Shown here piece after piece: positions 1-64,000 of a DNA stretch of 64,000 nucleotides. Position 1 is the first letter of the stretch. Each line of letters opens with the position of its first letter. The translations under genes and the position numbers were made by a program. The stretch spans positions 16,209-80,208 of the forward strand of contig JAHILF010000040.1 in NCBI GenBank assembly GCA_018897105.1, in the 5' to 3' direction. The notes under the pieces are model-generated. The model was given only the letters and a program-made list of their open reading frames with translations. It did not search any database and was not told the origin of the DNA. This stretch comes from Pseudomonadota bacterium (GTDB lineage Bacteria > Desulfobacterota > Desulfobulbia > Desulfobulbales > SURF-16).

Positions 1-778
1 GTTGGCCCTGCAGGCCGGAGACAATGAGAAAACCGCCGAACCGGCAGAGACGCCGAAAATCTGCCTGCAGCCGATAGAGGACCGACAGGGTGAGGTTGGC
101 CATAATGAGATCAAAGGGGCCGGCAATGTCCTGCACCGGTGTATCGATGATGGTGATGCGGTCACATAGGTTGTTCTGCTCCACATTGTACCGGGCCACA
201 GCAAGGGAATCAGAACAGATATCCACCCCCACCGTGCGCCGGGAACCAAGCCGGGCGCTGATCAGGGACAATACCCCGGAGCCGCAGCCCACATCGAGCA
301 CAGCGACCGGCAGCAGCTGATCTGCTGCCGCTTCAAGCAGCGACACAGCCAGCCGGGTGCTGGGATGACTGCCGGAGCCAAAAGCCTTGCCGCCATCAAA
401 GCGGATTTCATGGGAACGGCATTCTTTTTTGGTCTGGCTGACCAGGGTGAAAGAGCCGATGGTAACAGGCGCGGCAGCTAAAGAAGCTGTCGATCCACTG
501 ACCAGTCTGGTCTCCACCAGTTCCGCCGGGGCGGATTCCCACCTGCTGTTTACCGAATCCAGTTTTTCCTGGACGGCAGTGAGGCAGACATCAAACTTTA
601 CGCCGCATTGGGCCAGCAAACCGAGCTGCCAGGCGCCGCCCTGCTGCTCAGAGCAGTTGATCTCGCCCATTTCCTGCAGCTCCCGGCACAGGAGCCGGGC
701 GCACTGCCCGTCCTCGGTTTCGATAAGAACCAGCAGCCGGGCATCATCATTTGCCTCCACCCACTCACAGAGTTTCAT
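1..778 (-). CDS. prmA: Ribosomal protein L11 methyltransferase-like SAM methyltransferase, truncated at window edge
   Basis: Manual minus-strand translation from ATG at 778 gives ...HEIRFDGGKAFGSGSHPSTRLAVSLLEAAADQLLPVAVLDVGCGSGVLSLISARLGSRRTVGVDICSDSLAVARYN...; overlaps the 3' end of the next gene by 14 bp. Confidence 0.7.
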   Translation of the reverse strand, partial: MKLCEWVEANDDARLLVLIETEDGQCARLLCRELQEMGEINCSEQQGGAWQLGLLAQCGVKFDVCLTAVQEKLDSVNSRWESAPAELVETRLVSGSTASLAAAPVTIGSFTLVSQTKKECRSHEIRFDGGKAFGSGSHPSTRLAVSLLEAAADQLLPVAVLDVGCGSGVLSLISARLGSRRTVGVDICSDSLAVARYNVEQNNLCDRITIIDTPVQDIAGPFDLIMANLTLSVLYRLQADFRRLCRFGGFLIVSGLQGQ

Positions 779-3044
779 CGACCATCACCAGCTGTTCCTC
801 AAAGACCGGGGAGGTATGGCGGAAAACCACCTTGCGGAAGAAATCAATGGTATCCATGCGGCGATTCAGCATGCGCACCTGTTCCCTGACCATGCCGGTC
901 ATGGGAATGCTGGTGATGGCCATCTTGTATTCGATATTGGAGACATAGCGGCTGTCCAGATACCAGGCATAGATCAGTCCCATCAGCATGCCCGGCGGGG
1001 TGAACCCTTCCGAGCCGCTGATCAGCCGGGTATAGAGCAGCTGATTGTCTGCAGCCGGGTTCATGCGCACCATTTGCAGAAAGCGGGCCAATTCAGCCGG
1101 GGAAAAATAGCAGCGCCGCGTCTGCTCCGGCGTAAGAGTAAGCCGGTACACCTTGCCCAGCACAAGGCCATCCTGCTCGACCGCCAGCACTTCCTTGCCG
1201 GCCGCATAGTTGCCTAGCAGCGACTGCCCCAGGGCAACCAGCACGGCACACTCGAACACCGATCGCTCAGGAAGGATATCCTCCCTGACCTTGATCAGGC
1301 AGTCAGCCGGATCATAATAGGAAAAGACACTGTCCCAGCGCATGCTGCGCTGCCACTGCTCTTTTTTTACCAACAGAAGGCCTTTGACATGATCAACATG
1401 CTCCAGGAGGATATCGGTATGCCGCCAGAGGATATCCTCCAGCTGATTTCTGATCTTGCGGTCAAGGTCCCAGCTCTGCAGACGGCGGACAAAGAGATTT
1501 CTACGCCGGTCCAGGGTCAGATGGTCTTTGCGGCAGGAATGTTTGATCCGGTAGGCTGCCGGCAATTTCGCCTTGACCTCCCGGGGGATGTTATCCCGTA
1601 CCGCCCAGATGATTTTGATCGCCTTGGCCAGGGAAGTTGGGTCATGCCGCACCTTTCGTTCTTTAAGCTCCGCTTCCGAAAAAATCCGCGCCTCCACCGG
1701 AGCAAACCCCATCTGCCAGACCTTGCCCCGGTCCAGATAGATGGGCACCTTATCCTCCACCGCATAACTCTGCAGAATATTGCCGGGAATATCCTGCAGA
1801 CCGACCAGCATCACCTGTTCAAAAAGATCGGCCACCCCGCCGGGTATGTTGCGGTGATAGGCGTTGATCAGATCGGAAACATAGAAACGCCGGCGCGGAT
1901 CTTCCAGCACCAAATCGGTTTCCCCTTTCTGGATCCAAAGATTGGCCACCAGAATCTTCAGGGCATGTTCATTTTCCCGCACCGCCTGGGCCAGTCCCGG
2001 CACTTGCAGAATCGGAACAATACTCGTATAGAGACTGCCCGGGGCAAAAACAATGATATCAGCTCCGATAATGGCGTCAATGACCTCGGGAGGGACAGCC
2101 GGCTCATCGACAAATTCGACAAAAACCCGGTCGATTGCGGTATTGCGCCTGGCCGTGGCGGTCTTGTTTTCCCCGCTGACTACCACCCCGTTACTATAAA
2201 GCACCCGCAGATGGGCCGGCGTGGTGGTAGAGGGCAGCACACCTCCCTCACGTACGCCGATCAATTTGGCCAGGCGGTTAATGCCGTCCAGCAGATCCGC
2301 AGACGACACAGTAATGCCAACGGGGATGCCCTGGTAAATCGCCGCGGCCAGCAGCAGATTGCCTAGGCAGTGCGGCCTCTCCAGCAGCTGCAGCAAACGC
2401 AGATCGCTAAACAACGAGTCCAGCAGCACAAAAAGCTCCCCGGCCATTTTGATCGGCAGACCGGAAAGTGACAGGCAGCCAGCCAGCAGTTCATTGACCG
2501 AGTCCGGACGTTTATCGAAGCGGACATTAAAAAGACTGTGCAGGATCTCCGCGGTCTGGCGGGACTCTTCGCCGGTCAGCCGGTAGGTTTCGGAGAGAAT
2601 CTTGCGGCTGATGGAAGAGAGCAGCACATGGCGGATATCCCCCAGGGCAATGATAGGCAGATCCTTGAGAAGTTCGCCGGTGGAGCCGCCGTCATCAGTG
2701 ACGCAGACAATTGAGGTGGTATGGGGAAAGAGCCGTTTCATACCCTGGAACGGGTCAGCAGGCCAGCCCGCATGGCGGCTGTCACCGCCGATCACCGTGG
2801 ACAGACCGCTACCCCCTCCAAGCACCACCACCCGAAGCTTAGACGTATCAACATTGCACAGGGTGGTCACCATATCTTCCAGGGAGGCGGTGATATGGGA
2901 CGGCGCAGGAGGCGGGCCGACCAGCACCAGCTCGATGAGCTTTTCTACCAGATTGCGGCGCGGGATAAGATCCAGAGGAAAAATCCTGTTCCTTTCCAGC
3001 TGATTAACACGTATCGATACAGGATCTTCCACTAATTGAACCAT
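765..3044 (-). CDS. YvcK/CofD-like (UPF0052) protein with long C-terminal extension
   Basis: LRVVVLGGGSGLSTVIGG...VTDDGGSTGELL...LGDIRHVLLSS...FAPGSLYTSIVPILQV; ~300 aa extra C-terminal region; ORF open to 3077. Confidence 0.75.
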   Translation of the reverse strand: MVQLVEDPVSIRVNQLERNRIFPLDLIPRRNLVEKLIELVLVGPPPAPSHITASLEDMVTTLCNVDTSKLRVVVLGGGSGLSTVIGGDSRHAGWPADPFQGMKRLFPHTTSIVCVTDDGGSTGELLKDLPIIALGDIRHVLLSSISRKILSETYRLTGEESRQTAEILHSLFNVRFDKRPDSVNELLAGCLSLSGLPIKMAGELFVLLDSLFSDLRLLQLLERPHCLGNLLLAAAIYQGIPVGITVSSADLLDGINRLAKLIGVREGGVLPSTTTPAHLRVLYSNGVVVSGENKTATARRNTAIDRVFVEFVDEPAVPPEVIDAIIGADIIVFAPGSLYTSIVPILQVPGLAQAVRENEHALKILVANLWIQKGETDLVLEDPRRRFYVSDLINAYHRNIPGGVADLFEQVMLVGLQDIPGNILQSYAVEDKVPIYLDRGKVWQMGFAPVEARIFSEAELKERKVRHDPTSLAKAIKIIWAVRDNIPREVKAKLPAAYRIKHSCRKDHLTLDRRRNLFVRRLQSWDLDRKIRNQLEDILWRHTDILLEHVDHVKGLLLVKKEQWQRSMRWDSVFSYYDPADCLIKVREDILPERSVFECAVLVALGQSLLGNYAAGKEVLAVEQDGLVLGKVYRLTLTPEQTRRCYFSPAELARFLQMVRMNPAADNQLLYTRLISGSEGFTPPGMLMGLIYAWYLDSRYVSNIEYKMAITSIPMTGMVREQVRMLNRRMDTIDFFRKVVFRHTSPVFEEQLVMVDETL

Positions 3045-3171
3045 AATTACAGCAAGGTGTGCCTGATCCAAAGGCACTGAGGGGCTGCAGATGAATCTGA
3101 GCCCTCAGCGCCCCGCAGGACAAATGTTTACTCAAGAATCGATGAACAGGATTTGTTCACCGCAGGTGATG

Positions 3172-4098
3172 TTACAGGCCGGTGGCTGCCATCTGTTTAC
3201 GCACGGCAACCTCGGACTCGGCCAGGGCCTTCTTTTCCTCGTCGGTCAGGGCAAATTCCACAATCCTTTCCACCCCGCCGGAACCCAGGACAACCGGCAC
3301 GCCGAGAAAACAGCCGGAGAAACCGAACTCACCTTCCACATAGGCGGCGCAGGGCAGCACCCGCTTGCTGTCGGTCAAAATGGCCTCGGCCATTTCCACG
3401 GCAGCCAGACCCGGCGTATAAAAGGCGGAGCCGGTTTTCAGATGATTGACGATCTCGGCGCCGCCATGCTGGGTGCGTGTAACAATGGCGTCCAGTTTGT
3501 CCTGGTCAAGCAGGTCGGTGACCGGGATGCCGGCCACATTGGCCAGCCGGACCAGGGGCAGCATGTTGTCGCCGTGGATACCCATGACCATGGCATTGAC
3601 ATCCCGGGGGGCGACCCCCAGCGCCTCGGCCAGGAAGGTGCGGTAACGGGCGGAATCCAGCACGCCGGCCATGCCCACCACCCTGTTTTTGGGGAAACCC
3701 GAGACCTTGAAGGCGGTATAGACCATGGCGTCTATGGGGTTGGTCACCACGATGAGTACGGCGTTGGGCGAATGCTTGGCCGCGTTCTCGGCGCATGTTT
3801 TGACAATGGCCACGTTCTTGGCCAGCAGATCATCCCGGGACATACCCGGCTTGCGGGCGAGACCCGCGGTGATGATGACCACATCGGAACCGGCGGAATC
3901 GGCATAATCATTGCTGCCGGTGATGCGTCCGGAAAAACCGTCAACCGGCCCGGCCTGCAGCAGATCAAGGGCCTTGCCCTGGGGCACGCCCTCCACCACA
4001 TCAAGCAGCACAATATCACCAAGACGGCGACTGGCAGCCCAATGCGCCGCCGTGGCCCCTACATTTCCCGCACCTATAATCGTTACTTTATTACGCAT
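3172..4098 (-). CDS. mdh: Malate dehydrogenase
   Basis: [20 protein letters not shown]...[11 protein letters not shown]...[21 protein letters not shown]...[11 protein letters not shown]; start at internal Met. Confidence 0.93.
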
Positions 4099-4121
4099 TA
4101 TCATTTCCTTGTAAGTTATAT

Positions 4122-4237
4122 CGTTTAAGCGTGATAGCATTCCAACGTGATAGCGTTTAAACGTTTAAGCGTTGGATCGTTTGAACGTTTACACGTTGGA
4201 ACGTTTGATCGTTGGAACGTTTGATCATTTACACGTT
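4122..4237. repeat. Degenerate octamer tandem array (CGTTTRAN / CGTTGGAN)
   Basis: 8-bp phase: cgtttaaa cgtttaag cgttggat cgtttgaa cgtttaca cgttggaa cgtttgat cgttggaa cgtttgat. Confidence 0.8.
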
Positions 4238-4996
4238 TTTTAACATCTCCTCCACCCGAGCAAGATCCCTGGGCGTGTCCACCTCAATGGAATCGTGTTC
4301 CGTCAGCACCACCTTGATCCGGTAACCGTATTCCAGGGCCCTGAGCTGCTCAAGCTTTTCAAAACGCTCCCACTCCCCTTCCGGCAGACTGACAAAGGTG
4401 AGCAGAAAGCCCTTTCGGTAGGCATAAAAGCCCAGGTGTTTATAATAGGTCGGTGGCGGCGGGTGCTCGGGATCCCGCTGATAGGGAATGGATGCCCGGG
4501 AAAAATAAAGCGCCATGCCGTTGCGGTCAAAGACCGTTTTGACATGGTTGGGATCATCGATCTCCTCCTTGCGAATGATCTGGTAGATCAGAGTGGCCAT
4601 GGGCAGGGCCGGATCATCGAGCAGGGGCCGCGCCACCTGCTCGACAACCTCCACCGGGAAAAGGGGCTGATCCCCCTGGATGTTCACCACCACATCCTGC
4701 TCCGGCACATCCATGAGGGATGCGGCCTCCGCCAGTCTGTCGGTGCCCGAGGCATGATCCGGACGGGTCATGACGACCTCGCCGCCAAACCCGCGGATAC
4801 AGTCGGCAATGCGCTCGTCATCGGTGGCCACCGCCACCCGGGAAAGGATAGGCGCCGCCATGGCACGCTCATAGACATGCTGAATCATCGGTTTGCCTTT
4901 AATTTTCGCTAAAGGTTTTCCCTCAAACCGATTAGAGTAATAGCGGGCCGGGATAATGGCCACCACTTTGGGTTCCAGTTTATGTTGTAAATCCAT
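4229..4996 (-). CDS. kdsB: 3-deoxy-manno-octulosonate cytidylyltransferase
   Basis: VVAIIPARYYSNRFEGKPLAKIKGKPMIQHVYERA...VVNIQGDQPLF...YFSRASIPY. Confidence 0.92.
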   Translation of the reverse strand: MDLQHKLEPKVVAIIPARYYSNRFEGKPLAKIKGKPMIQHVYERAMAAPILSRVAVATDDERIADCIRGFGGEVVMTRPDHASGTDRLAEAASLMDVPEQDVVVNIQGDQPLFPVEVVEQVARPLLDDPALPMATLIYQIIRKEEIDDPNHVKTVFDRNGMALYFSRASIPYQRDPEHPPPPTYYKHLGFYAYRKGFLLTFVSLPEGEWERFEKLEQLRALEYGYRIKVVLTEHDSIEVDTPRDLARVEEMLKNV

Positions 4997-5070
4997 AATC
5001 TTCTATTCACATTCGTTTAATCTGTATTGACGATGCAACCATTTCATGCCAGCGCAAACAGCCAGAGCCT

Positions 5071-5835
5071 ATGCCTGATACAGCCGCCAGAATCGCCCTG
5101 ATCTGCGAGGACGACCAGAAAAAAGACCAGGCAGAGCTGCTGGCAGCCCGGCTGGCAATCCCTGTCCTGGCGGAGAAAGATAACTGCGATTTCCTGCTGG
5201 CCGTGACCGGCGACAGGTTGGAGCTGCGACAGAGCGGCGCCCGGACCCCAGGTCCGGTTTTTGTCGATTTCACCAGTGGCACCCTGCGCTACAGAAGACA
5301 ATTCGGCGGCGGCAGAAAAGAGGCCCTGGCCCGGGCGGTGGGGCTCAAGGCCAACCGCTGCCCCTCGGTGCTTGACGCCACCGCCGGGCTCGGCCGGGAC
5401 AGCTTCATCCTGGCCAGCCTCGGCTGCCGGGTGCTGCTGGTGGAACGTTCAGCCATTATCGCCGCCTTACTGGAAGACGGTCTGGCGCGGACGGTCCGGG
5501 ACCCGGAACTGGCAGCCATTGTTGCCCGCATGCAGATCATCCATGCCGACTGCCTGACCCTGGACCACCTTGCCCCGTCTCCGGATGTCATTTATCTGGA
5601 CCCCATGTACCCGCACCGCAGTAAAAGCGCCCTGGTCAAAAAGGAGATGCGCCTGGTCCGCGCCCTGGTGGGCGACGACAGCGACGCCTCGCAACTGCTT
5701 GACTGGGCCCTGGGCCAGAAAGTGGCCCGCGTGGTGGTCAAACGACCCCAGGGGGCGCCCACCCTGGACGACAGAAAACCTGCCTTCGTCATTAACGGCA
5801 AAAACAGCCGGTTTGACATCTACCTGCCCAGGTGA
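5071..5835 (+). CDS. rsmJ: 16S rRNA m2G1516 methyltransferase RsmJ-like
   Basis: LDATAGLGRDSFILASLGCRVLLVERS...YLDPMYPHRSKSALVKKEMR...VVKRPQGAP. Confidence 0.85.
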   Translation: MPDTAARIALICEDDQKKDQAELLAARLAIPVLAEKDNCDFLLAVTGDRLELRQSGARTPGPVFVDFTSGTLRYRRQFGGGRKEALARAVGLKANRCPSVLDATAGLGRDSFILASLGCRVLLVERSAIIAALLEDGLARTVRDPELAAIVARMQIIHADCLTLDHLAPSPDVIYLDPMYPHRSKSALVKKEMRLVRALVGDDSDASQLLDWALGQKVARVVVKRPQGAPTLDDRKPAFVINGKNSRFDIYLPR

Positions 5836-5897
5836 AACGTTTAAACGTTTAAGCGATCAAACGTTTAAACGCTGGAACGCTTAAACGCTGGAACATT
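5834..5897. repeat. Second octamer array of the same family as 4122-4237
   Basis: aaacgttt aaacgttt aagcgatc aaacgttt aaacgctg gaacgctt aaacgctg gaacattc. Confidence 0.75.
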
Positions 5898-5900
5898 CCC

Positions 5901-7103
5901 TCAGATCTGCGCCGCTTTATCCAGGGCGGCTACCATCTGGGCCAGCTGCGCCTCCGACAGTTTCACCGGCACCTGATACACCAGCAGCCGGTCCATCAGG
6001 GCGGCGGAGGCAGGCAGGGCGTCCCTGTCATAGACCACCCGACGCTTGCCGTCAGGGCCGGCAAAGGGCCAGCCTGACTTGACCAGGGTGGAGCCGGCCA
6101 GCAGATGCTCCCACTTGGGATAAAAATGCCAGGTGTTGGAGCCAAAGGCAATGGCGCCAGCGCCGTTTTCAGCCAGCACGGCATTCACCGCCTTGGCCTT
6201 GGCGCCATCCGGCAGGAAAAAGCCGATAAAGGTCGCGGTATCACCCTGCTCATCAAGAATGGTGCGAAAGGTCACGCCCTTTATTTTGGCGATGGCCTCC
6301 TTCAGTGCCGCCTTGTTCTTTTTCTGCCGGCTGATCATGTCGTCCAGCTTGGCCAGCTGGGCAATGCCGATGGCACCCTGCAGCTCCATCATGCGGAAGT
6401 TGAAGCCGATAAAATTGCGGCCCTCGCCGCCCCGGGTGCCCGGATTCGGCACATGGTCATGGCCGTGATCATGGTATTCGGACATGTCACGCCACAGCTT
6501 TTCATCATCGGTGATGATCATGCCGCCTTCACCGGTGGTCATGGTTTTCACCGCGTCAAAGGAAAAGGTGCCGCAGGCCCCGAATGTCCCCAGCCGTTTG
6601 CCGGCAAGCGACCCGCCTGCGGCCTGGGCCGTGTCTTCCAGCACCGGGATGTTGTGTTTGTCGGCAATGGCCTTGATCTCTTTGATGCGGGCCTGGGCTC
6701 CCAGCATGTGCACCGGGATGATGCACTTGGTCCGGCTGGTGATCTTTTTCTCCAGATCACCCGGGTCCATGTTCAGTGTTTCGTCCACCTCGGCAAAGAC
6801 CGGCACCGCACCCACGTCAAAGATCGCCTCCCAGGTGGCGACAAAGGTGAAACACTGGGTGATCACCTCGTCACCCGGACCCACGCCAAGCGCGGTCAGG
6901 GCAACCTTCAGGGCCGACGTGCCGGAGGTGACGGCCTGGGCATGTCCCACTCCGCAGTAGCGGGCGAAATTTTCTTCAAAAGTGCGGACCTTGTAAACCC
7001 CGCGCCGCTGCTCGGGAAACTCATAACGAAAGAGGACGCCGGTATCCAGCACCTCCAGAATCTCTTTTTTCTCTTCCTCTCCAAAAACCTCAAAACCTGG
7101 CAT
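5901..7103 (-). CDS. kdnA: PLP-dependent DegT/DnrJ/EryC1 aminotransferase, KdnA-like
   Basis: MPGFEVFGEEEKKEILEVLDTGVLFRYEF...VTSGTSALKVAL...VLEDTAQAAGGSLAGKRLGTFG...FSFDAVKTMTTGEGGMIITDDE...DHGHDH; resembles 8-amino-Kdo transaminase, next to kdsB and an Fe-ADH. Confidence 0.75.
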   Translation of the reverse strand: MPGFEVFGEEEKKEILEVLDTGVLFRYEFPEQRRGVYKVRTFEENFARYCGVGHAQAVTSGTSALKVALTALGVGPGDEVITQCFTFVATWEAIFDVGAVPVFAEVDETLNMDPGDLEKKITSRTKCIIPVHMLGAQARIKEIKAIADKHNIPVLEDTAQAAGGSLAGKRLGTFGACGTFSFDAVKTMTTGEGGMIITDDEKLWRDMSEYHDHGHDHVPNPGTRGGEGRNFIGFNFRMMELQGAIGIAQLAKLDDMISRQKKNKAALKEAIAKIKGVTFRTILDEQGDTATFIGFFLPDGAKAKAVNAVLAENGAGAIAFGSNTWHFYPKWEHLLAGSTLVKSGWPFAGPDGKRRVVYDRDALPASAALMDRLLVYQVPVKLSEAQLAQMVAALDKAAQI

Positions 7104-7109
7104 GCTTTT

Positions 7110-7214
7110 CTCCTATTGGTCTTACTGGTCTTATTGGTCCGACTGGTCGGTTAGTCAAACTAGTCTTACTAGTCTTGCTGGCCCTACTGGTCTTATTAGT
7201 CTTGTTGGTCTGTC
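7110..7214. repeat. Degenerate nonamer tandem array (TACTGGTCT-like)
   Basis: tattggtct tactggtct tattggtcc gactggtcg gttagtcaa actagtctt actagtctt gctggccct actggtctt attagtctt gttggtctg. Confidence 0.8.
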
Positions 7215-7222
7215 TCGCTACG

Positions 7223-7292
7223 GTAGGAGCGGGCCATGCCCGCGACCATTGGCATTGCGAACGCCGCTATCGCGGGCATGGCCCGCTCCTAC
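7223..7292. repeat. REP-like inverted doublet (GTAGGAGCGGGCCATGCCCGCGA ... TCGCGGGCATGGCCCGCTCCTAC)
   Basis: Two inverted copies of a 23-mer; the same doublet recurs at 27170-27245. Confidence 0.85.
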
Positions 7293-7335
7293 ACCCTGGA
7301 CTAATTGGACCAGTTGGACCAGCAAGACCGCTCTT

Positions 7336-8505
7336 CTACCAACCTTTATGGGCAATCTCATAGACCCTGATCACATCCTCCAGGCTCGGCTGGCGGGGAT
7401 TGTTCTCCACCGGCCGGGTGACGGTCAGGGCGATCCTGGCCATCTCGGGAATCTGGTCGGCCGGGATGCCGAGTTCGTCAAGGCTCCGGGGAATCTCCAC
7501 ATCGCCGTTGAGATCATACACCGCCTCAACAGCTACCTGGCCCGCCTCACGCAGGGGCAGATCATCGACATCGTAGCCCATGACAGCGGCAACGCGGGCA
7601 TACTTTTCAGGATTGCCGATGATGTTGTAATCAACCACAAAGGGCAGCAGCACCGCATTGGCCAGGCCATGGGGGATATTGAACATGCCGCCCAAGGGGT
7701 AGGCCATGGCATGGACCAGCCCCACGCCGGCGGTGGCCAGGGCCTTGCCGCCCAGCAGACTGCCCATAAGCATGGCGGTGCGTGCCTGCAGATTTCCGCC
7801 GTTTGCATAGGCCATGGCCAGATTGCCGCTGATCAGAGATATGGCCTCCAGGGCGTACATATCGGAGATGGTATGGGCCTGGGTGGAGACAAAGGCCTCC
7901 AGGGCATGGGTGAAGGCGTCGATTCCCGGGGCCGCGGTCACCTGCCGGGGTAGGGTGAGGGTGAGGGCCGGGTCCAGCACGGCAATATCCGGATAAAGAG
8001 GATCGCCGTTCATGCCGCCCTTGCTTTTGGTTTTCTCGTTGATGAAAACAGCGGTGAAGGTTACTTCCGCCCCGGTGCCGGCGGTAGTGGGCACCATGAT
8101 CTTGGGCACGCCTGGTTTCTTGATCTTGCCAAGTCCCAGATAATCTTCCGCCTTGCCGCCGTTGGTGAGCAGAATGCTGATGGCCTTGGCCACATCCATG
8201 GCTGACCCGCCGCCGGCGCCGATGACACAGTCACACCCGGTTTTGGCGGCAAGGGCTGTTCCCTCATCCGCCAGCTTCAGCCCCGGCTCCGGATCAACGT
8301 GATCAAAAATCTCATATTTAACACCAGCGTTGTCAAGCGGCCCGGTTATGCTGCCAAGCAGGCCCACGCCTTTGAGATTCGGGTCAACAACGAGCAATAC
8401 CTTTTTGCCGCCCAGGTCCTGGACGGCCAGGGCCAGATCATTAATAGCGCCAACGCCGAACCGGATCTGGGTAGGTTGGGTGACGGTAAATTTTCGCGCA
8501 GTCAT
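7336..8505 (-). CDS. kdnB: Iron-containing alcohol dehydrogenase, KdnB-like
   Basis: Fe-ADH pattern GAGGGSAMDVAKAI...PTTAGTGAEVT...GIDAFTHALEAFVS...GLVHAMAYPLGGMFNIPHGLANAVLLP; adjacent to kdnA-like gene. Confidence 0.65.
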   Translation of the reverse strand: MTARKFTVTQPTQIRFGVGAINDLALAVQDLGGKKVLLVVDPNLKGVGLLGSITGPLDNAGVKYEIFDHVDPEPGLKLADEGTALAAKTGCDCVIGAGGGSAMDVAKAISILLTNGGKAEDYLGLGKIKKPGVPKIMVPTTAGTGAEVTFTAVFINEKTKSKGGMNGDPLYPDIAVLDPALTLTLPRQVTAAPGIDAFTHALEAFVSTQAHTISDMYALEAISLISGNLAMAYANGGNLQARTAMLMGSLLGGKALATAGVGLVHAMAYPLGGMFNIPHGLANAVLLPFVVDYNIIGNPEKYARVAAVMGYDVDDLPLREAGQVAVEAVYDLNGDVEIPRSLDELGIPADQIPEMARIALTVTRPVENNPRQPSLEDVIRVYEIAHKGW

Positions 8506-8614
8506 ACTTGGTTCCTTTTCTCAAGAGAAAATAAATCTTTGCTTCCTCAGCCACTTTAAGGTTACATTGGAGATTAAACCTTAAGCTTTCTATACTACCG
8601 TAGCCCAAAGAGAG

Positions 8615-9172
8615 ATGGCAACTAAAATAATGGAATATTCCCTGTCGAAATCGGAAAAAAAACGACGTGCCAAGAACATCGAAGAACTGGCCACGGAACT
8701 GGTGGACCTCTCACTCCAGGAGATCAAAAAACTGCCCTGCGAGGACTTCCTCAAAAAAGAAATCATAACGGCCCGAGACCTGAAAGCCGGGGCCAGAAAG
8801 AGGCAGATAAAATACCTTACCAAGAATCTGCGCGAAATTGACCCTGGGCCGCTGTTTGATTTTCTGACCGAGAAAAAAGGATCGCACCTGCAGCAGAAAA
8901 AGGAATTCCACGAACTGGAAAATCTGCGCGACAACATTATCAATGACGCCATTGCCGCTGCTCGGGATGCCTTGGCGGTCCAGGAGGAGCTTGACCGCCA
9001 GTGGCACAGCCCGGCCCTTGAGTCCGCCGCCGAACTCTTTCCCGAACTGGACCTGGACGCTATCCGCGTCTCCGCCTGGCGCTATACCCGCAGCCGCAAG
9101 GCTGCTCTGAGCAAAGAGATCTTCCGCCTGCTGAAGGCCGCGGCAGAAAGGCAACGCTGGAATACACAATAA
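8615..9172 (+). CDS. darP: DUF615 ribosome-associated protein
   Basis: LSKSEKKRRAKNIEELATELVDLSLQEIKKLPCEDFLKKEIITARDLKAGARKRQIKYLTKNLREID...HELENLRDNII. Confidence 0.75.
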   Translation: MATKIMEYSLSKSEKKRRAKNIEELATELVDLSLQEIKKLPCEDFLKKEIITARDLKAGARKRQIKYLTKNLREIDPGPLFDFLTEKKGSHLQQKKEFHELENLRDNIINDAIAAARDALAVQEELDRQWHSPALESAAELFPELDLDAIRVSAWRYTRSRKAALSKEIFRLLKAAAERQRWNTQ

Positions 9173-9354
9173 GGGCCTGCTCAAAAATAGCATGGTCAAA
9201 ATTGCGCTCAGATTTGGGTCAGATTTGGTTGCGGCGATTGAGCAAAACCGCAAGCGTAACAGTGCTACGTCGAGGATTTCGCGATTGAGCTGCGGCCAAA
9301 GATGGCTCATAGATGAGATGCAAGATGATCATGTTAGATTTGAACAGGCCCTAA
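9171..9354 (+). repeat. Dispersed ~185 bp element with imperfect terminal inverted repeats, copy 1
   Basis: TAAGGGCCTGCTCAAAAATAGCATG ... CATGTTAGATTTGAACAGGCCCTAAG; core ATTTGGGTCAGATTTGGTTGCG..GATTGAGCAAAACCGCA shared with 34546-34730 (minus strand). Confidence 0.85.
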
Positions 9355-9365
9355 GGAGATCATTT

Positions 9366-9806
9366 ATGGATTACCGCACCGGCACCGTGGCCAGGGTCTT
9401 TTCCATCCGTTTTGACGATGGCGACGACTTTCTTGGGGGCCTGACGGAACTGATCAAAAAGGAAAACATCCGCAACGGCTGGTTCCATGTCATCGGCGGA
9501 CTGCGGGAAGCAGACGTGGTCACCGGCCCCAGGGAACCGGTCATGCCGCCGGAACCGGTCTGGCAGGAAGTGAGGAACGCCAGGGAGACCCTGGGCAGCG
9601 GCAGCATTTATTGGGATGAAAACGACGAACCCCGGATTCACCTGCATGCCGCCATGGGACACCACGGCGACACCATCACCGGCTGCCTGCGCAAGGGGAG
9701 TAAGACCTATCTGCTGCTCGAAGTTATTCTCTTCGAGATTGCCGGTTTTGCGGCAAGCCGCCCCTGGTCGGAGGAAAAGGGCTTCAACATTGTCACCTTC
9801 TGTTGA
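9366..9806 (+). CDS. PPC/DUF296 domain protein
   Basis: GTVARVFSIRFDDGDDFLGGLTELIKKENIRNGWFHVIGGLREADVV...HLHAAMGHHGDTITGCL; start at 9366 after an AAGGAG RBS (ORF track start 9192 lies inside the repeat). Confidence 0.75.
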   Translation: MDYRTGTVARVFSIRFDDGDDFLGGLTELIKKENIRNGWFHVIGGLREADVVTGPREPVMPPEPVWQEVRNARETLGSGSIYWDENDEPRIHLHAAMGHHGDTITGCLRKGSKTYLLLEVILFEIAGFAASRPWSEEKGFNIVTFC

Positions 9807-9815
9807 GACTGGACG

Positions 9816-10559
9816 ATGAAACCGGATATCACCGATGTCATCGCCTATGAGATCAAAAAGGATATTGCTGATCGCTATTTCGGTTTCCGCAAGCTCATCG
9901 AACAGGACAAGCTCGATCTGGAAAAGGAGATCAGAATCCATTCCTTTATTCTGGAGAAACGCATCAGTTTCGACCTGATACGCCTCTATATTATCTTAAA
10001 GGACGAAGAGCTCATTGATTCCTTTCTTTCCCTGACAGGCATTGACAAGAAACAGTTCTATGATCCCCATTTCATCCGGTCGACCACCATCAGGAACAGG
10101 GTTTTCGAGGGCATTAAAGTGCACGGGCTGACCAGATCCGGCAGGTTTCACCATCTGGCCAAAGACTGTTATGAGCGCCTTGAACTGCATAGCGAACAGT
10201 ACCGACAGAAATTTGCCGAACTGAAAAAGGCCAATGAAAACATTGCCGAGGAGATCGAAGTCTTCTACCAGCAGAATGATCTGGGCAGCATCATGGGCTT
10301 TCTCAGCAACCTGGGCAGTAACCACAAGATGGACGGCATGGAGGGCGGCATGGAGATCGGCATGGCCGAGAGTCTGGAAAAAAAGATGGCCATCGCGCCG
10401 CTGCTGCCCATTGAAAACTATCTGCCGGTCATCAAGGCCCTGCCGCCGCTCGCCCAAATTGTTAATGAACTGAACAAGCTCCTCGATCGCGCCTACAAGC
10501 TGCACGACGAGGAGAGCCTGAATTTTCTCACCAGCAAAAAAAAGACTACAGAACGCTAG
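9816..10559 (+). CDS. Hypothetical protein
   Basis: Long ORF closely following the DUF296 gene; no family recognised. Confidence 0.6.
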   Translation: MKPDITDVIAYEIKKDIADRYFGFRKLIEQDKLDLEKEIRIHSFILEKRISFDLIRLYIILKDEELIDSFLSLTGIDKKQFYDPHFIRSTTIRNRVFEGIKVHGLTRSGRFHHLAKDCYERLELHSEQYRQKFAELKKANENIAEEIEVFYQQNDLGSIMGFLSNLGSNHKMDGMEGGMEIGMAESLEKKMAIAPLLPIENYLPVIKALPPLAQIVNELNKLLDRAYKLHDEESLNFLTSKKKTTER

Positions 10560-10595
10560 CCCTAACAACCTTTCCCCTGGATATTCTTGCCGCCC

Positions 10596-11735
10596 ATGTT
10601 TACCTATCAGAAGACAAACAGATATTTTGCCCAAATTGCCCGGGGACTTGAACAGTACGGAGCCGAAGAACTGGCAAACCTTGGCTGCCAAGATGTTAAA
10701 CCAATGTTCATGGGCATTTATTTTGATGCCGACCCGGCCGACCTCTACCGGGCCAACTACATGTCCCGTCTCTGCACGAGAATCCTGGCCCCGCTGCTGA
10801 CCTTTGACTGCCACAGCACTAAGTATCTCTACAAAACGGCGAGGAAGATCGATTGGAACGAGCTGCTTTCCGAAAAAAACACCTTTGCCATCAACGCCTC
10901 GGTCACGGGCAGCAGCATCAAGCATTCCCAGTATGCCGCTCTCTGCCTGAAGGACGCCATTGTCGACCATTTCCGGGACCTGACAGGCATCCGGCCGGAC
11001 GTTGACACGGAAAACCCGGACCTCTGGTTTCACCTGCGCATTGAACGCAACCGTGCCATCATCAGCCTGGACACCTCCGGCGGCTCACTGCACCGCAGGG
11101 GATACCGGCAGATGAGCGTCGAGGCGCCCATGCAGGAAACCGTGGCAGCCGCCATCATCCGCTTGAGCAACTGGGACGGCGTCACTCCCCTTATTGATCC
11201 CATGTGCGGTTCAGGCACCATCCTTACCGAGGCGCTGATGCACTGCTGCCAAATCCCCGCCGCCTATCTGCGCAAAAAGTTCGGGTTTGAGATGATGCCG
11301 GAATACGACAAAACACTATGGAACCAGGTCAGGACCGAGGCAAACAACCTCATAACGCGACTGCCCGGCGGACTGCTGTCAGGCAGCGACGCCTCTGCTG
11401 AGGCGGTTAAGGCTGCCCTGCACAACTGCCGCATGCTGCCCCACGGCGACAAAATCATCATCAAGAACAAAAGATACCAGGAGAGTTCTCCGACCAGGGA
11501 GTCAATCATCATCACCAACCCGCCCTACGGCCTCCGCTTAAAACAAAACGAGGGAGCCGAGCGATTCATGCGGGAACTGGGGGACTTCCTGAAAAAGCAG
11601 AAGCACTGCACAGCGGCGTATCTCTATCTCGGCAGACCGGAACTGCTGAAAGAACTCGCCCTGCGTCCCGCCTGGCAAAAACCTCTGCTGACCGGCGGCC
11701 TTGAGGGTGTGCTGGTCAAATTCGACCTTGCCTGA
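10596..11735 (+). CDS. rlmL: THUMP-domain class I methyltransferase, RlmL-like 23S rRNA m2G methyltransferase
   Basis: FAQIARGLEQYGAEELANLGCQDVKP...YRANYMSRLCTRIL...LIDPMCGSGTILTEAL...ITNPPYGLRL. Confidence 0.75.
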   Translation: MFTYQKTNRYFAQIARGLEQYGAEELANLGCQDVKPMFMGIYFDADPADLYRANYMSRLCTRILAPLLTFDCHSTKYLYKTARKIDWNELLSEKNTFAINASVTGSSIKHSQYAALCLKDAIVDHFRDLTGIRPDVDTENPDLWFHLRIERNRAIISLDTSGGSLHRRGYRQMSVEAPMQETVAAAIIRLSNWDGVTPLIDPMCGSGTILTEALMHCCQIPAAYLRKKFGFEMMPEYDKTLWNQVRTEANNLITRLPGGLLSGSDASAEAVKAALHNCRMLPHGDKIIIKNKRYQESSPTRESIIITNPPYGLRLKQNEGAERFMRELGDFLKKQKHCTAAYLYLGRPELLKELALRPAWQKPLLTGGLEGVLVKFDLA

Positions 11736-12101
11736 ACCGCACTTGTCTCTTTTTTGTGTTGCAATTTCGATGAGTTTACAGTTGCCGGTTTACGGTCTAC
11801 GAATATCAAAATCCGACAAACTGATTTCCTTCAACTGCCAACCGTAAACTGTCAACTTTATGCTTAATTTCCCGGTAGAGAGAATGCTCTTCCTAACTGG
11901 CTGAAAATGGGTGTAATCAGATTTTGTTTTGACTTCTTTTTTCTTTTCCCCAATAATTTAGGGGCTGTTACGAAATTAAAATGACATTTCCAGCCATTTC
12001 GTTACAGCCACTTATGCCGGTCCACTGTAGCGGGATGTTACGGTTCTTTCCAACGGCTCAAATCGTTATTTCCAATACACTTAAGACAGTAAGAACTTCC
12101 C

Positions 12102-13727
12102 ATGGACAGAATAGGCCAGAGCCTCAAAACAAACGTCAAAATCATGAAGACCCGGGTCACCAAATACGCGGTGTACGGGGTGATCATCGCCTTTGGCGCC
12201 ATTGTCACCGCCACCCTGCTCAACTGCTATCTGCAGTTCGGTGAAATAACGTCCGTCGGCATCCTGCAGGTGCAGAAAACCAACCCCACCCTGTGGATAC
12301 TCGATGCCATGCCGTTCATCTTCGCCTTCTGGGGCCAGTATGTCAGCTCCATCATGGCCTATGAGGCGACCACCATGGTCCTGGACCAGACCAATGAACT
12401 GCGCACTCAGACCGCAGCCCTGGAATACCAGGCCATGCATGATGCCACCCATGACCAGCTCACCGATCTGCCCAACCGGGTGCTGCTGCGGGACCGTCTG
12501 GAACAGGCCATCCATGTTGCCCTGCGGGAAGACAGGAAACTGGCCCTGTTCATCCTGGACCTGGACCGTTTCAAAGAGGTCAATGACACCCTGGGACATT
12601 ACAGCGGCGACCGGTTGCTGAAACATGTGGCCATGCGGCTCAGGGGGGTTATGCGCGGTTCGGACACCCTGTCGCGGCTCGGCGGCGATGAGTTCGCCAT
12701 TCTCCTGCCAATGATCAAGGAAAGCAGCGATGTGCACATCGTGCTCAAAAAAATCCAGAACGCCTTTCTCTCCCCCTTCATGCTCGAATCTCTCAAACTT
12801 GAAGTACAGGCCAGCATCGGCATAGCCGTCTTTCCTGACCACGGCAGGGATGTTGACACCATCATGCAGCGGGCGGATGTGGCGATGTACGCCGCCAAAC
12901 AGAACCAGCAGGGATCGACCATATACTCAACCGGTCTCGACAAACACAGTCCCCATCGCCTGACCCTGATGGGTGAACTGCGCCAGGCCATTGACAACGA
13001 CGAGCTGCTGCTGCACTTTCAGCCGAAAATCAACATCAATTCCAACATCGTCTGCGGAGTTGAGGCACTGGTGCGCTGGCAGCATCCCCAGCACGGCTTC
13101 ATGCCGCCGGACGAGTTTATTCCCCTGGCGGAACGCACCGGCCTGATCAAACCGCTTTCCATCTGGGTGCTGAAACACGCCATTGAGCAGGCGGTCACGT
13201 GGCACAGAGCGCATCTGAAACTGGGTATTGCCATCAACCTCAGCCCCTCCACCCTGCTGGATACGGAACTGCCGGACGTCATCACCGGCACCCTGGCCTC
13301 CTGCAGTCTGCCCCCACATTACATTACCTTTGAGATCACCGAGGGCTCCATTATCAAGGATCCGGAAAGGGCACTGGAGATTCTGACCCGGCTTGACAAA
13401 ATGGGCATCCGCATCTCCATCGACGATTTCGGCACCGGCTATTCCTCCCTGGCCTATCTCAAGAGAATGCCGGCCAGCGAGGTAAAAATAGACAAATCCT
13501 TTGTGCTTGACATGCTGGTCGATGAAAACGACGCGGCCATCGTGCAGGCAACCATTGATCTAGCCCACAACCTGGGCCTGAAGGTTGTGGCCGAAGGGGT
13601 GGAAAACAAAGAGACGGCCGAGCGCCTGAAGGAGCTTGGCTGTGATATCCTGCAGGGCTACTATTTCAGCAAACCCTTGGCGGCAGACAAATTCCTGGCC
13701 TGGCTCAGCGCCCTTTCACCCAACTGA
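12102..13727 (+). CDS. GGDEF-EAL protein
   Basis: HDQLTDLPNRVLLRDRL...RLGGDEFAILLP...GVEALVRWQHP...DDFGTGYSSLAYLKRMP...KIDKSFV...VAEGVE; hydrophobic N-terminus. Confidence 0.93.
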   Translation: MDRIGQSLKTNVKIMKTRVTKYAVYGVIIAFGAIVTATLLNCYLQFGEITSVGILQVQKTNPTLWILDAMPFIFAFWGQYVSSIMAYEATTMVLDQTNELRTQTAALEYQAMHDATHDQLTDLPNRVLLRDRLEQAIHVALREDRKLALFILDLDRFKEVNDTLGHYSGDRLLKHVAMRLRGVMRGSDTLSRLGGDEFAILLPMIKESSDVHIVLKKIQNAFLSPFMLESLKLEVQASIGIAVFPDHGRDVDTIMQRADVAMYAAKQNQQGSTIYSTGLDKHSPHRLTLMGELRQAIDNDELLLHFQPKININSNIVCGVEALVRWQHPQHGFMPPDEFIPLAERTGLIKPLSIWVLKHAIEQAVTWHRAHLKLGIAINLSPSTLLDTELPDVITGTLASCSLPPHYITFEITEGSIIKDPERALEILTRLDKMGIRISIDDFGTGYSSLAYLKRMPASEVKIDKSFVLDMLVDENDAAIVQATIDLAHNLGLKVVAEGVENKETAERLKELGCDILQGYYFSKPLAADKFLAWLSALSPN

Positions 13728-13730
13728 ACC

Positions 13731-15383
13731 TCAGCCCGTGAGGCTGCGGCACCCTTTACGCCAGAAAAACCCCACAGAGAGCCCGCCAAGCGCCACAGAG
13801 CCGACAAACCAGGCCAGCAGTGTAATTTTGTTTCCCAGATGAATCTCCCGCCCGCTCATCCAGTGCCGCATGAAATGATACATGGGGGAAGCGCCGCCGG
13901 CGATGATGAGAAAGACCACGGTCATGGCCGTGAAAAGAAAGAGAAGCGCCCCCATGCCGCCCAGGGCGGCGGCCCGGTTTTCCGCCTTGAAATCGGCGTA
14001 AAGCGCCCCGAAGCCGACGGCCATCCCGACCACGGTCCAGCAGATGACAAGACTTGCCGTCACGGAAAACCACCACATGGGCCCGGAAATGGCAAGCAAA
14101 GCGTCCGAGGTGACCACAAGCAGCAGAGAGAGCAGGGTAAATGGCGCCAGATAAAAAAGAAACTTATAGAGGAGAAAACGGCCCACGGAAAGCGGCGAGG
14201 ACTGAATCAGCCAGAAGGCTGCGGTTTCAGCCCCCACTGCCGGAAAGACAAAGCGGCCGGCCAGCGAGGTGATGATAAAACCCGTCATCCCCACATTCAG
14301 AAAGGAAATAAGGTTGGTGACATACTCGGTCTGCATGGGTGAGCGCTCCACCGGCAGGGCTTTGAAACTGTAAAGATAGACCACCACCAGGGCGGCGATC
14401 ATAAAGAGCTGGGACCACTCGGCGGAATCCCGCAGAAATGTTTTCGACTCTTTTTTGAAGATCCATTGCGCCGTGCCGGGGCGGTATCTGCCTGTGCGGG
14501 TGAATGGCCGGAAGCCGCCAAAGGATTCCTGGGATTTCGTATAGCCGACAAGAAAAAAACGCTGCATGGCCCATTCCCCGATAAAAAAGAGGGAAGGCGC
14601 CCCGACCACCAGCAGAGAAAGCAGCAACCAGTCTATCTCCCGGTCCATCAGGTAGAGCGACAGCAGATTGGCGGACCAGGCTGCCGGCACATAGGGACCG
14701 GCCGGCTGGGAGATGGAGGAGAGATATTCGACAAAATGGGCGTACTTGTCCGGATTGACCAGATCCTCCGGCCGCAGCAGACGAAAGATAATGTACAGAA
14801 AGATGCCGAAGCAAAGCGACAGGTAAAAGATGATATCTTTGGTCTGCCGCGCCGGAAAGAATCGGACCAATACCACGGTGAGAGCCATGCCCACTCCCGA
14901 GGCGATGAACGCGGTGGCGAGCACGCAGACGATCAGCAGCGGCCAGTATAAGATCCCGGCCTGAAACACCTTGCCGTAAGCCCCGAACACAGGCAGGGAA
15001 AAAATGACCATCATCCACGAGGTATAAAAGGTGGTGGTCAGATAGCGCATGAAATAGATTTCCGCAGGAGTCACGGGCGCGGCAAAAATGATCTCGTTGT
15101 CCTGGGAGAGAAACAGGGTGGAAACCGATGACACCATACAGGAAAAAATGAGCATGGCGAACATGACGATCCAGGCCATCTGAAAGATCTTCAGACTGAG
15201 AATAACGCCAAGCTCGCTCTGGCGGTGGAAATAACCCAGCACCTTGAACGAGACCAGATAGAGAACCAGACAGATCAGCAAGCCGAAGAGGCCGACGGCC
15301 AGGCTTTTCATTGGCACCGTGCCGGCCGGGAAAAAGCGGTTGCGCATGGTGCGCAGAAAAGGGGTCAGAAGCCTCAGCCGCAT
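13731..15383 (-). CDS. ABC-2 type transporter permease
   Basis: Many hydrophobic segments; abuts ABC ATPase gene. Confidence 0.75.
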   Translation of the reverse strand: MRLRLLTPFLRTMRNRFFPAGTVPMKSLAVGLFGLLICLVLYLVSFKVLGYFHRQSELGVILSLKIFQMAWIVMFAMLIFSCMVSSVSTLFLSQDNEIIFAAPVTPAEIYFMRYLTTTFYTSWMMVIFSLPVFGAYGKVFQAGILYWPLLIVCVLATAFIASGVGMALTVVLVRFFPARQTKDIIFYLSLCFGIFLYIIFRLLRPEDLVNPDKYAHFVEYLSSISQPAGPYVPAAWSANLLSLYLMDREIDWLLLSLLVVGAPSLFFIGEWAMQRFFLVGYTKSQESFGGFRPFTRTGRYRPGTAQWIFKKESKTFLRDSAEWSQLFMIAALVVVYLYSFKALPVERSPMQTEYVTNLISFLNVGMTGFIITSLAGRFVFPAVGAETAAFWLIQSSPLSVGRFLLYKFLFYLAPFTLLSLLLVVTSDALLAISGPMWWFSVTASLVICWTVVGMAVGFGALYADFKAENRAAALGGMGALLFLFTAMTVVFLIIAGGASPMYHFMRHWMSGREIHLGNKITLLAWFVGSVALGGLSVGFFWRKGCRSLTG

Positions 15384-15384
15384 G

Positions 15385-16194
15385 TTACCCGTTATCCCTT
15401 TTCAAGGCGGAGATGATGGCGGTCAGTTCATCCGCGCCGGTCAGCTCCAGGAAGATCTCCTCCAGGTCGGAGTTATCCAGTTGCGCCTCCCGGCGCAGAC
15501 TCTCCAGCGTGCCGAGCGAGCGCAGTTCGCCGTGGACAATGATGCCAATGCGATCGCAGAGCTCCTCGGCGATCTCCAGCGAATGGGTGGAGAGGAAGAT
15601 GCTGTTGCCCTTGCGGGCATGATTCTTCAGAAGCTCTTTGACGATTCTGGCGCTTTTCGGGTCAAGACCCACCATGGGCTCATCAACGACGATCAGCGGA
15701 CAATCCAGCATGAAGGCGGCGGTCATGATGATCTTCTGCTTCATGCCGTGGGAATAGCACTCGATCAGATGATGCTGCCAGTCCAATAGATCAAAAATCT
15801 GCAGATAATGCAGGGTGCTGCCGAACTGTTCCCTGGACAAATCGTACAGGCTGGCGACAAACTGGAGAAACTCGTAGCCGGTCAGCTTCTCGTAAAGATA
15901 GGGCCTGTCCGGGATATAGGCCGTGAGTTTCTTGCAGGCTGTGGGATCAGTCGCCATCTGATGACCACTGATGGTAATGGCCCCGCTGTCAGACTTAAGC
16001 AGACCGGCCAGCATTTTAATGGTGGTTGTTTTGCCCGCGCCATTGGGGCCGAGAAAACCGAAAATCTCACCCCGCCCGACGCTAAAGCTTACATCATCCA
16101 CCGCGGTGTAACTGCCGAAGCGCTTGGTCAGCCTGGCAACGTCCAGGGCGTTGGTCTCATCGTCTCTCTTCATGATTTTTTTACCGGTTCTCAC
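15385..16194 (-). CDS. ABC transporter ATP-binding protein
   Basis: GFLGPNGAGKTTTIKMLAGLL...LIVVDEPMVGLDPKS...IFLSTHSLEIAEELC. Confidence 0.95.
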   Translation of the reverse strand: MRTGKKIMKRDDETNALDVARLTKRFGSYTAVDDVSFSVGRGEIFGFLGPNGAGKTTTIKMLAGLLKSDSGAITISGHQMATDPTACKKLTAYIPDRPYLYEKLTGYEFLQFVASLYDLSREQFGSTLHYLQIFDLLDWQHHLIECYSHGMKQKIIMTAAFMLDCPLIVVDEPMVGLDPKSARIVKELLKNHARKGNSIFLSTHSLEIAEELCDRIGIIVHGELRSLGTLESLRREAQLDNSDLEEIFLELTGADELTAIISALKRDNG

Positions 16195-17648
16195 TTGACC
16201 GGGAGGATCTGCAGGTTGCCGAGCAGGGCTCCGATCTTCACCTGCTCCTTGGTTTCACCGATAACAAAACGGATATGACTGAGATCGGCGGGCAGCTGAC
16301 CCGTGGTGGTATCAAAGCTCAGCCACTCATTGCCCACACACACCTCATTCCAGGCATGATAATAAAAGGCGCCCGCGTGGAATGTCACGCCTGAGGCAAT
16401 ACGGGCCGGTATGCCCGCACTGCGCACCAGGGCGGCAAAAAGCACGGCGTGCTCGTTACAGTCACCCATGCCCCGCTCCAGGGTTGCCACGGCATCCGGG
16501 ATGCCGATCACCGGTCTTTTTTCCAGATTTTCATAAACCCAGTGGGCGATGGCCTTTACCCTGCCAATGGGGCTTGCTATTTGCGCGGTGATCTTGCCGG
16601 CCTGGGCCTTGATATTGGCATGATCCGACTGGATATAGGGCGTTGCAGCAAGTTCATCCTGCATCCCCTGGCAGATCATGGCATCATCAACAGGCATTTT
16701 CTCCCGGCGAATGGTCAGGATACCATCCTGCCACTGCTGCCTGCCGCCGTCCAGATCAAAGCCGGCAGCCTCGGGCAGCTCAAGTCTGAAGAAAATTTCC
16801 TCCCGCTGGTCCAGGTGTGACAGATCACCAGAGAAAGGCACGGCCACGCTCTGCAGAATGTCCTGACCTTTGCGGGTAATATCCTTGGCCTGGAACTCCG
16901 GCTCACTGAGGAAAACAAAACCGGCCGGCGACTCCTCCTTGATCACCTTGCCGCTGTCGTCGAGCCAGCTGTTTATTCTGATGCCGGAAAAATTCTCCTC
17001 AAAATGGTGCAGCAGATAAATACGATCCTTGATCAGGGTTTTGAGCAATCCCTTGTACTCGATCACCGTGTCTTTGCCGCTCAAGGTAAACGGATCGAAA
17101 TAGGCTATCCTGATCTTGTCCCCGGAATGCAGTCCCTGCCTGAGCAGATAACCGCGCTGGTTAAGTGACAGAAACGGCGGCGAGTTCAACGTAACCGAGT
17201 CGTTTATTTTTTCCTTGCCGGTCACCAGGGTGAAGTCAACCCTCTTGCCGGTCACCTTGCCGCTGGCCTTCATTGTATAAAATGGTGAGGACATGGAAAA
17301 GGTAAAATCCCGCAAAAGGAAATCAGTGGACAACCAGGCTTCCGCCTGCAGCTGTACCGGATAATTTTTCTGGAGGACAAACAGATTAAGCACGGCATCC
17401 TGGGAGAGTCGGATAAGTCCGTCATCGGCCCGGCGCAAGACGTTTTTCACATAACCGATGCGTTCACCCTTGAAGAACACCCCGGCATAACTCTCCTGGC
17501 CGGCCTTTTCAAGCACCTCATTTTCATGGAGATCAAGCCTTTTGACAAAGTAATCCCGCTGGAGAAGGGCGACAAAAAGTGCTGCCCAGACCAGTATAAC
17601 AAGAAATTTTCCGGCCGTAACAAGTCGCTTGCGAAACATGCTGGTCAA
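16191..17648 (-). CDS. Transglutaminase-like protein
   Basis: GMGDCNEHAVLFAALVRSAGIPARIASGVTFHAGAFYYHAWNEVCVGNEWLSFDTT (Cys-His-Asp); overlaps ABC ATPase gene. Confidence 0.85.
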   Translation of the reverse strand: MTSMFRKRLVTAGKFLVILVWAALFVALLQRDYFVKRLDLHENEVLEKAGQESYAGVFFKGERIGYVKNVLRRADDGLIRLSQDAVLNLFVLQKNYPVQLQAEAWLSTDFLLRDFTFSMSSPFYTMKASGKVTGKRVDFTLVTGKEKINDSVTLNSPPFLSLNQRGYLLRQGLHSGDKIRIAYFDPFTLSGKDTVIEYKGLLKTLIKDRIYLLHHFEENFSGIRINSWLDDSGKVIKEESPAGFVFLSEPEFQAKDITRKGQDILQSVAVPFSGDLSHLDQREEIFFRLELPEAAGFDLDGGRQQWQDGILTIRREKMPVDDAMICQGMQDELAATPYIQSDHANIKAQAGKITAQIASPIGRVKAIAHWVYENLEKRPVIGIPDAVATLERGMGDCNEHAVLFAALVRSAGIPARIASGVTFHAGAFYYHAWNEVCVGNEWLSFDTTTGQLPADLSHIRFVIGETKEQVKIGALLGNLQILPVK

Positions 17649-17865
17649 TTACCAAATAAGAAATCAGGACATGATGGTGGGCAATTACGAATAGGTGAGG
17701 CAGGAACGGCAAAGCAGATATGATTATCCCAACCATCTTTTTGTATTATCTTGTTTTTTTCATTGACAACCAACTTTTAATCAATCCATTATAAATTAAT
17801 AATCAAGACAGGTTATCTCTGAAACGATGAAGCTATAGAAACTGGGCAAACAGGGAGGAAAGACA

Positions 17866-18207
17866 ATGGCAGCGAAAACAACGAATGCAACTTCCAAGAC
17901 CACCGGCACCAAGGCCAAAGCAAAAAGGAAAACGATCCAGTCTACCGAGTTTTCCATTATAGCTCCGGAAGCCAAGGAGGTCTTTATTGCCGGAAATTTC
18001 AATGATTGGAACGCATCCGAACATGCGATGCGTAAATTCAAAGACGGGAAATACACCAAAATGCTGAAGCTGAAACCGGGCAGATACGAATACCAGTTTA
18101 TTGTTGACGGCCAATGGTGGACCGACCCGGCCAACCCCGACCGTCAGCCAAATTCCTTTGGTTCGGAAAACTCCGTGATCGAGATTGGCGACAACGTGAT
18201 CTGTTAA
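17866..18207 (+). CDS. Small AMPK1-CBM/CBM48-like glycogen-binding domain protein
   Basis: KEVFIAGNFNDWNASEHAMRKFKDGKYTKMLKLKPGRYEYQFIVDGQWWTDPANPDRQPNSFGSENSVIEI. Confidence 0.85.
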   Translation: MAAKTTNATSKTTGTKAKAKRKTIQSTEFSIIAPEAKEVFIAGNFNDWNASEHAMRKFKDGKYTKMLKLKPGRYEYQFIVDGQWWTDPANPDRQPNSFGSENSVIEIGDNVIC

Positions 18208-18287
18208 GCCGGATTATCCAAAATCCGCCACAGAGCCCACAGAGTCAATTGACCACTCCGTGTGCTCTGTGGATTTATTTTTCACTT

Positions 18288-20210
18288 CTACTTGCATGAC
18301 CCATCCGCCTCGCAGGAGATCTTAAGAACCTTGCCGCCGACCTTTACGGCGTCACCGACATTGGCAGCAATCTTTTCAACCTTGCCGGCCACGGCAGCCA
18401 GGACAGGTGTCTGCATTTTCATGGCCTCCAGCACCACCAGTTTGTCGCCGACCGCAACCTCCTGCCCGACTTCAACACTGACCTCACAGACATTGGCGCC
18501 AAATGGTGCCCTGACATCACCAATTTTGGCGAGTTCCTGAATTTCCTTCTTGGACAGCGTCACTTCCATGGCTACGCCTTCTTCCTTTGCCTCGGCGGCC
18601 ATAATGAAAACCCGCTGGTGATGGTCCACATTGAAATAGATGCTGGTGGAACCATCCTCATGTTTGTGCATGGGGCCAACTTCAAGAACGTGCCCTTTGC
18701 CGTCATGGTCGGTAAACTCCAGTGCCTCGCCCAAGGTAAAACCTCCGCGCTTGAAGAACAAGGCAGGGGGCAGCACATAAACCTTGCCGAATTTTTCCTC
18801 AAACTTGAAGAAATCAACCGCATCATTGGGATGCTGGAGATAGGTTACCAACTGTTGCGTAGTCGGCTCATAGCCGAGACGATCCTGCAGGATCGACCGC
18901 TCCTTGTCAATGTCCATATCCTCGATCTGCATAACGCCGCCCTGCTCCGCGACAATCTTCCGCCAGTCCGGCCCGAAGGCCTTCTCGTAAATCCAGTCTT
19001 CCGGGCAGTAGAACGGGAAAGGCCCGTATTTGCCGAGCAGCAGATTCTTCAGATCACCGGAGCAGTTGCCGTACCTCTCACCGCTCTGAACATTGCTCAC
19101 CGCGGTGGTCCAGAGAATCTGCGAACCGGGAGTCACACTCCACCAGTTGCCCAGTTCCCGCTGCACCTTGGGAAGCTCCTCATGGAGGATCTCGGACATC
19201 TTATTGAGGAAACCGCCTTTGACCGCCTGCTCGAAGCTGCTGCCCATGGCGCCGCCGGGCAGTTTGTGAATCTGCACCGTGGGCAGGAAGCCCTTGAACT
19301 GGGACTCGAAATATTCATAATGTTGGCGCTGGTCGCGCAGGACCTCGGAGGTTTCAATCACCGCCGCCTCATCCACACAGACGGCTGTATGGCCGTAATC
19401 CTTCAGAGTCTGAATGACGCTCAGAATCGGCGGCGGCCCAAAGTAGCCGGTAAAGGCATGATCAGCGGCATCGACGATGTTGGCGCCGTTCACCACCGCC
19501 GCGGTGATGCGGCCGATATCATCGCCGTCGGTATTGTGGCCATGGTAATGAATAACCAGATCAGGATATTTGTCCCTGATGGCCTTCACCAACTCGCCGA
19601 TCCGTTTCGGCGTGCCGAGTCCGCCATGGTTCTTGATGCAGAGGGAAATCTCCTCGCCGGTCACCTCGATGATCTCGCCCACCTTGTTCACATAATATTC
19701 GTCCGTGTGCTCCGGCCCGGTGGAAAAACAGATGCTGGGCTCCAGCAGTTTGCCCGACATCTGCACCTCCTCGAAAACCGCCTGCATGTTCGGCACATGG
19801 TTCATGAAGTCAAACACCCGCCACACATCCACGTACTTGGCAAACTCGCGCACGACCAGCCGAATGACATTCTGGGGATAGGGGCGGTAGCCGAAGAGAT
19901 TGACTCCCCGGCAGAGTGTCTGAAACATGGTATTGGGCATCTTTTCCCGCAGCAGCTTCAGCTTCAGGAACGGATCTACCTGTTTGCGCAGGATATCCAC
20001 ATGCACGGAGGCGCCGCCGGTGATTTCCAATGAAAAATAATTGGCCCGTTCACGTGCGTCACCGGCCAGCAGATCCGTATGGAGCAGGATCCGGTTCTTG
20101 AAGTCGGACTGGGACAGGTCTCGGGCGGTATTGGTGATGAAGTAGCCGTCCGCCTCGCGTACTCTTTTTAAAATTTCACTGCTATGCATACCTTGAACAA
20201 TTCGGTCCAT
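18288..20210 (-). CDS. pycB: Pyruvate carboxylase subunit B / carboxyltransferase with C-terminal biotinyl domain
   Basis: HMGL-like carboxyltransferase plus VVLEAMKMQTPVLA biotinylation motif. Confidence 0.85.
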   Translation of the reverse strand: MDRIVQGMHSSEILKRVREADGYFITNTARDLSQSDFKNRILLHTDLLAGDARERANYFSLEITGGASVHVDILRKQVDPFLKLKLLREKMPNTMFQTLCRGVNLFGYRPYPQNVIRLVVREFAKYVDVWRVFDFMNHVPNMQAVFEEVQMSGKLLEPSICFSTGPEHTDEYYVNKVGEIIEVTGEEISLCIKNHGGLGTPKRIGELVKAIRDKYPDLVIHYHGHNTDGDDIGRITAAVVNGANIVDAADHAFTGYFGPPPILSVIQTLKDYGHTAVCVDEAAVIETSEVLRDQRQHYEYFESQFKGFLPTVQIHKLPGGAMGSSFEQAVKGGFLNKMSEILHEELPKVQRELGNWWSVTPGSQILWTTAVSNVQSGERYGNCSGDLKNLLLGKYGPFPFYCPEDWIYEKAFGPDWRKIVAEQGGVMQIEDMDIDKERSILQDRLGYEPTTQQLVTYLQHPNDAVDFFKFEEKFGKVYVLPPALFFKRGGFTLGEALEFTDHDGKGHVLEVGPMHKHEDGSTSIYFNVDHHQRVFIMAAEAKEEGVAMEVTLSKKEIQELAKIGDVRAPFGANVCEVSVEVGQEVAVGDKLVVLEAMKMQTPVLAAVAGKVEKIAANVGDAVKVGGKVLKISCEADGSCK

Positions 20211-20380
20211 GGTGACTCCTTTCTATAATGGCACAGGGGCCTATCTGCCCTGTGAACTTGTCGCTTGCCAACAACCTCTCATACCGTTGTAAAAATATAA
20301 CTGTAACATCGCAATACTGTGCACGGCATAAGGAGCCGCAACGAACTGGTCAGAAAATAATGTTTATCCCTAGACTGCCC

Positions 20381-21823
20381 CTAAATGGCGTATTTGTTTT
20401 CCTTTTTAAAATGAATCTCGGCAATCAGCCTGGCCAGCTTGTTCACCTCGCTGGGATCATCCTTGTAATCAAAGAGATTTGGATGGGTTTCCAGATACGA
20501 GGTATCAAAATCTCCCTTCTGGAAATCAGGGTCATTGACCAGATTCATATAAAAGGGGATGGTGGTTTTGGGGCCGACGATCGTATAGTTGCGCAAACAG
20601 CGCCGCAGCCTGTCCACCGTCTCATTCCAGGTAAAGCCGAACACGGTCAGTTTGACCAAAAGCGAATCATAGACCTCGGGAATGGTGAACCCTTGGTAGA
20701 CAAAACCGTCCAGCCGCACACCGTAGCCGCCGGGCGAGCGATAAACGGAAACGGTCTTACCGCCTTCGGGCATGAAGTTGTTCTGTGGATCCTCGGCGTT
20801 GATCCGCATTTCAATGGCATGGCCACGCAGCCTTATATCATCCTGGGTGAAGGAGAGCGGCCTGCCCAGGGCCAGCTTGATCTGGGTTCTGACGATATCG
20901 ATGCCGCTTACCATTTCAGTGACGGTATGCTCAACCTGGACCCTGGTGTTGATCTCCATGAAATAGAACTTATTGTCCTTATCCACCAGGAACTCCACCG
21001 TGCCGGCATTGAAGTAGTTTGACGCCTTTGCCGCCTGTACCGCAGTGGCGCAGATCTCATCAAGCAGCTTCTTGTCCGGGATCATGGATGGGGCTATTTC
21101 CACCAGCTTCTGGTTGCGGCGCTGAATGGAGCAGTCACGGGTGCCCAGATGGAGGGTGTTGCCGAAATTGTCCGCCATGATCTGCACTTCGACGTGCTTG
21201 GGTTTGAGAACCACCTTTTCCAGGTAGATATTGTCGTTGTTAAAGGCCGCCTTGGCCTCGGATCTGGCCGTGGGCAGCTGCTCCTTGAGCTGGGCATCGT
21301 TTTCGATGAGCCTGATCCCCCTGCCGCCGCCGCCGGCTGTCGCTTTCAGCATCACCGGATAGCCATACTTTGCGGCGAATTCCAGGGCCTCTTGCAGGCC
21401 GGCCTCACCGTGGGGAAGATTCTCCGTGCCCGGAACCATGGCAATGCCGGCTTCAGCCATAATCTTTCTGGCCGTCACCTTATCCCCCAATTTACTGATT
21501 ACCTCATGGGGTGGGCCGACAAAGATGATGCCGGCCTCTTCGCAGGCCTTGGCAAAGTCAGGATTTTCAGCCAGGAAACCGTAACCGGGATGGATAGCGT
21601 CAACCCCGTGATCTTTGGCGGCCTTAATGATTTTAGCGATACTCAGGTAGTCCCGCCGGGGGCCGTCACCTATCCAGATGGCCTCATCCGCCACACGGAT
21701 ATGGAGTGCCGCATTATCCGGTGTTTCATATATGGCCACTGCAGTATGCCCAAGCTCCTGAATCGCGCGAATGATCCGCAGGGCGATTTCGCCGCGATTT
21801 GCTACCATTATCTTCTTTTTCAA
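20381..21823 (-). CDS. pycA: Biotin carboxylase (pyruvate carboxylase subunit A type)
   Basis: KKIMVANRGEIALRIIRAIQELG...IHPGYGFLAEN...VMLKATAGGGGRGIRL...FMEINTRVQVEHTVTE. Confidence 0.88.
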   Translation of the reverse strand: MKKKIMVANRGEIALRIIRAIQELGHTAVAIYETPDNAALHIRVADEAIWIGDGPRRDYLSIAKIIKAAKDHGVDAIHPGYGFLAENPDFAKACEEAGIIFVGPPHEVISKLGDKVTARKIMAEAGIAMVPGTENLPHGEAGLQEALEFAAKYGYPVMLKATAGGGGRGIRLIENDAQLKEQLPTARSEAKAAFNNDNIYLEKVVLKPKHVEVQIMADNFGNTLHLGTRDCSIQRRNQKLVEIAPSMIPDKKLLDEICATAVQAAKASNYFNAGTVEFLVDKDNKFYFMEINTRVQVEHTVTEMVSGIDIVRTQIKLALGRPLSFTQDDIRLRGHAIEMRINAEDPQNNFMPEGGKTVSVYRSPGGYGVRLDGFVYQGFTIPEVYDSLLVKLTVFGFTWNETVDRLRRCLRNYTIVGPKTTIPFYMNLVNDPDFQKGDFDTSYLETHPNLFDYKDDPSEVNKLARLIAEIHFKKENKYAI

Positions 21824-22102
21824 GAGATCACCTCATATCATTTCATTTTGTTTGTCAGACAAACATTTCACAATCATGGTTTTAAAACAGGCAGTCGCTG
21901 CGCATAGTTGTCCCTTGACATTCGAAGATCTGACCTCTGAAAATTTGAGTGTATCGAGTTTCTCAGGGGAGAAGGAGGTTAGCAAGGACAGCCCGGAGCT
22001 GAAAAATCAGCCGAAAAAAAATTTAACAGAGAATGTTACATTAGGCAAGCAGAAACCGAAATTCAGGCAGACAGGGGGATAAGGCTTCGGTTTTTAGTTA
22101 TC

Positions 22103-22192
22103 AAAGCCGGGGACAGAATGATTTTCGCCAAAACCGCGAAAAAAATTCAGTCCCCTGGTTCGGAGGAAAATTAAATCTGTCTCCCGGCTTTT
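22103..22192 (+). repeat. ~90 bp MITE-like palindromic element, copy A
   Basis: AAAGCCGGGGACAGAATGATTTTCGC...GCGAAAAAAATTCAGTCCCC...AAATCTGTCTCCCGGCTTT; inverted termini; related at 27078-27164 and 58139-58196. Confidence 0.85.
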
Positions 22193-22237
22193 TAGGCAAA
22201 ACGGCCAGCCCCTGTCGGATGGAGCGGCTTGGACAAG

Positions 22238-26631
<4,394 letters not shown>

Positions 26632-27077
26632 TCATTGGTTGAAGGGTACCTTGAAAAATACGGCGAGGAGCATCCTGACCTATGGCAGTGAATCATGATT
26701 CATTATCAAGGAACAGGAGCGTCTGCAACCAAAAAAAAGCCCGGAGTACAGCTTGCTCCCGGTTCACTCGTTGTGGCAATGAGATCGCAAGGCCGCCATG
26801 GGTTCGGTATTGGATATGCCGATGACGCGCCTACCCCGCCGCCGGCAAAGCGGGCTTGCGCCTCTACCCGCGTATTTTTTCCAGGAAAACGGACCGATTT
26901 TCCGGAAAAAAACGAATCCGGCTTGCGTATTTTCAGCCATCGGTGAGCGTATTTTGATCTATTTATCATGTTGTTACAACTTTTTCGGGGAATTTCCACT
27001 CATCCGTCCGCCAGGCTGTAACACGGCGTAAATCTTGCTTATTTTTATAATTTGATCTTTTTTTAACTGAATAAGTT

Positions 27078-27164
27078 CGGGAGACAGATTTAATTTTTCT
27101 TCCAGACTGAGGGGACTGAATTTTGTTCGCGGTTTTTGCGAAAATCATTCTGTCCCCGGCTTTG
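27078..27164 (-). repeat. MITE-like palindromic element, copy B
   Basis: Reverse complement nearly matches 22103-22192. Confidence 0.85.
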
Positions 27165-27169
27165 CTGTA

Positions 27170-27245
27170 GTAGGAGCGGGCCATGCCCGCGATAACGGAG
27201 TTTTGGCTTGGCAATGCCAAAGGTCGCGGGCATGGCCCGCTCCTA
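27170..27245. repeat. REP-like inverted doublet, second copy
   Basis: GTAGGAGCGGGCCATGCCCGCGA ... TCGCGGGCATGGCCCGCTCCTAC. Confidence 0.85.
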
Positions 27246-27397
27246 CCCCGCGAACTTTCATAGCAGCGAAGCGGTGCCATTGTTGTTCCCGTTTGCAGAG
27301 ATAACGGTTAGCAAGAAAGTTGAATTATTCAATCTATCAGGGTGGCTTCCGGTTCTTTGCCATCCCTTTGATTATTCCAATAAATTTTCAATTATCT

Positions 27398-27475
27398 TTC
27401 GGACAAAGCCAAACCCATTGCAAGGTGGGGACGGAAAGCCACGGGGCTTTCAGAGCCAGCCGGGTCGCCATGATG
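27398..27475 (+). promoter_or_regulatory. GEMM-I (c-di-GMP-I) riboswitch-like aptamer, copy 1
   Basis: ggacaaagccAAACCCATTGCAAGGTGGGGACGGAAAGCCACGGGGCTTTCAGAGCCAGCCGGGTCGCC. Confidence 0.88.
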
Positions 27476-27490
27476 GTTACTCGGTTTTTT
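27458..27490 (+). terminator. Intrinsic terminator overlapping riboswitch 1
   Basis: CCGGGTCGCC atgat GGTTACTCGG TTTTTT. Confidence 0.75.
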
Positions 27491-27682
27491 GCGTTTTACA
27501 GGCTGCGTTACGAACTTGATGATATTCCTGGAATAATCCTCTCCGCAGCCTTGGTTTTCTATGGCAGTTACAGATTTTTGCCTTGCCGGAAATAAAAACT
27601 GGGGCACAGAAATGTCTTTATTTCTTTAAGAATAAGAAATGCTGTACGTCGGTCAAATGTAAAAATGAAAAGGGAGAGAAAA

Positions 27683-30274
27683 ATGAAAAGACTGTTGTCA
27701 ATTTCTGGAATTATCGTCTTTTTCGTCATGATCAGCTGCAAGCTGGTTTTGGCGGTTCCGCAAAGCATTAATTTCCAGGGCAAGCTAACCGACAGCGCTG
27801 AGTTGCCGTTAAACGGCACCTATAATATGCAATTCTTTCTCTGTGATGCCGCAAGCGGCGGCACCTGCTTTTGGAACGAAACCCAGGCCGTTACAATGAC
27901 AAACGGCATTTACGATGTCCAGTTGGGCAAGGATGTGGCCTTTCCGTCCGGCCTGTTTGCCACAGAGCTTTTTCTTGAAGTGCGAATCTATAATGTAAAC
28001 ACAACCACATGGGAGGTATTTGACCCCAGACAAAAGCTCACCTCAACCCCTTACGCCATGGTGACGGAGGATGCCCAAACCCTGTCGGGCTATGCGGCAA
28101 CCGATTTCGCCGAGGCGGGTCACGACCATGACGCAGTCTATGTCAATGAGGGCCAGCCGTTATCAATAACAGGGGCCATGCTGGTTGACGGCGCGGCCAT
28201 TGCCGAAATTCTCGACGATGACGGCGCGAGCTCGGGCCTTGACGCCGATCTGCTGGACGGGCTGCATGCCGGCTCTTTCCTGCAGGCAGCCGGCGATTTT
28301 GGCCGTTCCGGGGTTGCCGCCAATCTCTATGAGGGCACCGCAACGCTTACTTCCAGATACGTCAACGAGGGCCAGGCTTCCTCCATCTCCTCAGGCATGC
28401 TGGTAGACGGAGCCAGCCGGGCGGAGATCCTTGACGACGACGGCGCGGGATCAGGCCTTGACGCCGACCTGCTGGACGGCAATGATTCCAGCGCTTTTGC
28501 CCTCACCTCCCACTGGCATTCCTTTCTCAACGCCTCGGACGGTGCCCCGGCTAATGCCCTCTCCGTGGATGCTGACGGCGATGTGGGCATCGGCACCACC
28601 AGCCCGGGGTATCCGTTAACTGTTATGGGGGTAAACAGACCCTCCGCCGCCTGGCTTGAAAACGACGGCAACTACACCGGCACCACCTATGGTTTATACA
28701 TCAGATCACTTGACAACACCACCGGCGGCAGCAACTACCGTTACGGCATCCGATGCGAGACCTATAATGATTATCTTAGCTACGGCGCCTCTCTGGCTTC
28801 CTATGGCTCGGGCCCTTCAACTTCATACGGGCTTCACGGCTACGGCAGCAACTCCTATACAGACGGCACCGGCGGAGCGGCCATTGGCGGCTATCTGATC
28901 GGCATCTCAACCCTGGGAACGGCCTATGGCACCTATTCCACGTCCTACGCCAGCGGAACAGCCAGCACCAACACGGTCTATGGCTCATTCAACAACGCCT
29001 ACCATTACGGCACAGCCGGCCCGGTTTACGGCTCCTATTCACAGGTTACCGGCAGCAACACCGGTGACGCCTACGGCTACTACGCATCTTCCGTAAAAAG
29101 CAGCGCTGACACCGGGGGAACCGCCTATGGCGGCTATTTTATCGCCGATAACCACCGGAGTGGAGGCTACTCCTACGGTCTCTACAGCGAGGCCATCGGC
29201 ACCAATGGTCGGCGTTATGGACTCTACAACAAGGTCATCACCTCCGGGGCAGACGGCTATACCAATTACGGAGTCTATTCCCTGGTGCAAAATACCAATG
29301 GGGCCTCTGCGGTGGGCTATTACGCCCTAATCTACACCGACAGTAACACGAATTCCTATGGCGGTTATGTTGACATTGACACAGCCAGCACGGCAACAGG
29401 GTCTCTTTATGGATACAGGGCGTTTGTTGATCATTCCGGTAATGAAGGGTATGCCTATGGTGTTTATACGAGTGTCGCTGCCAGTAATACCTGGCCCACC
29501 TATGGCGGATCTTTTAATGCATCTAGCCTTTCAGGGGATACCTGCACCCTCTATGGCATCTATGCCAGTGTCGACTACCACACCTCCGGCTATAAATACG
29601 CCGGCTATTTCTCCAAATCCGGCGGCGGCAACTATGCCGGCTATTTCATTGGCAATGTTTATATCAGCGGCACCATGTCTGCCACCAGCAAGTCTTTTGT
29701 CCAGCCCCACCGGGATGATCCCACAAAAGAAATCGTCTATGTGTCCATGGAGAGCCCGGAAAATGTCATCTTTCTCCGGGGCAGCACCGAACTCGTCGAT
29801 GGCGAGGCGATTATCGACCTGCCGGAGGCCTGGCAACTGGCGGCGGCGAAAGACAGCCTGACAGTGACGGTGACCCCGGAGCAAGGCTGGGCCCCGCTTT
29901 ATGTGGCTGAAAAATCCGTTGATCAGGTCATCATCCGTTCGGCCGAAACTCGATACGGAGATGTAGCCTTCTCCTATCACATCAGCGCCCTGCGTCAGGG
30001 ATTTGAGGAACATGAGGCCATCCAGGATAACAGCCACTTCACCGCGGATAATGTCAGCGCCTGGGAGTTTGAAAACCGCTACATCGATGACACCCCGTCA
30101 AACAAGGCCATCAGGGAAATGCTCAAGGAGAACGGCATCATGACCGCCGAGGGTAAACTGAGTAAAGACATGGCGGCCAAGCTTGGCTGGCAAGTTATCG
30201 ATGATGATGAAGACCCAAGATACCGCAAAGAACACGGTTTGCCTGATCGTGAAGAGCAAATGAGACAGGATTAA
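27683..30274 (+). CDS. Large secreted YG-rich repeat protein
   Basis: Signal peptide; INFQGKLTDSAELPLNGTYNMQFFLCDA...NGIYDVQLG; DADLLDGLHAGSF motifs; many YGxY repeats; C-terminal domain shared with 38531-41122. Confidence 0.85.
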   Translation: MKRLLSISGIIVFFVMISCKLVLAVPQSINFQGKLTDSAELPLNGTYNMQFFLCDAASGGTCFWNETQAVTMTNGIYDVQLGKDVAFPSGLFATELFLEVRIYNVNTTTWEVFDPRQKLTSTPYAMVTEDAQTLSGYAATDFAEAGHDHDAVYVNEGQPLSITGAMLVDGAAIAEILDDDGASSGLDADLLDGLHAGSFLQAAGDFGRSGVAANLYEGTATLTSRYVNEGQASSISSGMLVDGASRAEILDDDGAGSGLDADLLDGNDSSAFALTSHWHSFLNASDGAPANALSVDADGDVGIGTTSPGYPLTVMGVNRPSAAWLENDGNYTGTTYGLYIRSLDNTTGGSNYRYGIRCETYNDYLSYGASLASYGSGPSTSYGLHGYGSNSYTDGTGGAAIGGYLIGISTLGTAYGTYSTSYASGTASTNTVYGSFNNAYHYGTAGPVYGSYSQVTGSNTGDAYGYYASSVKSSADTGGTAYGGYFIADNHRSGGYSYGLYSEAIGTNGRRYGLYNKVITSGADGYTNYGVYSLVQNTNGASAVGYYALIYTDSNTNSYGGYVDIDTASTATGSLYGYRAFVDHSGNEGYAYGVYTSVAASNTWPTYGGSFNASSLSGDTCTLYGIYASVDYHTSGYKYAGYFSKSGGGNYAGYFIGNVYISGTMSATSKSFVQPHRDDPTKEIVYVSMESPENVIFLRGSTELVDGEAIIDLPEAWQLAAAKDSLTVTVTPEQGWAPLYVAEKSVDQVIIRSAETRYGDVAFSYHISALRQGFEEHEAIQDNSHFTADNVSAWEFENRYIDDTPSNKAIREMLKENGIMTAEGKLSKDMAAKLGWQVIDDDEDPRYRKEHGLPDREEQMRQD

Positions 30275-30288
30275 AAAAGGAGGGAAAT

Positions 30289-30711
30289 ATGAAAAAGAAG
30301 AAAAAGAGGAGACAAGGCGTTTTCCAGATGCTGCTGGCAGGAGGACTGCTTTATCCTTCGCTGCTGCTTGCCGCCGGTTCAAGTACATCATTCAACCTTG
30401 ACACCTCGGTGATCTCCGGCGGAGGCGGCGGCATGACATCCGGCAGTTTTTCCAGCAATGCCACCATCGGACAACCGACACCGATTATGGATCAGGACGA
30501 TATCCCCGTGCCACCGGGGTCAACCAACTTTGCCAGTTACCCCGGCTACTGGTATACCGTGGATGGCGAGGCGGGATGTGCGGGTGTCGCCGCCTTTGCC
30601 CTGTGCTATGGCCTCAGCAGCGCTGATCCCGGTTATAACCGTGGCTGTGATTTTGACAAGGACAATGACATTGACGGCTCTGACCTGGCGGAATTGATGC
30701 TGAGCCTCTAA
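30289..30711 (+). CDS. Small secreted protein with dockerin-like C-terminus
   Basis: Signal peptide; SADPGYNRGCDFDKDNDIDGSDLAELMLSL. Confidence 0.75.
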   Translation: MKKKKKRRQGVFQMLLAGGLLYPSLLLAAGSSTSFNLDTSVISGGGGGMTSGSFSSNATIGQPTPIMDQDDIPVPPGSTNFASYPGYWYTVDGEAGCAGVAAFALCYGLSSADPGYNRGCDFDKDNDIDGSDLAELMLSL

Positions 30712-30778
30712 TAATGAAAAACTCTGCCCTGGTTGGGGGGATAAAGAGCCGGGACAGACAACATACTGGGAGAAAAAA

Positions 30779-32830
30779 ATGAATAAGAAAGCCACCCTTT
30801 CACCTATGTTTATATCGCTTTGCAGTGTCCTCATATTACTTTTTACCACCTCGGCCTGGGCCGTGTCGGACAGGATGAATTATCAGGGGAAACTGACCGA
30901 CTCCGGTGGTATCCCCTTAAACGGCACCTTTATGATGCGCTTTAACCTCTATGATGCGGAAAGCGGCGGCAGCCAGCTCTGGAATACGCCTACCGGTGAA
31001 ACTCATACCGCTGTCGAGGTTATTAACGGCATTTACAATATTGAACTGGGCTCGGTTGAACCGTTAACCAGCGATGTATTTTCCCTGGATAATGTGTGGC
31101 TGGCGGTGTCTATCTACAACCAAGATACGTCATCCTGGGAAACACTTTTGCCCCGGCAGCGGGTCACTTCCACCGCCTATTCTTTCCAATCGGCACAGGC
31201 GGCAGATGCCGACACCCTGGAAGGTATGACCTCGGCTGATTTTGCCCTGGTGGGCCATGATCATGACGCCGACTATGTCAATGAAGGGCAGAGCAACTCC
31301 ATCACCTCCGCCATGATCGTTAATGGCTCGATTCTGGCCAGCGACCTTGCAGACGGCGCCGCCCTAGCGGAAATCCTTGATGACGACGGCACAGGTTCAA
31401 CCCTTGATGCTGATTTCCTTGACGGCTATTCCGCCGGCTCCTTCACCCTGCTGACCCAGGATTACGGTCGCTATAAGATAGCGACAGATCTTTATGAGGG
31501 AGCCACTACCCTGTCCGACAAATACGTCAATGAAGGCCAGGCCAACTCCGTCACCGGCAGCATGATCGTCGACAGCACCATCACCGCCGCCGATCTTGCC
31601 GCAGACTCCGTCTATGCCAGTGAAATTGCCGCCAATGCGGTCGGGGCAAGCGAGATTGCTGCCAATGCGGTCGGTACCAGTGAAATCAACTTCTCCCTTG
31701 ACTATACCGGCAGCGATCTAAACGGCGGTCTGGTGGCGATGACCAACACGGCAGCCGGTTCGGCGAGCAACTATCCTGCCGCGCTCTATGGCGGCACCAA
31801 TGGAGCAGCAGGCTCCTATAATGTTTTCGGCGTCCTGGGCACCGCTCCGGCGCTCGGCTCCACCAATGAAGCCATGCTGCTGCTGCCTTATGCCCCCATC
31901 GCCGTTGGAGGGGCCGCCCAGGATGGTTATGGCGTGGTCGGCACCTCAACCAGTCACTACCATGCAGGCGTTTATGCCGAAAGCACCAGAGGCTATGGGA
32001 TCTATGGTAAACACACGGACCCTTCCTATACCGCCCCGGCTGTTTACGGCAAAAATGAAGGATCAGGCATCGGTATTCTCGGTGAATCTGCATCCGGCAC
32101 CAATGCAGGCGTTATGGGACGAACCAACTCCAGCACAGGCATCGGCGTCAGGGGCCAGGGGGCTGTTTCCACAAACTACGGCGAACTGGGGAAAAACGGT
32201 ATCGGCGTAGAGGCCCAGGGCAGCCTCTACGCCGGCAAATTCCTTGGTGACGTCATTGTCTATTACGGCGCCAATCGCGTCGCCCAGATGGATGTCTACG
32301 ATTACAGTCTGCACATGTATGATTCCACCGGCACCCAGACCATCGAGCTCGATTCCGATTATAACGGCAACGGCCGGGTGATAACCCAGGAATTACAGAT
32401 CACCGGCGGCAGCGATCTCTCCGAGCAGTTTGACGTCAATACCCTGGATTTTGAAATCCAGCCGGGCATGGTGGTCAGCATCGACCCGGACAAACCCGGC
32501 AAGCTCACAATCAGTTCAGAGCCCTATGACAACAAGGTGGCGGGAATCATCAGCGGAGCAGGAGGCATCAAAACAGGCATGATGATGGGCCAGAAAGGTA
32601 CCGAGGCAGACGGAGCACATCCCATTGCCTTAAGCGGCAGGGTTTACTGCTATGTCGATACCGCAAACGGCCCCGTTGAACCGGGTGACCTGTTGACCAC
32701 ATCCGCCACCCCCGGCTATGCCATGAAGGTTACCGATCACGGCAAGGCACAGGGAGCAATAATCGGTAAAGCCATGACTCCGTTGAAAGAAGGCCAGGGA
32801 CTTGTGCTTGCTCTTGTCACTTTGCAATAA
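30779..32830 (+). CDS. Large secreted protein sharing the INFQGKLTDS N-terminal domain
   Basis: MNYQGKLTDSGGIPLNGTFMMRFNLYDAESGGSQLW...NGIYNIELG; DADTLEGM/DADFLDGY motifs. Confidence 0.8.
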   Translation: MNKKATLSPMFISLCSVLILLFTTSAWAVSDRMNYQGKLTDSGGIPLNGTFMMRFNLYDAESGGSQLWNTPTGETHTAVEVINGIYNIELGSVEPLTSDVFSLDNVWLAVSIYNQDTSSWETLLPRQRVTSTAYSFQSAQAADADTLEGMTSADFALVGHDHDADYVNEGQSNSITSAMIVNGSILASDLADGAALAEILDDDGTGSTLDADFLDGYSAGSFTLLTQDYGRYKIATDLYEGATTLSDKYVNEGQANSVTGSMIVDSTITAADLAADSVYASEIAANAVGASEIAANAVGTSEINFSLDYTGSDLNGGLVAMTNTAAGSASNYPAALYGGTNGAAGSYNVFGVLGTAPALGSTNEAMLLLPYAPIAVGGAAQDGYGVVGTSTSHYHAGVYAESTRGYGIYGKHTDPSYTAPAVYGKNEGSGIGILGESASGTNAGVMGRTNSSTGIGVRGQGAVSTNYGELGKNGIGVEAQGSLYAGKFLGDVIVYYGANRVAQMDVYDYSLHMYDSTGTQTIELDSDYNGNGRVITQELQITGGSDLSEQFDVNTLDFEIQPGMVVSIDPDKPGKLTISSEPYDNKVAGIISGAGGIKTGMMMGQKGTEADGAHPIALSGRVYCYVDTANGPVEPGDLLTTSATPGYAMKVTDHGKAQGAIIGKAMTPLKEGQGLVLALVTLQ

Positions 32831-32841
32831 GGAGGCAGACC

Positions 32842-34470
32842 ATGAAAAAATTCATCTGCCAATTACTGGCAATTCCTCTTCTTTTATCACTTACTGCATG
32901 GTCGGGTTTTGCCGCAGAGGAATATGCGCCACAACTCTTTACCGAAGCAGCCGCGACCCATCAGGCAGAAAATGCCCAATTCAAGGCCGGCGTGGAAAAA
33001 AGGATGCGATACACCGGCATCGATTTCAGTCGTCTGCTGACCCCGGGGCAACTCAAAAAGGGTCAAGCCATCGATTTCACCTTGGCCCCCAAAGAAGGCC
33101 AGCCGCAGCAGATCACCAAATTTGAGCTGAAACTCTTTGACGATGTCAAATACATCCTGGTGCTTGAGCGGGCGGCGAACGAATCCCCTGACGGAACGAC
33201 CATTACCTGGTACGGCTCTCTGGAAGGCGAGATAGACAGCAAGGTCATCCTGGTCAGCTCCGACGGGGTCCTTTCCGGCAACATCACCCTGGCCGATGGT
33301 CAATCCTTCCAGATCAGATACCGGGGCAACGGCATCCACGTCATCCGGGAAATCGACCAGAGCAAATATGGGACCGAACTTGAACCGGTTGAGCAGCGAC
33401 TGCCGGATGATTTTGACCCAAACGAGGCAATTGATCAGCAGGACACATCCACCCCTTATGACACTGACGACGAGGACCCGGCAACTGATCCGTCCCAATA
33501 TGACGAAACCGGGGCCACCATTGATGTCATGGTTGTTTATACCCCTGCATCCCGGATTGCCAACGGTGGGACAGCAGGCATGAACACCCTGATCGACCTG
33601 GCGATGGCCGAAACAAACACCGGCTATGGCAACAGCAATGTGGTCCAGCGAGTCAACGTGGTGCATCGCCAGGAAGTGACCTACACGGAATCCACTGCGC
33701 CGAATTCGGAAAGCACCATTGTTTTCGATGATGCCCTGGATGCCCTAGAGGGAACGAGCGACGGGGAAATAGACAACGTTCATACCCTGAGGAACGATTA
33801 CGCGGCCGACATTGTTTCCCTCTTTGTCCATGATCCCGTCACCGGCTGGTGCGGCAAGAGCAATATCATGGGTACGGAATCCCATACCTTTGAAAACCAG
33901 GCCTTTAATGTGGTTGATTGGGACTGTGCCACCGGCTATTACTCTTTTGCCCATGAAATGGGGCATAACATGGGCTCCCGCCATGACCGCGCCCATGACA
34001 GCTCGGATGGCGTCTTTTCCTACAGCCACGGGTACCAGGATCCTGAAGGGGACTTCCGCACCATCATGGCGTACGACTGCCCTGGAGGCTGCGACCGCGT
34101 TAACCACTGGTCAAACGTTAACATTGACTATGTGGTAGGTGCGACAAACTACGGGCCCACCGGCGTTATCTACACCGCAACCAATTCCGCCGCCAACTGG
34201 CGCTCCTTGAACAACGTCCGGGACACGGTGGCCAACTGGCGGCCCCGCTGGATCTATGTCAACGGCAGCTATATAGGAACGGAGTGGGGCTTAAGCGCCA
34301 CCCCTTACAACACCATCAGCGAAGGGGTAAACCACATAGGCCAATTCGCCGAGGATCCGCGACTCTACATTGCCCCGGGCACCTATACCGGCGCCGGCAA
34401 TGAACCGATAACCATCTTAAAAGCGATGACTATTGCCCCCTGGGGAACCGGCTCCATAACTATTGAATAG
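32842..34470 (+). CDS. Secreted metzincin-type zinc metalloprotease
   Basis: HEMGHNMGSRHDR (HExxHxxGxxHD) and downstream TIMAY Met-turn; signal peptide. Confidence 0.88.
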   Translation: MKKFICQLLAIPLLLSLTAWSGFAAEEYAPQLFTEAAATHQAENAQFKAGVEKRMRYTGIDFSRLLTPGQLKKGQAIDFTLAPKEGQPQQITKFELKLFDDVKYILVLERAANESPDGTTITWYGSLEGEIDSKVILVSSDGVLSGNITLADGQSFQIRYRGNGIHVIREIDQSKYGTELEPVEQRLPDDFDPNEAIDQQDTSTPYDTDDEDPATDPSQYDETGATIDVMVVYTPASRIANGGTAGMNTLIDLAMAETNTGYGNSNVVQRVNVVHRQEVTYTESTAPNSESTIVFDDALDALEGTSDGEIDNVHTLRNDYAADIVSLFVHDPVTGWCGKSNIMGTESHTFENQAFNVVDWDCATGYYSFAHEMGHNMGSRHDRAHDSSDGVFSYSHGYQDPEGDFRTIMAYDCPGGCDRVNHWSNVNIDYVVGATNYGPTGVIYTATNSAANWRSLNNVRDTVANWRPRWIYVNGSYIGTEWGLSATPYNTISEGVNHIGQFAEDPRLYIAPGTYTGAGNEPITILKAMTIAPWGTGSITIE

Positions 34471-34545
34471 TGATCGGAGTTAACAAGGGAAATCCTTAAC
34501 CTTGGCGGTGTTGTCCGGTGCCAAGGTTAAGGTGATCATAACCCT

Positions 34546-34730
34546 TAGGGGCTCGGAAAATGCCAAAATACCATAACGCATCCCGTCTTCAGGCCATCTT
34601 TGGCCGCGGCCTCAATCGCAAAATCCTCGCCGGAGCACAGCTACGCCTGCGGTTTTGCTCAATCTGCGCAACCAAATCTGACCCAAATCCGGGCGCGATC
34701 CAGGTAAATTAACATTTTCCGAGTCCCTTA
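34546..34730 (-). repeat. Dispersed ~185 bp element, copy 2
   Basis: TAAGGGACTCGGAAAATG ... CATTTTCCGAGCCCCTAA in minus orientation; same core as 9171-9354. Confidence 0.85.
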
Positions 34731-37715
34731 ATTGCAACTGCTGTCCAATGCGGTAAAAAACGCATCATATGCTCCGACACAGGTAAAACCTGTACCCGAT
34801 ACAGACCCGCCCAGCTTGCTAGCTGCGATTTTTGCTGTTGAAGTGCTATCATTCAAAATACTGTTTGTCGCACCGCTCATGCTGGAGGTGTTGATCGTTG
34901 GCGAGGAATAATCATCGTTAAACACGCCTCGATTGATAGTTGTCCCCATTGAAGCGCTAGCTGTTACATTTGTCATTGCCGGAGAGGAATAGTTGCCGTT
35001 TATAACACCATAACAATAAGTCCCCCCGGTAGCTGTGGCGCTTACATTTCTCATTGCCGGCGAAGAGGAATAGTTAGACACGCCGAGATTGTGAGAGCCC
35101 CCGGAAGCCGTGGCGGTTACTCGCGTTATATCAGGCGAGGCACTGTCATTTCGCATAGCAATAGAATAATAGCTTCCTCCCTTGTTCTCTACTGCAAGAG
35201 CCCGTATCTCCGCATTGTCAGCTCCTGACACTGTGGCTGATGTTGCATCATACGAACCACTGCTGTGAGTAGATGTTATGGTCGTTGTATTCTCTCCACT
35301 TCCCTCTATGTCCACATATGACTGCATGGCAAGTCCATTATTGCCAAGATCGTAAATGCCGGCATCGAGCCTGATCGTATAGCGGTTTGTTGCTGAAGCT
35401 GCGCCAAGGCCGCTGATTTCATTGCTTACTGCAAGCAGTAGTATGCCGTTTTCCGTGTCACTGCCTGAAGCAGGAACAAAAAGCTGATTCCCTGTTATGA
35501 TGATGCCGTTACTTGATACGTTAACCATCACAGGTGAGGAGGCGGCGTTATTTCTTACGCCGTAACTGGAAGTCCCACCGTTAGCCCTGGCTGTTACATT
35601 TATCATTGCCGGAAAAGAGGAGGTGTTGTTCAACACGCCCGTATTATTGTCACTTCCCCCGGAAGCGGTGGTAATGACATTGGTCATTGCCGGCGAAGAG
35701 GAGTAATTTAACACGCCGTAATTATAGTTTGTTCCCCCGGAAGCCGTTACGGTTACATTGGTCATCTCAGGTGAGGACAACATGTTATATACGCCGTAAC
35801 TGTAGACCCCCCCGGAAGCGCTGGCCGACACATTGGTCATTACCGGAGAGGAGGAGGAGTTATACACTCCTAGATTGGCCTCGATTCCTCCAGAAGCGAC
35901 GGCGGTTACATTGGTTATATCAGGCGCGGCAAACTCATTGACAATTGCAATAGAATCTGAGCCTCCTCCTCCTCGGTTCTCTATCGTAAGAAACCGCATC
36001 TCCGCATTATCAGCTCCCGACACTGTGGCTAAAAATTCTAGCGGACCGCCGCTGTGAGTAGAGGTAATAGTCGTTGTATTTTCTCCGCTTCCCTCTATGT
36101 CTACATATGGTTGCATGGCAAGTCCATTATTACCAAGGTCGTAGATACCGGCATCGAGCCTGATCGTATAGCGGTTTGTTGCTGACGCTGCGCCAAGGCC
36201 GCTGATCTCATTGCTGACTGCAAGCAGAAGTGTGCCGTTATCCGCGTCACTGCCCGAAGCACGAACAAAAAGCTGATTCCCTGTTATGATAATACCGTTA
36301 CTGGATACAACAACCATCCGCGGCGAAGAGGAGAAGTTAGACACACCGTAACTTAAAGTTCCCCCGGAAGCGCTGGCGGTTACAAATGTCATCGCAGGAG
36401 AGGATAAGGTGGAGTTATACACGCCTCGATTGACCTTTCCCCCGGAAGCGTTCGCGGTTACATTGGTCATTGCCGGAGAGGAGGAGGAGTTATACACACC
36501 GGTAGAGTTCGTTCCTCCGGAAGCCCTGGCGCTTACATGTGTTATCTCGGGCGATACAGAGTCATTGAAAATTGCCAGGGAATTTGTACCCCCTCCCTGG
36601 TTCTCTACCGTGAGAAACCGTATCTCCGCATTATCAGCTCCCGACACTGTGGCTGAATTTGCAACAAAAACTGTGCTGTGAGTAGAGGTTATGGTCGTCG
36701 AATTCTCTCCGCTTCCCGCAATGTCCACATATGGTTGCATGGCAAGTCCGTTATTGCCAAGGTCAAAGATTCCCGGCATTAGCCGTATCAGGCAGGTGTT
36801 TGTTGCGTCTGGCGTGCCGCACCATGCCGCAAGGTCATTCATTGCATCCAGCGGACTTGTATAGTCTCCCCCGCTCTGCGCCACTATGGCCACCTTGCCG
36901 TATAATGAGCCGGCATGGGTATGTGACGAGGCGGCAAAGCCAGTCGAGTCCATGCCGTCGAGCAGATCCGCGTCCAGGTTCGAACCGGAACCATCGGCCG
37001 CCTTGATGGCGGCAACCGCCTCGGGATCGGCATACCTCGTATGGTGGGCTGATACCGCTGCCGCATGGCTTGCGATATCAGCATCGATCTCAACCGATTC
37101 ATCCAAGTCGGTAGCATTGAGGCCGTCCAAGGTGTCGGCATTACCCGCAGTGCCTGCATAATTGACAGTAATGTCGTCTGGAATCTGGGCATCAATCGCT
37201 GCATCGGTCAGGTCGGTAAAGCTTGTGGTCTTTACATGGTGGGCCGAGGCGTCCGTTTCATGGTTTGAAAAAATTAAGGCCGAAGTGAAGTCCGCCGCAT
37301 GGGAGCCGTCCAGGGTGTCGGCATCGCCCGACTTCATGGAAAAGGAGGTGGAGGTCAGCTGCTGGCGGGGGCTCAAGGTTTCCCAGATGGATGTGCCCGT
37401 GTTATAGATATTGACTTCGAGAAATAACGGCTCCGTATCGAACAGATCCACGGGAAAATCGCTTATCGCACCGAGCTGGAGATTGTAGATCCCTTCAATG
37501 ACCGTAACGCTTTGATCCTCGGTCCAGTGACAACTCCCGCCGGTTTCCGAGTCGCAGATATAAAAACGCATGTCATAGACGCCTTCAAGCGGGACGCCGC
37601 CTGAATCCGTCAGTTTGCCTTGAAAATTGATGATCTCCGGCACCGCCCACGCCGTTGCGCCGAAGAACAGCAGCATGACAAACACGCCCATGATTGTGAC
37701 AATCCGTTTCTTCAT
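34728..37715 (-). CDS. Large secreted repeat protein, probable beta-helix
   Basis: EIINFQGKLTDSGGVPLEGVYDMRFYICDSETGG; three tandem GIYDLGNNGLAMQPYVDIEGSGENTTTITSTHS... blocks with repeated SSSPAMTNVTA.ASGG. Confidence 0.85.
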   Translation of the reverse strand: MKKRIVTIMGVFVMLLFFGATAWAVPEIINFQGKLTDSGGVPLEGVYDMRFYICDSETGGSCHWTEDQSVTVIEGIYNLQLGAISDFPVDLFDTEPLFLEVNIYNTGTSIWETLSPRQQLTSTSFSMKSGDADTLDGSHAADFTSALIFSNHETDASAHHVKTTSFTDLTDAAIDAQIPDDITVNYAGTAGNADTLDGLNATDLDESVEIDADIASHAAAVSAHHTRYADPEAVAAIKAADGSGSNLDADLLDGMDSTGFAASSHTHAGSLYGKVAIVAQSGGDYTSPLDAMNDLAAWCGTPDATNTCLIRLMPGIFDLGNNGLAMQPYVDIAGSGENSTTITSTHSTVFVANSATVSGADNAEIRFLTVENQGGGTNSLAIFNDSVSPEITHVSARASGGTNSTGVYNSSSSPAMTNVTANASGGKVNRGVYNSTLSSPAMTFVTASASGGTLSYGVSNFSSSPRMVVVSSNGIIITGNQLFVRASGSDADNGTLLLAVSNEISGLGAASATNRYTIRLDAGIYDLGNNGLAMQPYVDIEGSGENTTTITSTHSGGPLEFLATVSGADNAEMRFLTIENRGGGGSDSIAIVNEFAAPDITNVTAVASGGIEANLGVYNSSSSPVMTNVSASASGGVYSYGVYNMLSSPEMTNVTVTASGGTNYNYGVLNYSSSPAMTNVITTASGGSDNNTGVLNNTSSFPAMINVTARANGGTSSYGVRNNAASSPVMVNVSSNGIIITGNQLFVPASGSDTENGILLLAVSNEISGLGAASATNRYTIRLDAGIYDLGNNGLAMQSYVDIEGSGENTTTITSTHSSGSYDATSATVSGADNAEIRALAVENKGGSYYSIAMRNDSASPDITRVTATASGGSHNLGVSNYSSSPAMRNVSATATGGTYCYGVINGNYSSPAMTNVTASASMGTTINRGVFNDDYSSPTINTSSMSGATNSILNDSTSTAKIAASKLGGSVSGTGFTCVGAYDAFFTALDSSCN

Positions 37716-37831
37716 GTTTCTCCCTCCCTTATGTCTGCGGCAAGAGCATTGCATTGAGAAATTGGCACAGGGGGACTCAGTACCCGGATAAAGCCTATTT
37801 TTTCGTTGTTAATTTTTTTTGGGCACCTCAC

Positions 37832-37872
37832 AAAAAAAGCCGGGTTACCATAAGTTGGCAACCCGGCTAACT
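37832..37872 (-). terminator. Intrinsic terminator overlapping riboswitch 3
   Basis: minus strand AGCCGGGTTGCC aacttat GGTAACCCGGCT TTTTTT. Confidence 0.85.
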
Positions 37873-37928
37873 TTAAAAAGCCCCGTGGCTTTCCGTCCCC
37901 ACCTTCCAATGGGTTTGGCTTTATTTTT
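37855..37928 (-). promoter_or_regulatory. GEMM-I (c-di-GMP-I) riboswitch-like aptamer, copy 3
   Basis: minus strand aaagccAAACCCATTGGAAGGTGGGGACGGAAAGCCACGGGGCTTTTTAAAGTTAGCCGGGTTGCC. Confidence 0.88.
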
Positions 37929-38239
37929 TTGAAGCTGCCCGCTATAGATTTTCAAATAAAGGGCATTGCCACTGAAAATTATGAGCCAGAAATTATTTTT
38001 AAACCACAAAAGCCTAACTATTATAATAACATCTTGACCAAACGATCTTGCTTTAGTCAAGATGGCAAATTGTCGCGCAATCCATATGTTGGAAAAATTA
38101 TTATCAGAAAAAACACGTATGCGTCATTTTACCACATTTACTTGCAGCAACAGTATGGGTAAATTATCCTTTATACGTGTTAGGGTGGCCTCAGCATATT
38201 GGCTATCCTCTTAAATCTTTCAGTTAAGTTTTCAGTTAT

Positions 38240-38314
38240 TCGGACAAGGCCAAACCCATTGAGAAATGGGGACGGAAAGCCACGGGGCTTTCAGAGCTAG
38301 CCGGGTTGCCATGA
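38240..38314 (+). promoter_or_regulatory. GEMM-I (c-di-GMP-I) riboswitch-like aptamer, copy 2
   Basis: ggacaaggccAAACCCATTGAGAAATGGGGACGGAAAGCCACGGGGCTTTCAGAGCTAGCCGGGTTGCC. Confidence 0.88.
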
Positions 38315-38332
38315 TGGTGATCCGGCTTTTTT
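38298..38332 (+). terminator. Intrinsic terminator overlapping riboswitch 2
   Basis: GCCGGGTTGCC atgat GGTGATCCGGC TTTTTT. Confidence 0.8.
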
Positions 38333-38530
38333 CGTTTTACCGGCTGCGGTACGAACTTGATGATATTCTTGGAATAATCCTCTCCGCAGTCTTGGTTTTC
38401 TATGGTATTTATACGTTGTGATAATTTTTTTTCCTCGCCAGGGATGGAAACTCGGGCAAAGAGGTGTCTTTTTTCTTTAAGCAACCTGCTATTCATCGGG
38501 CAAATGTGAAAATGAAAAAGGGAGGGAGAA

Positions 38531-41122
38531 ATGAGAAGATTATGGTCAATTACGGGAATTATCGTCTTTTCCGTCATGATCAGCTGCAAGCTGGTTTTGG
38601 CGGTTCCGCAAAACATTAATTTCCAGGGCAAGCTGACCGACAGCGCGGAGTTGCCATTAAACGGCACCTTTAACATGCAGTTCTTTCTCTGTGATGCCGT
38701 AACCGGGGGCACCTGCTTTTGGAACGAAACCCAGGCCGTTACAATGACAAACGGCATTTACGATGTCCAGTTGGGCAAGGATGTGGCCTTTCCGGCCGGC
38801 CTGTTTGCCACAGAGCTTTTTCTTGAAGTGCGAATCTATAATGTGAACACAACCACCTGGGAGATCCTTACCCCCCGACAAAAGCTGACCTCAACCCCTT
38901 ACGCCATGGTGACCGAGGATGCCCAAACCCTGTCAGGGTACGCGGCAATGGATTTTGCCGAGGTGGGACACGACCATGACGCCACCTATGTCAATGAAGG
39001 CCAGCCATTATCAGTCTCCCAAACCATGCTGGTTGACGGCGCGGCCCTTGTCGAAATTCTTGACGATGACGGTTCGGGCTCAGGCCTTGACGCCGATCTC
39101 CTTGACGGGCTGCATGCCGGCTCTTTCCTGCAGACAGCCGGCGACTTCGGCCGTTCCGGGGTGGCTGCCAACCTGTACGAGGGGAGCGCAACACTTACTT
39201 CCCGATACGTCAACGAGGGCCAGGCTTCCTCCATTACCTCAGCCATGCTGATCGACGGCGTCGCCCTGGCCGAGATCCTGGATGATGACGGCGCGGGCTC
39301 AGGCCTTGACGCCGATCGCCTTGACGGCAACCACGCAAGCGCCTTTGCCCCCACCTCCCACTGGCATTCCTTTCTCAACGCCTCGGACGGGGCCCCAACC
39401 AATGCCCTCTCTGTTGATGCTGACGGTGATGTGGGTATCGGCACCACCAGTCCGGGGTATCCGTTGACGGTTCTGGGAGCAAACAGATCCTCCGCCGCCT
39501 GGATTGGAAACGACGGTTATTACACCGGCACCACATCTGGTTTATATATCAACTCATATGATAACACCACCGGTGGCACCAACTACCGTTACGGCATTCA
39601 ATCCTATACTTCTAATGATAATATGGCCTATGGCGCCTATCTTTCTTCCAGTGGATCAGGCCCTGCACCTTCATATGGGCTATACAGCTACAGCATTAAC
39701 ACTTATACAGACGGCACTACTGGCACAGCCTATGGCGGCTATCTGACCGGTTACTCCTCCCTGGGAACAGCCTATGGTAACAATTCCCGGGCCGAAGCCA
39801 CTAACTCGGCCAGCACCGCAACTATCTATGGCTCATACAACTACGCCTATCATTTCGGCACAGGGGGCAATGTTTACGGCTCCTCTTCCAATGTTTACGG
39901 CAGTGACACCGGGAACGTTTACGGCAACTATGCGTCTTCAAAAAAATTCAACGCAGACACCGGGGGTGATGCCTATGGCGGTTACTATATCGCCGATAAC
40001 GACCGGAGTGGAGGCTCCTCATATGGTCTCTACAGCGAGGTTACCGGCGCCAATGGCACACGTTACGGACTTTATAACAAGGTCATAACCTCCGGGACCA
40101 ATTCCTATGCCAACTACGGCGTCTATTCCCAGGTGACAAACACCAATGGCGGTTCGGTTTACGGCTATTACGCCAATCTCGACACCGGCAGTTTCACAAA
40201 CGCCTATGGCGGTAACGTTGACATCGACACGAACACGACGGCAACGGGCACTCTATATGGTTACTTTACGAATCTCTCTCATGCCGGCATCTCCGGGGAT
40301 GTCCATGGCGTTGCTTCAGTTGTCTCTGCCAGTAACACCGGCTACACCTACGGTGGGAGTTTTGCTGCATACAGCTATACTGGTGACACCGGCAGACTCT
40401 ATGGCCTCTATTCCATCGTCGACAACGACACCTCCGGCAATAAATACGCCGGCTATTTCTTAAAAGACGGCGGCGGCAACTATGCCGGGTATTTCTCCGG
40501 CAATGTTTATATCAGCGGCACCATGTCGGCCACCAGCAAATCTTTTGTCCAGCCCCACCGGGATGATCCCACGAAAGAGGTCGTCTATGTGTCCATGGAG
40601 AGCCCGGAAAACGTCATCTTTCTTAGGGGCAGCACCGAACTCATGGATGGCGAGGCGATTATCGACCTGCCGGAGGCCTGGCAACAGGCAGCCACTGAAG
40701 AGAGTCTGACGGTGACCGTAACCCCCAAACTGGGATGGGCCCCGCTCTATGTGGCGGAAATATCCCTTGATCAGGTCATCGTCCGCTCGGCCGAAACCCG
40801 CTATGGCGATGTGGCCTTCTCCTATCATATCAGCGCCCTGCGCCAGGGTTTTGAGGAGCATGAGGCCATCCAGGAAAACAGCCACTTCACGGCGGATAAT
40901 GTCAGCGCCTGGGAGTTTGAAAACCGCTACAGCGATGACACCCCGACCAACAGGGCCATCAGGGAAATGCTCAAGGAAAACGGCATCATGACCGCCGATG
41001 GCAAATTGAGTAAAGACATGGCTGCGAAACTCGGCTGGAAGCTTATTGATGATGAGGAAGATCCACATTTCCGCAGAGAACACGGCCTGCCTGATCGTGA
41101 AGAGCAAATGATGCAGGATTAA
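38531..41122 (+). CDS. Large secreted YG-rich repeat protein, paralog of 27683-30274
   Basis: Near-identical N- and C-terminal domains, diverged YGxY repeat centre. Confidence 0.87.
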   Translation: MRRLWSITGIIVFSVMISCKLVLAVPQNINFQGKLTDSAELPLNGTFNMQFFLCDAVTGGTCFWNETQAVTMTNGIYDVQLGKDVAFPAGLFATELFLEVRIYNVNTTTWEILTPRQKLTSTPYAMVTEDAQTLSGYAAMDFAEVGHDHDATYVNEGQPLSVSQTMLVDGAALVEILDDDGSGSGLDADLLDGLHAGSFLQTAGDFGRSGVAANLYEGSATLTSRYVNEGQASSITSAMLIDGVALAEILDDDGAGSGLDADRLDGNHASAFAPTSHWHSFLNASDGAPTNALSVDADGDVGIGTTSPGYPLTVLGANRSSAAWIGNDGYYTGTTSGLYINSYDNTTGGTNYRYGIQSYTSNDNMAYGAYLSSSGSGPAPSYGLYSYSINTYTDGTTGTAYGGYLTGYSSLGTAYGNNSRAEATNSASTATIYGSYNYAYHFGTGGNVYGSSSNVYGSDTGNVYGNYASSKKFNADTGGDAYGGYYIADNDRSGGSSYGLYSEVTGANGTRYGLYNKVITSGTNSYANYGVYSQVTNTNGGSVYGYYANLDTGSFTNAYGGNVDIDTNTTATGTLYGYFTNLSHAGISGDVHGVASVVSASNTGYTYGGSFAAYSYTGDTGRLYGLYSIVDNDTSGNKYAGYFLKDGGGNYAGYFSGNVYISGTMSATSKSFVQPHRDDPTKEVVYVSMESPENVIFLRGSTELMDGEAIIDLPEAWQQAATEESLTVTVTPKLGWAPLYVAEISLDQVIVRSAETRYGDVAFSYHISALRQGFEEHEAIQENSHFTADNVSAWEFENRYSDDTPTNRAIREMLKENGIMTADGKLSKDMAAKLGWKLIDDEEDPHFRREHGLPDREEQMMQD

Positions 41123-41137
41123 TTACAGGGGGGAAAG

Positions 41138-41554
41138 ATGAAAAAGGAAAATATAAAAAGACAGGCCATTGTCCTGATGTTACTGGCAGGAGGGCTCCTG
41201 TGTCCCGCGCTGCTGCTTGCTGCCGCTTCAAGCACATCATTCAGCCTTGACACCTCTGTGGTCTCCGGTGGAGGAGGTGGTATGGCATCCGGCAGTTTTT
41301 CCAACAACGCCACCGTCGGGCAACCCACACCGATAATGGATCAGGATGATATCCCAGCCCCGCCACAATCAACCAGCTTTACCAATTCTCCAGGCTTCTG
41401 GTACACCATGGATGGCGCAGGATGTTCCGTCGCTGCTTTTGCTTCGTGCTTTGGGCTAATGAGCGCTGATCCTGGTTACAACCGGAGTTGTGATTTTGAC
41501 AAGGACAACGACATCGACGGCTCTGACCTGGCTGAACTTATTGCCTCTTACTGA
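41138..41554 (+). CDS. Small secreted dockerin-like protein, paralog of 30289-30711
   Basis: SADPGYNRSCDFDKDNDIDGSDLAELIASY. Confidence 0.75.
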   Translation: MKKENIKRQAIVLMLLAGGLLCPALLLAAASSTSFSLDTSVVSGGGGGMASGSFSNNATVGQPTPIMDQDDIPAPPQSTSFTNSPGFWYTMDGAGCSVAAFASCFGLMSADPGYNRSCDFDKDNDIDGSDLAELIASY

Positions 41555-41792
41555 CCACAGGTACTTTTTTGAAGTGCGTCTCGCCAACGGGAGGTAAAAA
41601 CATCTTATAAGCATTTGCTCACGCAGCAAAACAGGGGAAGAGACGGGACGTTCTTCAGATTATTTGTTTCTAGTCATTACGACATGAGTTATAATATTAA
41701 GAGCCCAAGGCACGACTTAGCCCGCTTCGGCCGACGCCAAAGCCGCGGCTTCGGGCGATAGCAGGTTACTTAAAAACGAGGGAAGATTGATT

Positions 41793-42320
41793 ATGATAGA
41801 AATCCACGAGCGATACTACAATCCCCCGGCTATTAATCTCAACTACGTCAGGTCCGGTAGAGACGAGGGACTTATTTTTCCGGAGATATCCTCATGTGTG
41901 TCAGTAACACTTGTCTGGACAGGTGCACGCGATGTATTGGTTGGCGCACATCTTGGCATAGGAACGCCTGCGGGACTGATTGGGTTACCGGACATTGCCC
42001 AGGCGCAGAATGATATTAATGCTCGCAGGGCCGCTGCCGGCGTAGGGGGTGTTCCCCCACGCCAAGCACTCCTGATCGGCGAGATAGACACGTGGCAAAC
42101 TTCTGTACTGCCAGCATATAATGCGCTCATAGCTTGGTTGGCGGGGCTCGGGTGCACACAAGGATGGGTTCCCGGGTCTGATATAAGAGAAATAGGCGAA
42201 GGTGGAGACGGGCACGACGTCCATATAAATCGCCCCAGTGGCATCTCGTTTGTTAGACGCACTGTCCTGGTTCGCAATCGACGAACCAGGACATCTCGTA
42301 GATGGACATGGTATAGATAG
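41793..42320 (+). CDS. Hypothetical protein, possible CheD-like deamidase fold
   Basis: EISSCVSVTLVWTGARDVLVGAHLGIG loosely resembles CheD Cys/His motif spacing. Confidence 0.45.
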   Translation: MIEIHERYYNPPAINLNYVRSGRDEGLIFPEISSCVSVTLVWTGARDVLVGAHLGIGTPAGLIGLPDIAQAQNDINARRAAAGVGGVPPRQALLIGEIDTWQTSVLPAYNALIAWLAGLGCTQGWVPGSDIREIGEGGDGHDVHINRPSGISFVRRTVLVRNRRTRTSRRWTWYR

Positions 42321-42531
42321 GTAAACGGGGACAGCCACTTTTGTTGTCACCATACACTGATTTAACCTGAGGCGACCTAAGGGAGCCAAATCGGCCTGAG
42401 AGGGCGTGACACTCGGAGTCTATCTTTAGCCTTGATATTTTTTTGTCTTGGCGCGAGTGAAATCTTGAAAAGTAAGCCGGACCAGAACATTATCAACCCA
42501 ACGCCTTGAAATGGAGCGGGCTCGGGCAACA

Positions 42532-44250
42532 TCACCCCTGCACCAGCGCCCTCACCAGACCGGATTTGCGGCTGGTGCGGCTGCTCACCGCCTCGACAAA
42601 AACACTTTTTGTTCCCCAGATCTCCACTGATTGCACAGCCCGGGTAATGCCGGTGTAAACCAGTTCGCGGCTGAGTACAGGTGATGATTCGGCAGGTAGA
42701 ATCAATACCACATGATCAAATTCCGACCCCTGACTTTTATGTACGGTGAGGGCAAAGGCTGTTTCATGCTCCGGCAGCCTGGCCGGCAGCAGTTTCCGCA
42801 CCCCGCTTTCCGCCGGAAAAAAAACCCGCAACTCGTCATCCGCTTCCGCATCGGGCAGGATCAGCCCGGTATCCCCATTATAGAGCTGCAGGCCGTAATG
42901 ATTGCGGCGGACCATGATCGGCCGGCCATGAAAATACAGAGCGTCCGGGGGGGCAAGGAGATCGGAGGCCAGCCGGTTGATGCCCTCCACTCCGAATGGG
43001 CCACGGCGCAGGGCGGCAAGCACGGCGAATTCACCCATGCGCCGCAGAGCCTCCTCCGGTGAGGCGGCATGCATGATCCGGTTATGATGCTGAGCAATCT
43101 TATCAACGATCCGTTGCTGGAACCCGCTGACATCCCCTGCCATATCTAGCCAGCGCACATCCTTGTAGCCATCATCCATGAGTACGGCCAAAGCGCCTGC
43201 ACCATCGCCGCTGTTCACCGCCCGGCTGAGTTTGCCGATGCCGCTGAAGCTGGCAAAGCGGTAACTTCTGTGCAATTCCGCCAGCGACTGGTGTATGCTG
43301 CCGTCCCGCAGCCCCTGACAGATATCCCCCAGCACCGCCCCCGGCTGCACCGAGGATAGTTGGTTGCGGTCGCCGAGCAGGATGAGAGTGCAGTCGGCTG
43401 GAATAGCAGTCATGAGCCATGCCATTAGCGGCAAATCCACCATGGAGGCCTCGTCCACCACCACAAGACGGGCAGGCAAAAGGTTTTTACCGTCATATCT
43501 CCTGCCCTTCTGCGTAATGCCCAGCAGACGATGAAGCGTTACCGCAGTTTCAGGAATCGCCGCCTTCAGCTCAGGCGCACAGTCCAGACCCATCTTGGCA
43601 TACCTGATGGCTTCCTGCAGGCGAGCGGCCGCCTTGCCGGTGGGCGCGGCAAGAAAAATCCGGCCTGCCGCATCATCCCCGCTTAACTGCAGATACAGGG
43701 CAAGGATGCGGGCCACCGTGGTGGTCTTGCCTGTTCCCGGACCACCGCTGATCACGCAGAAACGGCTGGCCAGTGCCTTGCGGGCTGCCTCTTTCTGCCA
43801 GTCCGGTTCATCGCTTTCCGCCCCATCCGCCCGGGGAAACAGGCGGCTAAGATTTTTCTCCACTTTCTCAGCATCATATTCCTGCTGTTCCATCCTGCTG
43901 TGTGCCAGGATACAATCAGCCACCTCCCTTTCATACTGCCAGTAAAGCTGCAGATAGAGAAACGGCGGATCAACAATGAGCGGTTGCCACTCCCCGGGTG
44001 CACCCACCACGCCGCATTTTCTGAGCCCGTCAACCCAACAACCCAGCTCAGGACAGACAACCTCCTGCCCTTCGGCCAGCAAAACCCTGCGCCCGGCAAA
44101 CTCCTCCAGATCAAGGCAGATATGGCCCTGGCCCATCTGCCTGGCGACAAGGCGGGCGGCCAGGGCAAGTTCCGGCCCGGGATGCCCGCTAAGACGCAGC
44201 AGGAAATCAGCAAAATGGCTCTCAAGCGATGAAAAATTCGTTGTTTTCAT
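42532..44250 (-). CDS. recD: Exodeoxyribonuclease V alpha subunit
   Basis: VISGGPGTGKTTTVARIL...APTGKAAARLQEAI...VVDEASMVDLPLM...LLGDRNQLSSVQPGAVLGD...ALTVHKSQGSEFDHV. Confidence 0.92.
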   Translation of the reverse strand: MKTTNFSSLESHFADFLLRLSGHPGPELALAARLVARQMGQGHICLDLEEFAGRRVLLAEGQEVVCPELGCWVDGLRKCGVVGAPGEWQPLIVDPPFLYLQLYWQYEREVADCILAHSRMEQQEYDAEKVEKNLSRLFPRADGAESDEPDWQKEAARKALASRFCVISGGPGTGKTTTVARILALYLQLSGDDAAGRIFLAAPTGKAAARLQEAIRYAKMGLDCAPELKAAIPETAVTLHRLLGITQKGRRYDGKNLLPARLVVVDEASMVDLPLMAWLMTAIPADCTLILLGDRNQLSSVQPGAVLGDICQGLRDGSIHQSLAELHRSYRFASFSGIGKLSRAVNSGDGAGALAVLMDDGYKDVRWLDMAGDVSGFQQRIVDKIAQHHNRIMHAASPEEALRRMGEFAVLAALRRGPFGVEGINRLASDLLAPPDALYFHGRPIMVRRNHYGLQLYNGDTGLILPDAEADDELRVFFPAESGVRKLLPARLPEHETAFALTVHKSQGSEFDHVVLILPAESSPVLSRELVYTGITRAVQSVEIWGTKSVFVEAVSSRTSRKSGLVRALVQG

Positions 44251-47200
44251 CCTGCCACCAACATTTGGCCCAGTTGCTCGACAAGGCGGGCATCAGGGCG
44301 GTCATGATAGATGCCGTATGCCGGGCCATGCTCGCGACTGACACCCCGCAGAAAAATATAAAACAGGCCGCCGAAATGATCCTCATAGCGGTAGTCGGCA
44401 ATACGTCCGGCCAGATAGTGATGCAGGGCCACGGTGTAAAGCAGATACTGCAGGGTATAGCGCTCCTGCAGCATTACCTCCTGCAGCCTGTCCCGGCGGT
44501 AATCCGGAGGTGTAAATCCCAGATGGTTGGACTTCCAGTCCACCAGATAAAACCGATTGTCATGGGAGAAAACAAGATCAATAAAACCTTTGAGAAAACC
44601 ATTGCCCGCGGAAAATTCCAGGCTGGACGCCGCCGCATCAGTAAACCCCTGCCCGCGCAGAATCTCCTTGACCCTGCCGGCGGACACCGCTGCCAGGGGA
44701 AAACAGAACTCAAGCTCATTCAACCTCTGCTCCCGGGTGATGTTCTGCAGAACCAGATCCTGGCGATCCGGCAGCAGCGGCGTGGCCAGCACATTAGCCA
44801 CCATGGTCATGACGGCGTCCTGCCATCGCACCTCAAAACCGTGCTGGGCTAGTTTTCTGGCGATCACCTGCCGCACCGTATCCGGCTCAGTGTCCAACAG
44901 GGGAAAATCAAGGTGCTCAAAGACGTCATGCATGAAGGTACCCGGGGCAGCCCCCCGGGGAAAGGCAAATATCGAGGAGTCATCATGCCCCTGCCCAGCC
45001 GCTTCCTCCCGGAAGACAAAGGACTCGCCCAGCCGGCCATGACTGGTGATGGCCGAAAAACTTGTCACCTGCATGGCACCGATCTCCCCGGTGAATGTCC
45101 GGCAGATCAAGCCCGTCGGCGTTTCGGCCGCTCTCTGCCTGGCAGCATGCAGGTCATCGGCGCGACGGACAAGCTCTATACTGCCGTCTGCGAGGCTGAT
45201 GATGCCTGCAAGTTCGTCGGCCAGCTCCTGATCGGATAATTTCTTAAAGCGTTTCTTGAGTGCGGCAAAATCATCCCGGCCGTGCAGCAACCAAGCCAGG
45301 GCCGAACTCTCCGCCCCGTTAAAGCTTCCCCATACCAGATAGCAGCGATGCACGGCGCGGGTCAGCGCCACATACAGCAGCCGCATATTTTCGGCCAGTT
45401 CCTCCTGCCGGGCCAGCTCCTTGTGCATCTCCATATCGTCAGAGCCCAAATCCATCGCCGGCCTGTGATCGCCCGTCGGCAGGTGAAATGACACGATGTC
45501 CCTTATCGCCCTTGCCCCGCCCCAGCAAAAGGGGCAGAAGACGATGGGATACTGCAGGCCCTTGGAGCGATGAATGGTGACGATCTGTACCCGCTCGGCG
45601 TCGCTTTCCAGCCGCAGCTGGTGTTCCTCGACATTTTGCCCGTCAGCCATCTTCTCGGCCAGCCAGGCAAGCAGGGCCGCGGGTGATGCCTTGTACTGCC
45701 GCTCATAGCCGTGCAGCACCTCGCCCAGGTGGAGGACATTAGTCAGGCGCCTTTCACCGTCAACAAAGCGGAGCTGCTGTACCCTGACATGGTGGCTATC
45801 CAGCAGCAACCGGAACATGGCCATAAACCCCTTTTCCTGCCAACAGCGCTGGTAGGACAGAAAGGAGGCAAACCAGTTGCTCCACGCCTTTTCATCCTGC
45901 TCCAGCGCCGCAAGGACAGCGCATGTCCCACCAAGCATATCCGTTGCCAGGGCGGAACGGATGCTTTTTTCGTTTCCCGGTTCCGCCACAGCAGCCAGCA
46001 CCCGGAGAACCTCGCCGGCCTCCCGGCTGACAAACAGATCCTCCGTGCTCTGCTGCACGGCGGGAACGCCAACCTGATAAAGAGCCTGCTGCACCTGGCG
46101 GGCCTCCCTGTTTTCCCGCACCAGGACGGCTATGTCCCTGGGCCCAAGAGACCTGTCACCTATGAGAGCCTCTCCCCTGCCGCCCAGATCAAGCAGGCGC
46201 CTGATCTCAACCGCCAGGGAGGCAAGAATCCTTTTTCCCGCCACCTCCTTAGGCATGGCATCATGCTCACCAGCACCTCTCATCATCTGCCAGAGCTGCA
46301 GCGGCGGCTCCTGCTTGTGCAGGATGGTGAAATACGTGTTCTGTTTCCCGGCGGCGGGCGATACCGGCTGAAAGGCAATCCGGCGGTATACAAAAGGGTT
46401 GTCGGCTGAGGAAAACAGGGCATTAACCGCCTTGATCAGGGACGGCTCGGAACGGTAATTTTCTGCCAGTTCAAAACTGGAAGGCACATCTCTGATGGCC
46501 TCCAGGTAGGTGAAGATATCAGCCCCCCGGAAACTGTAGATCGCCTGCTTGGGGTCTCCAATGATGAAAAGCAGGTTTTCCGCGGCACACTTGTAAAGGG
46601 TAGAGAAAATTTCATACTGGACCGGGTCGGTATCCTGGAACTCGTCAATGAGCGCCGCAGGAAACCGGCCAAGAATCTGGCGGATCAACATCTCCCGGCT
46701 GCGCCCCTGCAGGGCCTGCTGCAGTTTCCGCAGCAGGTCGTCATAGGCAAAAAGATTTTTTTCCATCTTGCGCCGCTCGAACTCCGCCAGACCATAGCGA
46801 CCGGCCTCCTGGCGCAGAGCGATCAGTCCCTGATTGAAAAGCTCGGTCAGCTGGTCGTGCAGAACACATACCTGCTGGCACAGATCAAAAAAGGGATGCC
46901 GGGGCGTGCTGCCGTTCTTCTTGGTGGCCTTGACCAGACCGCCGGCGGAAAATTTGGCAAAATTCTCGTAAAGTTCTCCGTGATAAGCAGGCTGCACCCG
47001 ACAGAAAGCGGCCATTTCATCCAGCCAGACCGGGATCCTGTCAGGCCTATAGGAATTACGGCTGAGATCCGTGCTCGCCAGCAGCAGACTGCTCACCTCG
47101 TCCCGGGCCTCCGGCCACACACGGTAAAGTTCATCAAGTGACCGGGCGATATCCTGCTCTGCCTCTTCAATCACCCCGCCCGCGGCGATCTCGGCGAGAA

Positions 47201-47858
47201 CGGAACTGTCCACTTCAGGAAAAAACAGCAGACCGGGCCGCACCTTTTTGTAAAACAGGAAGAGATTGTCCGGCAGCACCTTTTTGCGGACAAATGAGGT
47301 AAAGGACACGGGAAACCTGTCCATCTGCAGACGCCAGAAATCTGCGGCGATCTCATGGAGGATATCATCCACATCAGGCACCAACTCGGTGTCAAACAGC
47401 GCCCCGCTTTCCAGGGAATTCTCTTTCAGCATCCGCTGGCAGAAGGCGTGAATGGTAAAAATCGCCGCCTCGTCAAAGTCCTGCAGCGCGCTGAGCAGAC
47501 GCATGGCGGCCTGGTCATGATCCTGCACCTTTGTCAGCAGGCTCTGCTGGAAATCATCCCGCCCTTCCCCTGTGACAAAAGCCTGCAGACAACTGCTGAC
47601 CATCTGCCGCACGCGCAGCCGCAGATCTTCCGTGGCCGCCTTGGTATAGGTCACCACCAGAATATGGCGGACAGCCAGCTCCTTTTCCAGCAGCAGACGG
47701 ACAAACAGGGCGGAGATGGTGTATGTCTTGCCCGTTCCGGCACTGGCCTCAATGAGATGGACGCCGGACAGAGGATAATCGATCAATGCTGGCATGGATT
47801 CCCGTGCATTTTTCCCATGGAATTTTTCTGATAATGGTGCCTGAAATCTGCAGGACAT
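44247..47858 (-). CDS. recB: Exodeoxyribonuclease V beta subunit
   Basis: LIEASAGTGKTYTISALFVRLLLEKELAVRHILVVTYTKAATEDLRLR...ALIDEFQDTDPVQYEIF...VTIHRSKGLQYPIVF...GFIDLVFSHDNRFYLVDWKSN. Confidence 0.95.
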   Translation of the reverse strand: MSCRFQAPLSEKFHGKNARESMPALIDYPLSGVHLIEASAGTGKTYTISALFVRLLLEKELAVRHILVVTYTKAATEDLRLRVRQMVSSCLQAFVTGEGRDDFQQSLLTKVQDHDQAAMRLLSALQDFDEAAIFTIHAFCQRMLKENSLESGALFDTELVPDVDDILHEIAADFWRLQMDRFPVSFTSFVRKKVLPDNLFLFYKKVRPGLLFFPEVDSSVLAEIAAGGVIEEAEQDIARSLDELYRVWPEARDEVSSLLLASTDLSRNSYRPDRIPVWLDEMAAFCRVQPAYHGELYENFAKFSAGGLVKATKKNGSTPRHPFFDLCQQVCVLHDQLTELFNQGLIALRQEAGRYGLAEFERRKMEKNLFAYDDLLRKLQQALQGRSREMLIRQILGRFPAALIDEFQDTDPVQYEIFSTLYKCAAENLLFIIGDPKQAIYSFRGADIFTYLEAIRDVPSSFELAENYRSEPSLIKAVNALFSSADNPFVYRRIAFQPVSPAAGKQNTYFTILHKQEPPLQLWQMMRGAGEHDAMPKEVAGKRILASLAVEIRRLLDLGGRGEALIGDRSLGPRDIAVLVRENREARQVQQALYQVGVPAVQQSTEDLFVSREAGEVLRVLAAVAEPGNEKSIRSALATDMLGGTCAVLAALEQDEKAWSNWFASFLSYQRCWQEKGFMAMFRLLLDSHHVRVQQLRFVDGERRLTNVLHLGEVLHGYERQYKASPAALLAWLAEKMADGQNVEEHQLRLESDAERVQIVTIHRSKGLQYPIVFCPFCWGGARAIRDIVSFHLPTGDHRPAMDLGSDDMEMHKELARQEELAENMRLLYVALTRAVHRCYLVWGSFNGAESSALAWLLHGRDDFAALKKRFKKLSDQELADELAGIISLADGSIELVRRADDLHAARQRAAETPTGLICRTFTGEIGAMQVTSFSAITSHGRLGESFVFREEAAGQGHDDSSIFAFPRGAAPGTFMHDVFEHLDFPLLDTEPDTVRQVIARKLAQHGFEVRWQDAVMTMVANVLATPLLPDRQDLVLQNITREQRLNELEFCFPLAAVSAGRVKEILRGQGFTDAAASSLEFSAGNGFLKGFIDLVFSHDNRFYLVDWKSNHLGFTPPDYRRDRLQEVMLQERYTLQYLLYTVALHHYLAGRIADYRYEDHFGGLFYIFLRGVSREHGPAYGIYHDRPDARLVEQLGQMLVAG

Positions 47859-48054
47859 CTTCCTATGTTTTCCATGCCTTGTCCACCATTTTCCTTATGT
47901 TTTCAAACCAATTGCGGCCATCACCGGCTCGGTTCCAACCTTGTTGGCGCGTGCCGTTCCCAGCAGATTTCCTGCCACTTTTACTTCTTTACCTTATCAG
48001 GCATAAATATGTATACTGAATCGTCTGAACTCAAAACAAAATACCGGGGGAAAA

Positions 48055-49609
48055 TTTTGAACTGGCTGTTTCCTTCCATCATTGCCTCATTATCGGCACG
48101 ATTATTCTGACCGCCACCTATTTCTACCTCTACGCCATTGACAGAAACCCCTCGCTGGCCATCTGGAGAGCGGGCTGGGGAGCCTATGCCCTCTGATTCA
48201 TCTTCATGCTGCTGTTCATCTCCGAGACTTTCAGCAACTACCACTCCTCCCTTCCTATCGCCAACCAGCTGCCCGTTTCAGTCACCGGCCTGAGCAGAAA
48301 GATAACCGACTGGGCCTTTATCATCTGGAGGATCCACAAGGCGGACTACCTTTTTTTGCGACCTGTAATCTGGTTTGCTCCGTGGGGATACCTGATCGGC
48401 GCGGTCCTTGATGAAATCGTTGTTGCCATCGGCATGCTGCTCATCTACTTTCAAACCACCAGAGAGGCTCTGTCTAAAAGTGAACAGCGTTATGCCAAGG
48501 CCCAGAAGGCAGACAATATCGGCAGCTGGGAGCTTGATGTGCCCTATGACCACTTCATCTGTTCCGCACAGGTTGCACCCATTTTCGGACTGGCTGAACA
48601 TCTGCCAATCACCACCTTTGCCACATTTTCAGAGCACTTTCACCCCGAAGACTGCGAACGGGTTACCACCTGCTTTCAAGCGGCAATCAATGACAACAAA
48701 GATCTCATCCTGGAACACAGGATTATCTGGCCGGACGGCTCGGTGCACTGGATCGCGGAATCAGGGGATGTGCTGCGTGATGACACCGGCAAGGCTGTCA
48801 GCGTCACCGGCATCATGCTCGATATTACGGAACGCAAAATAGCGGAAACCCAGATCCAGACAGCTTTTGAGCAGTTTCAGACCATCACCGACATCCTGGA
48901 TGTCTTTGTCTATATGGCGGATATAGATACTTTCGAGCTGTTATTCTTAAACAAATACGTTCGGGAAATAGTCGGGGAAGGTATCGGGAAAAAATACTGG
49001 CAAGTTCTGCAGAAAGGACAGACAGGCCATGGAAAATGAACAGGGGGTACTGACCGTCAACCTGCTCCGCAGGGAACTGACTGAAGATGAAGTCGGACCG
49101 GGGATGTCTTCCGGACCGTTTATCGAACTCATGGTAAGCGATACCGGGCACGGTATGGACAAAAAAACAGAGGAGCGCATTTTTGAACCTTTCTTCACCA
49201 CCAAAGGGATGGGCAACACAGGCATGGGACTGGCCATGGCCCACGGTATCGTCCTGGACTACCAGGGGATAATCAAGGTGGAAAGTGAAGTCGGCAAAGG
49301 GACCACTTTCCGCATCTATTTCCCTGCCCTCTCAGAAAATAAAGCCGAAGACAGCAGTCGACAATAACCGGAGGCAATGAACGGCTACTGGTGGTTGATG
49401 ACGAGAGCGTCATTGTGCGTATGCTGAAGACGACACTTGAAAACCTCGGCCACCGGGTAACGGCAAAGACCAGCAGCCTGAAGGCGCTGGCGGAGTTTCG
49501 CGCCGCCCCCGGCCATTTTGATCTCATCATCACGGACCAGACCATGCCGGCTCTGTCAGGCACAGCACTGCCGCAGGAAGCCCTGAAAATTCGCCCGGCT
49601 CATCCGTGA
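48055..49609 (+). pseudogene. Degraded hybrid histidine kinase (PAS, HATPase, truncated REC)
   Basis: In-frame stop in WRAGWGAYAL*FIFMLLF; PAS/PAC then missing HisKA; HATPase [38 protein letters not shown]; truncated REC VDDESVIVRML...DLIITDQTMP. Confidence 0.75.
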
Positions 49610-49982
49610 TGCTCTGGATTGATCCCGGACAGGGTAAAACATGGCGGCACCACCTGAAAAAAGGATTTCGCCAGCCACAGAGGAGAGAGGGCCCCATCAG
49701 CCTCACCTACAACAAAGTTGCATCCTTTAGCATAATAAATTAATTTATTTCCATCTCCGTGCAGACAATGCCGGCCATTGTCCGGCCAAACAACCTTTCC
49801 CGCTTTGGCAACACAGCGACAATGATCCTCATAACCAACTAAAATTTAAAGCAAATACCAATTCACTTTTCATAAGCAGCAGAGATTCTCAAACATCACA
49901 TAAATGGCGTAAATTTTGCAGTATTTTCCCATCATGCAACCCACGAATATCCTTCGTTCAGTCTGTTCAGGGAGGACAAAAC

Positions 49983-50324
49983 ATGAAAAATGACGTCAAG
50001 CAGGACCTGCAATCCGAGGTGCTCATCAGCTGCCTTGATGTCCTTTGCCGGGCTAACGCTACTGTTTTCGAAAGCGATCCAAAACTGGCTGCGGATATCA
50101 CCCAGGCGATTGAGGCCCTGTCAAATGCGCTGCAAAATGATGATCCCCCGGTAAATACTGCACAAACGAATGCGCAGGCAAACACCGTTGTGCAACATAA
50201 CGAACGTCCTCTTGAGCCCGCTGATTACCTCAAGAAAAATATTTACCCCGAATATTTTCCTGCTGATGACACCATCGTCGACGTACTCACCAATGAAGTC
50301 ATCCGCCAATCACACCGGAAATAA
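49983..50324 (+). CDS. Hypothetical protein
   Basis: 113 aa ORF with GGGAGG RBS, immediately upstream of HDOD gene. Confidence 0.5.
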   Translation: MKNDVKQDLQSEVLISCLDVLCRANATVFESDPKLAADITQAIEALSNALQNDDPPVNTAQTNAQANTVVQHNERPLEPADYLKKNIYPEYFPADDTIVDVLTNEVIRQSHRK

Positions 50325-50328
50325 AACA

Positions 50329-51270
50329 ATGGATATCCAATCGGCCAGTGCATTTTCCCCCACAACAACCCCCACTCTGTCGCATAATAAAAACAGCCAC
50401 AGGATAGAGAAAGTCATGAATGTTGAAAAAAAATATATCGCAGATGTGGACAGACTGATTCCCCGACCGGATATTGCCTTAGAGGTTCTGTGTCTGGCGC
50501 AGGACTCGAGCAGCTCTGTTGCCGAACTGGCAAAAAAGATTGAGCATGACCCGAACATGACGGCCAATATGCTGAGAATGGCTAACTCCTCCTATTTCGG
50601 CCATATGCAGGAAATCACTTCGCTCAAGGACATCATCATTCGCCTTGGCCTCGATATGGTAAAAATACTTGCCATCACCAGCGCCTCGGCAGGCATACTG
50701 ACTTCTCCCCAGGAAGCTTATGATCTTGAACCCCGGGCACTGTGGAACCACTCCCATGCCTGTGCTATTCTGGCAGAAATTATTGCCAGATATGCCAATC
50801 TGGATAATCATTACACCGTCTACACGGCAGCGCTTCTCCATGATATCGGCAAGGTCGTATTGAATAAACCCTTGCTTTCCGCCTGTGCCGCAAAGAAGAC
50901 CGATAAAAAATTTTCCTCAATCCTTGAGCTGGAACGCTTCATGCTGCAGACCGATCATGCCCGGGTTGGTGCGGCGCTGCTGGCGGCCTGGGGGTTACCG
51001 GAGAGCATTACCATTCCCGTGGCCCGCCATCACTCCGGCGGGGGCATCAAGCCGAACCGTCTTGATGTCAAGATTGTCTCCCTTGCCAATTTCCTGGTTG
51101 AAAGCATCGGCATCCGCTCTCTGATGCCGGAAGACTTCCATTTCGATGTGGATGAATTTGTCCGGCAAAACCAGGAATCGCCCGATTTTTCCAATTTCAG
51201 CGCCAACATGACCAGCATCATGGAAGAATTCTTCAACCGCTTAACCGGAGCCGATCTGATTCTCGCCTAA
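50329..51270 (+). CDS. HDOD/HD-domain protein
   Basis: LIPRPDIALEVLCLAQDSSSSVAELAKKIEHDPNMTANMLRMANSSYFG...ALLHDIGKVVL. Confidence 0.85.
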   Translation: MDIQSASAFSPTTTPTLSHNKNSHRIEKVMNVEKKYIADVDRLIPRPDIALEVLCLAQDSSSSVAELAKKIEHDPNMTANMLRMANSSYFGHMQEITSLKDIIIRLGLDMVKILAITSASAGILTSPQEAYDLEPRALWNHSHACAILAEIIARYANLDNHYTVYTAALLHDIGKVVLNKPLLSACAAKKTDKKFSSILELERFMLQTDHARVGAALLAAWGLPESITIPVARHHSGGGIKPNRLDVKIVSLANFLVESIGIRSLMPEDFHFDVDEFVRQNQESPDFSNFSANMTSIMEEFFNRLTGADLILA

Positions 51271-51307
51271 AACATCTTCCTGGCGGGAGATCAGGGCCGT
51301 AACGCAT

Positions 51308-54300
51308 TCATTTTACGGCAATCTCAACCCATAGACCCAGCTGCCCGCCGGCACCCGGTTTCGGTTCAATGAGAAAAATTCTTTCCGGCTCAACCGGCCC
51401 CTTTTCTATGAGCACATCCCGCACGACTCCTGCCCGTTCCATTGCCAGATTGCGCAGATCATTGTCCGAGATGACAATGTGATCATAAAGAAGCTTTTCC
51501 ATCTCCCCGGGGGGGATATCCTTCAGCATTCCGAGAAAATTCGTGGGCCGCTCAAACTCAGCAGCCTTATAGGCCTTTTTCAGGTAGCGGTCATATTCAT
51601 CGGCGGTGATCTCGATGGCATCCACCTCAGACACCGCCGCCTCTTTTCTGGCCAGATCCTTCATCTTCTGCACCTTGAGCAGCCGATCAAAACGAATCTG
51701 CGTCAAGGCTTTGCCATCTTCCGTTGCATCGGCCCGCCCGGTGAGGTCCACCTTGATAGCGGGCCGGTCATACAGCGCCTTGGCAAATTTTGCCAGCACC
51801 TCCATCGCCTCCGGACTGATCCGGGCCTGCCCCGCGCTAAACTGTACATACTGCTCCTCACCCCCACCTTCAAAAATAGCACCGAGCAGGGAAAACGGCG
51901 AGGTTGCCGCCTTGACGATGAGGTTATAGAGAATCTTGAAAACCACCCCGGCCACGCTGAATTCGGGATCATCGAGCCTGCCGGATACCGGGATGTTCAG
52001 GTCAATTTCACCCTTGCGGTTTTTCAAGAGAGAAATAGCCAGCTGCACCGGCAGATTGGCAGCGGTTTCATTTTTCACGTAATCGCCCAGGGTAATCTGA
52101 TCGATGAAGGCCTTGTTGTCCGAGATAAGCTTTCCGTCTTCAATAAGGTAGTGCAGATTGAGATTCAGCTTGCCCTTGGTCAGCGGATAGCCAATGAACT
52201 TGATTGAATAGGGGCTCACCGGACTGAGCTCGATATCAGTGAACTCAGCCGTGACATCAGTATAAAAATCCTGCCACGGACGGATGGTACCGGTCACCTT
52301 CACCGGCGAATGCTGATCAAGCTTGGCGGTGATATTGACCTCGGCCGACACATCCTTGCCGGTGGCCAGCCCTTTGATTCCGCCATCTATCTGCTGCAGG
52401 GTGGTGTTGAACTGCGGGGCCACACTGCGGTCGGCAAAATCGATCCGGCAGTTGGCCAGCCGCACCAGTTTAATTTCCACTTCAGCCGGCTTTCCCTCCG
52501 CTGCCGGAGCCTCATGCGGCTCTGTCTGACCGGCTTCCTGGCGGACGATGGTGCTCAGGTTCAGCACGCCTTCCCGGTTCCTTAATACAAAAGCGGATAA
52601 ACCGGTAAAGACAATCTCCCCGGCTTTGATGCGCATGGGGCTGGTCTGCACATCGACTTTTTTCACCTCGACAGCCTGCCAGCTCAGCAGCTTCTCCGCC
52701 TGCTTGGCATCAAGGCAGGCAAACCCCCGGCTGCCCGCCTCACCCTGGAAGGTGACGGCAACCTCGCCGCCTTCCCGCTTGTCCAGGGTCATCTTCCCCT
52801 TGACCGCTCCCCGGCCGTCGACCATGATGATATTGAGCTTGGGTTCCACATAGGGCTGCACGGACTTGAGCGGCAAATCGGCCAGATCGAGATCAAACCG
52901 CAGGGCCAGGGGAGACAGCCCTGCCTTGCCCTGCACCTTCACCTTGCCGGTTTTATTGAGCAGCAGGTCGAGATCAACAGCACATTCCTCCCCGGGGCGG
53001 GTCGTCACATTCTCGATTGCCAGATGCAGCTGGTTCATGGTCAGCACCACCGGTTCTTCCGGCACCTGATCAATAAAAGCCACCTCGTATTCAGTAAAAT
53101 CCACGGACTTGACCGCAACCTGCCAGGCAGGCTGCGGGGCGGCCGCATCATCCTTTTCCCCCACTTCCGCGGCGGTCTTTTCTGCCGGAAGAGCGGAGGC
53201 CAGAAAATCCTGCAGGTTGATGGTGCCGTCCTTGCGCCGGGTAAGCGGGATAACCGCTCCTTTGCTTAGGCACTTGCCCACCAGCACTGTTTTGTCCTTG
53301 ATATTGACCTCGGCCTCGCTGATGGAAAAATCAGGGACCACCACCTTGCCTGCGCCGTCCGGTCCGGTCATGCTGAAACCGCCGAGCTCAAGCCCCAGGC
53401 CTGAAATAAGCAGGGTACCGCCTGCCGCAGCATAATCGATATGGGCTGCCGCCTTGACCTTGTCCGCCGCCAGTTCAGCCCGCAGGGCATTTTCATAATA
53501 GGGGCGGTACTTGCCGAGCTGCACATTCTCCAAACCCACATCAGCCGCCACCTTCAAGGGATCAAGGGAAAAACTGCCGCCGACGCTGACCTGCTCGCCG
53601 CTTTCACTGGTAAGGGCCAGCTGGTAGCCGGCGGACTTGTCCGGGGCAGTGCTGAAGTCTTTCACCTGCAGATTCACCGGCTGCAGGGTGGTCTGCAGGG
53701 GGCCTGACACCGTCCGGTCGGTGAAATGAATGGTGGCCCCTGCAAGCTCCGCGTCCGCCACCTCAAGCAGCAAGGGCCGGGGAGCTGCTGCGGGAGGAGC
53801 AGCCTTGCTCTCTGCCCCGGATGGCGATGCCGGGGAGACAAGACCCGCAAGATTGAACTGCCCGTCCTGTCCCCGCTGCAGGAAAAGTTCGGGTTGCCGC
53901 CAGATGATTTTGGCCAGGTGAAACTCCTTGCGCAGGATATAGGCCCGGTCAATATCCACCGTCAATTCCGGAAAGGCGAGCAGCGGCTGCTGCTGCCGGT
54001 CAACCACCTTTATTTCCCGCAGGCTGGCCTTGCCTTGGATATTGAGCGCCGGGTTGCCGTCCTCATGCTTTAAAAAGGAGAGGGTGAGATCAAGATCAAG
54101 CCGGCCGTTTTTGATAATGAAATTGAGGTATTCCGGCAGATAGGCCAGATAATCGGTAAGATTGATATCATGGGAATTGACATTGATCTCTGATTGCCTG
54201 GTCCGGTAAAAGGGCTTGCTTTCGCCGATCATGCTGATGGGCGTACCGTTGATCACCGCCGCAAAGGCAGGTTTGGTGAAAATTTCCAACTCGTAGGGCA

Positions 54301-54886
54301 GATCGGAGAGAAAGGGAAGAGCAATATGCAAATCGGTGATCTGATGCTTGACATCCTTCACCTTGTCCTCGAAGTCAATTTTGCCGCCGGAGAGATCAAT
54401 ATTGTTGATGGAAAACTGCAGCGGCGCAGTCTTTTCTTCTTCTTTTTTCTCCGCTTTCTTCGCACTCCCATCACCGGCTGCGAGATCAGAAAAATTAAAG
54501 CTTTTATCTTTATTGAATACAATCTTGGAATAGGGGTTGCTCAGGGCAAAGGATTTGACAATAATGGCGCGCTTAAAAAGGGATACCCACTGCAGATTCA
54601 CCTGCAGGCTGTCAAAGGAGACAAAAGACTCCTTGCCGCCCGGGTCCTGGATGTTAAAACCGTTAACCGCCGCCTGCAGAGTGTAAGGATTAATTTTCAC
54701 CTCCTGCACAGTGGTCTGCCGGTGCAGGGTCAGGCTCAGCTTTTTCTCCAGCTGGCTGCGGATAATGGCCGGCAGTATCCAGAAACCGAAAACGGTGTAA
54801 AAAAACAGAGAGCAGGTCACAATGATACTCCAGCGCTGTAAACGGGACAGACTCTTCCACCTTTGCCGCAATTTCAGCTCAGCCAT
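51308..54886 (-). CDS. DUF748/AsmA-like protein with OmpA-like C-terminal segment
   Basis: N-terminal TM; repeated AsmA-like strands; C-terminal VDLTGRADATEDGKALTQIRFDRL. Confidence 0.75.
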   Translation of the reverse strand: MAELKLRQRWKSLSRLQRWSIIVTCSLFFYTVFGFWILPAIIRSQLEKKLSLTLHRQTTVQEVKINPYTLQAAVNGFNIQDPGGKESFVSFDSLQVNLQWVSLFKRAIIVKSFALSNPYSKIVFNKDKSFNFSDLAAGDGSAKKAEKKEEEKTAPLQFSINNIDLSGGKIDFEDKVKDVKHQITDLHIALPFLSDLPYELEIFTKPAFAAVINGTPISMIGESKPFYRTRQSEINVNSHDINLTDYLAYLPEYLNFIIKNGRLDLDLTLSFLKHEDGNPALNIQGKASLREIKVVDRQQQPLLAFPELTVDIDRAYILRKEFHLAKIIWRQPELFLQRGQDGQFNLAGLVSPASPSGAESKAAPPAAAPRPLLLEVADAELAGATIHFTDRTVSGPLQTTLQPVNLQVKDFSTAPDKSAGYQLALTSESGEQVSVGGSFSLDPLKVAADVGLENVQLGKYRPYYENALRAELAADKVKAAAHIDYAAAGGTLLISGLGLELGGFSMTGPDGAGKVVVPDFSISEAEVNIKDKTVLVGKCLSKGAVIPLTRRKDGTINLQDFLASALPAEKTAAEVGEKDDAAAPQPAWQVAVKSVDFTEYEVAFIDQVPEEPVVLTMNQLHLAIENVTTRPGEECAVDLDLLLNKTGKVKVQGKAGLSPLALRFDLDLADLPLKSVQPYVEPKLNIIMVDGRGAVKGKMTLDKREGGEVAVTFQGEAGSRGFACLDAKQAEKLLSWQAVEVKKVDVQTSPMRIKAGEIVFTGLSAFVLRNREGVLNLSTIVRQEAGQTEPHEAPAAEGKPAEVEIKLVRLANCRIDFADRSVAPQFNTTLQQIDGGIKGLATGKDVSAEVNITAKLDQHSPVKVTGTIRPWQDFYTDVTAEFTDIELSPVSPYSIKFIGYPLTKGKLNLNLHYLIEDGKLISDNKAFIDQITLGDYVKNETAANLPVQLAISLLKNRKGEIDLNIPVSGRLDDPEFSVAGVVFKILYNLIVKAATSPFSLLGAIFEGGGEEQYVQFSAGQARISPEAMEVLAKFAKALYDRPAIKVDLTGRADATEDGKALTQIRFDRLLKVQKMKDLARKEAAVSEVDAIEITADEYDRYLKKAYKAAEFERPTNFLGMLKDIPPGEMEKLLYDHIVISDNDLRNLAMERAGVVRDVLIEKGPVEPERIFLIEPKPGAGGQLGLWVEIAVK

Positions 54887-57800
54887 CGCTATCCTCCTTC
54901 ATATGTGCCAGAACAGGTGAAAAAATTCGCATCGACATCTCCATAAATCTTTGATCAAGTGGTTCCGCACCATACTGGTAACGAAATCCCAGATAGGGGT
55001 CGCCACTCTCGCCCGTGCCGCCGTAGCGCCCATGCCAGGCGGCATTGGCCTCTTTTATCGCCCGGTCCGGTTGCCCCTGGCAGGCATACAGGGCAAATTG
55101 ATAGGATGTTTCACTCATAAAAGGCAGAGGCTCCTGCTGCCCCTGCAGGAAGAGGGTCATAAGCTGCTCCAGCAGTAGCCGGGCTTCCTGCACCGGCTGG
55201 AAGGCAACGGTCTGGTCCCTGGCCACCACCACCGTTCGCAGGGGCGTCTCCTGGGGCAGGCAATGCAGGATAAGATGGGTGATCCAGGCCCGCAGCAGAT
55301 CCCTGCCCTTCAGCCTGGCAGGACGGGCGTGGAGCACACCCTGCTCCGTCAGGTTGTCGATGCGCCCGCAGAGCAGAAAATCCTCTATCTTGATACGAAA
55401 AAGAGCCGGTTCAACCGCTGGGGCAAGGTGTACCGCCAGCAGTCCGTAAAATTGCGTCACCTCATCCTGCAGTTCTCGCACCGCAATTTCTCCGACCTTG
55501 CCATGGGGAAGAAGGCCCCGAGCCTTCCACAACCTTGCCTGACCATCAGTATTATTCTTTTGCACCAGAAGATCAAGCAGTTCCGTCTCCAGCAGGTAAC
55601 GGTCAAGCCCCTCCAGGGAGAACGGTTCATTATCATCAATGCGCTCGTCCGGCCCCGACAGCTCAACCCCAAGCCTGCGCCGGCAGAAAAACCGCACCGG
55701 GTGGACAAAAAAATCGACAAAGTCTTTCAGTTCAACCTCTTTCCCCAAATTATCCGGCGCAAGCAAAGGAAGTCCCTGCCAGAAGCCCGCGCCGGCATCG
55801 CTTCCGGCAGTAAGCCGCCTGGCGGCATGACAATTTTCCTCCGAATAACTGAAAAGAGAACTGCCCGGCTGGAAATAGGCAGGGTGAAAGGGCTGCAACC
55901 GGTGCCTGGTGACGAAGCCGGCTGTTGCAACCTGGCCCTCCCCGGGCGGGCAGACAGTGCCCAGGTAGTCAAGCAATTCGCTGACCAGCACCGATGGCGG
56001 CAGGGTGGTATCGTCCCGTACCGACTGCCCCACATAACTGATGTACAGCTGCTGTCGCGCGGAAAGGAGAGCCTCGATGAAAAGATAACGATCATCATGG
56101 CGCGGACTGCGGTCCCCCCGTCTGGGATTACGGCTCATCAGGTCAAAACTGAGATTGAAATGGGGACGGGGAAAGTCGCCGTCATTCATACCCAGCAGAC
56201 AGACGATTTTAAAGGGGATGGCCCGCATGGGCAGCAGGGAACAAAAAGTTACCCCGCCGCTCAGAAAACCGTGGGCGGATTTTTCCACCCGCAACCGTTG
56301 ATGCAACCAGCTTCTGATCACCTGGAGGTCAAGCGCCTCGCCAAAACCGGTTTCCGCCTGGGTCTCCCCCATGCCCTGCAGCGCCGTTCTCAAGCCCAGC
56401 ATGTCACCTTCCTGCTCGCTGTCCACGGCCAGGCAGTCATCAACCAGGGCCTGCAGCATCTCGCCCCACTCTGCCAGCTGTCTTTTGCCGGTCAGACGGG
56501 ACAACCAGGCAAAAAGCACCTCAACCGCATCAAGCAATCGGCCGAGCAGATCGGCCTCGCCGCCATCCAGGGGACCATGGGGAAGAATACCGGCAAACAG
56601 CTCATTACCGCCTGCCATGGCGTAGCCCAGCAACAGCCGGTCAAGGCCTGCCCGCCAGGTATTTTCATCATAAGCCGGCAGACCGAACTCCTCCTTCTGG
56701 CGGCCATCCCGTCCCCAGCGGATGCCGACCTCGCTTACCCACTCCCGGATGCGCTCACCGTCGGCCGCACTGAGGGAAAATCGCCTGCTGACCAGGGAAT
56801 CGCCTAGCAGGTTGACGATGTCCCGAGCCGCATAACGGCCTCCTGCCAACTCAAGCAGGGCAAAAAAGGTATCCAGCAGCAGACTGTCGGCCCCGGCGCT
56901 TTTGTCAGCCAGAGAAAAAGGCATGAAATGGGGATGAGCACGGTCAAGGCCGAAAACCGCCTGCACCAGGGGGGTGTATGTCTCGATGTCCGGGGCCATG
57001 ACAATGATGTCCGACGTGTTGAGCAACGGGTCAGAATCAAACAGGGCCAGCAGATGGTCCTGCAGCACCTCCACCTCCCGCATGGGGCTGTGGCAGGAAT
57101 GGATGACCAGGGAGTGGTCCGCCTCGCTGTGCTCGCAACTGCTCAGCTCAAGGATATCACGATGGATGGAGGCCAGCAGGCTGGTGTCTTCCGGCGGTTC
57201 GTACAAATCCTCTTCCAGGCAGTCCCGCTCCTGCAGCAGCACCAGGAAATCCCGGGCAATATGGCCCATGGAGGCAAGCAGGGCATTGCCCGACTCAAGA
57301 TAAAGTTCATCTGCCCCCTTTCCTTCCCGCACCTGCCGGCGGGAGATATCCTTTTCCGGCATAATGTCCCCCCACCAGTGCCGGCAGGGATTCATGAAAA
57401 AGAGATTGACCCGAATGTGGTTGGACAGGGCGTCAAAAACCTCCAGATGAAAAGGCGGCAGGCTGGAGATCCCGAACAGGGTGATCCGACTGGGCAGATC
57501 AGCAGGGACGCCTTCCTGCATTCCCCGGAGAAAACGCGCAAGCATTTCGCCCCGGTGCAGCTGTCCGTACCGGGCAGCGAATCTCCGCCACAGCAGGGCC
57601 TGCCAGTCGTCTTCCGCGCTGCCGCTTTCCCACACGGCAATCAGGTCAGGGCGGTAGATGATGTATTGATCAAAGAGATCGGCGAGCTGAGACGCCAGCT
57701 GGAACCGCTTCAGCGGATCGGCAAGATAGGAGGCGAGGTGGTGGAAAAGGGGTTCATCTTTCAGTTCCGCCAGCAGTTCCATGAGCTGCCAGCCTGCACG

Positions 57801-58064
57801 CTGGCGTTCGTAAGCAGACTGATCACTCTCCGGCAGCACCCGATGGAAGATGTCCGCCACAAATGTATTCGGAAAGGGAAAAAGGCAGTTAGCCCACACG
57901 GAGAGCTGCCTGGCCAGCTCCATGGTCAGCCAGACCGCCATGCCGCGGCTCTGCACCACAACGATCTCGGGCTCAAGAGGCGGCAGCGGGTCCTGCCTGA
58001 AGATTTCCCCGCACTGCCGGGCGAGGATCTCCAGACGGTTACTGGTGAAGAGATGGATAGCCAT
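54879..58064 (-). CDS. recC: Exodeoxyribonuclease V gamma subunit
   Basis: IHLFTSNRLEILARQCGEIFRQDPLPPLEPEIVVVQSRGMAVWLTMELARQL...LFGISSLPPFHLEVFDAL...VCLLGMNDGDFPR. Confidence 0.93.
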   Translation of the reverse strand: MAIHLFTSNRLEILARQCGEIFRQDPLPPLEPEIVVVQSRGMAVWLTMELARQLSVWANCLFPFPNTFVADIFHRVLPESDQSAYERQRAGWQLMELLAELKDEPLFHHLASYLADPLKRFQLASQLADLFDQYIIYRPDLIAVWESGSAEDDWQALLWRRFAARYGQLHRGEMLARFLRGMQEGVPADLPSRITLFGISSLPPFHLEVFDALSNHIRVNLFFMNPCRHWWGDIMPEKDISRRQVREGKGADELYLESGNALLASMGHIARDFLVLLQERDCLEEDLYEPPEDTSLLASIHRDILELSSCEHSEADHSLVIHSCHSPMREVEVLQDHLLALFDSDPLLNTSDIIVMAPDIETYTPLVQAVFGLDRAHPHFMPFSLADKSAGADSLLLDTFFALLELAGGRYAARDIVNLLGDSLVSRRFSLSAADGERIREWVSEVGIRWGRDGRQKEEFGLPAYDENTWRAGLDRLLLGYAMAGGNELFAGILPHGPLDGGEADLLGRLLDAVEVLFAWLSRLTGKRQLAEWGEMLQALVDDCLAVDSEQEGDMLGLRTALQGMGETQAETGFGEALDLQVIRSWLHQRLRVEKSAHGFLSGGVTFCSLLPMRAIPFKIVCLLGMNDGDFPRPHFNLSFDLMSRNPRRGDRSPRHDDRYLFIEALLSARQQLYISYVGQSVRDDTTLPPSVLVSELLDYLGTVCPPGEGQVATAGFVTRHRLQPFHPAYFQPGSSLFSYSEENCHAARRLTAGSDAGAGFWQGLPLLAPDNLGKEVELKDFVDFFVHPVRFFCRRRLGVELSGPDERIDDNEPFSLEGLDRYLLETELLDLLVQKNNTDGQARLWKARGLLPHGKVGEIAVRELQDEVTQFYGLLAVHLAPAVEPALFRIKIEDFLLCGRIDNLTEQGVLHARPARLKGRDLLRAWITHLILHCLPQETPLRTVVVARDQTVAFQPVQEARLLLEQLMTLFLQGQQEPLPFMSETSYQFALYACQGQPDRAIKEANAAWHGRYGGTGESGDPYLGFRYQYGAEPLDQRFMEMSMRIFSPVLAHMKEDSDG

Positions 58065-58138
58065 ACGCTATCTTTACTCCAAGTCCCTGAAGGTGCAAGA
58101 AAAACCTTTGCGTCTTTGTCCGCTTGCGTTTATTGTCT

Positions 58139-58196
58139 CAAGGCCGGGGACAGAATGATTTTCGCAAAAACCGCGAAAAAAATTCAGTCCCCTCAG
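58139..58196 (+). repeat. MITE-like element, copy C (3'-truncated)
   Basis: GGCCGGGGACAGAATGATTTTCGCAAAAACCGCGAAAAAAATTCAGTCCCCTCAGTCT. Confidence 0.8.
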
Positions 58197-58205
58197 TCTT
58201 CATTC

Positions 58206-58284
58206 ACCACAGAGTGCGCAGAGCCCACAGAGCTAACTGACTTTAAGAAAAAATATTTCTCTGTGATCTCTGCGCACTCTGTGG
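58206..58284. repeat. Inverted repeat CACCACAGAGTGCGCAGAG ... CTCTGCGCACTCTGTGGTG
   Basis: 19-bp perfect arms between recC and the 546-aa ORF; similar ACAGAGcccACAGAG motif near 18228-18275. Confidence 0.75.
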
Positions 58285-58339
58285 TGAAAAAAGACTTTTG
58301 ACGATTTCATCAATCAAAGCTAAATTCCGGGCAAGAACC

Positions 58340-59938
58340 ATGCGCACCTGTGTAACCCCCCAAGGCGATTTTCTCTACTGCATCCATGAACCTGCTTACG
58401 CGGTGAAAAATCTCCGCGAAAGCGACCTGATCGAAGGCCTCGGCACCTGTGACGGTCGGGAGTATCTCAACAACCGGAACTTCCCGCCTGCTGATGTCAT
58501 TGAGGAGAAAGCCGACCGGGTGTATGAGATCCCCAATGTCTTCCCCTTCAAGGGCACCACCTTTATCAACTCCCCCTGGGCGGACGCCACGGCCAAGGAC
58601 CCGCTGCGTATCAAACTGCCGGCACCAGTCAGCACATCATTTTCGCAAAACGTCAACGCCTGGCTCGCCGGCAGGGATGACAGCAGCATGGACGGCCTCT
58701 TCAACTGCCTGCCGGAATCCGTCCTCCTTGCCCTGGCCACCACCTCCACCGACCCGGATGATCTTGTCCGGCTGGCCAAAATCAGCTGTGAATTCATAGC
58801 TGATAGCGACGGCGTCCCGTCCGGTCTCCTTTACAGCCGGGATCCGCGGGGCATGACCCGAGCCGTGATCAAAAACCATCCTCTTTTTGAGGCGGTGGCC
58901 AACAACCCCTTTCTGCCCGATCCTTACAAACAGGCCATGGTCCTGCGGCCCGGCGCCCAGGGCGGCAGTGAAATCGTCGGCGAATGGACCGAGGCGGGCC
59001 ACCACGTCTTTGAATATCTGCGCCGCAACTCCTACATCCCTTGGGGTCACTATGCCGCCAACATGGCCAATGATGCCCTGCGTTATGATATCAACAGACT
59101 GTCCCTGGCTGACATGACCGGCCTGCGCCATCTCTACTACCAGCGCACTTATGTCCGTATGGCGGCTGACCTCGGCATGGAGGTGCAGAGCGGCAGGAAG
59201 AGCCTGACCGCAGGCGAGCTTGAATCCCTGCGCCGAGAGATCTGCCGTCGGCTCGACCAGGAGGCGCGTCCCCCCTTCTTTGACTGCACCCTGTGGGGCT
59301 GGAACTACGGCTTTGACTTTGCCCCCAGCCATTACCGGCTCAATGCCTCCCACCAGCAGATCCACCAGCAGTTTGCCCTGCTGCCGGCAGCGGTCACAGC
59401 GCTCAAGGCCGGCACAAAGACGGACGAATTTCTCCCCTCATACGGCTGCGGTGATCTGGTGGCCGACTGTGTGCGTGCCTATGCCGACAAACACGACCGC
59501 TCCCTTTTTGCCGACCTGATCACCTGCATCCGCCACAACCGGCGCCTGGACGGGACCAAGGGTGAAGCATCTCTTGTTGTTTTTGAGGACGATGAGGTGA
59601 TGCTCTTTGTGCCCAAGGCCCAGACCTCCCAGTGGGAGCTGCAGCTCATGACGCTCAGGCCGGTGGGCAATATCCTGGAGGCGGACGAGGTAATGCGCCG
59701 CTCCCTGGATGGGGCCATGCATACGGCCATGCAGGTGCTCGGCGGCCTGGGCCTGCGCATGGCAAACATTATCGAGTATGCCAAACGCTTTACGGACAAA
59801 TCCGACCAGCGGCTCATATACAGCTTCCTGCCGAAACTGCCCGAGTCTCCCGGCGCCTTCAGCGAAGCCCAGCTGCGCTGGATCATGGGCCATTATCCGG
59901 AAGATTTCGCCATTGCCTGCCGCAGCAAGCTGCCCTGA
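58340..59938 (+). CDS. Hypothetical protein (~532 aa)
   Basis: Long ORF; C-terminal ~90 aa duplicated at 61435-61702; no family recognised. Confidence 0.65.
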   Translation: MRTCVTPQGDFLYCIHEPAYAVKNLRESDLIEGLGTCDGREYLNNRNFPPADVIEEKADRVYEIPNVFPFKGTTFINSPWADATAKDPLRIKLPAPVSTSFSQNVNAWLAGRDDSSMDGLFNCLPESVLLALATTSTDPDDLVRLAKISCEFIADSDGVPSGLLYSRDPRGMTRAVIKNHPLFEAVANNPFLPDPYKQAMVLRPGAQGGSEIVGEWTEAGHHVFEYLRRNSYIPWGHYAANMANDALRYDINRLSLADMTGLRHLYYQRTYVRMAADLGMEVQSGRKSLTAGELESLRREICRRLDQEARPPFFDCTLWGWNYGFDFAPSHYRLNASHQQIHQQFALLPAAVTALKAGTKTDEFLPSYGCGDLVADCVRAYADKHDRSLFADLITCIRHNRRLDGTKGEASLVVFEDDEVMLFVPKAQTSQWELQLMTLRPVGNILEADEVMRRSLDGAMHTAMQVLGGLGLRMANIIEYAKRFTDKSDQRLIYSFLPKLPESPGAFSEAQLRWIMGHYPEDFAIACRSKLP

Positions 59939-60197
59939 ACAATCCGGCCAGGCGGCGGTCAGACCGACGGAGCTGGCTCGACGGTTTACGAAGGGGGTAA
60001 GAAGAGCAAATCCCGAGGGCCTGTCGCAAAAGACATTCGGATATTTTCTGAGATTAAGCCGGCCGGCATGCGGGTCGTTCTCATTCACGACTATATGGGA
60101 GCTGATTGAAAAACAGCTTGGAAGGCAGTAAAAGAACGGCTGACGGAGATCAAACCGTTAATGGACCGGTTAGTTCCTGGAAATAAGTAAGGTGTCC
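59671..60197 (+). repeat. Direct repeat, copy 1 (gene 3' end plus downstream DNA)
   Basis: Near-identical to 61435-61963, from tatcctggaggcggacgag to ggaaataagtaaggtgtcc. Confidence 0.9.
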
Positions 60198-60243
60198 TCA
60201 GAACTTGGTGAAGTTAGTCCTTGAAAAGGAGTAAGCTGTCCCC

Positions 60244-60303
60244 GGAACAACGCTGCTAATCAGCCGCGCGGTATTTTGCGTCGGCTAATTAGCCTGGTTA
60301 TAC
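60244..60303 (-). other. attC-like integron recombination site 1
   Basis: minus: GTATAACCAGGCTAATTAGCCGACGCAAAATACCGCGCGGCTGATTAGCAGCGTTGTTCC. Confidence 0.6.
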
Positions 60304-60543
60304 CTTAAATACTCAGTTTTTTAATTTTGATTGTATTGAGAAGATGCGAGCTGAAGTGGCGGCATGGAACACCGATCGAAATAACCGCCAGACTAAGTTG
60401 ATTGGCAGTTTAGAACAGATGATGCGCGAATAAAACTAAAACGTCTTTATCCGAAATTTTAACATATACAATGTACTAGATCACAGTCCAATTGACGTCT
60501 CGTTGTAAAACAGTTGTAAAACAACTGAGTGCTCTGAACAATC

Positions 60544-61308
60544 TTAGCCCATTTTGAATAGGGAACGTCGTGTTAGCGGCCCCACTATCCCATCCCGCGC
60601 AAGCTGATTTAGCGTTTGAAACTCTGTGACCCGCGCTAGCGTTTTAGCCCCAAAGATCCCATCGGGGGCGAGCAGTGCAAGTGCAGAAGGAGGTCTCTTA
60701 TTAAGAAGCATCTGGACAACCTTAATGGTATCACCTCGATCACCGTACTTTTGCAGCTCCCTAGGCGAGAACAGCTGTTGGTGAAAACCAAACTTCGACG
60801 CTCCACCTCCCAAGCCTTGTCGAAGGACGACCTCGTGCCCCAGCGACCCCGGTGGCTTCGTCCCTGGTGGAGAAAGCGAGATTGGAATGTATTTCATGAT
60901 CTTCCCACGAGGTGTGATAACATATGATACATCCTTCCCAAATTCTGCCTTCAACTTGTCCTTCGGAGAGAAAAGCTCATCAGTGGGCAGAAATTGACCG
61001 GCGTGGCTGTGATATGTACCTATGTTCTCGACGTTGGGAAGTTTGGGTCCAGGATCTGACTCGCGGCTGGACTTGAGCGTTCGGGGACTTGTGTAAAAAT
61101 ATTTACCGCCCCTTTTGAATATTCGCCCTGCAAATTCCCAATTGTTGGCTACAGATTTATAGTAGATTTCATCGAGGGCTGTGATCGCCGCAGTATCCGC
61201 AGACTGAAAAGGAAATCCCGCTCGACTAAGGTTCTGCAGGAATGCCTCGACAACGCGCTTAACATCCGGCATTATCGGTTCCAAGACTGGTACATCCCGC
61301 TCGGACAT
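60544..61308 (-). CDS. DUF4329-like domain plus peptidoglycan-binding-1-like domain, effector candidate
   Basis: NIGTYHSHAGQFLPTDELFSPKDKLKAE...VITPRGKIMKY; YGDRGDTIKVVQMLLNK...APDGIFGAKTLARVTEFQ...DGIVGPLTRRSLF. Confidence 0.65.
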   Translation of the reverse strand: MSERDVPVLEPIMPDVKRVVEAFLQNLSRAGFPFQSADTAAITALDEIYYKSVANNWEFAGRIFKRGGKYFYTSPRTLKSSRESDPGPKLPNVENIGTYHSHAGQFLPTDELFSPKDKLKAEFGKDVSYVITPRGKIMKYIPISLSPPGTKPPGSLGHEVVLRQGLGGGASKFGFHQQLFSPRELQKYGDRGDTIKVVQMLLNKRPPSALALLAPDGIFGAKTLARVTEFQTLNQLARDGIVGPLTRRSLFKMG

Positions 61309-61434
61309 AGCTGGCCTCCTCAGTTAATTACGGTTATAACGGGCTCTCAATTCGAACCTGATGATCACCGGTTTATCCGGTGCATTATTTAGTTGGCAAA
61401 AGTTAAAATCGTGGTCTGTCCCCGATTGATTTTA

Positions 61435-61963
61435 TATCCTGGAGGCGGACGAGGCCATTCGCCGCTCCCTGGATGAGGCCATGCATACGGCCATGCAGGT
61501 GCTCGGCAGCCTGGGCCTGCGCATGGCAAACATTATCGAGTATGCCAAACGCTTCACGGATAAATCCGACCAGCGGCTCCTCTACAGTTTTCTGCCGAAA
61601 TTGCCCGTGTCTCCCGGCGCCTTCAGCGAAGCCCAGCTGCGCTGGATCATGGGCCATTATCCGGAAGATTTCGCCACCGCCTGCCGCAGCAAACTGCCCT
61701 AAACAATTTTCGGCCAGGCGGCGGTCAGACCGACGGAGCTAGCGCGACGGTTTACGAAGCGGACAAGAGGAGCAAATCCCGAGGGCCTGTCGCAAAAGAC
61801 ATTCGGATATTTTCTGAGGTTAAGTTGGCCGGCATGCGGGTCGTTCTCATTCACGACTATATGGGAGCTGATTGAAAAACAGCTTGGAAGGCAGTAAAAG
61901 AACGGCTGGCGGAGATCAAACCGTTAATGGACCGGTTAGTTCCTGGAAATAAGTAAGGTGTCC
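61435..61963 (+). pseudogene. Direct repeat copy 2: detached C-terminal fragment of the 58340-59938 gene plus 3' flank
   Basis: LEADEAIRRSLDEAMHTAMQVLGSLGLRMANIIEYAKRF... matches only the C-terminus of the upstream gene. Confidence 0.85.
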
Positions 61964-62024
61964 CCGGAACGGGCTCTTCAGCGGGCGCGGTTTCTTGCGC
62001 TCCGCTGAAAGAGCAATGTTAGAT
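61964..62024 (-). other. attC-like site 2
   Basis: minus: ATCTAACATTGCTCTTTCAGCGGAGCGCAAGAAACCGCGCCCGCTGAAGAGCCCGTTCC; R'' (RYYYAAC) contains the TAA stop of the preceding ORF. Confidence 0.7.
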
Positions 62025-62534
62025 TTCTTCTGACGAATGCCATTGATTGAGTAATGCTTCTGCCCTCTTATATATGGATTCTTCATTAACACCATGCTTA
62101 TTCATATGGGCTATCGATAGTGAACCTATTTCTTTCAAAAGTGCAAGTGACTCATCCGCCATAGCATCAATTCGTGATATGAGCCGTTGCATTGCAATAT
62201 CGCTATGAACAGCATCTCGGCTTTCGGTTCTTGATTGGTGAACTAACCAATTTCGCTCTGACAATAGTCTAAGGAAACGACCTCCTAGGTCTTTATTTAA
62301 CAATCCTTTTTTTCTGATATCTTTGATAGTGCGGCCAAACGTATTTTTCTTTGCCTTTTTAACAAGATCATTGCCAGCAGCTTCCCCCATTCCTTTTTTA
62401 GCTTGTCCAAGAAGAACGAAGTACTGAGCAGATACACCTTCCAATTCTTGAATTTGCCATATCGCAAAGCCAATCCTTTGCGTGATTTCCTTTAGGCGAT
62501 TTGCTTTTTGTATTTGTTGCATAAATTCATTCAT
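62019..62534 (-). CDS. Cassette-type hypothetical protein, possible HEPN-like
   Basis: LSERNWLVHQSR contains R-X4-H; ORF starts right after attC-like site 3. Confidence 0.55.
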   Translation of the reverse strand: MNEFMQQIQKANRLKEITQRIGFAIWQIQELEGVSAQYFVLLGQAKKGMGEAAGNDLVKKAKKNTFGRTIKDIRKKGLLNKDLGGRFLRLLSERNWLVHQSRTESRDAVHSDIAMQRLISRIDAMADESLALLKEIGSLSIAHMNKHGVNEESIYKRAEALLNQWHSSEEI

Positions 62535-62536
62535 TG

Positions 62537-62593
62537 ATTTAACCATCCTGTTCAGCGACTGTGTCTTTCTGCGACCCCGCTGGCTTGTTAGAG
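62537..62593 (-). other. attC-like site 3
   Basis: minus: CTCTAACAAGCCAGCGGGGTCGCAGAAAGACACAGTCGCTGAACAGGATGGTTAAAT; R' GTTAAAT fits GTTRRRY. Confidence 0.7.
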
Positions 62594-62619
62594 GGTTAAA
62601 TGTTTTATGATAAAAAAAC

Positions 62620-63018
62620 TTATAATCTTTTGTATTTTCTTGTTCTTACAACAAGTGGAACAATTGTTTCAAAAAAATCAGGGTTTTCATCGGGGTGACC
62701 AGTGAAACTGATATGGTAATCCAAGCGAAGCTTACCAACGCTGTTACACATAGACTCCAATTCAGCTTCTCCCGAGGCCCAAAACAAATGCGCCATTGTC
62801 TCCATTACATATTCTGCTTGTGTGCGGATAGTATATGAAGTGTCCATAGGGACAACCAAACCAGAGGATAGCGTTAATTGGCATGTCAGATTTCTGAGAT
62901 AAGCGTTCAGGTTAAAAATTACATCCGTGTGAACAAGTAAGTAGCTTTTCAGCCTAAAAGAAACGAGGCCGTTTTTTTTGCGATACATTCGAATTGATGT
63001 ATCCGATAGTCTCAACAT
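62620..63018 (-). CDS. Cassette-type hypothetical protein
   Basis: 132 aa ORF between attC-like sites. Confidence 0.55.
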   Translation of the reverse strand: MLRLSDTSIRMYRKKNGLVSFRLKSYLLVHTDVIFNLNAYLRNLTCQLTLSSGLVVPMDTSYTIRTQAEYVMETMAHLFWASGEAELESMCNSVGKLRLDYHISFTGHPDENPDFFETIVPLVVRTRKYKRL

Positions 63019-63034
63019 ATCTACCCTCTCGGTT

Positions 63035-63112
63035 CGCTTGAGGCGCGGCCGATGAACTTGTCTTTAAAAATCCGGCGTTATTCCCACGTCCATCGCCAAG
63101 CGATGGTTAGCA
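63035..63112 (-). other. attC-like site 4 (boundaries uncertain)
   Basis: minus: GCTAACCATCGCTTGGCG ... CGCCTCAAGCGA arms right after the stop of 63121-63627. Confidence 0.45.
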
Positions 63113-63120
63113 AATAAATG

Positions 63121-63627
63121 CTATTTTTCGGGAATTTCACCTGTTTTTAGCATTGTGAGAAATTGTTCTTCATTTAAAACGATTGCGCCTTGATGACGTG
63201 ATTTTTCAATTTTTTTGGGTCCTGCATTATAACCGCAACAAAGGAACTCAAGCTGTTTTGTTACAGAGTCACGCACAAACATTCCTTCGGATTCTGCGAT
63301 TTCGACAAGTTTGATTTTGTCTGCTTTTTTAAAACCAGTAAAGCAAATTTCAGGTGCCCCGGAAGTGTTTAGCCTTCTGGTGTAAGAACGACTTGATTGA
63401 GGCCTTTCTTGTGGTGGTGAATTTTCAATATGATATTGTAACCTTTGCTCAATATTCGAAGGCTCGTTTATATCCTCAAGTATTCTGTCTTTACGAAAAG
63501 TTCTTAATGCATTGGCACTCTTACAAAAAGCTTGAATATATTCTTCGGTCTCAGAGATATTTGTAACCTCTCTATACGAGACTACTCCCTGTGCATCACG
63601 GTATATAAACCTTTTGTCATCAGCCAT
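63121..63627 (-). CDS. Cassette-type protein with C-terminal BRCT domain
   Basis: EICFTGFKKADKIKLVEIAESEGMFVRDSVTKQLEFLCCGYNAGPKKIEKSRHQGAIVLNEEQFLTML; N-terminal FIYRDAQGVVSYREV...RTFRKDRILE. Confidence 0.7.
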   Translation of the reverse strand: MADDKRFIYRDAQGVVSYREVTNISETEEYIQAFCKSANALRTFRKDRILEDINEPSNIEQRLQYHIENSPPQERPQSSRSYTRRLNTSGAPEICFTGFKKADKIKLVEIAESEGMFVRDSVTKQLEFLCCGYNAGPKKIEKSRHQGAIVLNEEQFLTMLKTGEIPEK

Positions 63628-63641
63628 ATTTTTTCCTCTTA

Positions 63642-63716
63642 GGCTAACGCCAAGTTAACCGGCGCGCGTTAGCACGTCCGAGCGAGGAACGAGCGTTGTT
63701 GAACTTTTTGTTAGGT
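63642..63716 (-). other. attC-like site 5
   Basis: minus: ACCTAACAAAAAGTTCAACAACGCTCGTTCCTCGCTCGGACGTGCTAACGCGCGCCGGTTAACTTGGCGTTAGCC; perfect RYYYAAC. Confidence 0.8.
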
Positions 63717-63719
63717 TTA

Positions 63720-63880
63720 TTACTCAACGCCGCCAAACCCTTTCATCTGACCAAGTTGAATGGCAGCCAAAATCGAAATTAGGTGTGTTCCTACCATTAA
63801 GCCCTCTGACTCCTTGTAGGAGTGGAATATACCTACTAGCTTTGGAAGCGACCAATCATCTGATAAGCTCGCCCGCTGAC
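63720..63880 (-). pseudogene. Short or degraded cassette ORF end
   Basis: minus frame ...SDDWSLPKLVGIFHSYKESEGLMVGTHLISILAAIQLGQMKGFGGVE* immediately 5' of attC-like site 5; no good start. Confidence 0.35.
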
Positions 63881-64000
63881 GCGGACGAGCTTATCGCCGC
63901 TGTTGAGTAAACTCGAACACCTTGACAGGTTCCGCCTTAAGGCTACACCTATCAAGGCGTTCGAGCCACTGCGCTTCTCAGCTGTAGCACAAGCATAAAA

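What the first reader, a model, noticed from the sequence alone, without database searches (positions are those of the whole stretch)
27398..38332. Three c-di-GMP-I riboswitch leaders controlling one paralogous exoprotein regulon
Three leaders carry the GEMM-I hallmarks (AAACCCATTG..GGGGACGGAAAGCCACGGGGCTTT..AGCCGGGTTGCC). Each precedes a gene for a large secreted protein with the same N-terminal domain: 27683 (+), 37715 (-) and 38531 (+). In each, the aptamer 3' strand (GCCGGGTTGCC) also forms the 5' arm of a U-tract terminator, implying c-di-GMP-dependent read-through (ON switch). The first transcription unit also includes a dockerin-like protein, a fourth paralog and a metalloprotease. This looks like a c-di-GMP-controlled surface-assembly locus.
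Basis: partly seen in the sequence, partly recalled or inferred. Interest (0 to 1): 0.82.

Follow-up and report, generated by a model that had tools for sequence, protein, structure and literature searches.

The report
Three c-di-GMP ON-riboswitches controlling fibre genes
Three copies of a well-known RNA switch that senses the bacterial signal c-di-GMP sit in front of duplicated genes for large secreted fibre-like proteins, so the cell probably makes these surface proteins when c-di-GMP is high; the mechanism is known, although this locus and a shared promoter-like element found upstream of many such switches are new observations.

Summary
Rfam finds three c-di-GMP-I aptamers (27399-27473 +, 37929-37854 -, 38240-38314 +; E 1e-10 to 1e-14). 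Each is followed by a U-tract terminator whose 5' arm is the aptamer's own 3' strand, and each precedes a gene for a large secreted protein. All four copies of the shared N-terminal domain in this genome lie here. The best reading is a c-di-GMP ON switch working like the Geobacter pilM riboswitch, where aptamer and terminator exclude each other. Two aptamers score best as the 'GGC' variant but carry A at position 47 and G at position 20, so c-di-GMP is the likely ligand; no cGAMP-type GGDEF was recognised. The locus is part of a larger set: 20 aptamers genome-wide, mostly before secreted proteins, 16 with the same overlap architecture. A sister genome has the first leader and its four-gene unit; the two other leaders lie in about 8 kb present only here. 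The fibres are distant relatives of Bdellovibrio MAT fibres but below the family cut-off; 'dockerin-like' is weak. Triplicated GEMM-controlled surface genes are already reported in G. bemidjiensis. New here: a conserved promoter-like element upstream of about two thirds of these riboswitches in two genomes.

The parts
27399..27473 (+). c-di-GMP-I (GEMM-I) aptamer, leader 1
   Evidence: Rfam RF03167/RF01051 clan, 65.2 bits, E 3.7e-13; G20, C21-G46, A47
27459..27490 (+). intrinsic terminator whose 5' arm is the aptamer 3' strand (GCCGGGTCGCC)
27683..30274 (+). fibre-like exoprotein, 863 aa, MAT-like N-terminal domain
30289..30711 (+). small secreted protein with one C-terminal DxDxDxDGxD loop ('dockerin-like'), 140 aa
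   Evidence: no Pfam hit
30779..32830 (+). fourth N-domain paralogue, 683 aa
32842..34470 (+). secreted M12/reprolysin-like metalloprotease, 542 aa
   Evidence: Pfam PF13688 E 4e-16; distant NCBIfam Mep72 hit below cut-off
37854..37929 (-). c-di-GMP-I aptamer, leader 2
   Evidence: Rfam RF01051 65.6 bits, E 1.3e-10
37832..37868 (-). intrinsic terminator overlapping aptamer 3' strand, 13-pair stem plus T7
34728..37715 (-). fibre-like exoprotein with MAT-like N domain and repetitive body (beta-helix-like by inspection), 995 aa
38055..38078 (-). promoter-like element GYGCGACAATTTGCCNNNTTKACA (1 mismatch) upstream of leader 2
   Evidence: chance expectation 0.01 in the window
38240..38314 (+). c-di-GMP-I aptamer, leader 3
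   Evidence: Rfam RF03167/RF01051 clan, 68.9 bits, E 3.3e-14
38299..38332 (+). intrinsic terminator overlapping aptamer 3' strand, 13-pair stem plus T6
38531..41122 (+). fibre-like exoprotein, 863 aa, duplicate of 27683 (80% identical overall, 62-71% in the middle)
41138..41554 (+). duplicate of the small 'dockerin-like' protein, 138 aa

Best explanation
Each leader is a transcriptional ON riboswitch for c-di-GMP. Without ligand, the aptamer's 3' strand (GCCGGGTYGCC) pairs with a downstream arm just before a U-tract and transcription stops. With c-di-GMP, that strand is held in the aptamer, the terminator cannot form, and RNA polymerase reads into a gene for a secreted fibre-like protein. Leader 1 drives a likely four-gene unit (fibre, small secreted protein, second fibre, M12 protease); leader 3 drives a duplicate fibre plus small protein; leader 2 drives a related fibre on the other strand. 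High c-di-GMP would thus switch on several adhesin-like fibres together, as part of a set of 20 such switches. Shown here by sequence: aptamers, terminators, their overlap, gene order, duplication. Inferred: ligand, direction of switching, co-transcription, adhesive function.
For: Rfam hits at E 1e-10 to 1e-14. Binding-site letters G20 and A47 in all three, with pair 21-46 as C-G. Aptamer/terminator overlap in 16 of 20 genomic leaders, where 9 to 12 of the 12 aptamer-strand bases pair into the terminator stem; in L019 the altered aptamer strand GGCGAACTACC is matched by an altered arm GGTGGTTCGGCT. Predicted folds pass to the terminator as soon as its 3' arm is made. 34 GGDEF-domain matches in the genome; every selectivity residue that could be read is Asp, so c-di-GMP is probably made and no cGAMP-type (Ser) enzyme was recognised. 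Sister genome keeps leader 1 and its terminator nearly unchanged. A Geobacter riboswitch with mutually exclusive aptamer and terminator is an experimentally shown ON switch (PMC9262584).
Against: No binding or transcription data. The C21-G46 pair is flipped relative to the Rfam consensus G-C; it recurs across the order but its affinity is unknown. Rfam's best-scoring family for two leaders is the GGC variant. Most characterised class-I switches in C. difficile are OFF switches (PMC6200980). Leader 1's terminator is the weakest of the three, so it may leak.
Confidence: 0.85

Rival explanations
1. The leaders sense another cyclic dinucleotide (3',3'-cGAMP) or an unknown ligand, as GEMM-Ib or 'GGC' variants do.
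For: Two leaders score best against RF03167, the GGC variant; one of the 20 genomic aptamers (L001) carries A20, the cGAMP signature.
Against: The three window leaders have G20 and A47; in Geobacter, A20 gives cGAMP and G20 gives c-di-GMP selectivity (PMC6456294). Every GGDEF selectivity residue that could be read is Asp rather than the Hypr Ser. The GGC consensus has G where these have A (alignments).
Confidence: 0.08
2. The switches are OFF switches: ligand promotes termination.
For: Class-I switches in C. difficile act mostly as OFF switches (PMC6200980).
Against: Here the same bases are needed for the aptamer and for the terminator, so the bound aptamer should prevent the terminator; this matches the pilM ON design, not the Cd1 OFF design (PMC9262584).
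Confidence: 0.05
3. Leaders 2 and 3 are passive copies carried along by duplication; only leader 1 is under selection.
For: Leader 3 belongs to a duplicated leader-fibre-small-protein cassette absent from the corresponding place in the sister genome.
Against: Leaders 2 and 3 have the stronger terminators (-24 and -20 against -14 kcal/mol) and intact aptamers, and leader 2 has the promoter-like element.
Confidence: 0.07

Closest known systems
Geobacter pilM (Gmet_0970) GEMM-Ib riboswitch
   Same: GEMM-I aptamer; transcriptional ON switch; aptamer and terminator mutually exclusive because the terminator uses aptamer strands (PMC9262584)
   Different: pilM senses cGAMP (A20); these carry G20, and a flipped C21-G46 pair; targets are fibre genes
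GEMM-controlled triplicated fibronectin-III surface genes of Geobacter bemidjiensis (Gbem_1796/1798/1799)
   Same: a riboswitch-controlled surface-protein gene triplicated, with GEMM riboswitches near the copies (PMC2996986)
   Different: different protein family; no M12 protease reported in the passage read
C. difficile c-di-GMP riboswitch control of adhesins and the ZmpI protease
   Same: c-di-GMP riboswitches control surface adhesins and a secreted metalloprotease (PMC6200980)
   Different: there a class-I OFF switch controls the protease and class-II ON switches the adhesins; here fibre and protease would rise together from one class-I ON switch
Bdellovibrio mosaic adhesive trimer (MAT) fibres
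   Same: about 120-residue beta-rich N-terminal domain after the signal peptide, repetitive body (PMC10769870)
   Different: below the NCBIfam cut-off (32-48 bits against 60), no S74 peptidase domain found; no c-di-GMP link is mentioned in the MAT paper

Membership tests
c-di-GMP-I riboswitch (RF01051 / GEMM-I) | covariance-model score above gathering threshold | tested here: met
   65.1, 65.6 and 59.6 bits against RF01051 for the three leaders, threshold 35
c-di-GMP-I riboswitch (RF01051 / GEMM-I) | binding-site nucleotides G20, A47, C92 | tested here: met
   G20 and A47 read in all three; C of the closing CC present (alignments). Numbering mapped from memory of Vc2
c-di-GMP-I riboswitch (RF01051 / GEMM-I) | binds c-di-GMP | not testable with these tools
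   needs in-line probing or ITC
c-di-GMP-I-GGC variant (RF03167) | G at position 47 (read from the model consensus GACGCGAA) | tested here: not met
   A at that position in all three, although two score above the RF03167 threshold
cGAMP riboswitch (GEMM-Ib) | A at position 20 | tested here: not met
   G20 in all three window leaders
pilM-type ON switch | terminator 5' arm made of aptamer strand, mutually exclusive folds | tested here: met
pilM-type ON switch | ligand-dependent read-through | not testable with these tools
   needs transcription assay
Bdellovibrio MAT family | N-terminal domain above NF053851 cut-off (60 bits) | tested here: not met
   48.0, 32.5, 37.2, 44.3 bits; E 1e-12 to 7e-8 indicates distant homology only
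Bdellovibrio MAT family | trimeric fibre | not testable with these tools
   full-length monomer model unusable, pLDDT 40
Dockerin (PF00404) | Pfam dockerin match | tested here: not met
   no Pfam match for 30289 and 41138 products; the only two genomic Dockerin_1 matches lie on other contigs and there is no cohesin

The most novel reading that the evidence does not exclude
The c-di-GMP riboswitches of this lineage are one half of a composite control module: a conserved promoter-like element (GYGCGACAATTTGCC-N3-TTKACA, usually about 62 nt before the aptamer) bound by an unidentified regulator, followed by an ON riboswitch. The module would define a surface-protein regulon under two-step control, from which members with decayed aptamers also descend.
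Probability: 0.4. Interest if true: 0.5.

Novelty: new member of a known kind. Interest (0 to 1): 0.36.

Why it matters
It adds a clear case of c-di-GMP probably switching on secreted fibre-like proteins through transcription-terminating riboswitches, with the switch duplicated together with its gene. The shared promoter-like element, if real, gives a concrete handle on how a large riboswitch regulon is coordinated, and the pairing of MAT-like fibres with c-di-GMP control is testable.

Tried and rejected
The GGC ligand variant was rejected for A47. Cohesin-dockerin assembly was rejected for lack of cohesins and of Pfam dockerin matches in the window. A lineage-wide link between the fibre N domain and riboswitches was rejected: in G016, G050 and the other G058 copies no Rfam riboswitch lies in the stretches fetched, though some of these stop at a contig end. 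A structure model of the whole fibre was unusable (pLDDT 40); the N-domain model (pLDDT 80) found no solved relative at E<=0.001, as reported for the MAT N domain. Five variant leaders without Rfam hits looked like a new RNA class, but the sister orthologue of one keeps only the first hairpin and the terminator, not the shared ATGACA core, so decay is more likely. The per-leader shuffle test of terminators was uninformative for short tails and is not used as evidence. PDB sequence searches with three of the proteins gave nothing.

Full report
What is there. Rfam's covariance models find three and only three RNA families in the 64-kb window, all c-di-GMP-I class riboswitch aptamers: 27399-27473 (+), 37929-37854 (-) and 38240-38314 (+), with E-values from 1.3e-10 to 3.3e-14. 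Each is followed about 140-220 nt downstream by a gene for a large protein with a signal-peptide-like start, at 27683 (+), 37715 (-) and 38531 (+).

Which ligand. Two leaders score best against RF03167 (c-di-GMP-I-GGC). Its consensus has G where the canonical family has A47 (GACGCGAA against GACGCAAA); all three leaders read A there, and G at position 20. In Geobacter, an A-to-G change at position 20 moves selectivity from cGAMP to c-di-GMP (PMC6456294). The genome has 34 GGDEF-domain matches. The position that is serine in cGAMP-making Hypr enzymes (my mapping from memory onto the GHxxGD motif) is Asp wherever the motif could be read, though a few of the 30 loci examined did not show the motif. 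c-di-GMP is the most likely ligand. One odd feature is that the 21-46 pair is C-G instead of the consensus G-C in nearly all aptamers of this genome and in several others of the same order.

How it switches. In 16 of the 20 aptamers found in the genome, 9 to 12 of the 12 nucleotides of the aptamer's 3' strand AGCCGGGTTGCC pair into a hairpin that ends at a run of T (L012). Changes are matched on the other arm: L019 has GGCGAACTACC facing GGTGGTTCGGCT, and L013 has GGGCTGCC facing GGCGTAGCCC. The exceptions are L001 and L002, whose terminators stand apart, and L006 and L020, which are weak. Folding the growing transcripts of the three window leaders shows the terminator taking over as soon as its 3' arm appears. 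Since the same bases are required for the aptamer and the terminator, ligand should prevent termination. This is the design shown by experiment for the Geobacter pilM riboswitch, an ON switch (PMC9262584). It is the reverse of most class-I switches in C. difficile (PMC6200980).

The proteins. The N-terminal domain (about 118 residues) occurs four times in the genome, all in this window. It is distantly related to the N domain of the Bdellovibrio mosaic adhesive trimer fibres: NCBIfam NF053851, E 1e-12 to 7e-8, but 32-48 bits against a cut-off of 60. Phage-protein profiles, including one weak tail-fibre profile, match parts of the body and C terminus. An AlphaFold model of the N domain (pLDDT 80) is a beta domain with no solved relative at E<=0.001, in line with the statement that the MAT N domain has no structural homologue in the PDB (PMC10769870). 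The full-length model is not usable. The protease at 32842 is M12/reprolysin-like. The small 'dockerin-like' proteins have a single acidic loop and no Pfam match, and the genome has no cohesin.

History of the locus. A sister MAG (L070, record JAHIVT010000112.1, 'Proteobacteria bacterium isolate MM_PC_MetaG.mb.92') has leader 1 with an almost identical terminator, the fibre (86% identical to the 27683 protein) and the small protein (94%) at a contig end. On another contig it has the second fibre (92%) and the protease (91%), followed directly by the homologue of the window's 42532-44250 gene. So the 34.5-42.5 kb stretch with leaders 2 and 3 is absent from the corresponding place in the sister, most simply because it was added in this lineage. 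The two fibre cassettes are 82-91% alike at their ends but 62-71% in the middle of the fibre, the pattern expected if the middle varies under selection; that reason is inference. In more distant genomes of the family the same modules (small protein plus fibre; fibre plus protease) occur without a riboswitch found in the stretches fetched, some of which end at a contig end.

The wider set. Of 16 other leaders whose first gene could be read, about 12 precede genes with signal-peptide-like starts (by eye). These include an Ig/cadherin/H-lectin protein, a beta-helix protein, an M36 protease fused to an outer-membrane barrel, and proteins ending in DxDxDGxxx loops. Riboswitches of this family occur in 36 of 58 sampled genomes of the order, up to 24 per genome.

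A shared promoter-like element. Upstream of many of the aptamers lies GYGCGACAATTTGCC-N3-TTKACA, usually starting about 62 nt before the aptamer (one search shows nine aligned). It occurs 27 times in the genome within 3 mismatches, against none for the reversed control pattern, and 13 of the 27 precede Rfam aptamers. In the sister genome, which contributed nothing to the pattern, 8 of 15 leaders have it within 2 mismatches and a ninth with a one-base shift, while shuffled upstream sequences rarely came below 6 mismatches. In the window it lies at 38055-38078 (-), upstream of leader 2; leader 1 lacks it, and leader 3 has only a 3-mismatch copy of the 13-nt core. I infer a shared promoter with a regulator site; the regulator is unknown. 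Some of the other copies precede degenerate GEMM-like leaders that Rfam does not detect. One of the wider group, which lies just after a stop codon, keeps only the first hairpin and the terminator in its sister orthologue, so I read these as decayed aptamers and not as a new class.

Novelty. Riboswitch class, ON mechanism and duplication of riboswitch-controlled surface genes are all known; G. bemidjiensis has GEMM riboswitches at a triplicated FN3 surface gene (PMC2996986), and G. sulfurreducens has 17 GEMM-I riboswitches (PMC6456294). This is a well-supported new member of a known kind. The conserved upstream element is the part I did not find described, but I did not search the literature for it specifically.

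Noticed in passing
38055-38078 (-); L133-L159: Promoter-like element GYGCGACAATTTGCCNNNTTKACA: 27 genomic copies against 0 for the reversed control; 13 precede c-di-GMP aptamers, mostly at about -62 nt; also in 9 of 15 leaders of the sister genome, one of them with a one-base shift.
   Followed up: partly
L146, L151, L155, L159, L176 (own genome); L161, L165 (sister): GEMM-like leaders with a first hairpin and the same terminator but no P3 or Rfam hit at E<=1 in the four scanned; probably decayed aptamers, and the shared ATGACA core is not kept in the one orthologue pair.
   Followed up: partly
L001 (G000:C137:315-406): One of the 20 aptamers carries A20, the cGAMP signature, before a gene with Ig/cadherin-like and H-lectin domains, although no Hypr-type GGDEF was recognised.
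   Followed up: partly
22804-26622 (-): TIR-CHAT-NB-ARC/TPR protein, resembling STAND-type anti-phage defence or signalling proteins; TIR part matches PADLOC TIR models.
   Followed up: partly
L024:780-1640; L148:1710-2888; L029 second gene: TIR-domain proteins downstream of c-di-GMP riboswitches or of a sub-threshold relative (24.6 bits), an unexpected target class.
   Followed up: partly
12102-13727 (+): GGDEF-EAL protein in the same window, a possible c-di-GMP enzyme.
   Followed up: no
genome-wide aptamers; L055, L061, L062, L064, L066, L067: C21-G46 pair flipped relative to the G-C consensus in nearly all aptamers here and in several other genomes of the order; effect on ligand affinity unknown.
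   Followed up: partly
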